Shown here: positions 1 to 64,000 of the stretch, in pieces
Numbering within the stretch: the first letter of the stretch is position 1
Layout of the letters: each line of letters starts with the position of its first letter
NCBI GenBank assembly: GCA_015057525.1
Contig: SVEE01000002.1
Location: 130,767-194,766, forward strand
Direction: 5' to 3'
DNA length: 64,000 nucleotides
DNA from: Lachnospiraceae bacterium
GTDB taxonomy: Bacteria > Bacillota > Clostridia > Lachnospirales > Lachnospiraceae
The notes under the pieces: generated by a model
What the model saw: only the letters and a program-made list of their open reading frames with translations
Databases searched by the model: none
What the model was told of the DNA's origin: nothing
Translations under genes and position numbers: made by a program

Positions 1-2219
1 AGCTTGCCACAGAACATATTTTAATTAAATTACCAAAGACAAAGGCTGGCAAAACTATAATAGAGAATTATTATTCCAATGATGTAGTGGAAGCTTATGG
101 GGTAGATCCTGTCACATTTATTGACATGAAAGGTCTTATGGGAGATACTTCGGATAATATTCCAGGGGTTCCTGGCATTGGTGAAAAAACAGCAGGTAAG
201 TTGCTTGTAGAATATGGCTCTTTAGACGGAATCTATGCTGGAATTGATTCTATGAAACAGAGCAAAATGAAGGATAATCTTGTTAACTTTAAGGAGCAGG
301 CATACATGTCTAAGGAGCTTGCAACAATTAAACTTGATTGTGAACTTGATGTTAATCTTGAGGCTTCTTTGTATGACAATCCTTTTAATCAAGATAGCTA
401 CAAGCTTTTTGACGAACTTGAATTTAAGAGCCTTTTGGGAAGATTTTCAGCAGAAAATAAAATAGAGGATTTTACTATATCCTATGAAGTTATTGAAGAT
501 TATGATGAATTTAACAAAATAATTAATATGGCATCAAAGGAAAAGCTCATTGGTTTTGATATTATAACGCAAGGGGATGAGCAGGTAGCGTTATCCTTAT
601 CTTTTGACGGTAAGAAAGCATATATATTAAAAATAATCAATTTTGTAACAGTAGATATGGTTTCTGATGCGCTTAAGTCCTTGTCTGACAAGGGCATTAT
701 TCTTTGCTGTCTTGATATTAAGAGCAAACTTTCATATCTTAAGCTTTGTGATAAAGATAATATTTTTGATTGTGGTGTGGCAGGTTATTTACTTAATCCC
801 CTTAAGGACCACTATGACTATGATGATATAGCAAGGGATTATCTTGGTATTTCTCTTGATGGCTACAAGGAACTTGTAGGAAAACAGGAAATAAATGTTT
901 TTTCTATAGAATCTGAAAATATTGCAAAATATTCTTCGTATTGTTCGGCAATACCTGTAATGGCTTATGAGGTATTGATAGATAGACTTAAGGAACAGAA
1001 TATGTATGACTTATATAAAAATATAGAATTTCCTTGTGTATTTGCCTTATATGACATGGAAAAATATGGAATAAAAATAGATAAAGATGCTTTAGATAAA
1101 TATGGAAATAGTCTGAAAAATCGTATTGGAGAATTAGTTTCAGAAATATATGAGCTTGCAGGAGAGGAATTCAATATAAATTCAACGAAGCAGTTAGGTG
1201 AAATTTTGTTTGAAAAACTCCAGTTAAAAAGTGGCAAAAAGACAAAAACGGGATATTCTACAAGTGTAGAGGTGTTAGAAAAAATTTCAAATCAGCACCC
1301 TATAGTACCGCTTATTTTGGAGTATAGACAGCTTACTAAGCTTAATTCTACCTATGTTGAAGGTATGTCGTCTTACATTAAAGCAGATGGAAGAATACAT
1401 GGTAAGTTTAATCAAACAGTAACTGCAACTGGACGTATAAGCTCAACAGAACCTAATTTACAGAACATACCAACAAGATTACCTTTAGGAAGAGAAATCA
1501 GAAAGGTTTTCATTCCTGAAGATGGATATTGTTTCCTTGATGCGGATTATTCTCAGATAGAATTACGTGTTTTAGCTCATCTTTCTAATGATGAAACACT
1601 TATTGATGCTTATAAAAAGGATTCTGATATACATGCTGTAACTGCATCGGAGGTTTTTGATGTACCTATGGATGAGGTTACAGATCTTATGCGTAGAAAA
1701 GCAAAAGCGGTTAACTTTGGTATTGTTTATGGTATAAGTTCCTTTGGTTTAGGACAGGATTTGGATATATCACGTAAGGAGGCAGAGGGCTATATTGAAA
1801 AGTATTTTGCTACCTATGGAGGAATAAAGGCATTTCTTGATGATACTGTTAAAAATGCCAAAGACAACGGTTATACAAGTACAATATTTAATCGAAGAAG
1901 ACCTATACCAGAGCTTAAGTCTTCAAATTTCATGACAAGAAGCTTTGGGGAAAGAGCAGCTATGAATTCACCTATTCAGGGTACTGCAGCAGACATAATA
2001 AAAGTTGCTATGATTAATGTCAGCTCCAAGCTTAAAAGTAAAAATTTGAAGTCAAGATTAATATTACAGGTTCACGATGAACTTTTGATTGAGGCACATG
2101 AAAGCGAGCTAGAAGAGGTAAAAGATATTTTGGTTAATGAGATGATGGCTGCAGCTACGCTTAAAGTTCCTCTTATAGTTGATGTTCACAGTGGATATAG
2201 CTGGTATGAAGCAAAATAA
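1..2219 (+). CDS. polA: DNA polymerase I, 3' part of gene (5' end outside window)
   Basis: Fills gaps and replaces RNA primers during replication and repair. The reading frame is open from base 3 with no stop, so the gene begins before the window; about 738 residues are visible and roughly 130 N-terminal ones are missing. Seen in order: the end of the 5' nuclease domain with its helix-hairpin-helix (GDTSDNIPGVPGIGEKTAG), a 3'-5' exonuclease-like domain, and the polymerase domain with motif A (DADYSQIELRVLAHLS), the O-helix (RRKAKAVNFGIVYG) and motif C (LQVHDELLIE). The first exonuclease motif reads FDIITQGDE where a proofreading enzyme has FDTET, so the metal ligands are lost and proofreading is probably absent, as in many Firmicutes. 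coaE follows after 12 bases. Confidence 0.97.
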   Translation, partial: LATEHILIKLPKTKAGKTIIENYYSNDVVEAYGVDPVTFIDMKGLMGDTSDNIPGVPGIGEKTAGKLLVEYGSLDGIYAGIDSMKQSKMKDNLVNFKEQAYMSKELATIKLDCELDVNLEASLYDNPFNQDSYKLFDELEFKSLLGRFSAENKIEDFTISYEVIEDYDEFNKIINMASKEKLIGFDIITQGDEQVALSLSFDGKKAYILKIINFVTVDMVSDALKSLSDKGIILCCLDIKSKLSYLKLCDKDNIFDCGVAGYLLNPLKDHYDYDDIARDYLGISLDGYKELVGKQEINVFSIESENIAKYSSYCSAIPVMAYEVLIDRLKEQNMYDLYKNIEFPCVFALYDMEKYGIKIDKDALDKYGNSLKNRIGELVSEIYELAGEEFNINSTKQLGEILFEKLQLKSGKKTKTGYSTSVEVLEKISNQHPIVPLILEYRQLTKLNSTYVEGMSSYIKADGRIHGKFNQTVTATGRISSTEPNLQNIPTRLPLGREIRKVFIPEDGYCFLDADYSQIELRVLAHLSNDETLIDAYKKDSDIHAVTASEVFDVPMDEVTDLMRRKAKAVNFGIVYGISSFGLGQDLDISRKEAEGYIEKYFATYGGIKAFLDDTVKNAKDNGYTSTIFNRRRPIPELKSSNFMTRSFGERAAMNSPIQGTAADIIKVAMINVSSKLKSKNLKSRLILQVHDELLIEAHESELEEVKDILVNEMMAAATLKVPLIVDVHSGYSWYEAK

Positions 2220-2231
2220 AGGAGAATTCTC

Positions 2232-2852
2232 ATGAAGGTTTTGGGAATAACCGGTGGTGTTGGTTCCGGAAAAAGTCGTGTTTTATATGATTTAGAAACA
2301 AATTACGGAGCATATGTGGTTGAGGCAGACAAGCTTGCACATCAATTAATGCAACCCGGATACGAAATTTACAATCAGATAGTAGAATGTTTTGGACGAG
2401 ACATACTATGCTCCAAAGAGCCTTATGAAATTGATAGAAATAAGCTTGGACAGATTGTTTTCAATGACAAGTCCAAATTAGAAAAGCTTAATAGTATTTC
2501 GCATCCTATAGTCAAGGAAGAGATTAAAAATAAGATAAAGCATGCCAGAGAAGAAGGTAAAATCAAACTGTTTGTGATTGAAGCAGCGCTTCTTATACAG
2601 GATGGCTATAAGGCTATTTGTGATGAGATTTGGTATGTGTGGGTAGAACAGGAAGAACGAATCAAAAGATTGATGAAACAAAGAGGATATTCTAGAGAAA
2701 AATGTATATCCATGTTTAATAGTCAAGAACCTGATGAATATTACAAAAAATATGCGACATTCACAATAAATAATCAATTTGACTATGAAAATACATCAAA
2801 ATTGCTAAAAGCAAGGTTGAATAAATTAATGCAAAATGATATAATGTCTTAG
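2232..2852 (+). CDS. coaE: Dephospho-CoA kinase
   Basis: Last step of coenzyme A synthesis: phosphorylates the 3'-hydroxyl of dephospho-CoA with ATP, in the cytosol. The 206-residue length is normal for the family. The P-loop GGVGSGKS is at residues 8-15, followed by the ISHPIV motif near residue 95. A GGAG ribosome site lies just before the ATG. The gene sits 12 bases after polA and is probably cotranscribed; polA-coaE linkage is common in Firmicutes. Nothing unusual was seen. Confidence 0.95.
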   Translation: MKVLGITGGVGSGKSRVLYDLETNYGAYVVEADKLAHQLMQPGYEIYNQIVECFGRDILCSKEPYEIDRNKLGQIVFNDKSKLEKLNSISHPIVKEEIKNKIKHAREEGKIKLFVIEAALLIQDGYKAICDEIWYVWVEQEERIKRLMKQRGYSREKCISMFNSQEPDEYYKKYATFTINNQFDYENTSKLLKARLNKLMQNDIMS

Positions 2853-2893
2853 TGGTATGCTTACCACACAAATGGACTTTTGGAGGGCTTTTG

Positions 2894-5041
2894 ATGGCTG
2901 TTGTTACTAAGTATCCTGAACCGTTGGTTTTTGGACTTGATATAGGTACTAGAAGTATAGTTGGTACCATTGGATATAAAGAACAGAATAAATTTAATGT
3001 GGTAGCTATGGCTGTCAAATATCATGATACCCGTTCCATGATAGATGGACAGATTCACGATATTTCCAAGGTTAGCGAAGACATTGTATGGGTTAAAGAG
3101 GAGTTGGAGAAACAGCTCAATGGCAGAAAGCTTCATGATGTATGTATCGCTGCTGCAGGTCGTGTATTAAAAACAGCAGTTGGTCATGGAGAATATGAGT
3201 TTTCTGAAAATACACTTATTAATCAGGATTATATACATTCTATTGATTTGATAGGTGTCGAAAAAGCTCATGAGATTATATTAGAGGAGCTTTCTGAAAA
3301 TAGTGAAACAACCAAGTATTATTGTGTAGGCTACACAGTTGTTAAATACTACTTAAATGATTATGAGATACATAATTTAGAGGGTCATAAGGGAACAAAG
3401 ATTGCCGCTGATGTGCTTGCCACATTTTTACCGGAAGAGGTAGTGAGCAGTCTGTATTCTGCTGTCGAAATGGCAGGTCTTTATGTTACAAACCTTACTC
3501 TCGAGCCTATTGCTGCCATTAATGTAGCAATTCCTGAACAGTTCAGACTTCTTAATATTGCCCTTATAGATGTAGGAGCTGGAACATCCGATATTTGTAT
3601 AACTAAGGATGGAAGTATTGTTGGCTATGGTATGATTCCTTCCGCTGGTGATGAGTTAACTGAGGCAATTGTTAAAAAATATCTAGTTGACTTTGAAACA
3701 GCCGAGAAGTTAAAGATGGTAAGTGCTAAGCGAAAGAGTGTTACATATAAGGATATTATGGGGATAAGCCATAAAATTACCCCTGATGAAATTTATGAGA
3801 CTCTCAATAATATTAAAAAAGATATTACTAAGAAGATTGCAGAAAAAATAATAGAGCTTAATGGTGGTTCAACAGTAAGTGCTGCTTTTGTTGTAGGTGG
3901 CGGTGGCAAGCTTGTTGGATTTACTGATATTCTTGCCAAGTATTTAAATATTCCTGCAGAGCGAGTAGCTCTTAGGGGGCAGGAGGTTATGAATGACATT
4001 AATTTCCTTGTGGAAGGTATTAAGAAAGATCCTCTTTATGTTACTCCTATAGGAATATGTCTTAATTATTTTGACCAGAAGAATAACTTTATATTTGTAA
4101 ATGTTAATGGAACAAGAGTTAAGCTATATAATAACGACAGACTTACAATATTTGATGCTGCGGTTCAATATGGTTTACCTAACGAAAGTATTTTCCCTAA
4201 GAGAGGTGAAGATATAACATTCAAGATTAACGGTAAAACCAGAATTGTCAGAGGATACAATGGTGAAGCGGCTGTTATTACTCTGAATGGTAATACAGTT
4301 GGTATGAATTCTATCATTGAAGCCAATGACAAAATAGAGATTAAGGAGTCAACTGCTGGTAAGTCGGCTGAGATTGAACTTGGAAGCCTGCCTGAGTATA
4401 GTGGAACCTTAGAATTTGAGGTTAATGACACAAAGATAACATGTCCAAAGTTTGCTCTTGTTAATGGAGAGCCGGAATCACAGTTATATAAAATATGTGA
4501 TGGGGATGATGTTCTTATGCAGGATTATTATACCTTAGAACAGCTTCTTACATTTATGGATGTTAAACCGTCTACTGTTATATATGTTAACAATAAGACG
4601 GCTGATATGAATGAAAAAATATATAATAATTTTGTTGTTCGTTGGAGCGATACAGTTACTTATGATGAACTTCCGGAAGCGGACAAACAGGATATTAAGA
4701 AAAAAGAAGAAAAGAAAGAAACAATTTCTGTGGCAGATAAAGTAGCCGAAATGGTCAAAATGTCTGACATGGATTCAAATGAAAATACTGCTCAAAAAAC
4801 AGAGCAAACAGTAGAAACTGAACAACCACAAAATATAACATTAAATGTTAAAGTTAATGATCACGATGTGACTTTAACCGGAAAATCAAGCTATGTGTTT
4901 GTCGATGTTTTTGACTTTTATCCATTTGATTTAAGCAAGATGAGGGGGTCTAAGCTTATCACTAAGGTCAATGGTGAAAGAGTGGCTTTTGTACAGCCTA
5001 TATATGATGGGGATATAATAGAAATTTATTGGGAGAAGTAG
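2894..5041 (+). CDS. FtsA-like actin-fold ATPase with long beta-rich C-terminal extension
   Basis: The 715-residue protein has an FtsA/PilM-type actin fold in its first 375 residues. Visible motifs are phosphate 1 (GLDIGTRS, residues 14-21), phosphate 2 (DVGAGTSD, 226-233) and the adenosine motif (VVGGGGKL, around 334). FtsA is usually about 420 residues and tethers FtsZ to the membrane. Here the C-terminal half instead looks like several beta-grasp-type modules (around 397-480 and 649-715), each ending in an acidic turn such as NDKIEIK or GDIIEIYW, separated by a Lys/Glu/Thr-rich linker. No C-terminal membrane-targeting helix is evident. The ATG at 2894 is chosen because TGGAGGG precedes it; an upstream GTG at 2852 overlaps the coaE stop and lacks a ribosome site. 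A division or envelope role is inference only; the diguanylate cyclase follows after 6 bases. Confidence 0.8.
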   Translation: MAVVTKYPEPLVFGLDIGTRSIVGTIGYKEQNKFNVVAMAVKYHDTRSMIDGQIHDISKVSEDIVWVKEELEKQLNGRKLHDVCIAAAGRVLKTAVGHGEYEFSENTLINQDYIHSIDLIGVEKAHEIILEELSENSETTKYYCVGYTVVKYYLNDYEIHNLEGHKGTKIAADVLATFLPEEVVSSLYSAVEMAGLYVTNLTLEPIAAINVAIPEQFRLLNIALIDVGAGTSDICITKDGSIVGYGMIPSAGDELTEAIVKKYLVDFETAEKLKMVSAKRKSVTYKDIMGISHKITPDEIYETLNNIKKDITKKIAEKIIELNGGSTVSAAFVVGGGGKLVGFTDILAKYLNIPAERVALRGQEVMNDINFLVEGIKKDPLYVTPIGICLNYFDQKNNFIFVNVNGTRVKLYNNDRLTIFDAAVQYGLPNESIFPKRGEDITFKINGKTRIVRGYNGEAAVITLNGNTVGMNSIIEANDKIEIKESTAGKSAEIELGSLPEYSGTLEFEVNDTKITCPKFALVNGEPESQLYKICDGDDVLMQDYYTLEQLLTFMDVKPSTVIYVNNKTADMNEKIYNNFVVRWSDTVTYDELPEADKQDIKKKEEKKETISVADKVAEMVKMSDMDSNENTAQKTEQTVETEQPQNITLNVKVNDHDVTLTGKSSYVFVDVFDFYPFDLSKMRGSKLITKVNGERVAFVQPIYDGDIIEIYWEK

Positions 5042-5047
5042 TAGGTA

Positions 5048-6739
5048 ATGATTGATTTTAATATGGACAAATTCATAAAGAATCATCTGTTGTATCATAG
5101 ACTTATGTATATTGCAATGATGTTTCTTGCTGTCATTATGGGTCTTTTTAAGATTGTTGACAGTACCAATCTTATTATATGTACATGCTTTGTAGTGGCT
5201 GTGTTCTTTGTGTGTGATTTTGTGTTAGTTAAACTTAATTATTTTGACAGTATAAGTGTATATTTAATTATAAGATTTTCAGAATTATTATTTTATTCAG
5301 CGGTTCAGCCATTTATTTTAAACGAGATATTTATTGCAATACCAGTAATGATTTTCTGTGTTTTAATATCAGTGGAATTCGTTATTTATTTTTCTGATAT
5401 GGATGTATTAACTATAAATTTCAGAAAGATGATGATTATTATTCCTACTGTAGTAGCTGGAATAGTTGGTATACTTAACATGGATGAAGCAGCTTGGCTT
5501 GCCTTTATGCTTGCTCATGCCATAATGCTTATGGTTATTTTTTACATTGTTGAATGGTTTGTTAAACAAAACAGCATATACGAAGATTTGACATATAAAT
5601 TAAATATAGAAAAGTCAGAAATAGAAAGTACTAACGAAAAGCTTGTGGAATACCAGGAGAGAGTCAAGACAATCAACGAGAAAATCAATTATCAGAAGAT
5701 TGATTTAGCTAGAGTTAACAAGGAATTAGAACAAGCTAACATAGAGATTGAATCTCAGTCAGAAATTATGAGATATATGGCATCCACATTCGATGTATTA
5801 AAATGTATCAATGTTATAACTGACACGGTCATGGAGGTTAAAAAGCCTAAGCTTTGTGCATTATACATAGACAAAGATGTTTTTATGAATAAATATGGAA
5901 GCTGTATTATCAAGACAAATTATACTTCAATGCAGCGCAGATTAAAGAAAGAAATTGAAGATATTTATTCGGATGTAGTAGAGAAAAAGTTAAATTCTGT
6001 TACATATACAGGAGTTGAACTTAAAAAGTTTAAATTTATTGGTGAGGTTAATATTAACTCTATGGCAGTAATGCCACTTATTGACGGCTCAGAATATTAT
6101 GGTGTAATGCTTGTTGGTTCTGATGATACATACTTTTTCTCTAAAGGATTAAAGTATTATGAATCATGCATAATTGAGTTCAATGTTTCTGTTAAGAGTA
6201 CACAAATGTACCTTAAGATGGAAGAAATGGCCAGAAAGGATGGCTTAACAGGTATATACAACAGAATTTATTTCACCGAGCTTTTTGCTGAAGCATCAAA
6301 AACAGCAGTAGAAGATAATTGTTGTCTATCTGTTGCCCTTTTTGATATTGATAAATTTAAAAATGTTAACGATACATATGGCCATCTTGCCGGTGATATG
6401 GTTATCAAGATGGTTGCTTCCATAGCTGAAAAATATGCTGAGGAACGTAATGGTTTTGCCTGTCGTTATGGTGGTGAGGAGTTCCTTGTAGTATTTCCAG
6501 ATTATGATGACAAAATGGCATTGGAAGTTCTTGAGAAAATGCATGAGGAGATTAAGTCTACACCAGTAAACTTTAACGGAACAGACATATCTATCAATGT
6601 TTGTATAGGACTTTCTACATATCCAAGTCTTTGTGACAATACCAATATACTTATTAGTAGAGCAGATAAGGCTATGTATTATGGTAAAAAGAGTGGACGT
6701 GGTAGACTTGTAGTTGATAATCCACAAGTTGATGAATAA
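5048..6739 (+). CDS. Membrane diguanylate cyclase (GGDEF domain)
   Basis: Predicted to make cyclic di-GMP from two GTP. Residues 1-175 hold about six hydrophobic segments, 180-245 are a likely coiled coil, and 250-380 look like a GAF-type sensor. A complete GGDEF domain occupies about 395-555, with the active site as GGEEF at 475-479. The usual inhibitory-site Arg-x-x-Asp upstream of the active site is not there (RNGF occupies that place), so product inhibition through that site is not expected. The gene lies 6 bases after the FtsA-like gene and probably shares its transcript. The signal sensed is unknown. Confidence 0.9.
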   Translation: MIDFNMDKFIKNHLLYHRLMYIAMMFLAVIMGLFKIVDSTNLIICTCFVVAVFFVCDFVLVKLNYFDSISVYLIIRFSELLFYSAVQPFILNEIFIAIPVMIFCVLISVEFVIYFSDMDVLTINFRKMMIIIPTVVAGIVGILNMDEAAWLAFMLAHAIMLMVIFYIVEWFVKQNSIYEDLTYKLNIEKSEIESTNEKLVEYQERVKTINEKINYQKIDLARVNKELEQANIEIESQSEIMRYMASTFDVLKCINVITDTVMEVKKPKLCALYIDKDVFMNKYGSCIIKTNYTSMQRRLKKEIEDIYSDVVEKKLNSVTYTGVELKKFKFIGEVNINSMAVMPLIDGSEYYGVMLVGSDDTYFFSKGLKYYESCIIEFNVSVKSTQMYLKMEEMARKDGLTGIYNRIYFTELFAEASKTAVEDNCCLSVALFDIDKFKNVNDTYGHLAGDMVIKMVASIAEKYAEERNGFACRYGGEEFLVVFPDYDDKMALEVLEKMHEEIKSTPVNFNGTDISINVCIGLSTYPSLCDNTNILISRADKAMYYGKKSGRGRLVVDNPQVDE

Positions 6740-6788
6740 TTGTTATGGAATTGTACTAATAAAAAGACAATTTTTATTTAATTACTTG

Positions 6789-6817
6789 TTGAGAATAAAT
6801 GCATTTTTTATTATAAT
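6789..6817 (+). promoter_or_regulatory. Putative sigma-A promoter for pta
   Basis: TTGAGA and TATAAT separated by 17 bases, ending about 32 bases before the pta start codon. The preceding gene has no strong hairpin terminator in the gap, so read-through is possible. Confidence 0.6.
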
Positions 6818-6849
6818 TATATTAATACATTTCTAGAGGAGAAGGAACA

Positions 6850-7854
6850 GTGGGTTTTATTGAAAGCATAAAATTAAGAGCCAAATCTAACAAAAAAACA
6901 ATAGTTCTTCCTGAGACAGCAGACATTAGAACTCTTCAGGCTGCAAGTCAGATTTTAAAGGAAGATATTGCTAATATAATTCTTATAGGATCAAAATACG
7001 ATATTACTAAGAAGGCTGAAGGACTTTCTCTCGAGGGTGCTCAGTTTGTTGATCCTCATGATTGTGAGAAACTGAATGATTATGTTGCATTATTAGTTGA
7101 GTTAAGAAAGAGTAAAGGTATTACTCCAGAAGAAGCTAAAGAGTTACTTCTCACTAATGTATTGTATTTTGGTTGCATCATGGTTAAAGCCGGTGATGCA
7201 GATGGTATGGTTGCAGGAGCTGTTAATTCATCAGCTAATGTTTTAAGAGCTGCACTTCAGATTCTTAAAACAGCACCAGATACTAAATTAGTATCAGCTT
7301 TCTTCCTTGTTGTTGTTCCTAACTGCGACATGGGTGCTGAGGGCACATTTATATTCTCTGATGCGGGTCTTAATCAGAGTCCTAATTCAGAAGAACTTGC
7401 AGCTATAGCTGAGAGCTCAGCAAAATCCTTTGAACTTTTAGTACAGCAAGAGCCAATCGTGGCAATGCTTTCACATTCTACAAAAGGTAGTGCAAGACAT
7501 CCTGAGGTTGATAAGGTTGTTGAAGCCTGCAAGATTGTTAATCGCGAATGTCCAGACTTGAAATGTGATGGAGAGTTACAGTCGGATGCAGCTATTGTTC
7601 CAGCTGTTGCGGCATCAAAAGCTCCAAGCAGTTCTGTTGCAGGTAAGGCTAATGTTTTGGTGTTCCCTGATTTAGATGCTGGTAACATAGGATACAAATT
7701 AGTTCAAAGATTAGCTAAAGCAGATGCTTATGGTCCTATTACACAGGGCATAGCTAAACCGGTTAATGATTTATCAAGAGGTTGTTCTGCAGAGGATATT
7801 GTAGGTGTTGTTGCAATAACTGCTGTTCAGGCTCAAGCACAAGATAATAAATAA
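6850..7854 (+). CDS. pta: Phosphate acetyltransferase
   Basis: Converts acetyl-CoA and phosphate to acetyl phosphate and CoA, the first step of acetate formation. The 334 residues fit the short form of the enzyme without the DRTGG/regulatory N-terminus. Family motifs include the PETADIRTLQAA start, GMVAGAVNSSANVLRA, and ANVLVFPDLDAGNIGYK in the C-terminal part. The start is GTG with GAGGAGAAGG just upstream; no ATG start fits as well. ackA follows 74 bases later, the classic substrate-level phosphorylation pair. Confidence 0.96.
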   Translation: MGFIESIKLRAKSNKKTIVLPETADIRTLQAASQILKEDIANIILIGSKYDITKKAEGLSLEGAQFVDPHDCEKLNDYVALLVELRKSKGITPEEAKELLLTNVLYFGCIMVKAGDADGMVAGAVNSSANVLRAALQILKTAPDTKLVSAFFLVVVPNCDMGAEGTFIFSDAGLNQSPNSEELAAIAESSAKSFELLVQQEPIVAMLSHSTKGSARHPEVDKVVEACKIVNRECPDLKCDGELQSDAAIVPAVAASKAPSSSVAGKANVLVFPDLDAGNIGYKLVQRLAKADAYGPITQGIAKPVNDLSRGCSAEDIVGVVAITAVQAQAQDNK

Positions 7855-7863
7855 GATACATAC

Positions 7864-7894
7864 ATATTGGGCGGAATTAATATTCGCCCAATAT
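7864..7894 (+). other. Stem-loop between pta and ackA
   Basis: ATATTGGGCG pairs perfectly with CGCCCAATAT around an 11-base loop, and can extend by a G-T and an A-T pair. No T-run follows, so it is more likely an RNA processing or stabilising element than a strong terminator. Confidence 0.55.
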
Positions 7895-7928
7895 TATAAT
7901 TTAAGGAATAAAAAGGAGAGGGTATTTT

Positions 7929-9116
7929 ATGAATATACTTGTTATTAATTGTGGAAGTTCATCTCTCAAATATCAGCTTATTGATTCACAGTCTGAAGCT
8001 GTGTTAGCTAAAGGAATATGTGAGAGAATTAAATTAGATGGAGTTTTAACACATCAGTCATTAAATTCAGATAAAATAAAGATTGAGTCACCAATGCCAG
8101 ATCACAGTGCCGCTGTTAAGCTTGTATTGGATAAACTTGTTGATTCACAGGTTGGAGCAATAAAGTCTTTAGAAGATATAAGTGCTATTGGACATAGAGT
8201 TGTACATGGTGGAGAGAAGTTTGCATCGTCAGCATTGATTAATGACGAAGTATTAGCAGCAATTGAAGAATGTAATGATCTTGCACCACTTCACAATCCT
8301 GCTAACTTAATAGGAATCAAAGCATGTCAGGAACTTATGCCTAATGTTCCACAGGTTGCTGTCTTTGATACTGCTTTTCATCAGACCATGCCTTCTTATG
8401 CATATATATATGGTCTTCCATATGAGTATTACGAGAAGTATAAGGTAAGAAGATACGGTTTCCATGGTACAAGTCATAGCTTTGTTTCAAAGAGAACTGC
8501 AGAGCTTTTAGGTAAAGATATAAAGGATACTAAGATTGTTGTATGTCATCTTGGCGGTGGCGCTAGTATATGTGCTGTAGAGGGAGGTAAATCTATAGAT
8601 ACTACTATGGGGCTTACACCACTTGAAGGTATCACAATGGGAACAAGAAGTGGAAATATTGATCCTGCCATTATCGAGTTTATTGCTAATAAAGAGAATA
8701 AATCAATTTCAGAGATAATGAACATCTTGAATAAAGAATCAGGTGTATATGGTATATCTGGAAAATCCAGTGATTTCCGTGATTTAAATAAGGGAATTGC
8801 TGAAAATGATGAGAGATGTGATATAGCAATGAAGGTATTTTGTTATCAGGCATCAAAGCTTATTGGTGGATATGTGGCAGCTATGAATGGTGTTGATGCA
8901 GTTGTATTTACAGCAGGTGTGGGTGAGAATGATCCTTTAGTAAGAAAGCTTACATGTGACAGATTACAGTATCTTGGTGTTGCTATTGATGATGAAGCTA
9001 ATAAGTTACGTGGAGAGGAAGTAAAAATATCAACAGACGAATCAAGAGTTCCTGTTTATGTAGTTCCTACCAACGAAGAGCTTGCTATAGCTAGGGAAAC
9101 AGTTGCCTTAATATAA
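7929..9116 (+). CDS. ackA: Acetate kinase
   Basis: Makes ATP and acetate from acetyl phosphate, completing acetate fermentation. It is 395 residues, the usual length. Signature stretches are [13 protein letters not shown] at the N-terminus, HRVVHGG, the [10 protein letters not shown] region and [15 protein letters not shown]. The ribosome site AAGGAGAGGG precedes the ATG. It is paired with pta upstream; the next gene, rpmF, has its own promoter. Confidence 0.97.
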
Positions 9117-9147
9117 TTATTTTTTATCAAAATATGTAAATTTTTTA

Positions 9148-9176
9148 TTGACAATATACAGCAATATTTGTATAAT
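9148..9176 (+). promoter_or_regulatory. Consensus sigma-A promoter for rpmF
   Basis: TTGACA, a 17-base spacer and TATAAT, a full match to the housekeeping consensus, 35 bases before the rpmF start. This fits high expression of a ribosomal protein gene. Confidence 0.85.
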
Positions 9177-9210
9177 GGTCGAAGTGTGATTTTTAAGGAG
9201 GTGTAACCAA

Positions 9211-9390
9211 ATGTCAATTTGTCCAAAGAATAAAAGTTCAAAAGCAAGAAGAGACAAGCGTAGAGCTAACTGGAAGATGGAAGTTCCTGGTTTAGTTAAG
9301 TGCAGCAAGTGTGGTGAGCTTATGATGCCACATAGAGTATGCAAGGCTTGTGGTTCATACAATAAAAAAGAAATCGTTAAGGCTAACTAA
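9211..9390 (+). CDS. rpmF: Ribosomal protein L32
   Basis: A 59-residue protein of the large ribosomal subunit. The N-terminus reads MSICPKNKSSKARRDKRRAN, followed by two Cys pairs (CSKCG and CKACG) that form the L32 zinc ribbon. The ribosome site AAGGAGGTG lies 7 bases before the ATG. In many Firmicutes a DUF177 (YceD) gene sits directly upstream; here the gap to ackA holds only the promoter, so that partner is missing from this position. A rho-independent terminator follows. Confidence 0.96.
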   Translation: MSICPKNKSSKARRDKRRANWKMEVPGLVKCSKCGELMMPHRVCKACGSYNKKEIVKAN

Positions 9391-9398
9391 TTGTTAGT

Positions 9399-9431
9399 AA
9401 AAAAAAGAATCCGTTAAGGGTTCTTTTTTTT
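9399..9431 (+). terminator. Rho-independent terminator after rpmF
   Basis: AGAATCC and GGGTTCT form a short stem (one G-T pair) around GTTAA, flanked by an A-tract and a run of eight T. Confidence 0.85.
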
Positions 9432-9452
9432 GTGTCTTTAGGCTGTAATAAC

Positions 9453-9481
9453 TTGCAAAATAAATCAAAAAAATATATAAT
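9453..9481 (+). promoter_or_regulatory. Putative sigma-A promoter for plsX operon
   Basis: TTGCAA, a 17-base spacer and TATAAT, downstream of the rpmF terminator and about 97 bases before the plsX start. Confidence 0.65.
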
Positions 9482-9577
9482 AACATGATACTATGTCATA
9501 GCTATGTTTATAGATAGAAATAGATATTTTTTCAATAATTATTATGTAAGATGAACTTACAAGAAGGAGTAAAAAAG

Positions 9578-10585
9578 ATGGACAAAATTAGGATAGCTGT
9601 AGATTCTCTTGGTGGGGATAATGGTGCAGAATATATTGTTATGGGTATAAGTGAAGCCTTGTCACAATATGATGATATAGAAATCATTGTGACAGGTGAT
9701 GAAAAAGAGCTTACATCATATATAGAAAAATATAATTGCGACAAGAATAGAGTTAGAATAATTAACTCTACTGAGGTTATTTCTTGTCACGATGCTCCTG
9801 TAGAAGCAATTAGAAAGAAAAAGGATTCTTCACTTGTGCTTGCACTTAATACGGTTAAGGATGGTGAGGCTCAGGCGATTATTTCATCAGGTAGTTCAGG
9901 TGCCATATTAGCAGGTGGGCAGTTTATTGTTGGCCGTGCAAAAGGTGTTAAGAGAACTCCACTTGCTCCACTATTACCAACTAAAGGTAAGCCATCTTTG
10001 TTAATAGATTGTGGTGCTAATGTTGATGCTAAACCGGAAAATCTGTTTCAGTTTGCAAAGATGGGTTCTATATACATGAAAAATATAGAAGGAATTGATA
10101 ACCCAACAGTTGCAATAGTTAATATTGGTGCCGAGGATGAAAAGGGTAATGCTCTTGTCAAGGAGACTATACCTTTACTTAGAGAATGTGATGACATTAA
10201 CTTTATAGGTAGCGTTGAGGCTAGGGAAATTCCATATGGAGCAGCTGATGTATTAGTGTGTGATGCCTTTGTGGGAAATGTTATTCTTAAATTCTATGAG
10301 GGTATGGGTAGTATGTTTATGGAGGAAATTACAGCTACCTTAATGAGTAGCCTCAAAACTAAAATAGGTGCACTTTTAATAAAGAAGACATTGAAAAATT
10401 CATTTAGAAAATATAAAGCAACTGATAAGGGTGGTGCACCACTTTTAGGACTTAAGGGTCTTGTTGTTAAAATTCATGGCAACTGCAAAAATCAGGAGGT
10501 TTCAAGTGCCATTGCACAATGTAGAAACTTCATTAAAAATGATGTTACTAGTAAGATTGTATCAGCTTTTGAGGATGGAAAATAA
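9578..10585 (+). CDS. plsX: Phosphate acyltransferase PlsX
   Basis: Transfers acyl groups from acyl-ACP to phosphate, giving acyl phosphate for PlsY in phospholipid synthesis; a peripheral membrane enzyme. The 335-residue protein begins MDKIRIAVDSLGGDNG, typical of the family, and contains LLIDCGANVDAKPENL and CDAFVGNVILK. The ATG at 9578 follows GAAGGAG at a good distance; a more upstream ATG at 9551 has no ribosome site. rnc follows after 2 bases. The acpP gene that often lies between plsX and rnc is absent here. Confidence 0.95.
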   Translation: MDKIRIAVDSLGGDNGAEYIVMGISEALSQYDDIEIIVTGDEKELTSYIEKYNCDKNRVRIINSTEVISCHDAPVEAIRKKKDSSLVLALNTVKDGEAQAIISSGSSGAILAGGQFIVGRAKGVKRTPLAPLLPTKGKPSLLIDCGANVDAKPENLFQFAKMGSIYMKNIEGIDNPTVAIVNIGAEDEKGNALVKETIPLLRECDDINFIGSVEAREIPYGAADVLVCDAFVGNVILKFYEGMGSMFMEEITATLMSSLKTKIGALLIKKTLKNSFRKYKATDKGGAPLLGLKGLVVKIHGNCKNQEVSSAIAQCRNFIKNDVTSKIVSAFEDGK

Positions 10586-10587
10586 AA

Positions 10588-11280
10588 ATGGGGAACGATT
10601 ATAAGGAGCTTCAGGATATAATAGGGTATCAGTTTAAGAATACTAATCATCTTGATATTGCTTTCACACATAAGTCCTATACTAATGAAAAAATGGTAAA
10701 TAAAAGGGAATCTTATGAGCGATATGAATTTTTAGGGGATGCAATACTTGAGGTTTTGGTAAGTGAATATTTATTCTACGCTTATCCTGAAAAACCAGAA
10801 GGAGAATTAACTAAATTACGTGCCAGTTTGGTGTGTGAATTTACTTTATCTAAGATATCAAGAGAGCTTAAGTTAGGCGAATACGGATATTTTAGCAAGG
10901 GAGAAAAATTAACAGGTGGAAACAATAGAGATTCCATACTTTGTGATTTTTTTGAGTCTTTACTTGGTGCCATATATATAGACGGTGGAGCTGAAGAGGC
11001 TAAAAAGTTTGTATCAAAGTTTCTTCTTACAGATATTGAGCATAAGAAGAGATTTCATGATTCTAAGTCATCTTTGCAGGAATATGCACAAAAGCACGAT
11101 AAGAAACTGGAATATATATTAGATTCTGAGGAAGGTCCGGATCATAATAAAATATACAAGGTACATGTTGTTTTTGATGGTCAGCATATGGCAAGTGGAA
11201 CGGGACATTCAAGAAAATCAGCTGAACAGACAGCGGCATACAATACTCTTAACGAGTATCTGAAATTACAGGAATGGTAA
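10588..11280 (+). CDS. rnc: Ribonuclease III
   Basis: Cleaves double-stranded RNA in rRNA precursor and mRNA processing. The 230-residue protein has the catalytic signature ERYEFLGDAILEVLVSEYL near residues 40-58, a second acidic cluster at DFFESLLGAIYIDGG, and a C-terminal double-stranded RNA-binding domain from about 155 to 227. It lies 2 bases after plsX and 9 bases before smc, an order (rnc-smc-ftsY) conserved in Firmicutes. Confidence 0.97.
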   Translation: MGNDYKELQDIIGYQFKNTNHLDIAFTHKSYTNEKMVNKRESYERYEFLGDAILEVLVSEYLFYAYPEKPEGELTKLRASLVCEFTLSKISRELKLGEYGYFSKGEKLTGGNNRDSILCDFFESLLGAIYIDGGAEEAKKFVSKFLLTDIEHKKRFHDSKSSLQEYAQKHDKKLEYILDSEEGPDHNKIYKVHVVFDGQHMASGTGHSRKSAEQTAAYNTLNEYLKLQEW

Positions 11281-11289
11281 GGTAAATAT

Positions 11290-14200
11290 ATGTATTTGAA
11301 AAGTATAGAGGTAAATGGATTTAAATCCTTTGCCAACAAAATAACCTTTAAATTTAATAATGGAATAACTGGTATTGTAGGACCTAATGGCTCAGGAAAA
11401 AGTAATGTTGGTGATGCTGTAAGATGGGTTTTAGGTGAGCAAAGTGCTAAGCAGCTTAGAGGAGCAAAAATGGAGGATGTTATTTTCTCTGGAACTGAGC
11501 TTAGAAAGCCTCAGGGCTCAGCCTACGTTGCTATAACATTGGATAATAGTGATCACAAGCTCCCTATAGATTACAATGAAGTTACTGTAGCAAGACGAGT
11601 ATATCGTTCTGGAGAGAGTGAATATCTTATCAATGGTGTTGTTAGCAGACTTAAGGATGTAACTAGTCTTTTCTTTGATACAGGTATAGGTAAAGAAGGA
11701 TATTCGATAATTGGTCAGGGCCAGATTGAGAAAATTTTAAGTGGTAAGCCAGAAGAAAGAAGAGAGCTTTTTGATGAGGCTGCAGGTATTGTTAAATATA
11801 AGAAAAATAAGGCTGCAACTGAAAAATCTCTCGAAAACGAGAGAATGAATCTTTCTCGTGTAACAGATATATTAAATGAGCTGGAAAAACAGGTTGGCCC
11901 ACTCAAAGAACAGTCTGAGACTGCGAGAAAATATCTTATTTTTAAGGATGAATTAAAGAAGCTTGATATTAATGCTTTCCTTCTTGATGTAGATGCAAAC
12001 AAAGAGCAGTTAGATGAATATGAAGAAAAGCTTAATATTGTTGAGGAGGATTCTACAAGACTTAGACAGGAATTCGACCAGGCGAAAGAGGAATATGACA
12101 GAATTGAGTCTGAGATAGAGTCATATAATCAAAAAATTGATGATACAAAGAATGAGATTCACGAGAAGAAGCTCACAAATCAGAGATATGAAGGCGAAAT
12201 AAATGTAATTAGTCAGCAAATAATATCTTATAAGCAGAGTGAAGAAAATCTTAGTGAACAGCTTGATAAGGTAAATACAGATATAGCTAAATGTGATGAA
12301 CAGTTAAAGAAATACTTTGAAGAGAAAAGCGTTATGGATGAAAAGCTTGATAACGCTGATGATGTTCTTGATGAAGCTAACAATGCATATGAAGAATTAA
12401 AAAATCTTATTGCTGATGAAGAAAGAGAGATTGAGGAATCTAAGAGTGAAATCATAGAGTTTCTTAATGAGGGTGGTACTTTAAAAGCAAAGGTTGGAAG
12501 ATATGACACTATGCTTGAGAATATCAACCTTAGAAAAACTCAGCTTAATCAGAGATTTCTTGAAAATAAGAGCGAAGAAGAAAAGTATAAGACTGAGCAC
12601 GACAGTCTCATTAAGGGCTTAGACGAACTTGATGGTCAGTTAAGTGCATTGACTAAAGAGGCAGAAAGCATACAGAACAGTCTTGATGATAATCTTTCTA
12701 AACATAATGAAAACAAAACAAATATTGCTACATATAATAATCAGATAGTAAGTTTAAAGTCCAAGAAGGAAGCTCTTCGCAACCTTACAGAAAGATACGA
12801 TGGATACGGCAATAGTATCAAACGTGTTATGGAACAGAAAACATCTAATCCTAAGATTATTGGTGTTGTGGCTGATATTATTGAAGTTGATAAAAAATAT
12901 GAAACAGCAATTGAAACAGCTTTAGGTGGCAGTATTCAGAATATTGTTACTGAGGATGATGTGACTGCTAAAAAGATGATTGAGTTTTTGAAGCAGAACA
13001 AATATGGACGTGCAACCTTCCTTCCAATTAATTCAATAGTTGAAAGAGGTAGTTCAAACAATGATGTAACAAAGGAACAGGGCGTTGTTGGATATGCTTC
13101 AAAGCTTGTTAAATGCGATGCTAAATTTAATACAATAGTTGGACATCTTCTTGGAAGAATTCTTGTGGTAGACAACATTGATAATGCTATTTCTATTTCT
13201 AAGAAGTACAAGCAGACTCTTCGAATTGTAACTCTTGAAGGAGAACTTATTAATCCAGGAGGAGCAATGACAGGTGGTGCATTTAAAAATTCATCTAATC
13301 TTTTAGGTAGAAAGCGTGAGTTAGATGAGATAGATGTACTTGTTGAGGATTTCAAGAAGAAACTTGAAACAGCTGAACAGCTTGCAGTTACTCTTGCCAA
13401 GGATAGAGATTCCTTGAAAGCCAAGAAGGAAGCTGTCAATGAAGAAATTCAAGGATTAAATATTAAGAAAAATACATATACACTTAATATGGAGCAGGCT
13501 TCTAAGAAATTGGAAGAAATTGAGCGTATATTTGCTGGTATCGGAAGAGAAAACAATGAACTTACAGCTCAGATAAAGGATATCAACGATAACAAAGAGG
13601 AACTCTTCAACAGTAATAAGAAGCAGGAAGAAGCAGTAAAAGAGCTTGAAAAACGTATAGAAGAGTTAGAAAAGAAGATTGTTACAGACAAGGAAGAGCT
13701 TGAAAAATCCACTGAAAAGATCAATAAGTTAAATATTGATTTTAATACAATAAAGCAACAATATGATTTCATACTTCAGAATATTAAGCGTGTTCGTGAG
13801 GACGAGCAGGAAGCTAAGGAAAGCTTAGCTACATTAAAACTTAAGCTTTCTACAGGAAGTAAGGAGATGCTTGATTTATCTGAAAAGATTGAAAGCTATA
13901 AGTCGTTGCTTGAAGAAAACAATAGAATAATTAACATTAAAGAGCAAAAATTAAATGAGCTTACTGCTCAAAAAGCTGAGTTAAATGAAAGTCATAAGGA
14001 CTTCTTTAATAAGCGTGAAGCTCTTTCGGAGCAGATTAATGGTCTTGATAAGTCTGCATTTAAGATTAATGCATCTATTGAAAAATTATCAGAAAAGAGT
14101 GAATCTTTAACAAATTATATGTGGGAGGAGTATGAACTTACATATAATTTGGCAGCTGATTATAAAGATGATTCTTTGAGTGATATAGCTGCACTTAAGA

Positions 14201-14847
14201 GAGAAATCTCAGCAGTCAAAGCTAAAATCAAACAGCTTGGTGATGTTAATGTCAATGCTATTGAAGACTATAAGCAGGTGTCAGAGAGATACGAGTTCTT
14301 AAAGGCACAGCATGATGATATAGTTAAAGCAGAGGCTAATCTTGTTAATATAATTAGCGAACTTGACAGAGCAATGAAGGAACAGTTTGCTGAGAAGTTT
14401 AAAGAGATAAGAATCATGTTCTCGAAGGTATTTAAGGAGCTTTTCGGAGGGGGTAAGGCTGATCTTGAGCTTGTTGATGAAGAAGATCTTCTTGAGACAG
14501 GTATAAAGATTAATGCACAGCCACCTGGAAAGAAACTTCAGAATATGATGCAGCTTTCCGGTGGAGAAAAGAGTTTAACAGCAATTGCACTTTTATTTGC
14601 AATTCAGAGCTTAAAGCCATCTCCATTCTGTCTTTTAGATGAGATAGAGGCGGCTCTTGACGATTCTAACGTTAAGAGATTCGCAAAATACCTTAACAAA
14701 CTTACAAAAGATACTCAGTTTATTGTTATTACCCATAGAAAGGGTACAATGGAGGCTGCAGATATTTTGTATGGTATCACAATGCAGGAAAAGGGTGTAT
14801 CAACTCTTGTTTCAGTTAATATGATTGAAGATAAACTGGATGACTAG
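11290..14847 (+). CDS. smc: Chromosome segregation ATPase SMC
   Basis: Core of the SMC-ScpAB condensin that compacts and separates the chromosome. At 1185 residues it has normal length. Walker A (GPNGSGKSN) is at residues 31-39; two long coiled coils flank a hinge at roughly 500-670 containing GGAMTGGAF; the ABC signature LSGGEKS is at 1089-1095, followed by Walker B (FCLLDEIEAALDD). The ftsY start codon lies 10 bases after its stop, so translation may be coupled. Confidence 0.98.
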   Translation: MYLKSIEVNGFKSFANKITFKFNNGITGIVGPNGSGKSNVGDAVRWVLGEQSAKQLRGAKMEDVIFSGTELRKPQGSAYVAITLDNSDHKLPIDYNEVTVARRVYRSGESEYLINGVVSRLKDVTSLFFDTGIGKEGYSIIGQGQIEKILSGKPEERRELFDEAAGIVKYKKNKAATEKSLENERMNLSRVTDILNELEKQVGPLKEQSETARKYLIFKDELKKLDINAFLLDVDANKEQLDEYEEKLNIVEEDSTRLRQEFDQAKEEYDRIESEIESYNQKIDDTKNEIHEKKLTNQRYEGEINVISQQIISYKQSEENLSEQLDKVNTDIAKCDEQLKKYFEEKSVMDEKLDNADDVLDEANNAYEELKNLIADEEREIEESKSEIIEFLNEGGTLKAKVGRYDTMLENINLRKTQLNQRFLENKSEEEKYKTEHDSLIKGLDELDGQLSALTKEAESIQNSLDDNLSKHNENKTNIATYNNQIVSLKSKKEALRNLTERYDGYGNSIKRVMEQKTSNPKIIGVVADIIEVDKKYETAIETALGGSIQNIVTEDDVTAKKMIEFLKQNKYGRATFLPINSIVERGSSNNDVTKEQGVVGYASKLVKCDAKFNTIVGHLLGRILVVDNIDNAISISKKYKQTLRIVTLEGELINPGGAMTGGAFKNSSNLLGRKRELDEIDVLVEDFKKKLETAEQLAVTLAKDRDSLKAKKEAVNEEIQGLNIKKNTYTLNMEQASKKLEEIERIFAGIGRENNELTAQIKDINDNKEELFNSNKKQEEAVKELEKRIEELEKKIVTDKEELEKSTEKINKLNIDFNTIKQQYDFILQNIKRVREDEQEAKESLATLKLKLSTGSKEMLDLSEKIESYKSLLEENNRIINIKEQKLNELTAQKAELNESHKDFFNKREALSEQINGLDKSAFKINASIEKLSEKSESLTNYMWEEYELTYNLAADYKDDSLSDIAALKREISAVKAKIKQLGDVNVNAIEDYKQVSERYEFLKAQHDDIVKAEANLVNIISELDRAMKEQFAEKFKEIRIMFSKVFKELFGGGKADLELVDEEDLLETGIKINAQPPGKKLQNMMQLSGGEKSLTAIALLFAIQSLKPSPFCLLDEIEAALDDSNVKRFAKYLNKLTKDTQFIVITHRKGTMEAADILYGITMQEKGVSTLVSVNMIEDKLDD

Positions 14848-14857
14848 GAGGGATATT

Positions 14858-15871
14858 ATGTCAGAAGAAATCAAAGAAAAGAAAGGCTTTTTTAAGCGAT
14901 TAAGAGAGGGTTTGTCAAAAACTCGTAATAACATAGCTGAAAGTTTTTCAAATATTTTTAAAGCAAATGAAATAGATGATGACTTTTATGAAGAGTTAGA
15001 AGAAACTCTTATCATGTCAGATATGGGGTTTGAGACTACAGAAAAAATAATTGATGACTTAAAGGACAAGGTTAAGGAATTAAAAATTAAAGAGGCTGAA
15101 GCTTGCAGAGAGTTAATTATTAACATTATCAGAGATCAGATGTCAGTTGAAGATTCTGCATATGATTTTGAAAATAAAAAAACAGTCATATTTGTTATTG
15201 GTGTTAATGGTGTAGGAAAGACAACATCTATAGGAAAGCTTGCTGCTCAGTATAAGGCTCAGGGCAAAAAGGTTCTTATGGCTGCTGCAGATACATTTAG
15301 AGCTGCTGCCATAGACCAGCTTAAAACTTGGTCAGACAGAGCTGGAGTAGAAATTATTGCTCAGAATGAAGGTGCCGACCCTTCAGCAGTTGTATTTGAT
15401 GCCGTTTCTGCTGCCAAGGCAAGAAATACTGATATTCTTCTCGTGGATACAGCAGGAAGACTTCATAATAAGAAAAATCTTATGGATGAGCTTGCTAAGA
15501 TGAGAAGAATCATATCTAAGGAATATCCTGATGCCAATGTAGAGTCCTTAATTGTTTTGGATGGTACAACTGGTCAGAATGCTTTAGAGCAGGCAAGACA
15601 ATTTAGTTCAGTAACAGAAATCAACGGAATCATTATTACCAAGCTTGACGGAACTGCCAAGGGTGGAATTGCTATTGCCATACAGTCAGAGCTTAACGTT
15701 CCTGTTAAATACATTGGTATTGGTGAGAAGATTGATGACTTACAGAAGTTTGATCCAAATAGCTATGTAACAGCTTTATTTGCTGATTTTGACGTAAAAT
15801 CGGACATTGAAATGATTATAGATTCAGATATCGAAAAAATCCAGCCAGATGATGATTTATTTGATGTATAA
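14858..15871 (+). CDS. ftsY: Signal recognition particle receptor FtsY
   Basis: GTPase that docks SRP-ribosome complexes at the membrane for protein insertion. The 337-residue protein has a short charged N-terminal region, the four-helix N domain and the G domain. Visible motifs are [10 protein letters not shown] (from residue 115), DTAGRLHNK and [10 protein letters not shown]. The ATG at 14858 is chosen because TAGGAGG sits 9 bases upstream; an in-frame codon at 14825 would overlap smc and lacks a ribosome site. Confidence 0.97.
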
Positions 15872-15900
15872 AAGCTATAATTAAGTTAGGAGATATAAGT

Positions 15901-17118
15901 ATGTTAACAATAGAAAAATTTGAAGAAGCATATAATACAGTTCAAAAGGTTGTTCATCCAACACCTCTTGTTGAAAGTGAATTTTTTTCACAGGTGTGTG
16001 GTAACAAGGTGTATTTGAAACCTGAAAATATGCAGGTTACAGGTGCCTACAAAATTAGAGGTGCATACTATAAGATTAGCACTTTATCAGACGAGGATAG
16101 ACAAAAGGGTCTTATAACTGCATCAGCAGGAAATCATGCTCAGGGTGTGGCCTATGCAGCAAAGGCATATGGTGTTAAGGCAACAATTGTTATGCCTACA
16201 TCTACACCTCTTATAAAGGTTAACAGAACAAAGGCGTATGGTGCTGAAGTTGTATTATACGGTGACGTATATGATGATTCATGTCAGCATGCACTTAAGC
16301 TTGCAGAAGAGAAAGGATATACATTTATACATCCTTTTGATGATTTAGATGTAGCAACTGGACAGAGTACAGTAGCAATGGAAATAATCAAAGAGCTTCC
16401 TTTTGTTGATACAATTCTTGTTCCTGTTGGTGGCGGTGGACTTGCAACAGGTGTAGCTACTTTGGCTAAAACTCTTAATCCGAATATTAAGGTTATTGGT
16501 GTTGAGCCTGCAGGTGCCGCATGTCTTAAGGAATCATTTGCAAACAATCAGGTTACAACTCTTCCTTCTGTGGATACTATAGCAGATGGTACTGCTGTAA
16601 AGACACCAGGTTCTAAGATTTTTCCATATCTTATGGAGAATTTAGATGATGTTATAACTGTAGAAGATAGCGAGCTTATAGTAGCTTTTCTTGATATGCT
16701 GGAAAATCACAAAATGCTTGTTGAAAACAGTGGTCTTTTAACTGTTGCAGCACTTAAGCATTTAGAGGCAAAGGATGAGAAGGTTGTAAGTATATTAAGC
16801 GGTGGAAATATGGATGTTATCACATTCTCATCTGTAGTTCAGCATGGTCTTATTGCAAGAAACAGAATATTTACAGTTTCTGTTCTTCTTCCTGATAAGC
16901 CAGGTATGCTTCAGCATGTTTCAGGAGTTATTGCTGAGCAAAATGGAAATATAATAAAGCTTGAGCATAACCAGTTCGTAACTATTAATAGAAATTCAGC
17001 CGTTGAGCTTGTTATTACAATTGAGGCTTTTGGTCCAGAACACAAGGAACAAATTTTAAAGGTTTTAAATGATGAAGGTTATAGACCAATAGAGAAAAAA
17101 CCTAAGGCTATTTTCTAA
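15901..17118 (+). CDS. ilvA: Threonine ammonia-lyase (threonine dehydratase)
   Basis: Pyridoxal-phosphate enzyme that deaminates threonine to 2-oxobutanoate. At 405 residues it has the catalytic domain plus one C-terminal ACT-type domain (about 325-405). The PLP lysine is K51 in GAYKIRGAYYK; SAGNHAQGVA and the phosphate loop PVGGGGLATG are clear. Single-ACT enzymes of this length occur both as catabolic (tdcB-like) and biosynthetic forms, and no ilv genes are adjacent, so the symbol is used loosely. The gene lies 29 bases after ftsY and 12 before the ASKHA gene; AGGAGATATAAGT precedes the ATG. Confidence 0.93.
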   Translation: MLTIEKFEEAYNTVQKVVHPTPLVESEFFSQVCGNKVYLKPENMQVTGAYKIRGAYYKISTLSDEDRQKGLITASAGNHAQGVAYAAKAYGVKATIVMPTSTPLIKVNRTKAYGAEVVLYGDVYDDSCQHALKLAEEKGYTFIHPFDDLDVATGQSTVAMEIIKELPFVDTILVPVGGGGLATGVATLAKTLNPNIKVIGVEPAGAACLKESFANNQVTTLPSVDTIADGTAVKTPGSKIFPYLMENLDDVITVEDSELIVAFLDMLENHKMLVENSGLLTVAALKHLEAKDEKVVSILSGGNMDVITFSSVVQHGLIARNRIFTVSVLLPDKPGMLQHVSGVIAEQNGNIIKLEHNQFVTINRNSAVELVITIEAFGPEHKEQILKVLNDEGYRPIEKKPKAIF

Positions 17119-17130
17119 TATAAGGGATAT

Positions 17131-18255
17131 ATGAAGAATATAAAATTAGCTGTTGATTTAGGAACAACATCCATAGATATGTGTCTTTTAAGCTTTGAAG
17201 GTGATGTTGTTGCCCAAAGAAGCATAAAGAATAGACAATCACTATATGGCAGTGATGTTATTAATCGAATACTTTCCACTGTTAGAGACAATAAAATCCT
17301 TAAGATAATGAAGGATATGGTACTTGATGATATCGTTGCATCAATTGGTGAAATGTTGGCAGACGTTTCGGCTGATGAAAGGGATATTACTTATGGTTGT
17401 ATTTGTGGTAACACAACTATGATAAGTATTTTGCTTGAATATGATATTACAACCCTGGGATATTATCCTTTTAAAACTGTTCTTAAGGAATCTGTTGAAA
17501 CAGGAGCAGTCAATATATTCGGTAATAAAATAAAAAATAATTTTCCGCTTATTTTATCAGGATGTGCAAGTGCATTTATAGGTGGCGATATTATTTCTGG
17601 CATATTATATTTGAAAAATACACATAATTGTTTTAATGATAAGGATGTGTCACTTTTGGTTGATTTAGGAACTAACGGTGAAATGGTCATAAACAATAAA
17701 GGTATGCTTTTGGCTACATCAACAGCCTGTGGACCTGCTTTTGAGGGTATGCTAAAAAAACAAGGTGTGTATGGTTCCTCTTTAATTGACAGTATAGTGT
17801 TAGGGATTAAATCCGGAAATATTTCTTCTTTTGGAATATTAAAAGATGAATATCTTAATGATGGTTTGAGAATATCTAATATTTGTATAACATCTGATAT
17901 TTTAAGGGAAATATTGTCTGCTAAGGCAGCTATACGTACAGGAATTGATTACTTAATCAAAGAAAGTAATATAGCATTTGATGAAATAGAAAATGTATTT
18001 ATTGCAGGCGGTTTTGGTAAGTTTTTAAATATAAACAATGCACTACAAATAGGTTTATTGCCTGATTGTTTAAGTAGCAAAATCAAGGTTGTTGGTAATA
18101 CATCTCTTTTAGGCGCAACCTTATTACTTAAAGACAGTTCTTATATCCACGATATGGATACATATACAAAAGATGAGATTACAGTTTTACAGTTAGCTGA
18201 TAAACCTGACTATCAAAATAATCTTCTGAATAATATGTGTTTTGTAAGGAATTAA
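17131..18255 (+). CDS. Stand-alone ASKHA (DUF4445-type) ATPase
   Basis: The 374-residue protein matches the ASKHA ATPase region of reductive activators of corrinoid enzymes (RACE/RamA family). It has VDLGTTSIDM at residues 8-17, LLSGCASAFIGGDIISG, LLVDLGTNGEM and ATSTACGPAFEG. Family members usually also carry an N-terminal [2Fe-2S] ferredoxin domain or a C-terminal Cys-rich [4Fe-4S] domain; neither is present, as the protein starts directly with the ATPase fold and lacks a Cys cluster at its end. No corrinoid protein or methyltransferase gene is nearby. Substrate and partner are unknown. AAGGGATAT precedes the ATG. Confidence 0.75.
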   Translation: MKNIKLAVDLGTTSIDMCLLSFEGDVVAQRSIKNRQSLYGSDVINRILSTVRDNKILKIMKDMVLDDIVASIGEMLADVSADERDITYGCICGNTTMISILLEYDITTLGYYPFKTVLKESVETGAVNIFGNKIKNNFPLILSGCASAFIGGDIISGILYLKNTHNCFNDKDVSLLVDLGTNGEMVINNKGMLLATSTACGPAFEGMLKKQGVYGSSLIDSIVLGIKSGNISSFGILKDEYLNDGLRISNICITSDILREILSAKAAIRTGIDYLIKESNIAFDEIENVFIAGGFGKFLNINNALQIGLLPDCLSSKIKVVGNTSLLGATLLLKDSSYIHDMDTYTKDEITVLQLADKPDYQNNLLNNMCFVRN

Positions 18256-18257
18256 TA

Positions 18258-19973
18258 ATGGATATAGCCCTAACCCTTAAAATTATAAACCTCATCTATA
18301 AATTTACTAATTCAAGACATAATGAATTACCGGATAATTTTAGTAATTATGTGACGGGATTTTTAGAGGCTTCACCTCATGATGATATAAAAATATCTAA
18401 GAATAGTACATTAAATAGAAAATATATAGATAAATTTATTTATGAACTAAAGCAAGATAACAGGGTTAATTTGGCTGGAATTGGCATAATGCATGGTGGA
18501 AAACTGATAAAGGAAGAATATATTTATCCCCATACGTCCTCCTACAGACATGTGTCTTTTTCAATGAGTAAATCCATAGTTTCCATGGCAGTTGGAATTG
18601 CAATAGATAAGAAGATTCTTTCGTTAAATGAGCATTTGGTTGATATTTTTCCTGAACACGACAGTGTATTTATTAAGCGGGGAATGAAGAATGTAACTAT
18701 AGAGAGTCTTTTGACTATGACTTCAGGTGTATCTTTTGATGAGATAAGTGCTTTTTTTTCAGAAGATTGGTGTCTCGCCTATATGGGGAGCGATATTAAA
18801 TATGAATCTGAAAGTGAATTTTCATACAATAGTTTAAACACTTATATGCTTGTTGCAGCAATATGTAAGAAAAGTAACATGTCATTTCAGAATTTTCTAT
18901 ATCTTAATCTTTTCAAATATATGGGGATTAATGATGTGACTTGGGATAAATGTCCACAGGGCATTGAGATAGGTGGTTGGGGACTTAAACTATCTCTCAT
19001 GGATATGTTAAAACTTGGCCAATTATATCTTAATGAGGGTAAATGGATTGTTGACAATAAGGAAGTCAGATTAATAGATGCAAAATGGGTTAAAGAATCA
19101 ACAAGAAGGCAAGTAAGTCTTAATGATAAAGAAGTTATTTTGGGCTATGGGTATCAAATTTGGATATTAAAAGATGGAGCATACCTTTTTAATGGTCTGT
19201 TTGGTCAAAATATCTATGTTAATCCAAACAAGAATTTAGTAATTGCTGTTATGGCATCTGCATACGAGGTTTTTCCTGGTGGTACTCTGGTAAGAAAGAT
19301 ATGCGATTTTGCTAACGATGATTTATTATATCACCGTGGGTTTATTACAAATATAAAGAATATTGTGAAAAAACCTAAATATGACTTAATAAAAAGAAAT
19401 AAAATTAGATATGATGCTGAAACATTTTTTACTGTCATATCAGATTATTTGGATAATAAATATATATTTTATGATTATTCGGCAAGTATTTTGCCTATAT
19501 GTGTTCAAGGCTTTTATTCTATGTTTTCTATGGGAATTAGGTCTCTTAGATTTAAAAGGATTAAAAGCGACTTATTTATGATAGTAGAGGAAAATGATAC
19601 TGAGTTTACAATTCAATTGGGATATGTTGATAATGAATTTAAATACCAGATTATAGATTATGGTGGTAAACAAATGCCTATGGCTGCATATTGTAGTCTT
19701 GCCTTTGATGAAGATGACAGGTTTATGCTTAAAATTAGACTTGTTTTTTTAGAAGAAGTAGGGGAGAGAATACTTAAGATTTTTTTCAGTAGTAACTCTA
19801 TAACCCTAAAGGGGATTGAAAGCCCTGACTTAAAGGAATTTGTAGGTATATTGTTTGGTGAGTCTAGGCTTAGAGGAAAACAACTCACCAACAAGATAAA
19901 TATGCCTGATTATTTAGAATATAAAGTTGACAAAATATTATCTCCTGTATCTAAAGGGGATGCAAACATATAA
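18258..19973 (+). CDS. Beta-lactamase-type serine hydrolase with C-terminal extension
   Basis: A 571-residue protein whose first 360 residues resemble class C beta-lactamase/penicillin-binding-protein-like esterases. The nucleophile motif is SMSK (Ser102-Lys105) and the second motif YNS is at 190-192. The third motif position reads NGLFGQN, not the classical Lys/His-Thr-Gly. The last 200 residues are a separate, beta-rich region of unknown kind. No clear signal peptide was seen, so it may act in the cytosol. The ATG at 18258 follows GTAAGGAATTAATA; an in-frame codon at 18237 overlaps the preceding gene. True substrate unknown. Confidence 0.8.
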   Translation: MDIALTLKIINLIYKFTNSRHNELPDNFSNYVTGFLEASPHDDIKISKNSTLNRKYIDKFIYELKQDNRVNLAGIGIMHGGKLIKEEYIYPHTSSYRHVSFSMSKSIVSMAVGIAIDKKILSLNEHLVDIFPEHDSVFIKRGMKNVTIESLLTMTSGVSFDEISAFFSEDWCLAYMGSDIKYESESEFSYNSLNTYMLVAAICKKSNMSFQNFLYLNLFKYMGINDVTWDKCPQGIEIGGWGLKLSLMDMLKLGQLYLNEGKWIVDNKEVRLIDAKWVKESTRRQVSLNDKEVILGYGYQIWILKDGAYLFNGLFGQNIYVNPNKNLVIAVMASAYEVFPGGTLVRKICDFANDDLLYHRGFITNIKNIVKKPKYDLIKRNKIRYDAETFFTVISDYLDNKYIFYDYSASILPICVQGFYSMFSMGIRSLRFKRIKSDLFMIVEENDTEFTIQLGYVDNEFKYQIIDYGGKQMPMAAYCSLAFDEDDRFMLKIRLVFLEEVGERILKIFFSSNSITLKGIESPDLKEFVGILFGESRLRGKQLTNKINMPDYLEYKVDKILSPVSKGDANI

Positions 19974-19986
19974 TAAAGGATTAATT

Positions 19987-20787
19987 ATGGATTTTTTAAG
20001 TATAGCCAGTGGAAGTAGTGGAAATTGCTCCTTTGTGAGCAGTGATAATACATCTTTGCTGGTGGATGTTGGAATAAGTAAGAAAAAAATACAAGATGGA
20101 TTAAAAAGCATAGATAGAGATTTTAATGATATTAATGGTATTTTAATTACTCACGAGCATATTGACCACACTAGAGGTTTGGGTGTAATATCTAGGAATT
20201 ACAATATACCTATTTATGCCACATATGATACCTGTGAAGAGATTGGAAATATTAGCTCTCTTGGGGAATTTGACCAATCTTTGCTTGTGCCTATTGAGCC
20301 TGACAAGCCATTTGATATAGGTGATATTCATGTTGAGGCTCATTCGATATGGCATGATGCAGCTGATCCTGTGTGTTATACATTTAAGAATAATGACTAT
20401 AAGATATCAGTTGCCACAGATATGGGTGATTATGATGATTATATTGTTAATGCTTTGAAGGATTCAGATGTGCTTTTAGTTGAGGCAAATCATGATGTTA
20501 GAATGCTTCAGGTTGGTTCATATCCATATCATTTAAAACAAAGAATCTTAGGTAAAAGAGGCCATTTATCTAACGATAAAAGTGGTCAGCTTATAAAGGA
20601 TATATTAAATGACCATATTAAGGCTATTTTTCTAGGACATTTAAGTAAGGAAAATAATTACCCTGAATTGGCATATGAGACAGTAAAGCTTACACTTATG
20701 GATAATCCTTATACGGATGATGTTAGAGATTTTAATTTACAGGTTGCAGACAGAAATGCTTGTGGCCCGCTTATTAATTTAATATAG
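19987..20787 (+). CDS. Metallo-beta-lactamase-fold hydrolase, YycJ-like
   Basis: The 266-residue protein starts MDFLSIASGSSGNCSFV, typical of the YycJ/WalJ group, and has the metal-binding motif THEHIDHTRGL (HxHxDH). Further ligands are likely in SIWHDAADPV, ATDMGDYDD and FLGHLSKENN. YycJ-type proteins are predicted nucleases or phosphodiesterases, linked to WalRK in Bacillus; here there is no walRK nearby. The ATG at 19987 follows AAAGGATTAATT; the longer in-frame version from 19927 lies inside the previous gene. Confidence 0.88.
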   Translation: MDFLSIASGSSGNCSFVSSDNTSLLVDVGISKKKIQDGLKSIDRDFNDINGILITHEHIDHTRGLGVISRNYNIPIYATYDTCEEIGNISSLGEFDQSLLVPIEPDKPFDIGDIHVEAHSIWHDAADPVCYTFKNNDYKISVATDMGDYDDYIVNALKDSDVLLVEANHDVRMLQVGSYPYHLKQRILGKRGHLSNDKSGQLIKDILNDHIKAIFLGHLSKENNYPELAYETVKLTLMDNPYTDDVRDFNLQVADRNACGPLINLI

Positions 20788-20812
20788 TACATAATTTTAG
20801 GAGGATAAATAA

Positions 20813-21085
20813 ATGAAAAAGACAATTATTACAGTACTTGGCAAGGATAAGGTTGGTATTATAGCAAAGGTTTGTGTATATCTTGCACAGAACAACATCA
20901 ATATTCTTGATATTGCTCAGACAATCGTTGATGGTTACTTTAACATGATGATGGTTGTTGATGCAAACGGTGCTTCTAAGGATCATAACAGAATTGCTGA
21001 AGAGCTTGCAGATATCGGAGACGAGTTAGGTGTTCAGATTAAGGCTCAGCATGAAGAAATTTTTGATATGATGCACAGACTTTAA
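20813..21085 (+). CDS. ACT-domain protein (UPF0237 type)
   Basis: A 90-residue protein made almost entirely of one ACT domain, beginning MKKTIITVLGKDKVGIIAKV and continuing with NINILDIAQTIVDGYF. Such proteins are thought to bind amino acids and regulate partners. The ribosome site TAGGAGGAT is strong. A UPF0210 gene follows after 51 bases; this pairing is conserved in many Firmicutes and suggests the ACT protein regulates its neighbour. Confidence 0.9.
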   Translation: MKKTIITVLGKDKVGIIAKVCVYLAQNNINILDIAQTIVDGYFNMMMVVDANGASKDHNRIAEELADIGDELGVQIKAQHEEIFDMMHRL

Positions 21086-21136
21086 TTAATCTGTGATTGT
21101 ATTTTTCATAATATTTTACATAGAAAGGCAGATTTT

Positions 21137-22501
21137 ATGATTAGTATAAATGAAGTTATAGAAACTAATGAAATGATTCAGAAAATGAATCTTGATGTAA
21201 GAACAATTACTATGGGTATAAGCCTTCTTGATTGTATAGGTGGAGATTTAAAGGAAACCTGCGATAAGATTTACAATAAAATCACTACCTCTGCTAAGGA
21301 TTTAGTAGCAACAGGACAGGATATTTCAAAGAAATATGGTGTGCCAATTGTGCATAAGAGAATTTCTGTTACTCCTATTGCTTTAGTTGGTGGTTCTGTT
21401 TGTAAATCAGAGGATGATTTCGTTGAGATTGCCAAGACTCTTGATGCAGCAGCAACAACTTGTGGAGTAAACTTTATAGGTGGTTATTCTGCTCTTGTAT
21501 CAAAGGGTATGACAAAGGCAGATGAATTGCTTATTCGTTCAATTCCAAAGGCTCTTGCAATAACAAACAAGGTCTGCAGTTCTGTAAATGCAGGTTCTAC
21601 TAAGACAGGAATAAATATGGATGCAGTTAAGCTTATTGGAGAGATTATCCTTGAAGCTGCTGAGCTTACAAAGGATGCTGATTCAATTGGTTGTGCAAAG
21701 TTTGTTGTGTTCTGTAATGCTCCTGATGATAATCCTTTTATGGCAGGTGCTTTCCACGGTGTTACTGAGGCTGATAGAATTATCAATGTAGGTGTAAGTG
21801 GACCTGGTGTTGTTAAGGCGGCTATTGAAAGTGTAAGAGGCGAGAACTTCGAGGTTCTCTGTGAAACAATAAAGAAGACAGCGTTTAAGATAACAAGAGT
21901 CGGCCAGTTGGTTGCTAAGGAAGCTTCTGAAAGACTTGGTGTTCCATTTGGAATTATTGACCTTTCTCTTGCACCTACTCCTGCAGTTGGAGATAGTGTT
22001 GGTGAAATTTTAGAGGAAATTGGCCTTGAGTTTGCTGGTGCGCCAGGAACAACAGCAGCTCTTGCAATGTTAAATGATCAGGTTAAGAAGGGTGGCGTTA
22101 TGGCATCTTCTTATGTAGGTGGACTTTCAGGTGCATTTATTCCTGTAAGTGAGGATCAGAGAATGATAGATGCAGTTACTGCAGGTGCACTTACTCTTGA
22201 AAAACTTGAGGCTATGACTTGTGTGTGTTCTGTAGGACTTGATATGATTGCAATACCTGGTGATACAAAGGCAACAACTATTTCAGGAATTATTGCAGAT
22301 GAGATGGCTCTAGGTATGATTAACCAGAAGACAACTGCAGTAAGAATAATACCTGTTATCGGTAAAGGTGTTGGTGAAACAGTAGAGTTTGGTGGATTGC
22401 TTGGATACGCACCAATCATGCCTGTAAATAAATTCTCATGTGATGCATTTATAAATAGAGGTGGAAGAATACCAGCTCCAATACATAGCTTTAAGAACTA
22501 A
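21137..22501 (+). CDS. UPF0210/DUF711 family protein
   Basis: A 454-residue protein of the PFL-like UPF0210 family, recognisable from [39 protein letters not shown] and the C-terminal [17 protein letters not shown]. The family shares a fold with glycyl-radical enzymes, but the usual C-terminal glycyl-radical motif is not evident and the reaction is not established. GAAAGGCAG precedes the ATG. It is paired with the ACT-domain protein upstream. About 60 bases with no feature separate it from the radical SAM gene. Confidence 0.9.
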
Positions 22502-22561
22502 ACGGCGAAGCCGGTTGGAAAGCATGGCTTATATATATTATTAATTAAAGGAAAAATTAAC

Positions 22562-24430
22562 ATGACAAAATTAGCCCTGTCGGAAAGAATATTAATGAAT
22601 ATCGAAAAGCCGGCAAGATATATTGGAAATGAAGTTAATATAGTAAAAAAAGACCTAGACAAGATAGATATACACATGGCTATGTGTTTTCCTGATGTAT
22701 ACGAAATAGGTATGTCTTATCTTGGTATACAGATTCTCTATGATATGTTTAACAAAAGAGAAGATACATATTGTGAGAGAGTATATAGTCCATGGCCTGA
22801 TTTAGATAAGATTATGAGAGAGGAAAATATCCCTCTTTTTGGTCTTGAAACACAGACACCAATCAAGGATTATGATTGGCTTGCTATTACAATTCAGTAT
22901 GAGATGTGTTACACAAATATTTTACAGGTTATTGAACTTTCACAGATACCTATTTATGCCAAGGATAGAGTTAAGGGACAGCCTTTCGTTATTGGAGGTG
23001 GTCCATGTACAGTTAATCCAGAGCCTATGGCGGATTTCTTTGATATGTTTTATATAGGTGAAGGAGAGACATCCTATGATGAACTTCTTGACCTTTATAA
23101 GGTATACAAAAATAGCGATATGACTAGGGAAGAATTCCTCAGAAAGGCATCTAATGTGCCTGGAATATATGTGCCTTCCCTTTATGATGTTTCTTATAAT
23201 GGGGATGGAACAGTCAAGGAAATTAAGACCTTATATGATGATGTACCTGACAAGATTTTAAGACAGGTTGTGACAGATTTCTCAGAGGTTTCATACCCTA
23301 TGAAGCCTGTAATTCCATATATAAAGGTCACTCAGGACAGAGTATGTCTTGAAATCATGCGTGGATGTATACGAGGTTGTCGTTTCTGTCAGGCTGGTAT
23401 GATTTATAGACCAACAAGACAAAAGAACGTAGAAATGCTCAAAAAGTATGCGAGAGAAATGTTGGATAATACAGGCTATGAGGAGATTTCTTTAAGCTCC
23501 TTAAGCTCCAGTGATTATGAAGAGTTAGACGAACTTTTAAATTATCTCATAACCCTTAAGGATACGGACCATGTAAATGTGTCGCTACCATCGCTTCGTA
23601 TAGATGCTTTTTCACTTGATGTTATGAGCAAGGTTCAGGATATAAGAAAAAGTTCTCTTACTTTTGCCGCAGAGGCTGGTACTCAGCGACTTAGAGATGT
23701 TATAAACAAAGGAATTACTGAGGAAGATATTCTTACAGGAAGCCGTCAGGCCTTTGTTGGAGGTTGGGATAAGGTTAAGCTTTATTTTATGCTTGGACTT
23801 CCAACTGAGACAGATGAGGACTTACTTGGTATAGCTGAGCTTGCAGAGCGCATTTCAGAGGAATATTTTGATGCGGTACCAAAGGAAAAACGAAATGGAC
23901 GAGTTATGATTAATGCATCAGCATCATATTTTGTGCCAAAGCCATTTACGCCGTTCCAGTGGGCACCTATGATTAAGCCGGATGAGTTTATAAGAAGGGC
24001 CTACTACGTTAAGGATTCTTTTGCCCAGCAGAAAAACAAGAAGAGTCTTAAGTTTTCTTACCATGATGCAGGTATATCTATACTAGAAGGAGTACTTGCC
24101 AGAGGTGATAGAAGACTCTGTAAGGTTATATATGACGTATACAAAAAAGGTGCTATGTTCGATGCCTGGACAGAATATTTTGATATGGCTAGGTACGAGG
24201 AAGCATTTGCTGAAAATAACATTGATGTTGATTTTTATACAGCCAGAGAAAGAGATATAGATGAAATCTTCCCTTGGGATCATATTGACGCAGGTGTCTC
24301 AAAGAATTTCCTGAAGAAGGAATGGGAGAAGGCATCAAAGGGTGAGGTTACTCCTAATTGCAGAATGAAATGCTCAGGCTGTGGCTCAGCTACTTACGGA
24401 GGAGGTGTGTGCTTTGAAAATAAGAATTAA
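22562..24430 (+). CDS. B12-binding-like radical SAM protein (TIGR03960 type)
   Basis: A 622-residue protein with an N-terminal cobalamin-binding-like domain (about 30-220) and a radical SAM core. The iron-sulfur cysteines are C269, C273 and C276 in MRGCIRGCRFCQAG; AEAGTQRLRDV follows in the barrel. The C-terminus carries further cysteines (CRMKCSGCGSAT), possibly a second metal site. Family members are consistently followed by a TIGR03936 partner, which overlaps here by 17 bases. The substrate is unknown; placement next to RNase G and ribosomal genes suggests RNA or ribosome modification, which is inference. Confidence 0.9.
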   Translation: MTKLALSERILMNIEKPARYIGNEVNIVKKDLDKIDIHMAMCFPDVYEIGMSYLGIQILYDMFNKREDTYCERVYSPWPDLDKIMREENIPLFGLETQTPIKDYDWLAITIQYEMCYTNILQVIELSQIPIYAKDRVKGQPFVIGGGPCTVNPEPMADFFDMFYIGEGETSYDELLDLYKVYKNSDMTREEFLRKASNVPGIYVPSLYDVSYNGDGTVKEIKTLYDDVPDKILRQVVTDFSEVSYPMKPVIPYIKVTQDRVCLEIMRGCIRGCRFCQAGMIYRPTRQKNVEMLKKYAREMLDNTGYEEISLSSLSSSDYEELDELLNYLITLKDTDHVNVSLPSLRIDAFSLDVMSKVQDIRKSSLTFAAEAGTQRLRDVINKGITEEDILTGSRQAFVGGWDKVKLYFMLGLPTETDEDLLGIAELAERISEEYFDAVPKEKRNGRVMINASASYFVPKPFTPFQWAPMIKPDEFIRRAYYVKDSFAQQKNKKSLKFSYHDAGISILEGVLARGDRRLCKVIYDVYKKGAMFDAWTEYFDMARYEEAFAENNIDVDFYTARERDIDEIFPWDHIDAGVSKNFLKKEWEKASKGEVTPNCRMKCSGCGSATYGGGVCFENKN

Positions 24431-25109
24431 ATACACTAAAACCGGAGTATTGAGATTCATAGGACATCTTGATATTATGAGACTTTTTCAAAAGGCAATC
24501 AGAAGAGCTAAGCTTAACGTATCTTACTCACAGGGATTTTCTCCGCATCAGATAATATCTTTTGCGGCACCTATGCCACTTGGCATGACCTCAGAGGGAG
24601 AATATTTTGATGGTGAATTTGACAGTGTTACATCCACAGAGGATATGATGAACCGTCTTAACGATACACTACCAGAGGGTGTGAGAGTTCTTGATATAGT
24701 TAAATTGCCTGAGAATGCCAAGCCTTCTATGTCTATCGTTTCGGCATCAGACTATTATATATATAAGAATGATGAGTGTAATAACGATAATCTACAGCAT
24801 TTGATGGAAATTATTGATAAATTCAATAATGAGTCTAAGGTTGAGATTATGAAAAAGACAAAAACCAAGGAAGAAATATCCGATATAAAGCCAGCAATTT
24901 ATAAGCTCGAGAAAAAAGATGATGGTATATATATGCTTCTTGCTTCAGGAAGTATACTTAATCTTAAACCTGAGCTTGTTGTAGAAGCACTCTGCAAATA
25001 TGCAGGGATTGTGTATAACAGATATGATTACATGGTTCACAGACTTGAGACCTATATGGGCGAAAAGGATGAGCTTAAGTCCTTAATAGAGTCGGGAGAA
25101 AGATTCTAG
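24414..25109 (+). CDS. TIGR03936/DUF2344 radical SAM-associated protein
   Basis: The 231-residue partner of the preceding radical SAM protein. The N-terminus (KIRIKYTKTGVLRFIGHLD, then YSQGFSPHQ) is characteristic. The start is TTG at 24414, because GGAGG lies about 9 bases upstream within the end of the previous gene; longer in-frame versions have no ribosome site. The overlap implies translational coupling and equal amounts of the two proteins. Function is unknown beyond this association. Confidence 0.9.
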   Translation: MKIRIKYTKTGVLRFIGHLDIMRLFQKAIRRAKLNVSYSQGFSPHQIISFAAPMPLGMTSEGEYFDGEFDSVTSTEDMMNRLNDTLPEGVRVLDIVKLPENAKPSMSIVSASDYYIYKNDECNNDNLQHLMEIIDKFNNESKVEIMKKTKTKEEISDIKPAIYKLEKKDDGIYMLLASGSILNLKPELVVEALCKYAGIVYNRYDYMVHRLETYMGEKDELKSLIESGERF

Positions 25110-25111
25110 GT

Positions 25112-26323
25112 ATGAACAAAAAATATATTATTACTGAATTTAATAATATGCTATGTGGTTTTCTTATGGAGGATGGTAAAGCAAAGGAAATACGTTGCTA
25201 TGACGAGGAATCCATTTTAGGTAATATCTATGTAGGCAGAGTTTCAAATATTGTTAAAAATATCAACTCTGCTTTTATAGACATAAAAAAAGGCTTAAGC
25301 TGTTATTATCCTTTAGAAGAATATATAGGAGACAGGCTTAAAATAGGCGATTTGCTTACAGTTCAGATTAATAAAGAGCCTATTAAGACGAAACAGCCTT
25401 CTGTTACTACAAAGCTTTCCTTGACAGGAGAGTATGTGGTAGTTCATCAGGATGATACAATAGGTGTATCAACTAAGATAAAGGATAATTCAAAAAGGGA
25501 TGAGTTAAAGGTAGTATTTGACAAAGCTATTAGGGATTTTCAGGTACAGCAAAAATGCAAAGATATTACTTATGGAGGAATAATCAGAACTAAAGCAGAG
25601 GATGTTTCTCCCGAAACTATCTATAATGAAACCATAAAAATATTATGTAACCTTGATGAGATTATATATAAATCAAATTATGCAACAGCATATTCGTGTA
25701 TGTATGAGAAGATGCCTTCATATCTACAGGATATAGAGAGTATGACAGGCAATAATGCTAGTAAATCGGAAATAAAAAAAGATGATTATGTTGAATCTTC
25801 AGATAGCTTTGAAATTCTAACAGATTTAGAACATGTTATAGCTAAGTGTCAGGAATATAATGTGCCAGCACCAAGACTTTATGATGATGCAATGATATCA
25901 ATGAGAGCATTATTTAATCTTGATACGATTATTGAAAAAGCCTTAAATAAAAGAGTTTATTTAAAATCAGGGGCCTACCTTATAATAGAACATACTGAGG
26001 CAATGACTGTAATTGATGTTAATAGTGGCAAAGCTATAAAAGGTAATAATAAAGAGGATAAATTGTTTGCTATTAATGTTGAGGCTGCTGATGAAATTGC
26101 AAGACAGCTTAGATTACGAAATATAAGTGGAATGATAATTGTTGATTTTATCAGCATGAACAATTCATATAATGAAGAGCAATTGCTTAAGGCTTTGAGA
26201 AATGCTGTGTATGATGACAGTGTTCTTACGACGGTTGTAGATATTACTAAGCTTGGACTTGTAGAAATGACAAGGAAGAGAATAAGAAAACCTCTTTACG
26301 AGGTGATGAAAAAAGGACAGTAA
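25112..26323 (+). CDS. rng: Ribonuclease G/E family endoribonuclease, zinc link absent
   Basis: Single-strand-specific endoribonuclease for RNA processing and decay. The 403-residue protein has an N-terminal S1 domain (about 35-90, NIYVGRVSNIVKNINSAF) and the catalytic DNase I-like part with metal-binding D302 in IDVNSG and D345 in IIVDFIS, close to the numbering in E. coli RNase E. It ends at EMTRKRIRKPLYEVMKKGQ, just where other members begin the CPxC zinc link that joins subunits. No cysteine codons follow in frame or just downstream, so this looks like a natural shortening. The stop codon sits inside the terminator hairpin. Confidence 0.92.
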   Translation: MNKKYIITEFNNMLCGFLMEDGKAKEIRCYDEESILGNIYVGRVSNIVKNINSAFIDIKKGLSCYYPLEEYIGDRLKIGDLLTVQINKEPIKTKQPSVTTKLSLTGEYVVVHQDDTIGVSTKIKDNSKRDELKVVFDKAIRDFQVQQKCKDITYGGIIRTKAEDVSPETIYNETIKILCNLDEIIYKSNYATAYSCMYEKMPSYLQDIESMTGNNASKSEIKKDDYVESSDSFEILTDLEHVIAKCQEYNVPAPRLYDDAMISMRALFNLDTIIEKALNKRVYLKSGAYLIIEHTEAMTVIDVNSGKAIKGNNKEDKLFAINVEAADEIARQLRLRNISGMIIVDFISMNNSYNEEQLLKALRNAVYDDSVLTTVVDITKLGLVEMTRKRIRKPLYEVMKKGQ

Positions 26324-26338
26324 GACTGTTCTTTTTTT
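26309..26338 (+). terminator. Rho-independent terminator overlapping the rng stop
   Basis: GGACAG pairs with CTGTTC around TAAGA, flanked by six A and seven T. The loop begins with the TAA stop codon of rng, so the upstream arm is coding sequence. Confidence 0.85.
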
Positions 26339-26406
26339 ATTTAGACGCTGAGTATAATAAATGACAAATTAAGTAAAAATATCTTAAATAAATCTTAATA
26401 ATTCAG

Positions 26407-26447
26407 CTACTTTTTTATTAATATTTTTTGAGAAATAATAAAAGTAG
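26407..26447. repeat. Inverted repeat in leader of the C39-like peptidase gene
   Basis: CTACTTTT and AAAAGTAG form a perfect 8-base inverted repeat about 36-76 bases before the peptidase start, in a very AT-rich gap. No convincing promoter could be placed, so it could be an operator or an RNA hairpin. Confidence 0.35.
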
Positions 26448-26482
26448 ATATTTTTTAAAAAAATGTATGGAGGGATTTATTT

Positions 26483-27400
26483 ATGGATTTTGGTATTGAG
26501 TTATATAGACGAGATATTAGTGGTTATAGTAAAAAAAGAAAAAAACGTTTAAGAAGAATAAAAGCTTATTTTTTTCATGTTATGAAAATATCTTTCTTTT
26601 TTATATTTATTATCATTTTGTGTGTATTTTTATTTAAAGCTACAATGAAATTTTTTAGTGGAAAATATGCTATTAAGGGTGATAACGTTATGAGTAGCGG
26701 AATATTTTATACGATGGATTGTGTAAGCTTTAATATAGAAAATGAAGAGGTAGCAGAAACTGTTGTTTCCATAGATGATTTATATGCTGGCGATTATCCG
26801 GAAAGTCTAATTAATTTATATGAAAATAATCCTGAAACGAAGGATTTTGTATTAAATTATAAGTATTATAAGGATGAAGATTATATAGATATAAGTAACG
26901 ATATACACGAAGGGCAAATTCCTCTTTTTTTGCAGTGGGATGAACGCTGGGGATACAAAAGCTACGGAAATGATTTTTTGGCTGTAACAGGGTGTGGACC
27001 TACTTGTTTATCCATGGTTTATTGTGGATTGACAGGAGATAATACATATAATCCATATGAGGTTGCAAAGTTAGCTGAAGAAAGAGGATATTATGTTGAA
27101 GGTAATGGCTCATCATGGGAAATGATGTCTTCTTTAGCTAATTTTATGGGATTAAGTGTACATGAAGTGATTTTTGATGAGGCACATATTATACAGGAAC
27201 TTACAGAAGGAAGACCTATTATTTGTGTTGTAGGAGCTGGACATTTTACAAAAGAGGGACATTTTATTGTTATGTATGGTTTAGATGAGAATGGAAATAT
27301 TTTGATTCACGACCCAAACAGTAAAATTAATAGTAAGCAAAGTTGGAGTTTAGAAGATATTATGTCAGAAATTTTGAATTTATGGAGTTATAGTTATTAA
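26483..27400 (+). CDS. Membrane-anchored C39-like cysteine peptidase
   Basis: A 305-residue protein with a very basic N-terminus (RKKRLRRIK) and one membrane helix at about 37-55, so the rest should lie outside the cell. Residues 145-290 match the C39/papain-like fold: QWDERWGYKSYG, the nucleophile Cys171 in GCGPTC, His260 in GHFIVMYG and Asp277 in IHDPNS. Peptidases of this sort cleave double-glycine leaders or cell-wall peptides; no ABC exporter or peptide precursor gene is adjacent, so the substrate is unknown. The gene is inserted between rng and rplU, which are usually close neighbours. Ribosome site TGGAGGG. Confidence 0.8.
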   Translation: MDFGIELYRRDISGYSKKRKKRLRRIKAYFFHVMKISFFFIFIIILCVFLFKATMKFFSGKYAIKGDNVMSSGIFYTMDCVSFNIENEEVAETVVSIDDLYAGDYPESLINLYENNPETKDFVLNYKYYKDEDYIDISNDIHEGQIPLFLQWDERWGYKSYGNDFLAVTGCGPTCLSMVYCGLTGDNTYNPYEVAKLAEERGYYVEGNGSSWEMMSSLANFMGLSVHEVIFDEAHIIQELTEGRPIICVVGAGHFTKEGHFIVMYGLDENGNILIHDPNSKINSKQSWSLEDIMSEILNLWSYSY

Positions 27401-27434
27401 TTGTAAAATTAAATAAAAATGCAATAAAAAACAC

Positions 27435-27463
27435 TTGACATAACATTTTACTGGTGTTATATT
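27435..27463 (+). promoter_or_regulatory. Sigma-A promoter of the rplU operon
   Basis: TTGACA, a 17-base spacer and TATATT, 85 bases before the rplU start, directly ahead of the structured leader. Confidence 0.85.
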
Positions 27464-27469
27464 ATTCGA

Positions 27470-27545
27470 GTATGCCGCACAGTGTGGTAGAAGTCTGTCT
27501 ATAGGGCAGCACCGAAACTGGCGAGTAATGATAATAGGAGGTAAC
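27470..27545 (+). ncRNA. Putative L21 leader RNA
   Basis: Between the promoter and rplU lies a structured 5' leader. CCGCA/TGTGG and CTGTC/GGCAG form two short stems, followed by a GC-richer stretch than its surroundings. Position and order fit the ribosomal L21 leader family of Firmicutes, thought to mediate feedback by L21. This is a motif-by-eye call. Confidence 0.6.
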
Positions 27546-27548
27546 CAT

Positions 27549-27854
27549 ATGTACGCAATTATAGCAACAGGCGGTAAGCAGTACAAGGTAGCTGAAGGAG
27601 ATATCATTAAGGTTGAAAAGCTTAATGCAGAAGAAGGCTCAGAGGTAGCATTTGATGTAGTTGCAGTTAGCACTGACAAGGATATGCTCTGTGGTGAGGC
27701 TTGCAAGAAGTCTTCAGTAAAGGCAACTGTTCTTGGCGAAGGTAAGGGCAAGAAGGTTGTTGTATACAAGTACAAGAGAAAGACTGGCTATCATAAGAAG
27801 CAGGGTCACAGACAGCCATATACTCAGGTTAAGATTGAAGCTATCAACGCTTAA
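27549..27854 (+). CDS. rplU: Ribosomal protein L21
   Basis: A 101-residue large-subunit protein, beginning MYAIIATGGKQYKVAEGD, with the basic C-terminal stretch KRKTGYHKKQGHRQPYTQVK. The ATG at 27549 follows ATAGGAGGTAACC; an in-frame ATG at 27528 would lie within the leader. First gene of rplU-prp-rpmA. Probably controlled through its leader. Confidence 0.97.
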   Translation: MYAIIATGGKQYKVAEGDIIKVEKLNAEEGSEVAFDVVAVSTDKDMLCGEACKKSSVKATVLGEGKGKKVVVYKYKRKTGYHKKQGHRQPYTQVKIEAINA

Positions 27855-27862
27855 TTAGTAAC

Positions 27863-28189
27863 ATGATAGATGCTGTATTTTATAAGGATGCCACAGATAA
27901 GTATATTGGTTTTAGCGTTAGTGGTCATGCTGGATACGCAAAGAGAGGACAAGATATTGTCTGCTCAGCGGTTTCAGCACTAACAATTAATACTGTGAAT
28001 TCGATTGAGAAGTTTACAGATAATACTTACAAGCTTGAAACTGGTGCATCTGGAAAGATTAAATTCAAATTTACGTCAGATTCTGACGAAAAGGGACAAT
28101 TACTACTTAATGCTCTTGTCTTGGGTATCACTGAGATATACAAAGAGTATGATGGAAAGTATTTACAAGTATACTTCAAGGAGGTGTAA
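27863..28189 (+). CDS. prp: Ribosomal-processing cysteine protease Prp
   Basis: A 108-residue protease of the YsxB/Prp family with the catalytic pair in [19 protein letters not shown] (His near 22, Cys near 34). In Firmicutes, Prp removes the N-terminal extension of L27 so that it can work in the ribosome. The gene lies between rplU and rpmA, 8 bases after the former and 2 before the latter, and the L27 encoded here carries the expected extension. Confidence 0.93.
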
Positions 28190-28191
28190 AT

Positions 28192-28479
28192 ATGTTAAGA
28201 ATGGAATTACAGTTCTTTGCTCATAAGAAGGGTGTTGGTTCTACTAAGAACGGTAGAGATTCTGAGTCTAAGAGACTTGGCGCCAAGAGAGCAGACGGAC
28301 AGTTTGTTAAAGCTGGAAATATTTTATACAGACAGCGTGGAACTAAGATTCATCCTGGTGTAAACGTTGGTCGTGGTGGAGATGACACATTATTCGCACT
28401 TGTTGATGGTGTTGTTAGATTCGAGAGAAAGGGTAGAGATAAGAAGCAGGTTTCTATCTATCCTGTAACAGCTGAGTAA
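28192..28479 (+). CDS. rpmA: Ribosomal protein L27 with Prp-cleavable N-terminus
   Basis: A 95-residue large-subunit protein that reaches the peptidyl-transferase centre. It begins [20 protein letters not shown]; the first nine residues match the extension cut by Prp after the second Phe, leaving Ala-His-Lys-Lys-Gly as the mature start. The ribosome site AAGGAGGTG overlaps the end of prp. A strong terminator follows. Confidence 0.97.
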
Positions 28480-28494
28480 TTACAGTATAATTTG

Positions 28495-28523
28495 GCCGGG
28501 ATAATTATTTATCCCGGCTTTTT
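28495..28523 (+). terminator. Rho-independent terminator after rpmA
   Basis: A perfect 10-base stem, GCCGGGATAA with TTATCCCGGC, around a 4-base loop and followed by five T. Confidence 0.92.
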
Positions 28524-28554
28524 ATGTTAATATTTAAGATTTTAGGAGGTTAGT

Positions 28555-29847
28555 ATGTTCGCTGATAGAGCAAAAATATTTATTAGATCTGGAAAAGGCG
28601 GAGATGGACATGTGTCATTTCGTCGTGAACTTTATGTGCCTAATGGCGGACCAGACGGCGGTGATGGTGGTAAAGGTGGAGATGTTATCTTCGTTGTTGA
28701 CCAAGGACTTAATACCCTGACTGACTTCCGACATGTTAGAAAATATAAGGCAGAGGACGGAGAAGAAGGCGGTAAGAAGAATTGTCATGGTGCTGATGGC
28801 AAGGATGTTATTCTTAAAGTTCCTGCAGGTACTGTTGTAAAGGATTTTGAAACAGGCAAGGTTATTCTTGATATGTCTAATAAAACTGAGCCAGTAACAC
28901 TCTTAAAGGGTGGTAGAGGTGGAAAAGGTAACAGACATTATGTTACATCTGTTATGCAGGCACCTAAGTATGCTCAGCCAGGACAAGCGGCTAAGGAGAT
29001 GTGGGTAACACTTGAACTTAAGATGATAGCAGATGTTGGGCTTGTTGGATTCCCTAATGTTGGTAAGTCCACATTTTTATCCAGAGTTACAAATGCAAAG
29101 CCAAAGATAGCAAACTATCATTTCACAACTCTTAATCCAAACCTTGGTGTGGTTGATTTAGGGGATAAAGAGGGGTTTGTTATTGCTGACATTCCTGGAA
29201 TTATCGAAGGTGCATCAGAAGGTGTTGGTCTTGGATTTGACTTCCTAAGACATATTGAGAGAACAAAGGTATTGATTCACATGGTTGACGCTGCATCTAC
29301 TGAGGGAAGAGACCCTATTTGTGATATTGAAGCTATTAATAAGGAATTACTTTCTTATAACGCAGAGCTTGCAAATAGACCACAGGTAATTGCTGCAAAC
29401 AAGTGTGATGCATTATATGGAGATGACTACGAGACTGTAATAGAGATGTTAAAGGACGAGTATGAGCCAAAGGGGATTAAGGTATTCCCTATATCGGCTG
29501 TTTCTGGAAAAGGCCTTGACGAACTATTATGGCATGTAAATAAATTAGTAAAAGAGGCTCCGGATGAGGTTATTGAATTTGAGCCAGAGATGGATATAAG
29601 CTATATGGATGACCCTGAGCTTCCATTTGAGGTAACTAAGTCAGATAAGCAGGAGGGACTCTTTATCGTTGAAGGTCCACGTATCGAAAGAATGCTTGGA
29701 TATACAAATCTTGAATCTGAAAAAGGTTTTGCATTCTTCCAGAGATTCCTTAAAGAAAATGGAATTTTGGATATGCTTGAAGAATTAGGTATTCAAGAGG
29801 GTGATACTGTTAAGTTATATGGATTAGAGTTTGATTATTATAAATAA
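28555..29847 (+). CDS. obgE: GTPase Obg
   Basis: Ribosome-associated GTPase in large-subunit assembly and stress control. The 430-residue protein has the glycine-rich Obg fold (FRRELYVPNGGPDGGDGG) in residues 1-158, a G domain with GFPNVGKST, DIPGIIEGA and NKCD, and a C-terminal OCT domain from about 350, the longer Gram-positive form. AGGAGGTTAGT precedes the ATG. It heads the obgE-yhbY-nadD-yqeK-rsfS series. Confidence 0.97.
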   Translation: MFADRAKIFIRSGKGGDGHVSFRRELYVPNGGPDGGDGGKGGDVIFVVDQGLNTLTDFRHVRKYKAEDGEEGGKKNCHGADGKDVILKVPAGTVVKDFETGKVILDMSNKTEPVTLLKGGRGGKGNRHYVTSVMQAPKYAQPGQAAKEMWVTLELKMIADVGLVGFPNVGKSTFLSRVTNAKPKIANYHFTTLNPNLGVVDLGDKEGFVIADIPGIIEGASEGVGLGFDFLRHIERTKVLIHMVDAASTEGRDPICDIEAINKELLSYNAELANRPQVIAANKCDALYGDDYETVIEMLKDEYEPKGIKVFPISAVSGKGLDELLWHVNKLVKEAPDEVIEFEPEMDISYMDDPELPFEVTKSDKQEGLFIVEGPRIERMLGYTNLESEKGFAFFQRFLKENGILDMLEELGIQEGDTVKLYGLEFDYYK

Positions 29848-29864
29848 TATATGAGGAGAATAAT

Positions 29865-30155
29865 ATGACAAGTAAGCAAAGAGCATATTTAAAAGGTCTT
29901 GCTATGACAATGGATCCTGTTATAAATATAGGTAAGTCAAGCCTCACACCTGAAGTTACGGAAGCTGTTAGCGAGGCGTTAGAAAAAAGAGAGCTTATTA
30001 AGGTAAGTGTCCTAAAAAATTGTATAGATGACCCAAAGGAAATTGCAAGAGCACTAGGTGAAAGAACTAGAAGTGAAGTTGTACAGGTTATTGGTAAGAA
30101 AATAGTTTTATTTAAGAAGGCTAAAAAGGATTCTAAGATAGAGCTTCCTAGCTAA
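29865..30155 (+). CDS. yhbY: CRM-domain RNA-binding protein YhbY
   Basis: A 96-residue single CRM-domain protein that binds large-subunit ribosome precursors. The start TSKQRAYLKGLAMTMDPV and the GKSSLTPEVTEAVSEAL stretch match the family. It lies 17 bases after obgE with GAGGAG before the ATG, fitting a shared role in ribosome assembly. Confidence 0.93.
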   Translation: MTSKQRAYLKGLAMTMDPVINIGKSSLTPEVTEAVSEALEKRELIKVSVLKNCIDDPKEIARALGERTRSEVVQVIGKKIVLFKKAKKDSKIELPS

Positions 30156-30175
30156 TATATGGGATAATAAAGGAT

Positions 30176-30817
30176 ATGGATGATATATTTCTAAATAATA
30201 ATTGTATAGGTATTTTTGGTGGTACATTTAACCCGGTTCATAAGGGTCATATTGAAATTGCTAATTGTGCTATGGAACAATATCCCGATATGGAGAAAAT
30301 GATTATTATGCCTAATAATTTACCGGCATATAAAAATACTTGGGATATTGTTGATTCCGAGCATAGAATCAATATGCTTCTTATAGCCACAAGGGGGTAT
30401 GATGATATTCTTATATCAGACCTTGAAATTAAAAGAGGTGGAACAACATATACCTATGATACTTTGATGGAAATAAAACAGGCTAATCCAACGATTAAGA
30501 TATACTTTATTGTTGGAGATGATTCTTTGTTTTCGATTAAAAAGTGGCATAGATACGAGGATGTACTTAAAAATTGTATCTTTTTGGTTGCATGTAGAAA
30601 TAGTAATGATGAGGAAATTAAAAAATATGCGTCAGAACTTATGGATGAAATAGATGGTTCTGATATTAGATTTATCCAGTCAGAGCCTATAGAAATTTCT
30701 TCATCAGAACTTAGACGGGAGTTATTCAACAGTCTTGATAATGAAATGTATCTTGATGATGAAGTGTCTGAGTATATATTTGATAATATGTTATATGGAT
30801 GTGAGAGAAATGACTAG
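30176..30817 (+). CDS. nadD: Nicotinate-mononucleotide adenylyltransferase
   Basis: Joins nicotinate mononucleotide to AMP in NAD synthesis. The 213-residue protein carries the nucleotidyl-transferase signature GGTFNPVHKGH (residues 15-25) and the C-terminal ISSSELRREL. It overlaps yqeK by 8 bases, implying coupled translation. Normal length. Confidence 0.96.
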   Translation: MDDIFLNNNCIGIFGGTFNPVHKGHIEIANCAMEQYPDMEKMIIMPNNLPAYKNTWDIVDSEHRINMLLIATRGYDDILISDLEIKRGGTTYTYDTLMEIKQANPTIKIYFIVGDDSLFSIKKWHRYEDVLKNCIFLVACRNSNDEEIKKYASELMDEIDGSDIRFIQSEPIEISSSELRRELFNSLDNEMYLDDEVSEYIFDNMLYGCERND

Positions 30818-31373
30818 AGAAAAAATGATTTCACGTTTAAAAACAAAGATAAATGAGAAAAGAATGGAGCATTCTCTTGGAGTGGAGTATACTGCAGCAT
30901 GTATGGCTATGGTTCACGGAGCTGATATAGAAAAAGCGAGAATTGCGGGATTATTACATGATTGTGCAAAGGGGCTTCCCACTAAGGAAAAGCTTGAAAA
31001 AGCTAGAAAACATGGACTTGCTGTAAGCAAATATGAAGAGAAAAATCCTGATATGTTGCATGCTAAGCTTGGTGCATTTTATGCAAGATACAAATATGAT
31101 GTGACGGATGAAGAGATATTAGATGCTATATGTTACCATACTACAGGAAGACCTAATATGTCTTTACTGGAAAAAATCATATTTGTTGCTGATTACATCG
31201 AGCCAAACAGAAAAACATTAAAAGAGATGGATATAATACGTAAAGAAGCTTTTGATGATTTGGATAAATGTGTGATTCATATCTTAAAGAACACCATTGA
31301 TTATCTTGAAACATCTATGAATGAAATGGATTACATGACTCAGATGACATACAATTACTATGTTAACAAATAA
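30810..31373 (+). CDS. yqeK: HD-domain protein YqeK (probable diadenosine tetraphosphate hydrolase)
   Basis: A 187-residue HD hydrolase. The metal-binding motifs are RMEHSLGVE, LLHDCAKG, and ICYHTTGRPNM. YqeK homologues cleave Ap4A symmetrically. The start MTREKM at 30810 is chosen because GTGAGAG lies just before it and the nadD-yqeK overlap is the usual arrangement; a longer in-frame version starting at 30735 lies inside nadD. Confidence 0.9.
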   Translation: MTREKMISRLKTKINEKRMEHSLGVEYTAACMAMVHGADIEKARIAGLLHDCAKGLPTKEKLEKARKHGLAVSKYEEKNPDMLHAKLGAFYARYKYDVTDEEILDAICYHTTGRPNMSLLEKIIFVADYIEPNRKTLKEMDIIRKEAFDDLDKCVIHILKNTIDYLETSMNEMDYMTQMTYNYYVNK

Positions 31374-31389
31374 TTTATGAGGTAATAAA

Positions 31390-31737
31390 ATGAATTCAAA
31401 TGAAATGGTAAAAACAGCTGTTAAAGCTCTTGATGATAAAAAGGCTAACAACATAAGAATAATAAACATAAAAGAAGTTTCTTCTATGGGTGATTATCTT
31501 GTGGTTGCAGATGGTTCAAATAGGAATCAGGTGCAGGCTATGTGCGATAATGTAGAAGAGTTTATGCATAAAGCTGGTTTTAAATTGAAAAATAGAGAAG
31601 GTTATGCAAATGGTGGATGGATTTTACTAGACTATTATGATATAATAGTTCATATATTTGCGGAAGAAGAGCGTTCCTTCTATGATTTAGAGCATATATG
31701 GAGGGATGGTAACATAGTAGAAGCGGAGGACTTGTAG
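31390..31737 (+). CDS. rsfS: Ribosomal silencing factor RsfS
   Basis: A 115-residue protein that binds L14 on the large subunit and blocks subunit joining when nutrients are scarce. Family marks are NIRIINIKEVSSMGDYLVV and GWILLDYYDIIVHIF near the C-terminus. It closes the obgE-rsfS series; a 4-base gap separates it from the HD-GYP gene. Confidence 0.95.
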   Translation: MNSNEMVKTAVKALDDKKANNIRIINIKEVSSMGDYLVVADGSNRNQVQAMCDNVEEFMHKAGFKLKNREGYANGGWILLDYYDIIVHIFAEEERSFYDLEHIWRDGNIVEAEDL

Positions 31738-31741
31738 ATTC

Positions 31742-32929
31742 ATGGAACAGGGCAATCTCATCAAAGACAACTACAAAAAAATTAACCAAATATCTGCAAG
31801 ATGCATGCGTGTAATTGTATTTATGCTTGTGATTGCTTTTGTATATTGCTGGTTCTTAACTGATATAGACGATATGTTATTGGTGATTTTCTTTGCATCG
31901 TCTGTTTTTGTTGCTCTTATTCCTACATTAGTTGTGAACGTGTTTAAGGTTGATGAAGCGCCTTCTACTAAGTATGTTGTCATAATTTGTGTCAGCATAA
32001 TCGCAACAAGTTTGCTTACTTTACTTTCTTCATTGGCATTTCCTATTATGCTTTTCCCTATTATGATGGCATCATTATATACAAACCAGACCTTGGTACT
32101 TTTCGCATCGCTTCTTATGTCATGTGGTGTTGCAATATCAAGTTTCATGTCATGTAGATTTCATGATTTATTTATTGGCAGTCAATATACTGATTTCTAT
32201 GATGTTCTTATTGCATATACTATACCTCAGATTGTTATAGTATTTATTATGTCTGTTGTGGCATACTTTATTGTTCAAAGAAATTCCATGATGATAAATA
32301 CAGCGGTTAATACGGCTGTCACAATGCAGAATAATCAGAATGGACTTATTTATTCATTTGCGGAAATAAGCGAGAGTAAATCTAAGTTCACTGGCGAGCA
32401 TATTAAGCGTGTTGCTGAATATATGAGAGTATTAGGTAAAGCATCTGGATTTGATGACGAATATGTTGATAAGCTTGCAACTGCCTCCATGATGCATGAT
32501 ATAGGTAAGCTTATGATTAGTGAAGAAATTCTCGATAAGCCGGATAAGCTTACTGATGAAGAATATCAAATTATGAAAAATCATGTATTATATGGTGAAG
32601 CACTTCTCGAGAAATGTCCTGGAGAAATGATGCATCTTGCCTGTGTTCTTGCTAAGGAACACCATGAAAGATGGGATGGCTCAGGGTACCTTGGTATGAA
32701 GGGTGAGGAGATTGCTTATATAAGTAGACTTATGGCTGTTTGTGATGTTTTTGATGCTTTGACATCAGATAGATATTACAAGAAGGGATGGAGCCTAGAG
32801 GATACCTTTGATGAGATAATCAGATTAAGCGGTAAACACTTCGACCCTAAAGTAGTAAAATTATTTATACAAAATTTTGATGCTTTTAAGGCAATACACA
32901 ATAAGATACCTGATAAGCAGAAGTATTAA
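31742..32929 (+). CDS. Membrane HD-GYP-like phosphodiesterase
   Basis: A 395-residue protein with about six hydrophobic segments in residues 20-185, then an HD-GYP-type domain. Metal motifs are MHDIGK, KNHVLYGEALL and HHERWDGSGYLG. HD-GYP proteins hydrolyse cyclic di-GMP; here the Pro of the Gly-Tyr-Pro motif is Leu, so the nucleotide specificity is uncertain. With the GGDEF protein at 5048 it could form opposing arms of a cyclic-dinucleotide system, though the two are far apart. The ATG is 4 bases after rsfS. Confidence 0.88.
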   Translation: MEQGNLIKDNYKKINQISARCMRVIVFMLVIAFVYCWFLTDIDDMLLVIFFASSVFVALIPTLVVNVFKVDEAPSTKYVVIICVSIIATSLLTLLSSLAFPIMLFPIMMASLYTNQTLVLFASLLMSCGVAISSFMSCRFHDLFIGSQYTDFYDVLIAYTIPQIVIVFIMSVVAYFIVQRNSMMINTAVNTAVTMQNNQNGLIYSFAEISESKSKFTGEHIKRVAEYMRVLGKASGFDDEYVDKLATASMMHDIGKLMISEEILDKPDKLTDEEYQIMKNHVLYGEALLEKCPGEMMHLACVLAKEHHERWDGSGYLGMKGEEIAYISRLMAVCDVFDALTSDRYYKKGWSLEDTFDEIIRLSGKHFDPKVVKLFIQNFDAFKAIHNKIPDKQKY

Positions 32930-32956
32930 TGCTTTTTGATGTAACTGGAGGTTAAT

Positions 32957-33286
32957 ATGTTTAGAGTAATAAATGAATATTTAGGAAAAGTTAATCTTCA
33001 GGCTAATGATGAGATATACAAAATGATTTCAGAGTGTCTTGATGATTGCAAGAACATAAAGAAACATACAGTGACAGTTAATTTTCAAAGGTATATGGTG
33101 GATATAAAGCTTAAGAAATATTCTGTTGAAGAGGCTGTTAAGATTTTTAATTACTTTAATAATAAGATATCTTATGACTACTCATCTATGCACGTAAGAT
33201 TTAATGAGGGAAAGTGTGTAAGATATAGATATATAACAAGCAAAGAAGATAAAAATGCATTTTATTGCGATATAATAATAAGCTAA
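32957..33286 (+). CDS. Uncharacterised 109-residue protein
   Basis: No family recognised. The protein is soluble, Lys/Asp-rich and Tyr-rich, with no membrane segment or signal peptide and two Cys near residues 28-32. It is supported as a gene by ACTGGAGG at a proper distance from the ATG, by codon use like its neighbours, and by a terminator immediately after its stop. It sits between the HD-GYP gene and convergent lexA, and may be read through from the former. Confidence 0.7.
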   Translation: MFRVINEYLGKVNLQANDEIYKMISECLDDCKNIKKHTVTVNFQRYMVDIKLKKYSVEEAVKIFNYFNNKISYDYSSMHVRFNEGKCVRYRYITSKEDKNAFYCDIIIS

Positions 33287-33288
33287 TA

Positions 33289-33330
33289 AAAAGGGATATA
33301 GAAGTCTAGATGACAATCTATATCCCTTTT
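33289..33330. terminator. Bidirectional terminator between orphan gene and lexA
   Basis: AAAAGGGATATAGA pairs perfectly with TCTATATCCCTTTT (14 bases) around a 14-base loop. The A/T tails allow it to stop transcription from both sides. Confidence 0.88.
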
Positions 33331-33344
33331 ATATGTATATATTA

Positions 33345-33962
33345 TTAGAATGTTCGGAAGAGACCAACAACCTTACCTAAAATCGCTATATCACCATGTA
33401 CAATAATTGGCTCCATAGAATCGTTCTCAGGCTGCAATCTAATGTGATCAGCTTCCTTGTAATATGTCTTAATGGTTGCAGAGTCTTCAATGAGTGCACA
33501 TACAATATCCATATTTTTAGCTGTGTTAGCTTCTTCAACAAGAACTAAATCACCGTGATATATACCTACATTAATCATGCTATCGCCTTTAACCTTAAGC
33601 ATAAAAGTGTTCTTTCCAGATGTTTTTAAATATTCAGGTGGAACAGGAAAGTAACCATCAATTCTTTCTTCAGCAATGATTGGTTCTCCGCAGGTAACAG
33701 TTCCTATAATAGGAATATTAACAACTTCACGTCTAGCAAGATTAAAAGTATCATCAAGAATTTCTATAGCACGTGGCTTAGTTGGATCCTTACGTATGTA
33801 ACCTTTTTGTTCTAATGATTCAAGGTGAGCATGAACAGAAGAGGTAGACTTAAGATGTACAGCTTCACAAATCTCTCGAACAGCAGGTGGATATCCTCTC
33901 TCAAGAATACACTTTTTTAGGTAATCAAAAATTTCTTGCTGTTTAGCAGTTAAACTTTGCAT
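33345..33962 (-). CDS. lexA: SOS repressor LexA
   Basis: Represses DNA-damage genes until RecA filaments trigger self-cleavage. The 205-residue protein has the winged HTH in residues 1-65 (LTAKQQEIFDYLK, REICEAVHLKSTSSVHAHL) and the peptidase domain with Ser128 in KGDSMI and Lys165 in ATIKTYY, 37 residues apart as in E. coli LexA. The scissile bond is Cys91-Gly92 (VTCGEP), not the usual Ala-Gly. GGAGGG precedes the ATG. It is almost the only minus-strand gene in the first 57 kb, and two SOS boxes flank its promoter. Confidence 0.97.
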   Translation of the reverse strand: MQSLTAKQQEIFDYLKKCILERGYPPAVREICEAVHLKSTSSVHAHLESLEQKGYIRKDPTKPRAIEILDDTFNLARREVVNIPIIGTVTCGEPIIAEERIDGYFPVPPEYLKTSGKNTFMLKVKGDSMINVGIYHGDLVLVEEANTAKNMDIVCALIEDSATIKTYYKEADHIRLQPENDSMEPIIVHGDIAILGKVVGLFRTF

Positions 33963-33999
33963 TATAATCCCTCCAGATATAAATAAATCACTAAAATAT

Positions 34000-34013
34000 C
34001 GAATGTTTGTTTT
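34000..34013. promoter_or_regulatory. Putative SOS box 1 (lexA operator)
   Basis: CGAATGTTTGTTTT matches the Gram-positive SOS consensus CGAACRNRYGTTYG at 11 of 14 positions. It lies immediately downstream of the lexA -10 hexamer, over the expected transcription start. Confidence 0.6.
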
Positions 34014-34042
34014 AGTATAGCATATATTTTATAATAATGCAA
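34014..34042 (-). promoter_or_regulatory. Putative lexA promoter
   Basis: On the minus strand, TTGCAT (34042-34037), a 17-base spacer and TATACT (34019-34014), about 50 bases before the lexA start codon. Confidence 0.7.
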
Positions 34043-34053
34043 ACTAATGTTCT
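34040..34053. promoter_or_regulatory. Putative SOS box 2 (lexA operator)
   Basis: On the minus strand AGAACATTAGTTTG matches the SOS consensus at 11 of 14 positions, including the GAAC and GTTT half-sites. It overlaps the -35 hexamer of lexA. Confidence 0.65.
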
Positions 34054-34128
34054 GATAAAAATATATTTTATGTACAATTTGTATGGTTTATTTCTGAATA
34101 AAATGGTATAATTCTTAGATGTTGGTAA

Positions 34129-34157
34129 TTGACAAATAATATAATAATATATATAAT
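34129..34157 (+). promoter_or_regulatory. Consensus sigma-A promoter of the his operon
   Basis: TTGACA, a 17-base spacer and TATAAT. The leader of roughly 85 bases to hisZ contains a small hairpin (TGCTAC/GTAGCA, 34181-34196) without a T-run; no T-box or His-rich leader peptide was seen. Confidence 0.8.
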
Positions 34158-34248
34158 CAGTATGTTTTAATTTGCTAACATGCTACCTTAGTAGCACTTT
34201 AAATTGGTAAAGTATAAAAATATAAATAATATGCAAGGAGAATCATTT

Positions 34249-35505
34249 ATGAATGAAAAACTGTTACATACTCCAGAAGGAGTTAGAGACATCTATGAAT
34301 CAGAATTAAAAAGAAGATTTAAGGTTCTTGAGCATCTCCATCATGTTTTGGAGCTTTACAGTTATCAGGATATAGATACACCTACATTTGAGTATTTTGA
34401 TATATTTAATATGGATAAAGGTTCAGCTGCATCTAATGAGATGTATAAGTTCTTTGATAGAAATAATAATACTTTAGTATTAAGACCTGATATTACACCA
34501 AGTATTGCAAGATGTGTTGCCAAGTATTATGCGGATGAAAAGCTTCCTATAAAGCTATGCTATGAAGGTAATACATTTATTAATGCACATCAGCACCAAG
34601 GTAAGCTCAATGAATGTACTCAGATAGGTGGAGAACTTATTAACGACGCAAGTTCTGCATCAGATGCTGAGGTTATAGCATGTGTAGTAAGCTGTCTTTT
34701 AGCTGTTGGATTAAAGGAATTCCAGATTGAAATTGGTCAGGTGGATTATTTCAAGGGACTTATTGCTGAGGCTGGTATAGATAAGGAAACAGAAAAGAAA
34801 ATTAGAGATTATATTAAGCTTAAGAATTTCTTTGGTTTGTCAGAGTTTGTTTCTACGCTTGATATTTCTGATAATATGAAGAAGGCTCTTTCTAGTTTTG
34901 ATAATCTTTTTGGTGGACTTGAAATGCTTGAGGTTGCAGCTACATTTGTAAGCAATCCTAAGTCAATTGCTGCAATAGAACGTATGAAGAAGGTTTATAA
35001 TGCCCTTGTTTCCTATGGATTCGAAAAATATATTGGATTTGATCTCAGTATGTTAAACGGATATAACTACTACACAGGCATTGTGTTTAGAGGATATACA
35101 TATGGAACAGGTAATGCAATTGTCAAAGGTGGAAGATATGATAATTTGCTTTCTCAGTTTGGCAAGGATGCACCTTCAGTAGGTTTTGCCATCTATGTAG
35201 ATGAGCTTATGAATGCTTTGTCTAGAAACAAAATAGCTATTGATGTGGATTATTCAAATGTATTGGTTTTATATGAGAGAGATAATCAGCAGGCGGCTAT
35301 TGGGCTTGCAACAAAGCTTCGTCAGTCAGATAAGAAAATAGAGCTTGTAAGAAAGTCAGACAAGCATGCTATAGAGGATTATATTGAATATGCAAAAAAG
35401 ATGAAATTCTCGGGTATATATAGTATTGTTAACGATAATGATTTAATAGATATTTCTGTTAAGGACGGCTCTAAGTCAGACAGAAAGATTTCAGAACTTA
35501 TGTAG
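34249..35505 (+). CDS. hisZ: ATP phosphoribosyltransferase regulatory subunit HisZ
   Basis: Histidyl-tRNA synthetase paralogue that, with short-form HisG, makes the first histidine-pathway enzyme and carries feedback control. The 418-residue protein shows class II synthetase-like motifs (TPEGVRDIYESELKRRF, LVLRPDITPSIAR, GGRYDNLLSQFG). The ATG at 34249 follows GCAAGGAGAATC; a longer version from 34204 lacks a ribosome site. It is followed by short HisG, as required for this two-subunit type. Confidence 0.94.
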   Translation: MNEKLLHTPEGVRDIYESELKRRFKVLEHLHHVLELYSYQDIDTPTFEYFDIFNMDKGSAASNEMYKFFDRNNNTLVLRPDITPSIARCVAKYYADEKLPIKLCYEGNTFINAHQHQGKLNECTQIGGELINDASSASDAEVIACVVSCLLAVGLKEFQIEIGQVDYFKGLIAEAGIDKETEKKIRDYIKLKNFFGLSEFVSTLDISDNMKKALSSFDNLFGGLEMLEVAATFVSNPKSIAAIERMKKVYNALVSYGFEKYIGFDLSMLNGYNYYTGIVFRGYTYGTGNAIVKGGRYDNLLSQFGKDAPSVGFAIYVDELMNALSRNKIAIDVDYSNVLVLYERDNQQAAIGLATKLRQSDKKIELVRKSDKHAIEDYIEYAKKMKFSGIYSIVNDNDLIDISVKDGSKSDRKISELM

Positions 35506-35517
35506 GAGGCAGACAGT

Positions 35518-36162
35518 ATGAGATATTTGACATTTGCCCTTGCCAAGGGAAGACTTGCAAAGAAAACCCTTGAGCTTTTTGAACAGATGGGTATTACTTG
35601 TGAAGAGGTAAAAGACCCAAATACTAGAAAGTTAATATTTACTAACGAGGAACACAAAATCAAATTTTTCCTTTCTAAAGCATCAGATGTGCCAACATAT
35701 GTTGAATATGGCGCTGCTGACATAGGTGTTGTTGGTAAGGACACAATAATGGAAGAAGGTAGAAATCTGTATGAGGTTATGGATTTAGGCTTCGGAAAAT
35801 GCCGTATGTGCGTTTGTGGTCCTGCATCGGCTAAAGAGCTGCTTGCCAAGAATGAAATAATAAGAGTTGCAAGTAAGTATCCTAATATTGCAAAGGATTA
35901 TTTCAATAATAAGAAAAATCAGACAGTAGAAATAATTAAATTAAACGGTTCAGTAGAACTTGCTCCAATAGTAGATTTGTCAGAGGTTATAGTTGATATT
36001 GTTGAAACTGGCTCCACTTTAAAGGAAAATGGTCTTGAGGTTTTAGAAGAAATTTGTCCATTATCTGCAAGGGTTGTGGTTAATCAGGTTAGCCTTAAGA
36101 TGGAGCATGAGAGAATTAGACAGCTTTTAAATGATTTAAACCAGTTAATAAAAAATAATTAA
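35518..36162 (+). CDS. hisG: ATP phosphoribosyltransferase catalytic subunit, short form
   Basis: Condenses ATP and PRPP in the first step of histidine synthesis. At 214 residues it is the short form that lacks the C-terminal regulatory domain and needs HisZ, encoded 12 bases upstream. Family marks are [18 protein letters not shown] and [14 protein letters not shown] (PRPP-binding). GGAGGCAGACAG precedes the ATG. Confidence 0.96.
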
Positions 36163-36213
36163 ATTCTTGTGAAGCCTCAATCTATATGGATTGTTGCAAT
36201 TGGAGGATATAAA

Positions 36214-37509
36214 ATGAGAATAATTGAATTAAATGAAGAAACAAAGAAGGATATATTGACTAACCTTTTAAAGAGAAGTCCGGATAATTACGGCGAATAT
36301 GAGACTGTAGTTAAGGAAATCGTTGAGGATGTACATATTAATAAAGATGCCGCACTTTTCAAATATACTGAAAAATTCGATAAGGCAACTATTAATGCAG
36401 ACAATATAAAGGTTACTAAGGAAGAAATTGATGAAGCTTATGCTATGGTAGACGAGAATCTTCTTGAGATTATCAGAAAGGCAATTGTCAACATCAAGGA
36501 ATATCATGAAAAGCAGAAGCAGTATAGCTGGTTTGATTCTAAGGACAACGGAAGTATGCTTGGACAAAAGGTAACTCCTATTGCCAATGTTGGTGTATAT
36601 GTACCAGGTGGCAAGGCTGTTTATCCATCATCAGTTCTTATGAATGTTATTCCAGCTAAGGTTGCTGGAGTTGACAATATTATTATGACAACACCTTGTG
36701 ATGCAGCAGGAAAGGTATATCCTATGACTCTTGTTGCTGCAAATGAGGCAGGTGTTGATGCCATTTATAAGGCAGGTGGTGCTCAGGCAATAGCAGCGCT
36801 TGCATATGGTACAGAATCTATTCCTAAGGTTGATAAGATTGTTGGTCCTGGAAATATATTTGTTGCCCTTGCAAAAAGAACAGTGTTTGGACATGTCAGC
36901 ATAGATTCAGTTGCTGGTCCTAGTGAGATTTTAGTTTTAGCTGATGAGACTGCTAACTCAAGATTTGTAGCTGCAGATTTACTTTCTCAGGCTGAACATG
37001 ATGAGCTTGCATCTGCAATACTTATAACAACTTCAAGAGACCTTGCTGAAAAGGTTTCAGTAGATGTTGATGCATATATTGCTAAGTTAGATAGAAAAGA
37101 GATTATGCAGAAATCCATTGATAACTTTGGTTATATTCTTGTGGCTAAAAACATGGAAGAGGCGATAGATACAGCTAATGAAATAGCAAGTGAACACCTT
37201 GAAATTGTAACTGCAAATCCATTTGATACAATGACAAAGATTAAAAATGCAGGTGCTATTTTCTTAGGTGAATATTCTTCTGAGCCTTTAGGTGACTATT
37301 TTGCAGGTCCTAACCATGTATTGCCTACAAATGGAACATCTAAATTCTTTTCACCACTTTCTGTAGATGATTTTATTAAGAAGTCAAGTATTATATACTA
37401 TTCAAGAGAGGCATTAGAGCCAGTTTATAAGGATATTGTTGCTTTTGCTAAATCTGAGAAACTTACAGCTCATGCAAATTCTATAAGTGTAAGATTTGAA
37501 GAGGATTAA
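36214..37509 (+). CDS. hisD: Histidinol dehydrogenase
   Basis: Zinc enzyme carrying out the last two steps of histidine synthesis, histidinol to histidine with two NAD. The 431-residue protein contains VYVPGGKAVYPSSVLMN, KIVGPGNIFVALAKR, DLLSQAEHDELASAIL and SEHLEIV. The start at 36214 is chosen for TTGGAGGATAT just upstream; the in-frame extension to 36169 has no ribosome site. Its downstream gap holds a second promoter. Confidence 0.96.
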   Translation: MRIIELNEETKKDILTNLLKRSPDNYGEYETVVKEIVEDVHINKDAALFKYTEKFDKATINADNIKVTKEEIDEAYAMVDENLLEIIRKAIVNIKEYHEKQKQYSWFDSKDNGSMLGQKVTPIANVGVYVPGGKAVYPSSVLMNVIPAKVAGVDNIIMTTPCDAAGKVYPMTLVAANEAGVDAIYKAGGAQAIAALAYGTESIPKVDKIVGPGNIFVALAKRTVFGHVSIDSVAGPSEILVLADETANSRFVAADLLSQAEHDELASAILITTSRDLAEKVSVDVDAYIAKLDRKEIMQKSIDNFGYILVAKNMEEAIDTANEIASEHLEIVTANPFDTMTKIKNAGAIFLGEYSSEPLGDYFAGPNHVLPTNGTSKFFSPLSVDDFIKKSSIIYYSREALEPVYKDIVAFAKSEKLTAHANSISVRFEED

Positions 37510-37523
37510 TTGTTGTAAATATA

Positions 37524-37552
37524 TTGAATATTTGTCTGTAAAATGGTACAAT
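37524..37552 (+). promoter_or_regulatory. Putative internal promoter ahead of hisB
   Basis: TTGAAT, a 17-base spacer and TACAAT in the 114-base hisD-hisB gap, about 70 bases before the hisB start. It could give separate expression of the second half of the cluster. Confidence 0.55.
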
Positions 37553-37623
37553 TTATAGTTGTATTTTTACAAAAATAAGGATGATAAGGACTAGTTCCCT
37601 TTAATATGAGAGGAAGTGATTTT

Positions 37624-38217
37624 ATGTCAGACAGATTGGTAACTGTTTCAAGAAAAACAAGTGAAACAGATATAAGTTTAGAATTAAATCTTGATGGTCG
37701 TGGTATTGCAGAGGTAGATACTGGAATTGGATTTTTTGACCATATGCTTAACAGCTTTGCAAAACACGGTTTTTTTGACTTAAAGCTTACAGTTAAAGGG
37801 GATTTATTTGTAGATTCACATCATACAATTGAGGATACAGGTATTGTATTGGGTCAGGCTATAAGCAAGGCATTAGAGAGTAAAGCAGGAATAAACAGAT
37901 TTGGTTCATTTCTTCTTCCTATGGATGATGCCCTTGTTATGTGTGCTCTTGATTTATCTGGAAGACCTTATTTAGTTTATGATTTAGATTTGTCTGTACA
38001 ACAGGTTGGTTATATGGATACTGAGATGGTTAAAGAATTTTTCTATGCGGTATCTTATGGCGCAGGTATGAATTTACATATTAAACAAATTTCAGGTCAG
38101 AATAATCATCACATAATTGAGGCTGCCTTTAAGGCGTTTGCTAAGGCTCTTGATATAGCTACAATGTATGATAAAAGATTAGAAGGACAAATTCTTTCCA
38201 CTAAGGGAAGCTTATAG
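37624..38217 (+). CDS. hisB: Imidazoleglycerol-phosphate dehydratase
   Basis: Sixth step of histidine synthesis, dehydration of imidazoleglycerol phosphate. The 197-residue protein is the single-function form (no phosphatase domain). Metal-binding motifs DSHHTIEDTGIVLG and NNHHIIEAAFKA are present, with GIGFFDHMLNSFAKHG near residue 40. The start MSDRLV follows GAGAGGAAGTG. The HisF-like/HisIE fusion gene follows after 10 bases. Confidence 0.96.
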   Translation: MSDRLVTVSRKTSETDISLELNLDGRGIAEVDTGIGFFDHMLNSFAKHGFFDLKLTVKGDLFVDSHHTIEDTGIVLGQAISKALESKAGINRFGSFLLPMDDALVMCALDLSGRPYLVYDLDLSVQQVGYMDTEMVKEFFYAVSYGAGMNLHIKQISGQNNHHIIEAAFKAFAKALDIATMYDKRLEGQILSTKGSL

Positions 38218-38227
38218 GAGGATAAAT

Positions 38228-39490
38228 ATGGAATACAAGAAGATAATTCCTTGTCTTTCGATGGATAATCCTATCGAAGAGGCATTATATTATAATGATG
38301 CCGGTGCGGACGAGATTGCATTTTTCGACAGCACATGCACAAGGGACGATATTGATAAGAATATCGCAATCATCAAAGAAATCACAAGACAGGTTGATGT
38401 TCCTCTTATTGCCTGTGGTGGAGTAAAAAGATTGGAAGACATCAAAAAGCTTTTGTATGCTGGTGCTTCAAAAGTATGTATGAAGAGAGCTCCTCTTGAG
38501 GATATTAATATTGTAAGAGAGGCTGCGGATAGATTTGGCTCTGAAAGACTTATAGTTACTATAGATTTATCTTCATGCGATAATCCTGTAGAGTATGGTA
38601 AAGCACTTAAAAAGGCCGGTGCAGGAGAGCTATTTTTAGTTCACAGTAAAGAACTAGATAATTATTTAGAAGTTGCTAAAAATATTAGAAAGGAAGTTGG
38701 TCTTCCTATTGCAACAACTACTGATTCAACAGATTCAGCCGAGATTGCGGATGTCATTGATAAGACTAAGTGTGAAAGAGTGTGTCTTGGCGCCAGTAAC
38801 AAGTTTGACATAATGGAAATAAAGCAAGCTTGTAAGGTGATAGGAATACCTGTTAATTTGTTCGAGAGTTCTCTTGATTTTAAGGAATTTAAGCTAGATG
38901 ATAAGGGTCTTATACCAGTTATTGCTCAGCATTATAAGACAGGCGAAGTTCTTATGATGGCATATATGAATGAAGAAGCGTATAACCAAACTATAAGAAG
39001 CGGAAGAATGACTTATTTTAGCAGAAGTAGAAATTCTCTTTGGACTAAGGGCGAGACAAGCGGACATTTTCAGTTTGTTAAGTCACTTTCTATAGATTGT
39101 GATAAGGACACAATACTCGCCAAGGTTTCACAGATTGGCGCAGCTTGTCATACAGGTAGTCCAACATGTTTCTTTACAGATTTGGTTAAGAAGGATTATA
39201 ACGATACCAATCCACTTAAGGTATTTATGGAGGAATATGATATAATCCTTGATAGAAAGAAGAATCCTAAGGAGGGTTCATATACCAACTATCTTTTTGA
39301 TAAGGGTATTGATAAAATTCTCAAAAAGTTGGGTGAGGAGGCTACCGAGATAGTAATTGCAGCTAAGAATCCTGATCCAGAAGAAATCAAATATGAGATT
39401 TCTGATTTCTTATACCATGCTATGGTACTTATGGTAGAAAGAGGAGTTACATGGGATGATGTAATTAAAGAACTTGCAGATAGAAGATAA
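38228..39490 (+). CDS. hisIE: HisF-like domain fused to HisI and HisE (phosphoribosyl-AMP cyclohydrolase/phosphoribosyl-ATP pyrophosphatase)
   Basis: A 420-residue three-part protein. Residues 1-215 form a HisF/HisA-like barrel (IIPCLSMDN, CGGVKRLEDIKKLLYAGA, IVTIDLSS). Residues 225-320 are HisI with the metal motif IGAACHTGSPTCF, and 335-420 are HisE with LGEEATEIVIAAKN. HisI and HisE perform steps 3 and 2 of the pathway. In the barrel, the first catalytic aspartate of HisF (Asp11, CLDV) is Ser11, the following loop is deleted, and the second phosphate-binding Gly pair is missing; the second Asp (D103) remains. The barrel is therefore probably not an active cyclase. hisF, hisH, hisA and hisC are not in the window. 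Confidence 0.92.
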   Translation: MEYKKIIPCLSMDNPIEEALYYNDAGADEIAFFDSTCTRDDIDKNIAIIKEITRQVDVPLIACGGVKRLEDIKKLLYAGASKVCMKRAPLEDINIVREAADRFGSERLIVTIDLSSCDNPVEYGKALKKAGAGELFLVHSKELDNYLEVAKNIRKEVGLPIATTTDSTDSAEIADVIDKTKCERVCLGASNKFDIMEIKQACKVIGIPVNLFESSLDFKEFKLDDKGLIPVIAQHYKTGEVLMMAYMNEEAYNQTIRSGRMTYFSRSRNSLWTKGETSGHFQFVKSLSIDCDKDTILAKVSQIGAACHTGSPTCFFTDLVKKDYNDTNPLKVFMEEYDIILDRKKNPKEGSYTNYLFDKGIDKILKKLGEEATEIVIAAKNPDPEEIKYEISDFLYHAMVLMVERGVTWDDVIKELADRR

Positions 39491-39515
39491 TTATATTGTT
39501 TTGGGAGGTAGAAAC

Positions 39516-39659
39516 ATGAATCTTTTAGTAAGTGAATTTATAACATATATTATAAAGTTTTTTGCCATGCTTCTTTGCACTGTTGCAGGTGTTGCTGTTG
39601 GTATAAAGCTTAGAAAGAGAAAAAACGAAAAATTAGCTGCTGAAAGCGAAAATGAATAA
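39516..39659 (+). CDS. Small single-pass membrane protein, 47 residues
   Basis: The peptide runs MNLLVSEFITYIIKFF..., with one hydrophobic helix (about 5-30) followed by a basic and then acidic tail (KLRKRKNEKLAAES). A good ribosome site (TGGGAGGTAG) and tight spacing between hisIE (25 bases) and alaS support translation. Function is unknown. Its size and topology resemble small regulators or assembly factors of membrane complexes; that is inference. Confidence 0.7.
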   Translation: MNLLVSEFITYIIKFFAMLLCTVAGVAVGIKLRKRKNEKLAAESENE

Positions 39660-39685
39660 TCAGTAGCGTGTTGGAGGAACATAAA

Positions 39686-42325
39686 TTGAAGAAATACGGC
39701 GTAAACGAACTTAGAAAAATGTATTTGGAATATTTCGAAAGCAAAGACCATCTTAAGATGAAGAGTTTTTCACTTATTCCACACAATGATAACAGCTTAT
39801 TGCTTATTAACTCAGGTATGGCACCACTTAAGCCATATTTTACAGGTCAGGAAATTCCACCTAGAAGAAGAGTTACAACATGTCAAAAGTGTATTCGTAC
39901 AGGAGATATTGAGAATGTAGGTAAAACTGCACGTCACGGTACATTTTTTGAAATGCTTGGAAACTTCTCTTTTGGTGATTATTTTAAGCATGAAGCTATT
40001 GCATGGACTTGGGAGTTTCTTACAGATGTAGTAGGTCTTGATGCAGATAGACTTTATCCTTCTGTTTATTTAGAGGATGATGAAGCTTTCGATATTTGGA
40101 ATAAAGAAATTGGTATTGCCCCTGAAAGAATTTTCAAATTTGGTAAAGCGGATAATTTCTGGGAGCATGGTGCAGGTCCCTGTGGTCCATGTTCAGAAGT
40201 TTATTATGATAGAGGCGAGAAGTATGGCTGTGGTAAACCAGACTGTAAGGTAGGCTGTGATTGTGACAGATACATGGAGGTTTGGAACAACGTATTTACT
40301 CAGTTCGATAACGATGGAAATAATAACTATACAGAGCTTGAGCAGAAAAACATTGATACTGGTATGGGTCTCGAGCGACTTGCAGTTGTAGTTCAGGATG
40401 TTGATTCCATATTTGATGTTGATACAATCAAAGCATTAAGAGACAAGATATGTGATATGGCAGGTGTTACATATAAGACTGATGAGAAGAAGGATGTTTC
40501 TATCAGACTTATAACAGACCATATTCGTTCAGTTACATTTATGACATCTGATGGTATTCTTCCTTCAAATGAAGGTCGTGGCTATGTACTTAGAAGATTA
40601 CTTCGTCGTGCCGCAAGACACGGAAGAATGCTTGGAATTAAGGATATGTTCTTAGCAGAGCTTTCAAAGACAGTTATTGAGGTGTCAAAGGATGCTTATC
40701 CAGAGCTTCTTGAGAAACAGGCTCATATCTTTGCAACTCTTAACAAGGAAGAGGAAAGCTTTAACAAGACAATAGATCAGGGTCTTGCTATTCTTAATAC
40801 ATTTATTACTGAAATTAAAGAGAAGAATGAGAAAGAGCTTAGTGGTGAAAATGCATTTAAGCTTTATGATACTTATGGATTCCCTCTTGATCTTACAAAG
40901 GAAATTCTTGAAGAGGCAGGCATTACTGTTGACGAAGCAGGATACACTGAGTGTATGAATTTACAGAGAACAACAGCAAGAAATGCTCGTAAGGTATCTA
41001 ACTATATGGGTGCAGATGCAACTATTTATGAGCAGATTCCTGTGGATATAGTTACTAATTTTGTTGGATATGACAATCTTAAATATGAATCTGATATTGT
41101 AGCAATGACAACAGAAGACGCAGTTGTTGACGTTCTTTCAGAAGGAGATAACGGTTCTATTCTTGTATCAGAAACACCTTTCTATGCAACAATGGGTGGT
41201 CAGTGTGGCGATATAGGTGTTATTGAAACTGCCACAGGCAAGTTTATCGTTAAGGATACAGTTAAGGTTGTAGGTGGTAAAACTGCTCATATTGGATATG
41301 TAAGTTCAGGTGAGTTTAAGATGGGCGAGAAGGTAAATCTTCTTGTTGATGAAGAAAGAAGAAGTCTTACTTGTAAGAACCATTCAGCGACACACCTTCT
41401 TCAAAAGGCACTTAAGATTGTTCTTGGTGGTCACGTAGAACAGGCAGGTTCTTATGTTGCAGAAGACAGACTTCGTTTTGACTTCACTCATATCCAGGCA
41501 ATGACTAAAGAAGAAATTGCTAAGGTTGAAGAAATTGTCAATGCAGAAATTGAGAATGATATAGCTGTTGAGACGGCTGAAATGTCAATAGAGGATGCTA
41601 AAAAGACTGGCGCTATGGCACTTTTTGGCGAGAAATATGGCGATACAGTTCGTGTTGTATCCATGGGAGATTTTTCTAAGGAACTTTGTGGTGGTACTCA
41701 CGTTCCAGCAACAGGTATCATAGGTACATTTAAGATAGTATCTGAGGCTGGTGTTGCAGCTGGTGTAAGACGTATAGAAGCACTTACTTCAAAGGGTGCG
41801 TTTGACTATTATAAGAAGCTTGAAGAGGAACTTTCTAAGGCAAGTGCTGCAGCTAAAACAGAGCCTTCAAAGCTTACAGATAGAATTGAAGCACTTCTTG
41901 CTGAAATTAAAGCACTTCAGTCAGAGAATCAAAAGCTTAAAGATAAGATGGCTAAAGAATCAGTTGGTGATGTTATGTCTAATGCTGTAGAGGTTGGTTC
42001 ATATAAGGTTCTTCCTGTTAAGGTTAATGGAATTGATATGAATGCTCTTCGTAATCTTGGAGATGACCTTAAGGCTAAGATTGGTTCTGGTATTGTTATT
42101 CTTGCATCAGATTCTGATGGTAAGGTTAACCTTATTGTAATGGCAACAGATGATGCAGTTAAGGCTGGCGCTCACGCTGGAAACATAGTTAAAGCTATTG
42201 CACCTTGTGTAGGTGGTGGCGGCGGTGGCCGTCCAAATATGGCTCAGGCAGGTGGTAAAAATCCAGCAGGTATGGATGAAGCACTTAGTCAGGGTGTTGA
42301 AGTAGCAAAAACTCAGTTAGCATAA
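39686..42325 (+). CDS. alaS: Alanyl-tRNA synthetase
   Basis: Charges tRNA-Ala and edits mischarged Ser/Gly. The 879-residue protein has the class II core (ending SFSLIPHNDNSLLLINSGM in motif 2 region), the editing domain with zinc motifs HSATH and CGGTH, and a C-terminal DHHA1 domain ending in the glycine-rich GGGGGGRPNMAQAGG. The start is judged to be TTG at 39686, because TTGGAGG lies 8 bases upstream; a GTG at 39668 precedes that ribosome site. clpP follows after 22 bases. Confidence 0.96.
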   Translation: MKKYGVNELRKMYLEYFESKDHLKMKSFSLIPHNDNSLLLINSGMAPLKPYFTGQEIPPRRRVTTCQKCIRTGDIENVGKTARHGTFFEMLGNFSFGDYFKHEAIAWTWEFLTDVVGLDADRLYPSVYLEDDEAFDIWNKEIGIAPERIFKFGKADNFWEHGAGPCGPCSEVYYDRGEKYGCGKPDCKVGCDCDRYMEVWNNVFTQFDNDGNNNYTELEQKNIDTGMGLERLAVVVQDVDSIFDVDTIKALRDKICDMAGVTYKTDEKKDVSIRLITDHIRSVTFMTSDGILPSNEGRGYVLRRLLRRAARHGRMLGIKDMFLAELSKTVIEVSKDAYPELLEKQAHIFATLNKEEESFNKTIDQGLAILNTFITEIKEKNEKELSGENAFKLYDTYGFPLDLTKEILEEAGITVDEAGYTECMNLQRTTARNARKVSNYMGADATIYEQIPVDIVTNFVGYDNLKYESDIVAMTTEDAVVDVLSEGDNGSILVSETPFYATMGGQCGDIGVIETATGKFIVKDTVKVVGGKTAHIGYVSSGEFKMGEKVNLLVDEERRSLTCKNHSATHLLQKALKIVLGGHVEQAGSYVAEDRLRFDFTHIQAMTKEEIAKVEEIVNAEIENDIAVETAEMSIEDAKKTGAMALFGEKYGDTVRVVSMGDFSKELCGGTHVPATGIIGTFKIVSEAGVAAGVRRIEALTSKGAFDYYKKLEEELSKASAAAKTEPSKLTDRIEALLAEIKALQSENQKLKDKMAKESVGDVMSNAVEVGSYKVLPVKVNGIDMNALRNLGDDLKAKIGSGIVILASDSDGKVNLIVMATDDAVKAGAHAGNIVKAIAPCVGGGGGGRPNMAQAGGKNPAGMDEALSQGVEVAKTQLA

Positions 42326-42347
42326 GTAAAGAAAGAGAGGTCATAAT

Positions 42348-42932
42348 ATGGCATTAGTACCTACCGTCGTTGAACAAACAAGTAGAGGAGAAAGAGCTTA
42401 CGATATATATTCAAGACTTTTAAAGGAAAGAATCATTTTCCTTGCAGATGAAGTTAATGATACAACTGCAAGTCTTGTAATTGCCCAGCTTTTATTCCTT
42501 GAGTCTGAGGACCCAACAAAGGATATCAGCTTATATATTAACAGCCCTGGTGGTTCTGTTTCAGCTGGATTCGGCATATATGATACTATGAAGTACATTA
42601 AATGTGATGTTTCTACTATCTGTGTAGGAATGGCAGCAAGTATGGGAGCATTTCTTCTTGCTGGTGGAACAAAGGGTAAGAGAATCGCTCTTCCTAATTC
42701 TGAAATCATGATTCATCAGCCACTTGGTGGAACTAGAGGTCAGGCAACAGATATGAAGATTCACACTGATCATATTATAAGAACAAGAGAGAAGTTAAAT
42801 CAGATTTTAAGCGAAAACACAGGTAAGCCAATCGAAGAAATCGAGAAGGATACAGAAAGAGATAACTTCCTTACTGCTGAGCAGGCACTTGAATATGGTT
42901 TGATTGATCACATATATACAAATCGTCAGTAA
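42348..42932 (+). CDS. clpP: ATP-dependent Clp protease proteolytic subunit
   Basis: Barrel-shaped serine protease working with Clp ATPases. The 194-residue protein has Ser98 in [14 protein letters not shown] and His123 in [10 protein letters not shown], with the third residue in the [18 protein letters not shown] region. AAAGAGAGGTC precedes the ATG. No clpX follows; about 200 bases of AT-rich sequence lead to rpsU. Confidence 0.96.
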
Positions 42933-43017
42933 AATATAATATTTAGCATTTTTTTGTATAAAAATTTTAATTTTGTTCAAAAAATTAGAAAAAAATGTAT
43001 TTAATTTCAATTTTTTG

Positions 43018-43045
43018 TTGACGAAATATTTTATTGTGATATAAT
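43018..43045 (+). promoter_or_regulatory. Sigma-A promoter of rpsU
   Basis: TTGACG, a 16-base spacer and TATAAT, giving a leader of about 85 bases before rpsU. Confidence 0.75.
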
Positions 43046-43076
43046 CATAGTTGTGCAATTTGGAGGTAAACCCAAA

Positions 43077-43117
43077 CAGTTGTTGAAAACGCACGATAAT
43101 TTATGAATATACAACTG
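43077..43117 (+). promoter_or_regulatory. Leader hairpin ahead of rpsU
   Basis: CAGTTGT and ACAACTG can pair over a 27-base loop, with the 3' arm abutting the GGAGGGAGG ribosome site of rpsU. A second, unused GGAGG lies upstream at 43062-43066. A translational control role is inference. Confidence 0.4.
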
Positions 43118-43136
43118 GAGGGAGGTTGAGGATAGT

Positions 43137-43313
43137 ATGTCAAACGTAATAGTTAAAGAGAACGAAACTTTAGATAGCGCTCTTCGTAGATTTAAGAGAA
43201 ATTGTGCTAAGGCTGGTATTCAGCAGGAGATTCGTAAGAGAGAGCATTACGAGAAGCCAAGCGTTAAGCGTAAGAAGAAATCAGAGGCTGCTAGAAAGCG
43301 CAAATATAAATAA
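43137..43313 (+). CDS. rpsU: Ribosomal protein S21
   Basis: A 58-residue small-subunit protein, beginning [20 protein letters not shown] and ending in a Lys/Arg-rich tail. The ATG follows a GGAGGGAGG ribosome site at a somewhat long distance. It has its own promoter, a structured leader and a strong terminator, so it is a one-gene unit. S21 helps position mRNA near the anti-Shine-Dalgarno end of 16S rRNA. Confidence 0.96.
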
Positions 43314-43326
43314 GTAAAATGTTCTT

Positions 43327-43358
43327 AAAGAGTTATCCATTAGGATAACTCTTTTTTT
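43327..43358 (+). terminator. Rho-independent terminator after rpsU
   Basis: A perfect 12-base stem, AAAGAGTTATCC with GGATAACTCTTT, around ATTA and followed by a T-run. Confidence 0.93.
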
Positions 43359-43415
43359 GTTCTATATGTTTTTTTGTGAGAATAAAAATATTATAGGAAA
43401 TACTTGGGAGTCGCT

Positions 43416-44663
43416 ATGGTTGGAATATTATTAAGATGGCTGAATGGCTATTTAATTCTAAATATATCAGGAAATTCAAAAGAAAGATTCATGAAATTAT
43501 GCGAATTAAATGATATTTTGCTATGGAAAATAAAAAAAATAGAGAATAATATTAGGTTCAGAGTATCAAAAAGAGATTATAAAAAGGTTCTTGGTTATGT
43601 AAAGAAGACAGATTGTACTGTTTCCATAGAAGATAAACGAGGCCTTCCTTTTTTTATGTATAAGTACAAAAAAAGAAAATGTTTTATAATTGGAATTGTT
43701 ATATTTATAATACTATTATTATATTCTAACAACTTTATATGGAAAATAAATATATTAGGCTCAAGTATTTACACAGATAATCAAATTTTGACATATGTTA
43801 AAGAAGAATTAATAAAACCAGGAACCAAGATAGATGATGTGGATTGTTATAATATTGAAAAAATATTAAGAGAAAAATATAGTAAGATTGCGTGGATTAG
43901 CTGCTACATAAAAGGTACAGAATTTAATATAGAAATATCGGATACAATCGAGCCAGATAAGATAGAAACTGGTAATTCTCCCTGTGATATTGTTGCTGTA
44001 AAGGATTGTATAATTATAGATATGATAGCAAAAACAGGGGTTCCAGCAGTTACAACAGGAATGTCAATAAAAAAAGGTGATGTGTTAATTAGTGGAGCGG
44101 TGGAGATTTATAATGACTATGATGAGTTGACAGAGATAAATTTTGTTGTTGCAGATGGATATGTTTATGGAGAAACAATATATACGTATTATGATACATT
44201 TTCTGCAAGGCATTATGAAAAGGAATATACAGGAAATGAAATTAAATTATATAGCTTAATTTTTGGAGATAAAATATGTTCTCCTTATGTTCCTGAAATA
44301 AAATATGATTATTATGATGTGATTAATGAAGAAAAAAATTTAAAAATAAACAATACATATACAGCACCACTTTCATTTTATTTAACTACTGTCAAAGAAT
44401 ATAAGCCAGTTGCATGTGTTTACACCCAAGAGGAAGGCTTTGAAAAAGCTGAAAAAAAGCTAAATTTATATATAGATGATTTAAAGAAAAAAGGGGTGGA
44501 AATACTTGAAAATAATGTTAAAATAGAAGTTGTTGATGATACATTTGTGTCTAGTGGAACAATTGTAGTTAAGGAGCTTATTGGTATTCCAAGGGATATA
44601 GATGTAAGTAACTACAATCTGGATAAATTATCAACTGATAGTACAAAAATTCAAGGAGAATAA
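43416..44663 (+). CDS. yqfD: YqfD-like sporulation membrane protein
   Basis: A 415-residue protein with a cytosolic N-terminal part (about 1-88), one membrane helix (about 92-110) and a large external C-terminal part, the YqfD layout. Bacillus YqfD is expressed in the mother cell and needed for full spore formation. The usual upstream partner yqfC is absent; rpsU and its terminator lie there instead. phoH and ybeY follow in the conserved order. The ATG at 43416 has TTGGGAG upstream; an in-frame TTG at 43404 overlaps that site. Whether this organism makes spores cannot be told here. Confidence 0.85.
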   Translation: MVGILLRWLNGYLILNISGNSKERFMKLCELNDILLWKIKKIENNIRFRVSKRDYKKVLGYVKKTDCTVSIEDKRGLPFFMYKYKKRKCFIIGIVIFIILLLYSNNFIWKINILGSSIYTDNQILTYVKEELIKPGTKIDDVDCYNIEKILREKYSKIAWISCYIKGTEFNIEISDTIEPDKIETGNSPCDIVAVKDCIIIDMIAKTGVPAVTTGMSIKKGDVLISGAVEIYNDYDELTEINFVVADGYVYGETIYTYYDTFSARHYEKEYTGNEIKLYSLIFGDKICSPYVPEIKYDYYDVINEEKNLKINNTYTAPLSFYLTTVKEYKPVACVYTQEEGFEKAEKKLNLYIDDLKKKGVEILENNVKIEVVDDTFVSSGTIVVKELIGIPRDIDVSNYNLDKLSTDSTKIQGE

Positions 44664-44669
44664 TTACAC

Positions 44670-45704
44670 ATGGGTTCTTATTTTGAACAGATAGAAATAC
44701 CAGATAAGCATATACAAAATATATTTGGTCAGTTCGACAAAAATATGAAAAATATAGAAAAATCCTACAATATCACAGCCGTGTTAAGGGATGAAATCTT
44801 AAAACTTACTGGTGAAGAGGATAATGTAAAAAGTGCAATGGAAGTTATCCGAGAAATGCTTAAGCTTTCTGAAAACGGAAATGCCATTACAGACCAGAAT
44901 ATTAATTACGCTGTGTCATTATCAAAAACAGGTGATGTAAGTAGCATTAGTCAGCTGGATAAAGATATGATATGTCATACTATTAATGGAAAACCAGTAA
45001 AAGCCAAAACATTAGGTCAGAAGAAATATGTAGATTCTATAGATAAAAATATGATTGTCTTTGGTGTTGGCCCAGCGGGAACCGGTAAGACATATTTGGC
45101 CATGGCTAAGGCTATAACAGCCTTTAAGAACAACGAAGTTAATAGAATAATTCTTACTAGACCTGCAATAGAGGCGGGAGAAAAACTTGGATTCCTTCCA
45201 GGTGACCTCCAAAGCAAGGTTGACCCATATCTTAGACCATTATATGATGCCTTATATGAAATTATGGGCGCAGAGTCCTTCCTCAAAAATATGGAGAAGG
45301 GACTTATAGAGGTAGCTCCACTGGCATATATGCGTGGACGTACCTTAGATAATGCATATATTGTTTTGGACGAGGCGCAGAATACAACACCTGCTCAGAT
45401 GAAAATGTTTCTTACCCGTATAGGTTTTGGTTCAAAGGCCATTATAACAGGCGATTTATCCCAGAAGGATTTGCCTAAAGATGCTGTATCAGGTTTGGAA
45501 GTTGCACTTAGAGTTCTTCGCAAAATTGATGATATTTCTATTGTTGAATTTTCAAGTGATGATGTTGTCAGACATCCGCTTGTGCAGAAGATTGTCAATG
45601 CTTATGAAGAATATGAAGCAAAACTTGCAAACAAACAAAATGACAGAAATAAAGACAAAAATCAAGCCAAATCTTTTGACAGAAATAACCATAAAAGAAA
45701 GTGA
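44670..45704 (+). CDS. phoH: PhoH-like ATPase
   Basis: A 344-residue ATPase of the PhoH/YbeZ group, thought to act with YbeY in RNA metabolism. Walker A is GPAGTGKTYLAMAKA, Walker B region VLDEAQNTTPAQMKMFLTR, and ITGDLSQ follows. The last 30 residues are Lys/Asn/Asp-rich and look disordered. It lies 6 bases after yqfD; ybeY is 59 bases on with its own promoter. Confidence 0.92.
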   Translation: MGSYFEQIEIPDKHIQNIFGQFDKNMKNIEKSYNITAVLRDEILKLTGEEDNVKSAMEVIREMLKLSENGNAITDQNINYAVSLSKTGDVSSISQLDKDMICHTINGKPVKAKTLGQKKYVDSIDKNMIVFGVGPAGTGKTYLAMAKAITAFKNNEVNRIILTRPAIEAGEKLGFLPGDLQSKVDPYLRPLYDALYEIMGAESFLKNMEKGLIEVAPLAYMRGRTLDNAYIVLDEAQNTTPAQMKMFLTRIGFGSKAIITGDLSQKDLPKDAVSGLEVALRVLRKIDDISIVEFSSDDVVRHPLVQKIVNAYEEYEAKLANKQNDRNKDKNQAKSFDRNNHKRK

Positions 45705-45711
45705 TGAATTG

Positions 45712-45740
45712 TTGATAAAGAGACTAATTTATAGTATAAT
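45712..45740 (+). promoter_or_regulatory. Putative sigma-A promoter of ybeY
   Basis: TTGATA, a 17-base spacer and TATAAT, 24 bases before the ybeY start; it begins 8 bases after the phoH stop. Confidence 0.7.
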
Positions 45741-45763
45741 GAATTAGTTGTAGGAGAGATGTT

Positions 45764-46276
45764 ATGAGTGTTTTTTTTGAAAATGAATTGGACAGGCCAA
45801 CACCTGAACATTACGAAGATATTGTCAGGGATATTATTGAAGGGGCTTTAGATTATATGAAATGCCCATACGAATGTGAGATTAATGTAATATTCACTGA
45901 CAACGAAGGTATAAGACAAATCAATAAAGAACATCGTGACATAGATTCACCTACAGATGTATTATCGTTTCCTATGGGTGATTATGAGGTACCAGGCGAA
46001 TTTGAACATCTTGAAGAATATCCACTTGATTATTTCAATCAGGATACAGGAGAATTAATGCTTGGAGATATAGTTCTTAATGTTGATAGAATCGCCTCTC
46101 AAGCTGAGGAATATGGGCATACAAGAAGACGAGAAATTGCTTTTTTAACTGCTCACAGTATGCTTCACCTTGCTGGATATGACCATATGGAAGATGATGA
46201 GAGACTTGTAATGGAAAAAATGCAAGAAGAAATTCTTACAAAGAAAGGATATACAAGGGATAATGAAGAAGAATAA
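45764..46276 (+). CDS. ybeY: Endoribonuclease YbeY
   Basis: Zinc endoribonuclease for 16S rRNA 3'-end maturation and ribosome quality control. The 170-residue protein has the metal motif HSMLHLAGYDH (three His) and the upstream block DIDSPTDVLSFPMG. GTAGGAGAG precedes the ATG. It overlaps the following lipoprotein gene by 14 bases. Confidence 0.96.
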   Translation: MSVFFENELDRPTPEHYEDIVRDIIEGALDYMKCPYECEINVIFTDNEGIRQINKEHRDIDSPTDVLSFPMGDYEVPGEFEHLEEYPLDYFNQDTGELMLGDIVLNVDRIASQAEEYGHTRRREIAFLTAHSMLHLAGYDHMEDDERLVMEKMQEEILTKKGYTRDNEEE

Positions 46277-47342
46277 AGTTGCTTTGATTTTAGCAGGAAC
46301 AATGATTACAGCATCCTTATTAGGTGGATGTGGAAAGGATAAAAAGAAGACAGAAACTACAACAGAGGCTACTATTTCTCTTGAGCCTGTTGCTACAATG
46401 GAGGATGCAGAGGCCATAGAAATAGTATCAAGAGAAGGCATGGTTATTAATGAGTTTTCTGGTGAGTGGATTGATGAATCATTAGAGAATCAGAGACCTC
46501 TTTGTATTATGATTAACAATATTTCAGATGCTATGCCTCAGTCAGGTATATCTCAGGCAGATATTACATACGAGATTCTTGTTGAAGGCGGAATTACAAG
46601 ATTTATGTGTGTATTTAAGGACTATTCAAATATTCCTAAGCTTGGACCTGTAAGAAGTGCCAGACATTATTATGTGCAGTTATCATGTATGATGCAGGGA
46701 CTTTATGCTCATGTTGGCTGGTCAGTATATGCTAATGAAATGATTGTTAATTATGGAGTTAACAATATTAACGGATTATATGATGGAACTGCATATTATC
46801 GAGATGAGTCAAGAGTTGCTCCACATAACTGTTATACTAATTCAGAGAGAATGGCGGAAACACTTGCCAATAACTATGGATACAGTCTCAGTTATGTAGG
46901 TGAACAGACAGATATGTTTGCATTTAACTATGAAGACACTCCAATTGGCAATGGTCAGACAGCTAATAAGGTTACAACGGCGTTTAGTTCTGATAGAAAG
47001 CCTTGGTTTGAATACAACAGCGAGGACGGTCTTTATTACAGATTCCAGTATGGTACAGAACAGATAGATGATCAGACTGGTGAGCAGCTTAAGTATAAGA
47101 ATGTTGTCGTAATGTTTGTTTCATACTCTGACCTTGGTGAAGGATTAAAGGATGTTGATTTTACATCAGGTGGTAACGGATATTATTTCACAGATGGTGA
47201 ATACAAAGCTATAACATGGGCTAATGAAGATAGTGTTGTTAAATATTTTGATGAGAATGGCGAGCAGTTAAAGATGAATCCAGGTAAAACATTTATAACA
47301 GTATTTGATAATACTATACCTGATCAGATTATTATTGAATAA
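46263..47342 (+). CDS. DUF3048 (YerB-like) lipoprotein
   Basis: A 359-residue secreted lipoprotein: basic start, hydrophobic segment and lipobox LGGC with Cys23. A Thr/Glu-rich linker follows, then the DUF3048 region (RPLCIMINNISDAMPQSG, SQADITYEILVEGGITRF, LGPVRSARHYYVQL). The family's role is not established; Bacillus YerB is the named relative. The start overlaps ybeY, with AAGGG upstream. Confidence 0.9.
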   Translation: MKKNKVALILAGTMITASLLGGCGKDKKKTETTTEATISLEPVATMEDAEAIEIVSREGMVINEFSGEWIDESLENQRPLCIMINNISDAMPQSGISQADITYEILVEGGITRFMCVFKDYSNIPKLGPVRSARHYYVQLSCMMQGLYAHVGWSVYANEMIVNYGVNNINGLYDGTAYYRDESRVAPHNCYTNSERMAETLANNYGYSLSYVGEQTDMFAFNYEDTPIGNGQTANKVTTAFSSDRKPWFEYNSEDGLYYRFQYGTEQIDDQTGEQLKYKNVVVMFVSYSDLGEGLKDVDFTSGGNGYYFTDGEYKAITWANEDSVVKYFDENGEQLKMNPGKTFITVFDNTIPDQIIIE

Positions 47343-47385
47343 TTTAATATTAATATGGAAATAATTTCTTCAAGGAGTGAATACC

Positions 47386-47868
47386 ATGAAGAAATTATTT
47401 TTATATATGACTATTTTAATTGTTGTTTTTATAGTAGCTTTTGCTTTATCAGAAGATTTTTTTGATAATCATACAAAGAACAACACTAAACTTACAGTTA
47501 CTGAAACAATTGATAATCGATTAGAGACAGCTACTGAAGATGTACAAAGTATTGAAGTTACCACAGAAAAAGATATGACCTACAATGATAAAACAATACA
47601 AGATGCAACAGAGGAATTGTCAGAGGAAGCAATAGATACTTTAAATTCAGGAGAAATGTCCCAAGACAAATCAAATTATATTGTAACAATAAAAAATGGA
47701 TATATAATTGTATATCAAAATTCAGTAGAAAATATATATGAATACACAGGCATTGATGCTGAAACTATCAAAATCACAGATGAAGATATGTATAATAAAC
47801 TGAAGGAAAGTGTGATTTTTGATACAAGAGAGGAGCTCTTTAGTTTTCTAGAATCCATTGCCGGTTAG
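47386..47868 (+). CDS. Secreted/anchored protein with BofC-like C-terminal domain
   Basis: A 160-residue protein with an N-terminal hydrophobic segment (about 3-22) that could be a signal anchor, a Thr/Glu-rich middle of low complexity, and a C-terminal 60 residues (NYIVTIKNGYIIVYQ, IYEYTGIDAE, REELFSFLESIAG) resembling the C-terminal domain of BofC, a regulator of sigma-K processing in Bacillus spores. The match is to the general pattern only. The ATG at 47386 follows AAGGAGTG; a GTG at 47377 overlaps the ribosome site. Confidence 0.65.
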   Translation: MKKLFLYMTILIVVFIVAFALSEDFFDNHTKNNTKLTVTETIDNRLETATEDVQSIEVTTEKDMTYNDKTIQDATEELSEEAIDTLNSGEMSQDKSNYIVTIKNGYIIVYQNSVENIYEYTGIDAETIKITDEDMYNKLKESVIFDTREELFSFLESIAG

Positions 47869-47875
47869 GAGAACT

Positions 47876-49117
47876 ATGTACGATTTATGCGTTATAGGTG
47901 GTGGTGTGGCAGGTATTTCAGCTGCCATAACTGCTGCCCAAAAGGGTATGAAGGTTGCCATAATTGAAAAGGATAAGAAACTTGGGCGTAAGCTGTATGC
48001 CACAGGAAACGGAAGATGTAATCTTACAAATCAATACATAGATTACGAAAAATGCTATAATTCTTCAGATAAAGATTACGTTGATTTCCTTTATTCTGTT
48101 ATGGGTGATCATGCCTATGAGGCTGTTAATGATTTTTGCAAATCTATTGGTATATTAACTGAGGATATAAAAGGATATGTATATCCCAAGTCATTTCAAG
48201 CATCATCAGTTGTATGGGCCATGTCTGACAAGTTGGCCGAATTAGGCGTTAAAATCCATTTTAAGACGTTTATTAAAGAAATATGTAGAGATAATAGCCT
48301 TTTTATTTTAAAAGCCCAAAACGAGGAATTTACATGTTCTCAGGTGATTATCGCATGTGGCGGAAAAAGCTATGAAAGTCTTGGTGGAACAGATTCAGGA
48401 TATATTTTGGCTAAAAACCTAGGACATAACATTACAACTGTTCGTCCTGCACTTTGTGGATTGACAACAAAAGATGCTATAACAAAGTTATCTGGTGTAA
48501 GAACCAAGGCTAAAATTTCTGTATACAAGGATTATGAATGTGATTACGAATTGCTTGTATCTGAAATTGGTGAATTGCAAATTAGCGATTATGGTTTATC
48601 AGGAATTATGATTTTTAATGTATCATCTCAGGTTGGACGACTTTTGGAAGACAATGATGATTTCACTGTAACAATGGATTTTTTGCCAGGAATAGATATG
48701 AGTAAAATAAAGGAAATGTATGATGTTTGTGGTGATAGAACTGTAGTAGGTTTTCTTAATACATTTATGAATGATAAGCTTGCTTCCTTTTTTACTAGTA
48801 AAATTCTTAAGGATACAAAAATTAAACTAAAGAACATTGATTACTATGATCTTGAAGATTTAATACATGAAATTAAAAACTATGATATTGAAATAAATGG
48901 TATCAAAGGATATGACCAGGCTCAAGTATGCGCCGGAGGTATAAGTATTAATCAGGTTTCTGACCATACACTTATGTCTGTTAAGGAAGAGGGCGTATAT
49001 TTTGCTGGTGAAATTCTTGATATTGATGGAATTTGCGGTGGATATAATATAACCTTTGCAATTTTATCAGGTAAAAAAGCGGGAGAGAGTGCTTATGATA
49101 AGAATAAATCAAATTAA
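47876..49117 (+). CDS. HI0933/YhiN-type flavoprotein (BaiN-like)
   Basis: A 413-residue NAD(P)/FAD-dependent oxidoreductase. The FAD-binding motif is VIGGGVAGISAAITAAQKG near the N-terminus, followed by KKLGRKLYATGNGRCNLTN, a hallmark of the HI0933 family. A second dinucleotide stretch, IIACGGKSYESLGGTDSG, is present. A related enzyme reduces bile-acid intermediates, but family function varies, so the substrate is unknown. TTAGGAGAAC precedes the ATG; the end overlaps the next flavoprotein gene by 23 bases. Confidence 0.9.
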   Translation: MYDLCVIGGGVAGISAAITAAQKGMKVAIIEKDKKLGRKLYATGNGRCNLTNQYIDYEKCYNSSDKDYVDFLYSVMGDHAYEAVNDFCKSIGILTEDIKGYVYPKSFQASSVVWAMSDKLAELGVKIHFKTFIKEICRDNSLFILKAQNEEFTCSQVIIACGGKSYESLGGTDSGYILAKNLGHNITTVRPALCGLTTKDAITKLSGVRTKAKISVYKDYECDYELLVSEIGELQISDYGLSGIMIFNVSSQVGRLLEDNDDFTVTMDFLPGIDMSKIKEMYDVCGDRTVVGFLNTFMNDKLASFFTSKILKDTKIKLKNIDYYDLEDLIHEIKNYDIEINGIKGYDQAQVCAGGISINQVSDHTLMSVKEEGVYFAGEILDIDGICGGYNITFAILSGKKAGESAYDKNKSN

Positions 49118-50741
49118 GGTTTCTGTTTCAGGAGATATGGAAGAGCTTAAATCTAAGATATCTAAACTGATTAAGACATCTGATTTTTCTATATCTAAAA
49201 TCGTGAAAAAATCCATAGATGCAAGGGATAAAAATAATTTGTTTTATATTTATTCTGTGGATATAGAGGTCAAAAATGAAGGCTTAATATTAGATAAAAC
49301 AAAGAAATACAACCATAATAATATTATGTCAACAAAAGAAGAAATATATGTATTTCCATTAGATAAAAAAACTATTTTATCGGATGATTATTTACCTCCT
49401 GTAATTATAGGAGCTGGTCCTGCGGGATATTTTTGTGGACTTTATCTTGCAAGGCAGGGTTATAAACCTATAATCATTGAACGTGGTAAACCTGTTTTTG
49501 AAAGACAAAAGGACGTTGAAGGTTTTTGGAATGGAGAAAAAATAAATAGTAACTCAAATGTATCTTTTGGAGAAGGTGGAGCCGGTACATTTTCTGATGG
49601 TAAGCTTAATACAGGAATCAAAGACAGATATGGTCGAATAAAAGCTGTTGTTTCAGATTTTATAAGTTTTGGTGCTCCTGAGGAAATTGGTTATTTAAAC
49701 AAGCCCCATATAGGAACTGATGAACTTAAGAAGGTTCTCTTTGAAATGCGAAAAGAAATCTTATCCTTAGGTGGAAAGATACATTTTAATACCAGATTTG
49801 TTGATTATTCGATGCAAGGGGATGAGATACAGATTAATTTAGAACCTACCTGTGAGGAATCAACAATAGAATTTAGTAAAATTAATACTAATGCATTGAT
49901 ACTTGCAATAGGGCATAGCTCTAGAGATACATTTTACATGCTTTCAAAGAAATCAATTCCCATGGAGCCTAAATCCTTTGCAATAGGTATCAGAGTTGAA
50001 CATCCCACAGATATGGTTAACGAATCTCAATATGGATGTAGTGATGATGCAATGCTTCTTCCTACAGCGGATTATAAAATGACATTTCGTTCATCAAAAG
50101 GTCGTAGTGTTTATAGCTTTTGCATGTGTCCAGGAGGATTTGTTGTCAATGCTTCCTCGGATGAAGAGCAGTCTGTTGTTAATGGTATGAGTAATCATGG
50201 AAGAGATGAGCGTAATTCAAACAGTGCCATAGTTGTTAATGTAACACCTGAAGACTTTATTAATGAAGGATTTGGTGATTATGGTGTTATGGCAGGAGTA
50301 GAATTTCAGAAAAAATACGAAAGACTCGCATATTTAGAGGGAAAGGGTTGTATCCCTGTTCAGACCTTTGGAGATTACAAAGCTGGTAAAACCACTGAAA
50401 CATTAGGCAAAATCACTCCCAATATTAAAGGAAAATATGAGTTTGCAAACCTTAATAACTGTTTGCCAGTATATGTAAATAATGCTATAATTGAAGGGAT
50501 TTCCTACTATGACAGCAAACTTAAGGGCTTTGCCCGTGAGGATGCGGTTTTATCCGGTGTAGAATCACGTACTTCATCACCTGTTAGAATCTTAAGACAG
50601 GATGATACTCTTATGAGTGAGGAAAAGGGTATCTTTCCTTGTGGAGAAGGTGCAGGATATGCTGGTGGAATTACATCTGCTGCTGTAGATGGAATCAAGG
50701 TTGCAGAGGCAGTTGCAGCATACTTAAATTCATTACAATAA
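49095..50741 (+). CDS. FAD-dependent dehydrogenase (COG2509 type)
   Basis: A 548-residue flavoprotein with an N-terminal region of about 90 residues (IRINQIKVSVSGDMEELKSK, ferredoxin-like in pattern), then the FAD-binding motif VIIGAGPAGYFCGLYLARQG and GEGGAGTFSDGKLNTGI. The C-terminus has GEGAGYAGGITSAAVDG, the second FAD contact. Function unknown; the family is widespread in anaerobes. The ATG at 49095 follows GGGAGAGAG, and overlap with the previous gene suggests coupled translation. Confidence 0.9.
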   Translation: MIRINQIKVSVSGDMEELKSKISKLIKTSDFSISKIVKKSIDARDKNNLFYIYSVDIEVKNEGLILDKTKKYNHNNIMSTKEEIYVFPLDKKTILSDDYLPPVIIGAGPAGYFCGLYLARQGYKPIIIERGKPVFERQKDVEGFWNGEKINSNSNVSFGEGGAGTFSDGKLNTGIKDRYGRIKAVVSDFISFGAPEEIGYLNKPHIGTDELKKVLFEMRKEILSLGGKIHFNTRFVDYSMQGDEIQINLEPTCEESTIEFSKINTNALILAIGHSSRDTFYMLSKKSIPMEPKSFAIGIRVEHPTDMVNESQYGCSDDAMLLPTADYKMTFRSSKGRSVYSFCMCPGGFVVNASSDEEQSVVNGMSNHGRDERNSNSAIVVNVTPEDFINEGFGDYGVMAGVEFQKKYERLAYLEGKGCIPVQTFGDYKAGKTTETLGKITPNIKGKYEFANLNNCLPVYVNNAIIEGISYYDSKLKGFAREDAVLSGVESRTSSPVRILRQDDTLMSEEKGIFPCGEGAGYAGGITSAAVDGIKVAEAVAAYLNSLQ

Positions 50742-50753
50742 AGGAAGAATATT

Positions 50754-51605
50754 ATGAACCATAGAGAATTACTTAAAAATAAAAAGAAAATAGTTATAAA
50801 AATAGGCTCATCATCTATTATTCATGAGGAGACAGGTGGCGTTGATTTTAGAAAGCTTGAAAAGCTTGTACGTATCATATGTGATCTTAAGAATCAGGGT
50901 AAAGATGTTGTTCTTGTTTCATCAGGTGCAATCGGTGTTGGATTTCAGGCACTTGGATTAAAATCTAAACCTAAAACTGTTTCTTTAAAGCAGGCATGTG
51001 CAGCTATAGGACAGGGACAGCTTATGATGATGTATCAGAAGCTTTTTATGGAATATAACCATCTTGCAGCTCAGGTTCTTCTTACCTTTGATGCAATTAC
51101 AGATGAAGAGAGAAGAAGAAATGCAGAAAATACATTGAATGAATTGCTTCAGCAGGATGTTATACCTGTTGTTAACGAGAATGATACCGTTGCTACAGAA
51201 GAAATTGAATTTGGTGATAACGATACACTTTCTGCTATTGTTGCACATTTAATTAAGGCAGATTTACTTATTTTACTTACAGATATTGACGGATTCTATA
51301 CTGATGATCCACACAAGAATAAGGATGCTGTTAAGCTTTCTGTTGTTGAACAAATCACAGATGAACTTAAAGATATGGCTAAGGGAGCTGTTACAAACTA
51401 CGGTACAGGTGGTATGTCAACTAAGATTGCCGCTGCAAGAATTGCAACAGATTCAGGAGCTGATATGGCAATTGTTGATGCCAAAGATTTAAATCAAATT
51501 AATCATCTTATAGATGGTGATGATGTTGGAACTTTGTTTTTAGCACATGATGCAGAGGATTTTGATACAGTAGACTTTATAGTTCATAAGGGATATCTGA
51601 AATAA
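50754..51605 (+). CDS. proB: Glutamate 5-kinase without PUA domain
   Basis: Phosphorylates glutamate in the first step of proline synthesis. The 283-residue protein has the amino-acid-kinase fold (KIGSSSIIHEETGGV, LVSSGAIGVGF, NENDTVATEEIEFGDND, GTGGMSTKIAAARIA) but lacks the C-terminal RNA-binding-like PUA domain of the 370-residue E. coli form, as in some Firmicutes. GGAAGAATATT precedes the ATG. proA lies three genes on. Confidence 0.95.
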   Translation: MNHRELLKNKKKIVIKIGSSSIIHEETGGVDFRKLEKLVRIICDLKNQGKDVVLVSSGAIGVGFQALGLKSKPKTVSLKQACAAIGQGQLMMMYQKLFMEYNHLAAQVLLTFDAITDEERRRNAENTLNELLQQDVIPVVNENDTVATEEIEFGDNDTLSAIVAHLIKADLLILLTDIDGFYTDDPHKNKDAVKLSVVEQITDELKDMAKGAVTNYGTGGMSTKIAAARIATDSGADMAIVDAKDLNQINHLIDGDDVGTLFLAHDAEDFDTVDFIVHKGYLK

Positions 51606-51647
51606 TTTATATGTTTATTTAGTTATGAAAGATGAGGATTATAATTA

Positions 51648-51872
51648 ATGACTGAAGAAGGAATACAGAGAATTAATGAATTATACCATAAATCTAAATC
51701 TTCGGAGGGTTTAACCCAAGAAGAAAAAGATGAGCAGGCTGCACTTCGTAAGCAGTTTGTTGAGGATTTCAAGAAAAATCTTCGTGGAACCCTTGATAAC
51801 ATAGACATCAAGGAAAAAGATGGTTCTATAACACATGTTAAGGACATACCTAACAGGAAGAAAAATCAGTAA
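51648..51872 (+). CDS. DUF896 protein (YnzC-like)
   Basis: A 74-residue, highly charged helical protein with INELYHKSKSSEGLTQEEKD and EQAALRKQFVEDFKKNLRG, the DUF896/UPF0291 pattern. Bacillus YnzC folds as a helical hairpin; its role is unclear. It sits between proB and the cyclo-ligase gene, probably in one operon. Confidence 0.9.
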   Translation: MTEEGIQRINELYHKSKSSEGLTQEEKDEQAALRKQFVEDFKKNLRGTLDNIDIKEKDGSITHVKDIPNRKKNQ

Positions 51873-51898
51873 CATTATTAAATATAAGAAGGTTATCT

Positions 51899-52453
51899 AT
51901 GGTATCAAAGAAAGAAATTAGGGATATTGTTTTGGACATACGAAAGAGTTTCGATGAATCATATCTTAACACATTATCCCAAATAATATGCAAAAGAGTT
52001 ATAAATCAGGAAGAATATAGAGAATGTAAAGACATTGTGCTTTATATGCCTATTAACAACGAAGTTTCTCTTGATTTGATTCTCGAGGATGCATTTAAAA
52101 ACAATAAAAATGTGTGGCTTCCCAGGGTTCGTGAAAAAAAGATGGAGTTTTACAGATATACAAAAGATACTAAGCTTATAACAGGCGCCTATAATATTAT
52201 GGAACCTGATTCAGACGACATTTTAGTGCCTGATGATAAAACTCTTATAATTATGCCTGGGGCTGCATTTTCCGATAATTTGGGACGTATCGGCTACGGT
52301 GGTGGTTATTATGACAGATACTTAAGCGTACATAGGTGTTGCAAAACTATTGCTGTATGCTACAATTTTCAAATTATGCCCATGGTACCTATGGACGAAC
52401 ATGATGTTAAGCCTGATATGATAATTACTAATGATAACATTTTTAAGGGATAG
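51899..52453 (+). CDS. 5-formyltetrahydrofolate cyclo-ligase
   Basis: Converts 5-formyl-THF to 5,10-methenyl-THF with ATP, returning a storage form of folate to the active pool. The 184-residue protein has the signature GRIGYGGGYYDRYL near residue 135 and MPGAAFSDN before it. GAAGGTTATCT precedes the ATG. Placed between DUF896 and proA; a functional link with proline synthesis is not obvious. Confidence 0.93.
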   Translation: MVSKKEIRDIVLDIRKSFDESYLNTLSQIICKRVINQEEYRECKDIVLYMPINNEVSLDLILEDAFKNNKNVWLPRVREKKMEFYRYTKDTKLITGAYNIMEPDSDDILVPDDKTLIIMPGAAFSDNLGRIGYGGGYYDRYLSVHRCCKTIAVCYNFQIMPMVPMDEHDVKPDMIITNDNIFKG

Positions 52454-52493
52454 TATATAAAATATAAACGTATCAATGGAAAGGGGAATAAAT

Positions 52494-53735
52494 ATGTTAC
52501 AGGAATTAGGAAAAAAAGCTAAAGCTGCATCTAGAATTATGGCTAAGCTTGGACAAAATGATAAGAACAACGCATTACTTATGGTTGCAGATGCTCTTGT
52601 TACAAATTCTGAGGAGATAATTAAGGCCAATGACATAGATATTGAAAACGGAATTAAAAACGGTATGTCTGAGGCTTTACTTGATAGACTTAAGCTTACT
52701 AAGGCGCGTTTTGATGATATGGCTGAAGGAATCAGACAGGTGGTTTCCTTGGAGGACCCTGTAGGAGAGGTTTTATCCATGAAGGAAAGACCAAATGGGC
52801 TTCTAATTGGTCAAAAGAGAGTTCCTATGGGTGTAATTGGAATCATATATGAGTCAAGACCTAATGTAACTGTTGATGCATTTGCTCTATGTTTTAAAAC
52901 TGGTAATTCAGTTATTTTAAGAGGTGGAAGTGATTGTATTCATTCTAATATTGCACTTGTTAAGGTAATTAAAGAGGCGTTAAAGTCTGCTGGAGTTACA
53001 GAGGATGCTATAAACCTTATTGAGAACACAGATAGAGAAATAGCTAAGCAGTTTATGAAGCTTAATAAATACGTTGATTTACTTATTCCTCGTGGTGGTG
53101 CTGGTCTTATAAGAACAGTTGTTGAAAATGCAACTATTCCTGTAATTGAGACAGGTACAGGAAACTGTCATATATATATTGATAAGGATGCAGATTTAGA
53201 TAAAGCATTGCCTATTATAAAGAATGCCAAGTTGCAGCGTTTAGGCGTGTGTAATGCTTGTGAATCCTTAGTAATTCATAAGGATATAGCAGCCAAGGCA
53301 GTTCCGCTTATTGCAGATATGCTTAGTGAAAATGATTGCGAAATCAGAGGAGATGAACAAGCCGTTTTACTTTCTTCTAACATTGTTCCTGCAACAGAGG
53401 ATGATTTTGCTACAGAATATCTTGCTAAGATAATTTCAGCTAAGATTGTTGACAGTATAGATGAAGCTATTGAACATATTAATAATTACAGCACAGGTCA
53501 CTCAGAGTCTATTATCACAGAAAGCTATGAAAATGCTCAGAGATTCTTAAATGAAATCGATTCTGCCTGCGTATATGTAAATGCCTCAACTAGATTTACT
53601 GATGGATTTATGTTTGGATTTGGTGCCGAGATTGGTATTTCAACTCAAAAGCTTCATGCAAGAGGACCAATGGGATTGCTTGCACTTACATCCACTAAAT
53701 TTATCGTATATGGTAACGGACAAATTAGAGAATAA
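52494..53735 (+). CDS. proA: Glutamate-5-semialdehyde dehydrogenase
   Basis: Reduces glutamyl phosphate to the semialdehyde in proline synthesis. The 413-residue protein contains [33 protein letters not shown] and the catalytic cysteine in [13 protein letters not shown]. The ATG at 52494 follows AAAGGGGAATAA; an in-frame start at 52476 is less well placed. With proB, the pathway lacks only pyrroline-5-carboxylate reductase, not in the window. Confidence 0.96.
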
Positions 53736-53756
53736 AACTAAAAAGGAGAAAACCTT

Positions 53757-54575
53757 ATGTCAGATATGAAATTTACAGGTTCAAAACAGTATGTCGCATC
53801 TCCAGAGCTTATGTCAGCTGTAGATGTAGCCAGAGCCTTAGAAAAACCATTACTTATTAAAGGTGAGCCAGGAACAGGTAAAACTATGCTTGCAGAAGCA
53901 ATTAGTGAAGCTTTTGATATGAAGTTATATATTTGGAATATTAAATCAACTACAAAGGCTCAGGATGGTCTTTATGTATATGATACAATCCAAAGACTTT
54001 ATGACAGTCAGTTTGGCGAAGAAGGCGTAGATGATATTAAGAGATATATTAAGCTTGGTAAGCTTGGTGAGGCCTTTAAGGAGGAAGAACAGGTTATTCT
54101 TCTTATTGATGAAATAGATAAGGCGGACCTTGAATTTCCAAATGACCTTTTATGGGAGCTTGACAAGATGGAATTTTATATTCACGAGACAAAGGAGACT
54201 ATTAAGGCTAAAACACGACCTATCGTAATCATAACTTCAAATGCCGAAAAAGAGCTTCCTGATGCATTTCTTAGAAGATGTATTTTCCATTATATTTCTT
54301 TCCCAGATAAGGCTGAAATGGATGAAATAGTTAGAGTTCACTTTAATGATATAGATGAAAATCTTTTAAAACATGCAATGGATACATTTTATTGGATAAG
54401 AGATATTAAAGAGGTTCGCAAAAAACCTAGCACTTCAGAATTTATTGACTGGCTAAATACCCTTGTATTAGGTGGAATTGACCCAGAAACTATAAGAAAG
54501 AATCTTCCTTATCTTGGTGTTCTCATTAAGAAGGATGAAGATCTTGAGATAGTAAAAAAGAGGAGTACATACTAA
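53757..54575 (+). CDS. MoxR-type AAA ATPase
   Basis: A 272-residue AAA ATPase of the MoxR branch: Walker A GEPGTGKTMLAEA near residue 38, Walker B VILLIDEIDKAD near 116, and sensor region PIVIITSNAEKELPDAFLRR with arginine finger. MoxR proteins act as chaperones, often inserting metals or activating a partner, together with a VWA protein encoded next door; that gene starts directly at the next base. AAAAAGGAGAAAACC precedes the ATG. Confidence 0.93.
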   Translation: MSDMKFTGSKQYVASPELMSAVDVARALEKPLLIKGEPGTGKTMLAEAISEAFDMKLYIWNIKSTTKAQDGLYVYDTIQRLYDSQFGEEGVDDIKRYIKLGKLGEAFKEEEQVILLIDEIDKADLEFPNDLLWELDKMEFYIHETKETIKAKTRPIVIITSNAEKELPDAFLRRCIFHYISFPDKAEMDEIVRVHFNDIDENLLKHAMDTFYWIRDIKEVRKKPSTSEFIDWLNTLVLGGIDPETIRKNLPYLGVLIKKDEDLEIVKKRSTY

Positions 54576-55775
54576 TTGTTTACTGATTTTTTATACGTTT
54601 GTAGAGAAAAAGGTTTAAAAATATCCATGACAGAATGGATAACATTTATGGAAGCCCTAAACAAAGGCTTGGCACATTCTTCTATAGATGGGCTTTATTA
54701 TCTTGGTCGAATGATTTTGGTAAAGACAGAATCAGATTACGATAAGTTTGATATTGCTTTTAAGGCTTACTTCCAAAATGTTCATATTGGTGAAGATGAG
54801 ATTCCTGAAATAATTATGAACTTCCTTGACAAAGAGGAGATGGATACTTCTAATCTTAATAAAGATGTATATAGCTTTGATACTACCAGAGAGTTAGAAG
54901 AGACGAAGCGTATGTTTAGAGAACGTGTCACAGAGCAGAAGGAAGAGCATAATGGTGGTAATTATTGGATAGGTACAAGTGGTGGTTCTGCCTTTGGTCA
55001 CAGTGGACGTAATCCTGGTGGACTTCGTGTTTCCGGCAAAACAGGTATGCAGTCTGCCTTTCAGGTTATTGGTGAAAGAAAATATCAGGACTTTAGACAT
55101 GATAAAACCCTTGATATCAGACAGTTTCAGGTTGCATTTAGACGTCTTAGACAGTTTTCTACTAAACTTGAAGTTCCACGTACTGAGCTTGACTTAGATA
55201 AAACCATAGATTCTACATGTAATAACGGTGGTTATTTGCAGCTTGAGTTTGATAAACCAAGAAAGAATTCTGTTAAACTTTTGCTTTTGTTTGACTGTGG
55301 TGGAACAATGATGCCATTTTCAGAAATGTGCAATGATTTGTTCCAGGCTGTTCACAAGGCCAATCACTTTAAAGATGTTAAAACGTATTATTTCCATAAC
55401 TGCGTTTATAGCAAGCTATATAAGGATGCAGAATGTGAATATGGCAATTGGATAGACCTTGATTATCTTTTCAGGCATACGGATAAGGATTATAAGGTTA
55501 TTATTGTTGGTGATGCCCAGATGGCTCCAGAGGAACTTTTTGATAAAAATGGTAACTATAGAGGGCCAAATGACGGAAAAAGTGGTTATGAATGGAATAA
55601 GCTTCTTCGCAGTAAGTTTAAGAAGGCAATATGGCTTAATCCGCGTTATCACGGAAGTCTTACATCTTTAGCATGGATGGAATCTGAAGCTGAATTAGCT
55701 AAGATTTACGATATGTATCCACTTACATTAGATGGATTAAAGGCTGGCATAACTAAGCTAATGGCTCCAAGATAA
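54576..55775 (+). CDS. VWA-domain partner of MoxR (CoxE-like)
   Basis: A 399-residue protein with an alpha-helical N-terminal half, a Gly-rich linker (GGNYWIGTSGGSAFGHSG) and a C-terminal von Willebrand A domain (from about 225). The metal site motif reads LLLFDCGGTMMPF, so the first Asp is kept but Ser positions of the canonical DxSxS are Gly/Thr. The start is TTG, immediately after the MoxR stop, so expression is coupled. The pair probably remodels a specific client; none is identifiable here. Confidence 0.88.
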   Translation: MFTDFLYVCREKGLKISMTEWITFMEALNKGLAHSSIDGLYYLGRMILVKTESDYDKFDIAFKAYFQNVHIGEDEIPEIIMNFLDKEEMDTSNLNKDVYSFDTTRELEETKRMFRERVTEQKEEHNGGNYWIGTSGGSAFGHSGRNPGGLRVSGKTGMQSAFQVIGERKYQDFRHDKTLDIRQFQVAFRRLRQFSTKLEVPRTELDLDKTIDSTCNNGGYLQLEFDKPRKNSVKLLLLFDCGGTMMPFSEMCNDLFQAVHKANHFKDVKTYYFHNCVYSKLYKDAECEYGNWIDLDYLFRHTDKDYKVIIVGDAQMAPEELFDKNGNYRGPNDGKSGYEWNKLLRSKFKKAIWLNPRYHGSLTSLAWMESEAELAKIYDMYPLTLDGLKAGITKLMAPR

Positions 55776-55861
55776 TATTTATATTGTATAAGTAACTTTT
55801 AACAAAATTTATGTCACCGTATGAATATTTATATTCATATAATAAAATTGGGGGAATTTAC

Positions 55862-56791
55862 ATGGCAGATAAAATTAATAAAGGTGTAGGTCTTGTTTTA
55901 TGTGGTGGCGGTGGTAAAGGTGCCTATCAGGTAGGTGTTTTAAAGGCCTTAAAAGAAAATGGATTACTTAATGAAGTAACAGCAATTTCAGGTGCATCAA
56001 TTGGTGCAATAAATGCTGTTTTATACGCAATGGATGACGTAGAACTCATGTATAAAGCATGGGATGATATGGATATGCGTACACTTTTTGATATTGATTT
56101 AGAGCTATTTGTAGAGAAAAACATCCTATTTTCCCGTGATGAAACCTTGAAGTTAATTTCAAAGTATATGGATTTTGAAAAACTTTTAGGTTCCAATATT
56201 GATATTTATGCATCAATATGCAAAATTGTCACAGGGGAGACTGAATTAAAACCTGAATATCGTAAATTATCAGATTATGATATAGATACTGCCAAGAAAA
56301 TTCTTTTGGCTTCAACAGCATTACCTCTGATATATGAAGCTGTTGAAATAGATGGTTCATATTACAGAGATGGTGGAATATGTGATAATACACCAATTAA
56401 GCCATTGTATGATGCAGGCATACGCCAATTTATAGTGATATGCATGAATCAAAACAAGGTAATAAATACTGATAAATGGAAGGATGCTGAGTTTATAACC
56501 ATTACACCAAGTAAGGATCTTGGACAATTGGTAGATGGTACACTTAACTTCCATGAAAAAGCTATAGATTTCAGAGAGATGCTTGGCTATAAGGATGGCT
56601 TAAGAGCAATCAAGACAAAATTTGAAAAGGATGACATTTACATTAAAATGGAACAGTCACTTGCTCTTAATGATTACAACGAAATTATTATGCAAATGCG
56701 AGTTGACAGAACATATAATGATGTGGGCTCAAGAATTAATTCAAATATAGAAAAATTCAACAAATTGGCAGAAAAGTATGATATAATTTAG
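55862..56791 (+). CDS. Patatin-like phospholipase
   Basis: A 309-residue lipid acyl hydrolase. The oxyanion loop is GGGGKGAYQ (residues 15-23), the nucleophile Ser46 is in GASIG and the dyad Asp170 in DGG. No signal peptide is visible; it probably acts in the cytosol or on the inner membrane face. The ATG at 55862 follows TGGGGGAATT; an in-frame start at 55811 has no ribosome site. Confidence 0.92.
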   Translation: MADKINKGVGLVLCGGGGKGAYQVGVLKALKENGLLNEVTAISGASIGAINAVLYAMDDVELMYKAWDDMDMRTLFDIDLELFVEKNILFSRDETLKLISKYMDFEKLLGSNIDIYASICKIVTGETELKPEYRKLSDYDIDTAKKILLASTALPLIYEAVEIDGSYYRDGGICDNTPIKPLYDAGIRQFIVICMNQNKVINTDKWKDAEFITITPSKDLGQLVDGTLNFHEKAIDFREMLGYKDGLRAIKTKFEKDDIYIKMEQSLALNDYNEIIMQMRVDRTYNDVGSRINSNIEKFNKLAEKYDII

Positions 56792-56819
56792 TTGTATATA
56801 TTGTTTTATAAAATATATT
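56792..56819 (+). promoter_or_regulatory. Possible promoter of the cytidylate-kinase-like gene
   Basis: TTGTAT, a 16-base spacer and TATATT, 28 bases before the start codon, in very AT-rich sequence. Confidence 0.4.
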
Positions 56820-56846
56820 TTCAATATAAAAAAGGAGGCGGTTTTT

Positions 56847-57458
56847 ATGGCAAAGCACATTATAACAATAGGCAGACAATTTGGAAGTAATGGTCGAGAA
56901 ATAGGTCGTTTACTCGCCGAAAGACTGGGAATTCCTTTCTATGACAAGGAAATATTAAATGAAACAGCTAAAAAAAGCGGATTAAGTGAAGCTGTATTAA
57001 AAGAACTTGACGAAAGACCATCAAAGAGCTTCCTTTATTCTCTGGTTATGGATCCATATAGCTATGGGTTTACAGCAACTGGGTATCATGCTAATTTAAA
57101 TCAGCGTGCATTCCAGGCTACATATGATACAATTAAAGACATAGCTGATCAGGGCTCTTGTGTGATTGTAGGTAGATGTGCAGATTATGCATTACGTCAT
57201 AATCCTGATTTAATAAGCATTTTCATCTATGCTCCTATGGAAAAACGTATTGAAACAATCATGAAAAGATTTGATTTAGCAGAAGATAAGGCTAAATCAC
57301 AGATTAACAAGGAAGACAAGGGTAGAGCATCATACTATAATTATTATACCTCTAAAAAGTGGGGCTCAATTGACAGCTATGACATATGTATAAATAGCAG
57401 TTTAATGAGTATTGAAAAGACAGTTGATTTTATAATTGAATATATTGATGCAATGTAG
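56847..57458 (+). CDS. Cytidylate-kinase-like family protein
   Basis: A 203-residue P-loop-like kinase: IITIGRQFGSNGREIGRLLA at the N-terminus, GIPFYDKEILNETAKKSGL next, and GSCVIVGRCADYAL later. This family is related to cytidylate kinase but distinct from the housekeeping Cmk; substrates are unproven. AAAGGAGGCGG is a strong ribosome site. It is the last plus-strand gene of the window. Confidence 0.88.
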   Translation: MAKHIITIGRQFGSNGREIGRLLAERLGIPFYDKEILNETAKKSGLSEAVLKELDERPSKSFLYSLVMDPYSYGFTATGYHANLNQRAFQATYDTIKDIADQGSCVIVGRCADYALRHNPDLISIFIYAPMEKRIETIMKRFDLAEDKAKSQINKEDKGRASYYNYYTSKKWGSIDSYDICINSSLMSIEKTVDFIIEYIDAM

Positions 57459-57464
57459 TGTCAA

Positions 57465-57513
57465 AAAATAAAAACCTCTATAAGTCAGATTACTAAATAG
57501 AGGTTTTTATTTT
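57465..57513. terminator. Bidirectional terminator at the strand switch
   Basis: A 16-base perfect stem, AAAATAAAAACCTCTA with TAGAGGTTTTTATTTT, around a 17-base loop. A- and T-tracts on both sides allow termination of the two converging genes. Confidence 0.85.
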
Positions 57514-57545
57514 AAAGTTTAAAAAATATTGAAAAAATAGCAATT

Positions 57546-57573
57546 TGTTAACATAATATTATTACGGTTAAAA
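57546..57573. other. Candidate dif (Xer recombination) site
   Basis: On the minus strand the 28 bases divide as TTTTAACCGTA, ATAATA, TTATGTTAACA: two 11-base arms, partly inverted copies (7 of 11), and a 6-base centre, the layout of Xer sites. ATATTATGTTAAC agrees with the corresponding part of the B. subtilis dif site at 12 of 13 positions, and TTATGTTAA is identical to the XerD arm of E. coli dif (both from memory). The other arm matches known sites poorly. It lies 3 bases past the stop of the recombinase gene. Confidence 0.5.
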
Positions 57574-57576
57574 TAT

Positions 57577-58626
57577 TTATTTTTCTCTAAGTTGAACCTT
57601 ATTTCTGGCCATACGTTTACGTTCGTTGTCTATATCAGCATAATGCTTACGAGTTGTATTAACATCTGAGTGACCTAATACATCAGCTACCAAGTATATG
57701 TCTGAGGTTTCCTGATAAAGAGCTGTACCATATGTGCTTCGAAGCTTATGAGGTGTAATATGTTTAAGAGGCACAGCACTTTGTGAGTATTTTTTTACAA
57801 GGTTTTCAACGGTACGTATGCTTATTCGGCGTTTTTGAGAGGAGAGAAAAAGAGCATTTTCATGGCCTTTTTGGGGCTCGATTTTCTTTCTTTCTTCCAT
57901 ATAAGCTATAAGAGGGTCAATTGATTCATCGCTAAAGTATACAATTGCCTCTTTACCACCTTTTCGAGTAATTTTGATTGATGTATTCTCTATATCTACA
58001 TCATTAATATCAAGACCAATACACTCAGATATACGAATTCCGGTACTTAACATAAGGGTTAAAAGGGCTAAATCCCTTGTTTTGTTCTTTTTATGGTATT
58101 GTAGCTGCTTATCAGTCAAATTAATGCCATATTCAACGGTATCAAGGAAATTGGCTGTCTCTGCAGCATCCATACGAACGATTTGCTTATCGTGCAAACG
58201 TGGACGTTCGATTTTAGCCACTGGATTTTGGCTTACAAGGTCATTCCTGTAGAAATATGAGTAAAATACGCTTAAGGCGGTTATTTTACGCTTAATAGAG
58301 GCCTTACCGTTAGTTATAACTCGTCCATCCTTTCTATATACCTGTAAATAGTCCATATAATCATCAATAAACATGGCATCTATAGAAGAAAGGATTTCCA
58401 GGGTTACATCCTTAGGTGATTCACAAGGAACGTCAGTATATGCCTCACATATATATTCAAAGAAGGTTTTAATGTCTCTGGCATAACCAAGTCTTGTACG
58501 TGATGACTTAGATTGCTGTATTGATCTAAAAAACTTTTTGACGTATGGTGGAAGCTCATCACATATATTACGAATGAGTTCTATGTTTTTGATATCAGTT
58601 TGCTCGTGATATGTATATTCAGGCAA
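57577..58626 (-). CDS. xerS: XerS-like tyrosine recombinase
   Basis: A 349-residue integrase-family recombinase. The N-terminal core-binding domain spans about 25-140 and the catalytic domain about 150-345, with R198 (STGIRISE), K222 (TRKGGK), H293 and R296 (HKLRST), H319 (LGHSD) and nucleophile Y329. Length and the stretches NKTRDLALLTLML and ITRKGGK resemble XerS, the single recombinase that resolves chromosome dimers in streptococci, but a XerC/D role is also possible. The start is TTG at 58626, since AAGGAGG lies 8 bases upstream; a longer version lacks this. A TATAAT lies upstream at 58689-58684 with no clear -35 element. Confidence 0.85.
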   Translation of the reverse strand: MPEYTYHEQTDIKNIELIRNICDELPPYVKKFFRSIQQSKSSRTRLGYARDIKTFFEYICEAYTDVPCESPKDVTLEILSSIDAMFIDDYMDYLQVYRKDGRVITNGKASIKRKITALSVFYSYFYRNDLVSQNPVAKIERPRLHDKQIVRMDAAETANFLDTVEYGINLTDKQLQYHKKNKTRDLALLTLMLSTGIRISECIGLDINDVDIENTSIKITRKGGKEAIVYFSDESIDPLIAYMEERKKIEPQKGHENALFLSSQKRRISIRTVENLVKKYSQSAVPLKHITPHKLRSTYGTALYQETSDIYLVADVLGHSDVNTTRKHYADIDNERKRMARNKVQLREK

Positions 58627-58698
58627 AATAAATACCTCCTTTATATAAAAGTCTAGTAAATACGCGGTTTTCAAGATATTATAATTATAACACTATTT

Positions 58699-58730
58699 GG
58701 TTTAAAAGTACAGGACTTTTTCGTTAAACC
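58699..58730. repeat. Imperfect palindrome upstream of the recombinase gene
   Basis: GGTTTAA and TTAAACC form the outer arms and AAGT/ACTT an inner pair, with a TTTCG bulge. It lies about 75-105 bases before the xerS start, near where a -35 element would be. It could be an operator or a second recombinase-binding site. Confidence 0.4.
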
Positions 58731-58820
58731 TGAGTTTATCGCATAGTTGGATGAGTTTTATACTACTATTCGATTAAACATTTTTTTCAAAAACAATTAA
58801 TATTTTCATATATCTATATA

Positions 58821-58857
58821 ATAAAAAGCACCTACAATTCAAATTGCAAGTGCTTTA
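58821..58857 (-). terminator. Rho-independent terminator of the yggS-rluD operon
   Basis: On the minus strand AAAGCAC/GTGCTTT and CAATT/AATTG form a stem with a small internal loop, followed by five T. The upstream arm overlaps the stop codon of the pseudouridine synthase gene. Confidence 0.8.
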
Positions 58858-59790
58858 CATTCTTAATTTATTCAAAGCGTCTTTAAAGTAATCTGGAAGC
58901 TCCGAAGTAAATTCTATATATTCATTTGTTATTGGATGATTAAAGCCAAGGGTTCCTGCATGAAGAAATTGTCCATTAGATTTAAATGGCTTTGATTTAG
59001 GCCCATATACCTCGTCACCAAGTAACGGATGATTAATGCTAGCCATATGGACTCTAATTTGATGTGTTCGCCCAGTTTCGAGTTTACATTGAATTAATGA
59101 AAAATTATTCTTTAAATTCTCTATAACCTGATAATGTGTAACTGCATGACGTCCATTAGGATCTATAGCCATTTTCTTTCGGTCTTGTTTATGTCTGGCT
59201 ATAGGTTTATCTATGGTTCCAGTACCTTCAGCAAACTGATTATAGCAAATTGCTGTATATACACGGTTTATATCATGTACTTTGAATTTGTCAGACATTA
59301 CTCGGTGTGCTGCGTCGTTTTTACAGGCCACAAGGAGCCCTGTGGTATCCATATCTATCCTGTGTACGATTCCTGGCCTTAAAACGCCGTTTATGGACGA
59401 TAATGAGTCTTTACAATGATACATAAGCGCATTTACTAATGTCCCACTTGTATGTCCAGGTGCTGGATGAACAACCATGCCCTTGGGTTTATCTACAATA
59501 ATAATATCATTATCCTCGTAAACAATATTAAGAGGAATATTTTCTGGAACAATTTCTAATTCTTCTGGTTCAGGTATATAAATATTTATTATATCTGATT
59601 TTTTCAGTTTATAATTTGACTTAATATTATTATGGTTAACTAAAATGTTTTTTTCGTCAACTAATTTTTGCAAGTACGCTCGTGAAAACTCGGGTAATTC
59701 TTCAGAAAGAAATTTATCGATTCTAAGTCCTATATATTCAGTTTTGCTTTCGTCTATACAAATTTCTATTTCTTCTGCAAAATCTGCCAT
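58855..59790 (-). CDS. RluD/RluA-type pseudouridine synthase
   Basis: Isomerises uridine in rRNA or other RNA. The 311-residue protein has an N-terminal S4 RNA-binding domain (about 20-75: RIDKFLSEELPEFSRAYLQK) and the catalytic domain with D146 in HRIDMDTTGLL. GRTHQIRVHMASI is also typical. It follows lspA by 2 bases, the order lspA-rluD (ylyB) conserved in Firmicutes. The exact target uridine cannot be read from sequence. Confidence 0.93.
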   Translation of the reverse strand: MADFAEEIEICIDESKTEYIGLRIDKFLSEELPEFSRAYLQKLVDEKNILVNHNNIKSNYKLKKSDIINIYIPEPEELEIVPENIPLNIVYEDNDIIIVDKPKGMVVHPAPGHTSGTLVNALMYHCKDSLSSINGVLRPGIVHRIDMDTTGLLVACKNDAAHRVMSDKFKVHDINRVYTAICYNQFAEGTGTIDKPIARHKQDRKKMAIDPNGRHAVTHYQVIENLKNNFSLIQCKLETGRTHQIRVHMASINHPLLGDEVYGPKSKPFKSNGQFLHAGTLGFNHPITNEYIEFTSELPDYFKDALNKLRM

Positions 59791-59792
59791 TG

Positions 59793-60323
59793 TTAGTCCT
59801 GTTCCTTGTCTTTTTTGCTTCCTATTATCTCATCAAATTCCTCGTTTGAATATTTAAATATAATCAATATGAAAATCATAATCATACTGACCACAACATA
59901 GATATCCGCAACATTAAATATAGGAAAATCAATGAATTTAGCTTCGAAAAAGTCAACTACATATCCAAGCTTTATTCTATCAATCATATTACCTAAGGCA
60001 CCTGACATCAAAATAATCATATTTGCTCTTAAAATACAGTATTTAGGATTGTTGGCTATATTTGAATAAATATAAAAGCATAAAAGCAAAATAATGGCTG
60101 TTAGTATCAGGAATATGACTCTTTTGCCCTGAAACATGCCCCATGCAACGCCACGATTCTGAATATAGGTAAATGACAGAACATTTTTGATAACAGGTCT
60201 TGACTCATAAAGCTCAAATGAACTAGTTATCATAAATTTAGTTAATTGATCAAGGGCTGTCAATAATCCTATAATTATAATAGGTACAGTATATATTTTT
60301 ATTGTTTTTTTGTTTTCTTTCAT
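59793..60323 (-). CDS. lspA: Lipoprotein signal peptidase II
   Basis: Membrane aspartyl protease that removes the signal peptide of lipoproteins. The 176-residue protein has four hydrophobic helices and the catalytic aspartates D115 (GNMIDRI) and D140 (FNVADIY). It would process lipoproteins such as the DUF3048 protein encoded at 46263. A long charged tail (EEFDEIIGSKKDKEQD) follows the last helix. It lies 7 bases after aroB. Confidence 0.95.
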   Translation of the reverse strand: MKENKKTIKIYTVPIIIIGLLTALDQLTKFMITSSFELYESRPVIKNVLSFTYIQNRGVAWGMFQGKRVIFLILTAIILLLCFYIYSNIANNPKYCILRANMIILMSGALGNMIDRIKLGYVVDFFEAKFIDFPIFNVADIYVVVSMIMIFILIIFKYSNEEFDEIIGSKKDKEQD

Positions 60324-60330
60324 TATTATA

Positions 60331-61422
60331 TTACATTGACATATAGGTGTTTAATGCCTCCAACATCTCTGCCTCAGTTACACTTGTGTCAATATATGCC
60401 TCTCCAATATTTTTTAAGAGAATAAATTTGATTTTATCTCCTTCTACCTTCTTATCATTTTTAGTATATTCAATGATTTTAGCAATATCTATATTATTAT
60501 CAAGCTTAGGTATATCATATGTATTTATTGAATTAATGATTATATCAAGCTCATTTTTGGAAATATTTCCCTTATTATAGGATATTATTGCAGCGAGAAT
60601 CATACCAATAAATACACATTCTCCGTGTAAAAGATTAAAATCCATATACTTTTCAATTGCATGGCCAAGAGTATGTCCGAAATTGAGTAATGCTCTCTCT
60701 CCTTTTTCAGTTGGATCATTTTCTACAACGTTTTTCTTGATAATACAGCTTCTGTATATCATTTCGCCTAAAACATCCATGTCTTTAGCTGTGATTTTAC
60801 TAGCATTATCATTTAACCATGTAAAATAGCCAGAATCTTTAATTAGTCCATGCTTTACAATTTCGCCCATTCCTGAATTAAATTGTCTCTTACTTAAAGT
60901 ATTTAAAACGGAAATATTCATATATACAAGCTTAGGCATGTGAAATGCACCTACCATGTTTTTATAGGAATCAAAATCGACTCCAGTTTTACCACCTATG
61001 CTGGAATCAACTTGCGATAAAAGACTTGTAGGAATTTGAATAAAGTCAATACCTCTTAAATAGGTTGCAGCTGTGTAACCAGATAAATCACCTACTACTC
61101 CACCACCTAAGGCAATTATAATATCTTTTCTGTCAAATTTCTCAATAATAAGCTTCTCATATAATGCTTTTACTGTATCAAGGTTTTTACTAGGCTCACC
61201 TTCAGGAAAAACAAAGCTTACAGCCTTATCACAACATTTATCTATAGATAATAATATAGCATCCATATATAAGGATGCTACATTAGTTTCTGATACTACA
61301 CAAACCTTTCTATTTGAGTATCCTAGCTCAGTAATAAGCTCAGGAAGTTTGTTGAATGTATCAGAATATACTATGTTGTATATAGGCTTATTATCAAGAT
61401 GTACTGTTAAATCTGTCATCAT
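60331..61422 (-). CDS. aroB: 3-dehydroquinate synthase
   Basis: Second step of the shikimate pathway; an NAD- and metal-dependent cyclase. The 363-residue protein has the Gly-rich NAD motif ALGGGVVGDLSGYTAATYLRG, IPTSLLSQVDSSIGGKTGVD, and metal-binding histidines in NFGHTLGHAIE and LLHGECV. Two adjacent ATG codons are possible; the first is 3 bases and the second 6 bases from GGAGAG, so the start could be 61419. It stands between divIVA and lspA without other aro genes, so its place in this operon is somewhat unusual. Confidence 0.95.
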   Translation of the reverse strand: MMTDLTVHLDNKPIYNIVYSDTFNKLPELITELGYSNRKVCVVSETNVASLYMDAILLSIDKCCDKAVSFVFPEGEPSKNLDTVKALYEKLIIEKFDRKDIIIALGGGVVGDLSGYTAATYLRGIDFIQIPTSLLSQVDSSIGGKTGVDFDSYKNMVGAFHMPKLVYMNISVLNTLSKRQFNSGMGEIVKHGLIKDSGYFTWLNDNASKITAKDMDVLGEMIYRSCIIKKNVVENDPTEKGERALLNFGHTLGHAIEKYMDFNLLHGECVFIGMILAAIISYNKGNISKNELDIIINSINTYDIPKLDNNIDIAKIIEYTKNDKKVEGDKIKFILLKNIGEAYIDTSVTEAEMLEALNTYMSM

Positions 61423-61451
61423 AATCTCTCCTATAATACATATTTTAGTAA

Positions 61452-62687
61452 TTATACAAATTCAAATCCAAATTCGTCTGTCTCTTTATCTGAATCATCT
61501 CCATCTCCAAGAAGACTTGACTCAGGAATGTTGATTTCAACTTCAATCTGTTCCTCTGTAGGAGACGAATCTTCAGTTGTAGATGAGAAATCAACTGTAG
61601 GTATTGTTCCTGAACTCTCTGACATTGTCGATGATGTTTGAGAACCAGGATGCTCAAAGCCTCTTTGTCTAAGCTTTTCTTTTAATTCTTCAGGTACAGT
61701 GGATACCTTAATTCCCTGAGATTTATTATTCTGTGAAGAGCTTTGAGTTGAACTCTGTGCTGTACTTTGAGCTGTGCTCTGTGTACTTGCACTAGAAACA
61801 TCTTCTTTTATTTTATCGTCTACACTGGGAGCTGACGCACTTTCTTCTTTCTTTGGTGCTTGAGTTTCACCAGTGTTTCGTCTAACTCTGTTTTTACCAC
61901 CACTATTAACAGTGAATTTTTGACCACCAGATTTAGTTTTCTTAGTAACTGTTCTACCATCGTACGGATTGTATCTGCCAGGTTCTTCTTTGTTTGGATT
62001 GAATGGATCAACAAAATTTTCATTGGCACTTAACATAGATGTGTAAACAGCACTTGTACTATTAACATCTCCGCCAGAACCCATCATTCCACCACCGCCG
62101 GCATTCATACCACCCAATGAGGACTCATCTCTCATTTGTGGATCACCATCAAATGTTCCAAATGCTCCACCGCCTGCAGGTGCAGCTTGTTGTGGCATGC
62201 TTCCAGCAATAAGAACAAAGGCTCTATCATCAATCTGTGCATCTACATCAAAATCAACTTCACCAAGAAACTCAGCTTGTTTCTTGAGCATAGTTGCAAA
62301 GTTAGACTTATAGGCTGCATATCTTGTTTCAAGCTCAGCCATCTCTAATTTGATTTGTTCAAGTCGCTCTTCTGCTTCTCCAACAATCATTTTAGCTTTA
62401 TTCTTAGCCTCTAACTCAATGTTCTTAGCTTCTTTGTTAGCTCTAGACTTAGTATCTTCTGAGTCCTTCTCCGCTCTCAAAAGAGACTTTTCTAATGCTT
62501 CTTCCTTAGATTTATAATGCTGTAAGCCATCTGTTAATGTTTCTACTTTTTCCTTTAATTCTGCGTTTAAGCGATAAAGCTGTTCATAGCTTTCTGCTAC
62601 AGACTGGAAGAATGTATTAACATCCTTTTTATCGTAACCTAATCCAATGTTAAATTTCTTCTGTTGAATATCAACTGGTGTGAGCAT
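61452..62687 (-). CDS. divIVA: DivIVA-domain protein with long low-complexity tail
   Basis: Pole- or septum-associated coiled-coil protein. Of its 411 residues, the first 60 form the DivIVA lipid-binding domain (MLTPVDIQQKKFNIGLGYD, NTFFQSVAESYEQL) and about 25-145 are coiled coil. The remainder, unlike the roughly 165-residue Bacillus protein, is a long, probably disordered tail: a Gly/Met-rich patch near 175-205, basic segments, a Ser/Thr/Gln repeat near 300-325, and an acidic end. Linkage to sepF and yggS fits a cell-division cluster. Confidence 0.9.
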   Translation of the reverse strand: MLTPVDIQQKKFNIGLGYDKKDVNTFFQSVAESYEQLYRLNAELKEKVETLTDGLQHYKSKEEALEKSLLRAEKDSEDTKSRANKEAKNIELEAKNKAKMIVGEAEERLEQIKLEMAELETRYAAYKSNFATMLKKQAEFLGEVDFDVDAQIDDRAFVLIAGSMPQQAAPAGGGAFGTFDGDPQMRDESSLGGMNAGGGGMMGSGGDVNSTSAVYTSMLSANENFVDPFNPNKEEPGRYNPYDGRTVTKKTKSGGQKFTVNSGGKNRVRRNTGETQAPKKEESASAPSVDDKIKEDVSSASTQSTAQSTAQSSTQSSSQNNKSQGIKVSTVPEELKEKLRQRGFEHPGSQTSSTMSESSGTIPTVDFSSTTEDSSPTEEQIEVEINIPESSLLGDGDDSDKETDEFGFEFV

Positions 62688-62718
62688 TCCCCGTCTTCCC
62701 CCTTGTATAACAATTATT

Positions 62719-63396
62719 CTAATATCTGCCTAACTGTGGTGAAACTGTTGACTCGTTTAAAATTTCTTCTCGCAAATCACCTGATACTTCGATTGAACTT
62801 GGTGCAGCAATAAAGATATTTGCTGATATAGCCTGTAACGAACCATTAAGTGCGTAACATGCACCACCTATAAAGTCAATTATACGCTGTGCTGGAGCAA
62901 GCTCAAGACCTTCCATATTAATAACGATTGTCTTGCCTTCTTTTAAGAAATCCGTAACTGTCTGTGATTCACTTATTTCGTGTGGTTTAATTACATACAC
63001 TTCGCTTTTACCCCTAAAACTTTCAGTTCTTTGCTGCTTGTTATTATTAAAATCAACAAGCTTGTTATTGTTGCTACTTACATTTGAAACAGGTCTAGCC
63101 TGTGTTCTTGTGCTTTGATATGACGAAGCATATCCAGTAGTACCTCTATATGAAGTCTGACTCTGAGTTGTAGCACTGCTAAATGAAGCAGGCTTCTGAT
63201 ATGTACTACTCTGCTGTGGAGCAGGTGTATTGCTTCTACCAAAACTTGATTTTTGTTTAGTTTTCTTGGAAGCTACATAATCATCATAATCTTCATCGTC
63301 ATCATCGTCATCGAATAAATCATCTTCGAATTCGTCATCATCTAATTCTTTCATTTTGAAAAAGTCTAAAAAACTCTTTTTAGCTTCTTTTGCCAT
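62719..63396 (-). CDS. sepF: Cell division protein SepF
   Basis: Membrane-tethered partner of FtsZ that shapes the division septum. The 225-residue protein has a short N-terminal helix (KKSFLDFFKM), a very acidic stretch (about residues 19-40), a Ser/Gln-rich linker and the conserved SepF domain (VYVIKPHEISESQTVTDFL, GLELAPAQRIIDFIGGACYA). The linker and acidic patch make it longer than the roughly 150-residue Bacillus protein. GAAGGAG-like AAGGAGAAT precedes the ATG. Confidence 0.94.
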   Translation of the reverse strand: MAKEAKKSFLDFFKMKELDDDEFEDDLFDDDDDDEDYDDYVASKKTKQKSSFGRSNTPAPQQSSTYQKPASFSSATTQSQTSYRGTTGYASSYQSTRTQARPVSNVSSNNNKLVDFNNNKQQRTESFRGKSEVYVIKPHEISESQTVTDFLKEGKTIVINMEGLELAPAQRIIDFIGGACYALNGSLQAISANIFIAAPSSIEVSGDLREEILNESTVSPQLGRY

Positions 63397-63408
63397 AACA
63401 AATTCTCC

Positions 63409-64000
63409 TTACACAATATTATAATTGCGCTCACCAAAAATGCCGGTTCCCACTCGAACCATAGTGGCACCCTCTTCAATCGCAACTTCATAATCATTAG
63501 TCATTCCCATTGAAAGTATACTCATATCAATATTATCAATGTTTTTTGATTTTATGTCAAGTAATAATTGGTACAAATTTCTAAAGTGTACCCTATTTTC
63601 TTCGGGATTTTCAACAAAAGGTGCTATAGTCATTAAACCTTTAACTTTTATGTGTTTAAAATCTTTGATTTCATCAATTAAATCAAAAATTTCTGATTCG
63701 TCTATTCCGAATTTTGTATCTTCATGAGCAATGTTAACTTGAATTAACACGTTGGCTATAACATTTCTTTTTGCAGCCTCTTTTTCTATTTCTTTTGCCA
63801 AATGAAGTGAATCCACAGAATGAATTAACTTGGCTTTATCCACAATATATTTAACCTTATTTGTCTGTAAATGACCAATAAGATGCCAGTTGACTGGTGT
63901 TGAAACATTTTCATATTTTTCTACCAATTCCTGAACCTTGTTTTCGCCAAATTCTGTTGTGCCATAAGAAATAAGCTCTTCTATGTCTGACAAAGGCTTC
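63409..64000 (-). CDS. yggS: YggS-family PLP-binding protein, partial (5' end outside window)
   Basis: PLP-binding protein (PLPBP) involved in vitamin B6 and amino-acid balance. About 197 C-terminal residues are seen (ELISYGTTEFGENKVQEL, WHLIGHLQTNKVKYI, LSMGMTNDYEVAIEEGATMV, RVGTGIFGERNY). The frame stays open to the window edge, where KPLSD matches the family pattern after the PLP lysine, so the true start and that lysine lie beyond it; the TTG at 63993 is internal. It heads the yggS-sepF-divIVA division cluster. Confidence 0.92.
   Translation of the reverse strand, partial: KPLSDIEELISYGTTEFGENKVQELVEKYENVSTPVNWHLIGHLQTNKVKYIVDKAKLIHSVDSLHLAKEIEKEAAKRNVIANVLIQVNIAHEDTKFGIDESEIFDLIDEIKDFKHIKVKGLMTIAPFVENPEENRVHFRNLYQLLLDIKSKNIDNIDMSILSMGMTNDYEVAIEEGATMVRVGTGIFGERNYNIV

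Follow-up and report, generated by a model that had tools for sequence, protein, structure and literature searches.

The 64,000-nucleotide stretch of DNA analysed here (the window) contains the replication terminus of the chromosome of a gut Lachnospiraceae bacterium. Around it lies an array of dif-like sites that point towards the terminus, that lie partly within genes and that are constrained at the DNA level, in a genome that encodes XerD without XerC. We favour, at slightly better than even odds (about 0.55), a reading in which chromosome dimers are resolved by a hybrid pair of a XerS-like protein and XerD, and in which the polar array holds XerD at the terminus and probably unloads SMC there. 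In the mixed pair, XerD, encoded elsewhere in the genome, would act on the right arm of dif and the XerS-like protein would stand in for the absent XerC on the left arm; this division of the arms is a prediction. FtsK/SpoIIIE would switch the pair on. The further dif-like sites, of which each genome has two to five, mostly within 50 kb and converging on dif, would hold XerD, with or without its XerS-like partner, as an unloading or stopping point for SMC-ScpAB, perhaps a directional one. That these are XerD-type SMC-unloading sites is our best guess by analogy. According to three papers (PMC10945525, PMC12322038, PMC13342612, citing Karaboja et al. 2021), XerD acts at the B. subtilis terminus to unload SMC, and the last of them argues that dif itself serves other bacteria as a primary site of SMC unloading. 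The near-uniform orientation of the sites suggests a role as markers of the chromosome's end, read by machines moving along the DNA.

The window is the interval C13:130767-194766 of a genome assembly (G000) of 2.35 Mb in 21 contigs, and its own contig, C13, has 400,260 bp. As the preliminary description had stated, the genes change from the plus to the minus strand at about 57.5 kb. The GC skew flips its sign at the same point. The terminus had been proposed to lie here, and the whole contig bears this out. The cumulative GC-skew maximum is at C13:188642 (window 57876), 0.3 kb from a 28-base element at C13:188312-188339. In bins of 20 kb, the skew was +0.21 to +0.27 over 180 kb, +0.02 in the bin of the switch and -0.16 to -0.27 afterwards. 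Because the contig-wide maximum falls at this point, the locus is the replication terminus. Its features are as follows.

57540..57900, strand not applicable: replication terminus, with the gene-strand switch and the GC-skew maximum (57876)
57546..57573, minus strand: the 28-base element, very probably the chromosome's dif; PSSM score 32.1 (maximum 33.7), right arm TTATGTTAACA (XerD-type), left arm TTTTAACCGTA(A)
57577..58674, minus strand: XerS-like tyrosine recombinase; 209 bits with the XerS model NF003462 (cutoff 267), likely start at TTG 58626

A re-reading of the sequence placed the element where it had been reported, 3 bases beyond the stop codon of the recombinase (57579-57577); its minus-strand letters from 57573 to 57546 are TTTTAACCGTAATAATATTATGTTAACA. 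The reported likeness to B. subtilis dif was reproduced as well, since ATATTATGTTAAC is identical in 12 of 13 positions to ATATTATGTAAAC (dif as given in PMC3025954). Only the right, XerD arm resembles known dif: it is identical in 9/11 positions to the arm of B. subtilis and in 9/11 to that of E. coli, and the left arm in 4/11 and 3/11, respectively. The proposed 11-6-11 layout is uncertain, as the genus consensus, WACCRTAA-WWATA-TTATGTNAAC, is equally readable with a centre of 5 bp. The conserved arms of the genus sites are separated by 5-6 bp, and the dyad match of the arms is 7/11 under either centre length (5 or 6 bp). With up to three mismatches allowed, the 28-mer occurred once in the window (mean of 100 shuffles, 0.00). 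A single copy per genome had been expected, and this was true of the exact 22-base core; copies with two and three mismatches lie at most 8.3 kb away. The many copies that would have spoken against the preliminary description are thus found in part, as near-copies, and these are sited at the terminus.

We examined 14 contigs of the genus, namely our own and 13 picked for having matches to the site pattern on usable contigs. As the contigs were picked by their matches, the presence of sites on them is not independent evidence; the orientation of the sites is. On every one of them the GC-skew maximum fell inside the xerS-like gene or close to it, at a distance of up to 1.6 kb in 12 contigs and of 2.4 and 5.5 kb in the remaining two. 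Four of the contigs (in G015, G004, G006 and G029) were without a site in the 1.2 kb to either side of the skew maximum. A gene of the DivIVA family is also found near the terminus (window 61452-62687, minus strand).

The open reading frame listed for the recombinase (365 aa from a TTG) very probably starts 16 codons too early. The real start would be TTG 58626, for a protein of 349 aa, because GGAGG precedes this codon and the aligned homologues begin at about the same place. XerS was the top NCBIfam model for the protein, followed by XerC and XerA, and the nearest solved chains by sequence were XerD and XerA. The XerS score was below the cutoff in all six XerS-like proteins tested, the five relatives reaching 180-202 bits. 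Residues invariant between the recombinase and the XerD of the same genome include R214, H309, R312 and H335; the tyrosine of the recombinase comes after TTRKH, one residue later than that of XerD.

XerD is encoded at C13:65697-66554, 122 kb from the locus, and scored 342.9 bits against a curated cutoff of 329.6. It passed the cutoff in 34 of the 37 genomes of the genus, the misses (G002, G007, G017) being 71-79% complete. XerC passed its cutoff in none of the 61 genomes searched, in which the best matches to the XerC model were XerD genes. Separate xerC and xerD genes had been named as evidence that would count against the preliminary description; one half of this pair, xerD, was found, and no gene passed the cutoff for the other, xerC, in the 61 genomes. 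Strong matches to the XerS-like protein (E <= 1e-70) were present in 31/37 genomes of the genus and 23/24 genomes of other families. Because six of the 37 (G002, G007, G010, G016, G031 and G034, the last two 91% and 99% complete) had no strong match, XerS is possibly dispensable in places, and the XerS-like protein may not be required everywhere. A second XerD-like protein, of about 220-236 bits with the XerD model, was detected in G034, G013, G017, G006, G003, G001, G009, G015, G029, G011 and G036, and was not seen in the window's own genome. The genome encodes a single FtsK/SpoIIIE protein, so that FtsK is present. RTP had no match in the genome in a search that detects it in the B. subtilis control. 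The proposed client of the site array is encoded within the window.

11290..14847, plus strand: smc; 1124 bits with TIGR02168, C13:142059-145589

In the preliminary description the locus was a self-contained one, with a single recombinase and its own site. The true XerD in the genome, the XerD-type arm, the tracking of XerD by the sites and an adjacency in only 14 of 30 loci argue against this claim. A pair of the XerS-like protein and XerD fits better than a self-contained single-recombinase module, which we rejected as the main reading because of the presence of XerD, the lack of a XerC over the cutoff and the co-occurrence of the sites with XerD. We divided 246 genomes of the order into those with strong XerD (E <= 1e-84; 88 genomes), those with intermediate matches (21) and those with none at E <= 1e-60 (137). 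Near-exact sites, with at most one mismatch, were found in 21/88, 0/21 and 0/137 of them, respectively. Sites with at most two mismatches were found in 46 strong-XerD genomes, one intermediate genome and six XerD-less genomes, and in one of these six (G060) XerD is split across two contigs; Fisher values for the association are overstated because the 246 genomes are related. No site at this threshold was found in 42 of the 88 strong-XerD genomes. A reversed-pattern control, which covers this two-mismatch class, matched 25 genomes (13, 3 and 9 by XerD class) compared to 53 for the forward pattern; therefore the class is partly noise, with a mild effect of composition. In the scan of 61 genomes, the pattern had matches in only 4/24 genomes of other families.

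The adjacency of gene and site varied. In 14 of the 30 genus loci read (L010-L021, L036, L037), a site is found no more than about 40 bp from the stop codon of the recombinase. In the other 16 no site adjoins the recombinase, and two of these (L038, L039) carry a degenerate inverted copy; for a 31st gene (in G018) the coordinates give a two-mismatch site 28 bp off. None of 18 stretches surrounding sites in other families contained a xerS match; in G039 two sites lie directly upstream of xerS, and in G056 one lies about 9 kb away. Within the genus, the link of the gene to the terminus is therefore more constant than that of the site to the gene, with the skew maximum at or near the gene in 14/14 contigs compared to an adjacency of 14/30.

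It is possible, and in our opinion unlikely, that the XerS-like protein recombines the neighbouring 28-mer on its own, in the manner of XerS/difSL, and that XerD serves some other purpose. The constant place of the gene at or near the skew maximum and its site next door in the window would agree with this, since the linkage of recombinase and site is a possible hallmark of single-recombinase systems (PMC5357621). Furthermore, XerD-less relatives retain the XerS-like gene, in two of 13 cases (G043, G050) with the skew maximum 19-32 bp from its 3' end. However, a module of this kind would not be expected to come with a true XerD, a XerD-type right arm and near-exact sites confined to strong-XerD genomes, nor with an adjacency of 14/30, a score under the XerS cutoff and a centre other than the 11 bp of difSL.

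The assumption of one site per chromosome did not survive: four further dif-like sites, one of them doubtful, are found on the contig. We scored sites with a PSSM built from 32 relatives' sites, our own excluded. Five sites on the contig had scores of 32.7, 32.1, 28.1, 22.8 and 20.0, and the next score was 12.3; the number expected by chance at scores of at least 18 was 0.0 (mean of 10 order-3 Markov simulations). One of the five is dif itself, scored at window 57547 on the minus strand; the sites besides dif are listed below.

25630..25652, plus strand: dif-like site in an RNase E/G-family gene (25112-26323, plus strand); PSSM score 28.1, convergent, in a different codon phase
49311..49333, plus strand: dif-like site in a FAD-dependent oxidoreductase gene (49056-50741, plus strand); PSSM score 32.7, convergent, encoding NHNNIMST
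59615..59637, minus strand: weaker, doubtful dif-like site in rluA (58855-59790, minus strand); PSSM score 20.0
C13:227437-227459, outside the window, minus strand: fifth dif-like site, between two minus-strand genes, 39 kb past dif

The rluA site is doubtful because it is the weakest, falls partly on conserved codons of the S4 domain and is missing from 12 other rluA homologues. In the whole genome, all four matches with at most two mismatches fall inside about 34 kb. The element had been expected to be conserved in relatives, and it is. The search pattern, which was drawn up after inspection of our own and the relatives' sites, had 102 matches in the 37 genomes of the genus, 35 of which carried at least one, compared to a single match of the reversed pattern (three in all 61 genomes). 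The 14 genus contigs had 2-6 sites each at PSSM scores of at least 18, and the extra sites were mostly less than 50 kb from the skew maximum, with one at 70 kb.

The extra sites differ from the switch-proximal ones mainly in the left arm. Among sites with PSSM scores of at least 20, the fourth base of the 23-mer (the second C of WACC) is C in 9/10 switch-proximal sites and 15/42 others, and the exact left arm WACCRTAA is present in 9/10 and 14/42. The exact right arm is present in 9/10 and 28/42, respectively. With 28/42 right arms compared to 14/42 left arms, the XerD arm is thus better preserved in the extra sites. Their centres often equal that of dif, and therefore a differing centre does not explain an absence of recombination between them. 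In the loci L215-L220 (f22 G198, G114, G205, G212 and G219; f7 G064) there were two or three dif-like sites in the same direction, two of them about 1.1 kb apart. We considered whether xerS was a cassette between such paired sites in f22 and f7, and rejected this, as the stretches were without a xerS match.

The array is polar. At PSSM scores of at least 15, the 14 contigs carry 57 sites, ten of them no more than 1.2 kb from the skew maximum, and 46 of the 47 farther away converge on it; a binomial value for this count is no true probability because homologous sites enter it several times. The convergence was 41/42 and 34/35 at thresholds of 20 and 25. With a seed made of TTATGTNAAC only, two-armed copies within 60 kb were convergent in 26 cases, at the switch in nine and divergent in none, and copies without the left arm were convergent in 11 and divergent in five. 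Sites with a right arm only were not clearly biased towards convergence under the strict pattern (6/5 and 11/5), and showed some bias under looser ones (25/11 and 9/2). The sole exception in the genus, G033:C2:84433, has a right arm outside the TTATGTNAAC seed and was thus invisible to the seed test. It and G033:C2:81429, both of them good sites, flank xerS in inverted order, perhaps as the result of a small inversion or of a moved dif. In 20 regions of other families, judged by local skew, 24/31 sites away from the switch converged and seven did not, with five more at the switch. Within 60 kb of the terminus, 96.5% of the coding sequence (ORFs of at least 100 aa) is on the leading strand, and the polarity with respect to replication is therefore inseparable from co-orientation with transcription.

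Convergent polar sites around a terminus are also the layout of a fork trap, and sites bound by Xer proteins might admit replication forks and block their exit, in the way of Ter sites bound by Tus or RTP. The absence of RTP from the genome means that such a role may be vacant. However, the sites are dif-like, not Ter-like, and Xer proteins are not known to arrest forks. We consider a fork trap improbable. Nor do we give better odds to a second possibility, that the Xer-bound sites halt or steer FtsK/SpoIIIE close to dif. FtsK halts at XerCD-dif in E. coli, the genome encodes the translocase, and the polarity of the sites agrees with translocation towards dif; on the other hand, 2-6 sites per contig are too few for a role like that of KOPS.

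The extra sites are maintained by selection at the level of the DNA, including those that lie within genes. Of the 57 sites, 27 overlap ORFs of at least 100 aa and 30 are outside them. The FAD-dependent oxidoreductase gene carries a site in 14/14 contigs, as NNNNIMST or near variants, and this block sits in an otherwise variable loop. Wherever the residue is conserved, its codons AAC AAT AAT AAT ATT agree in 92-100% of cases; of 322 other scored columns of the gene, by comparison, 6% are fully fixed, and the most frequent codon has a mean share of 0.64. AAC encodes the first Asn in every case, and later conserved Asn are AAT, with one exception. In the same block the codons for Ser and Thr are variable (55% and 43%), and 5/17 Asn columns elsewhere in the gene are fully fixed; the codon test alone is therefore moderate. 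The RNase E/G gene has the motif in a different codon phase (3 contigs). In a gene that we take to be lspA from its place beside rluA and its motifs, the phase is 0 (6 contigs). In the lspA homologues without the site (7/13) the peptide block is missing and different residues are found there, and the RNase homologues without it (2/5) have other residues at the position. From the fixed codons, the two codon phases and the absence from homologues, we conclude that selection acts on the DNA.

This constraint also bears on the remaining explanations. The sites could be old copies of dif or att scars of mobile elements that use Xer (IMEX, dif modules), because pairs of dif-like sites bound mobile modules elsewhere, as reported for Acinetobacter, and in f22 genomes there are sites spaced by about 1.1 kb. 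This is very improbable, since many sites are at fixed spots in conserved genes with constrained codons, and the f22 pairs have no xerS in between. Least credible of all is similarity by chance or at the protein level in AT-rich coding DNA: the FAD-gene peptide NNNNIMST is nearly invariant and the rluA site overlaps conserved S4 residues, yet the simulation mean of 0.0, the two codon phases, the position-specific Asn codons, the 30/57 sites outside ORFs and the terminus-only distribution in our own genome leave it hardly any room.

Like XerCD/dif of E. coli and B. subtilis (CodV/RipX), the locus has a XerD over the cutoff and a 28-bp site with a XerD arm (9/11) at the GC-skew shift; unlike that system, it has no XerC over the cutoff, a left arm with matches of only 4/11 and 3/11, and several near-copies of the site. 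With XerS/difSL of Streptococcus and Lactococcus it shares XerS as the best model and, in the window, a gene beside the site at the terminus. However, its score is below the XerS cutoff, XerD is also encoded, and the 31-bp site with an 11-bp centre that PMC5357621 gives for difSL is not the layout here. The XDS of B. subtilis are likewise XerD-type sites at the terminus besides dif, in a genome with XerD, SMC and dif. They may differ from the sites here, which mostly have both arms, converge almost without exception in the genus and in some cases recur within genes under DNA-level constraint; the partner here is XerS-like instead of XerC. MatP/matS shares dispersed terminus sites, but those found here are dif-like. 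The Tus-Ter and RTP-Ter systems share polar convergent sites that flank the terminus (46/47 here, confounded with gene direction); in contrast, our sites are dif-like and RTP is absent.

In the literature searched, no title or opening of an abstract describes a polar array of dif sites. A XerS-like/XerD pair and a gene-embedded array were likewise not found in these titles and abstract openings, and the literature search found no paper linking XerS with Lachnospiraceae. Earlier predictors of dif relied on the criterion of a single site per chromosome (PMC3025954); here dif is instead the central member of a family of sites that is conserved and polar. Should the extra sites unload SMC, a signature of unloading could be read from genomes, and the polarity would make directional unloading testable. 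A XerS-like/XerD pair without XerC would be a further type of dimer-resolution pair, between XerCD and XerS alone. We suggest, tentatively and with less confidence than the main reading, that XerD-bearing Lachnospirales in general have a polar array of two-armed Xer sites, partly in coding sequence, together with the hybrid pair; the array would unload SMC only in the direction from origin to terminus (or stop FtsK or forks) and would provide spare dif sites when the terminus shifts.

The XerD-less relatives are a natural comparison for the pairing of the XerS-like protein with XerD. No shared motif was found near xerS in 13 XerD-less genomes. A search for convergent repeats in G057 and G043 found none, by a method whose top pairs also missed the known sites of our own contig. 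In two of the 13 XerD-less regions (G043:C4 and G050:C19; loci L135, L140 and L247), the skew maximum comes to within 19-32 bp of the xerS-like 3' end, and a XerS-only site may be present at these spots.
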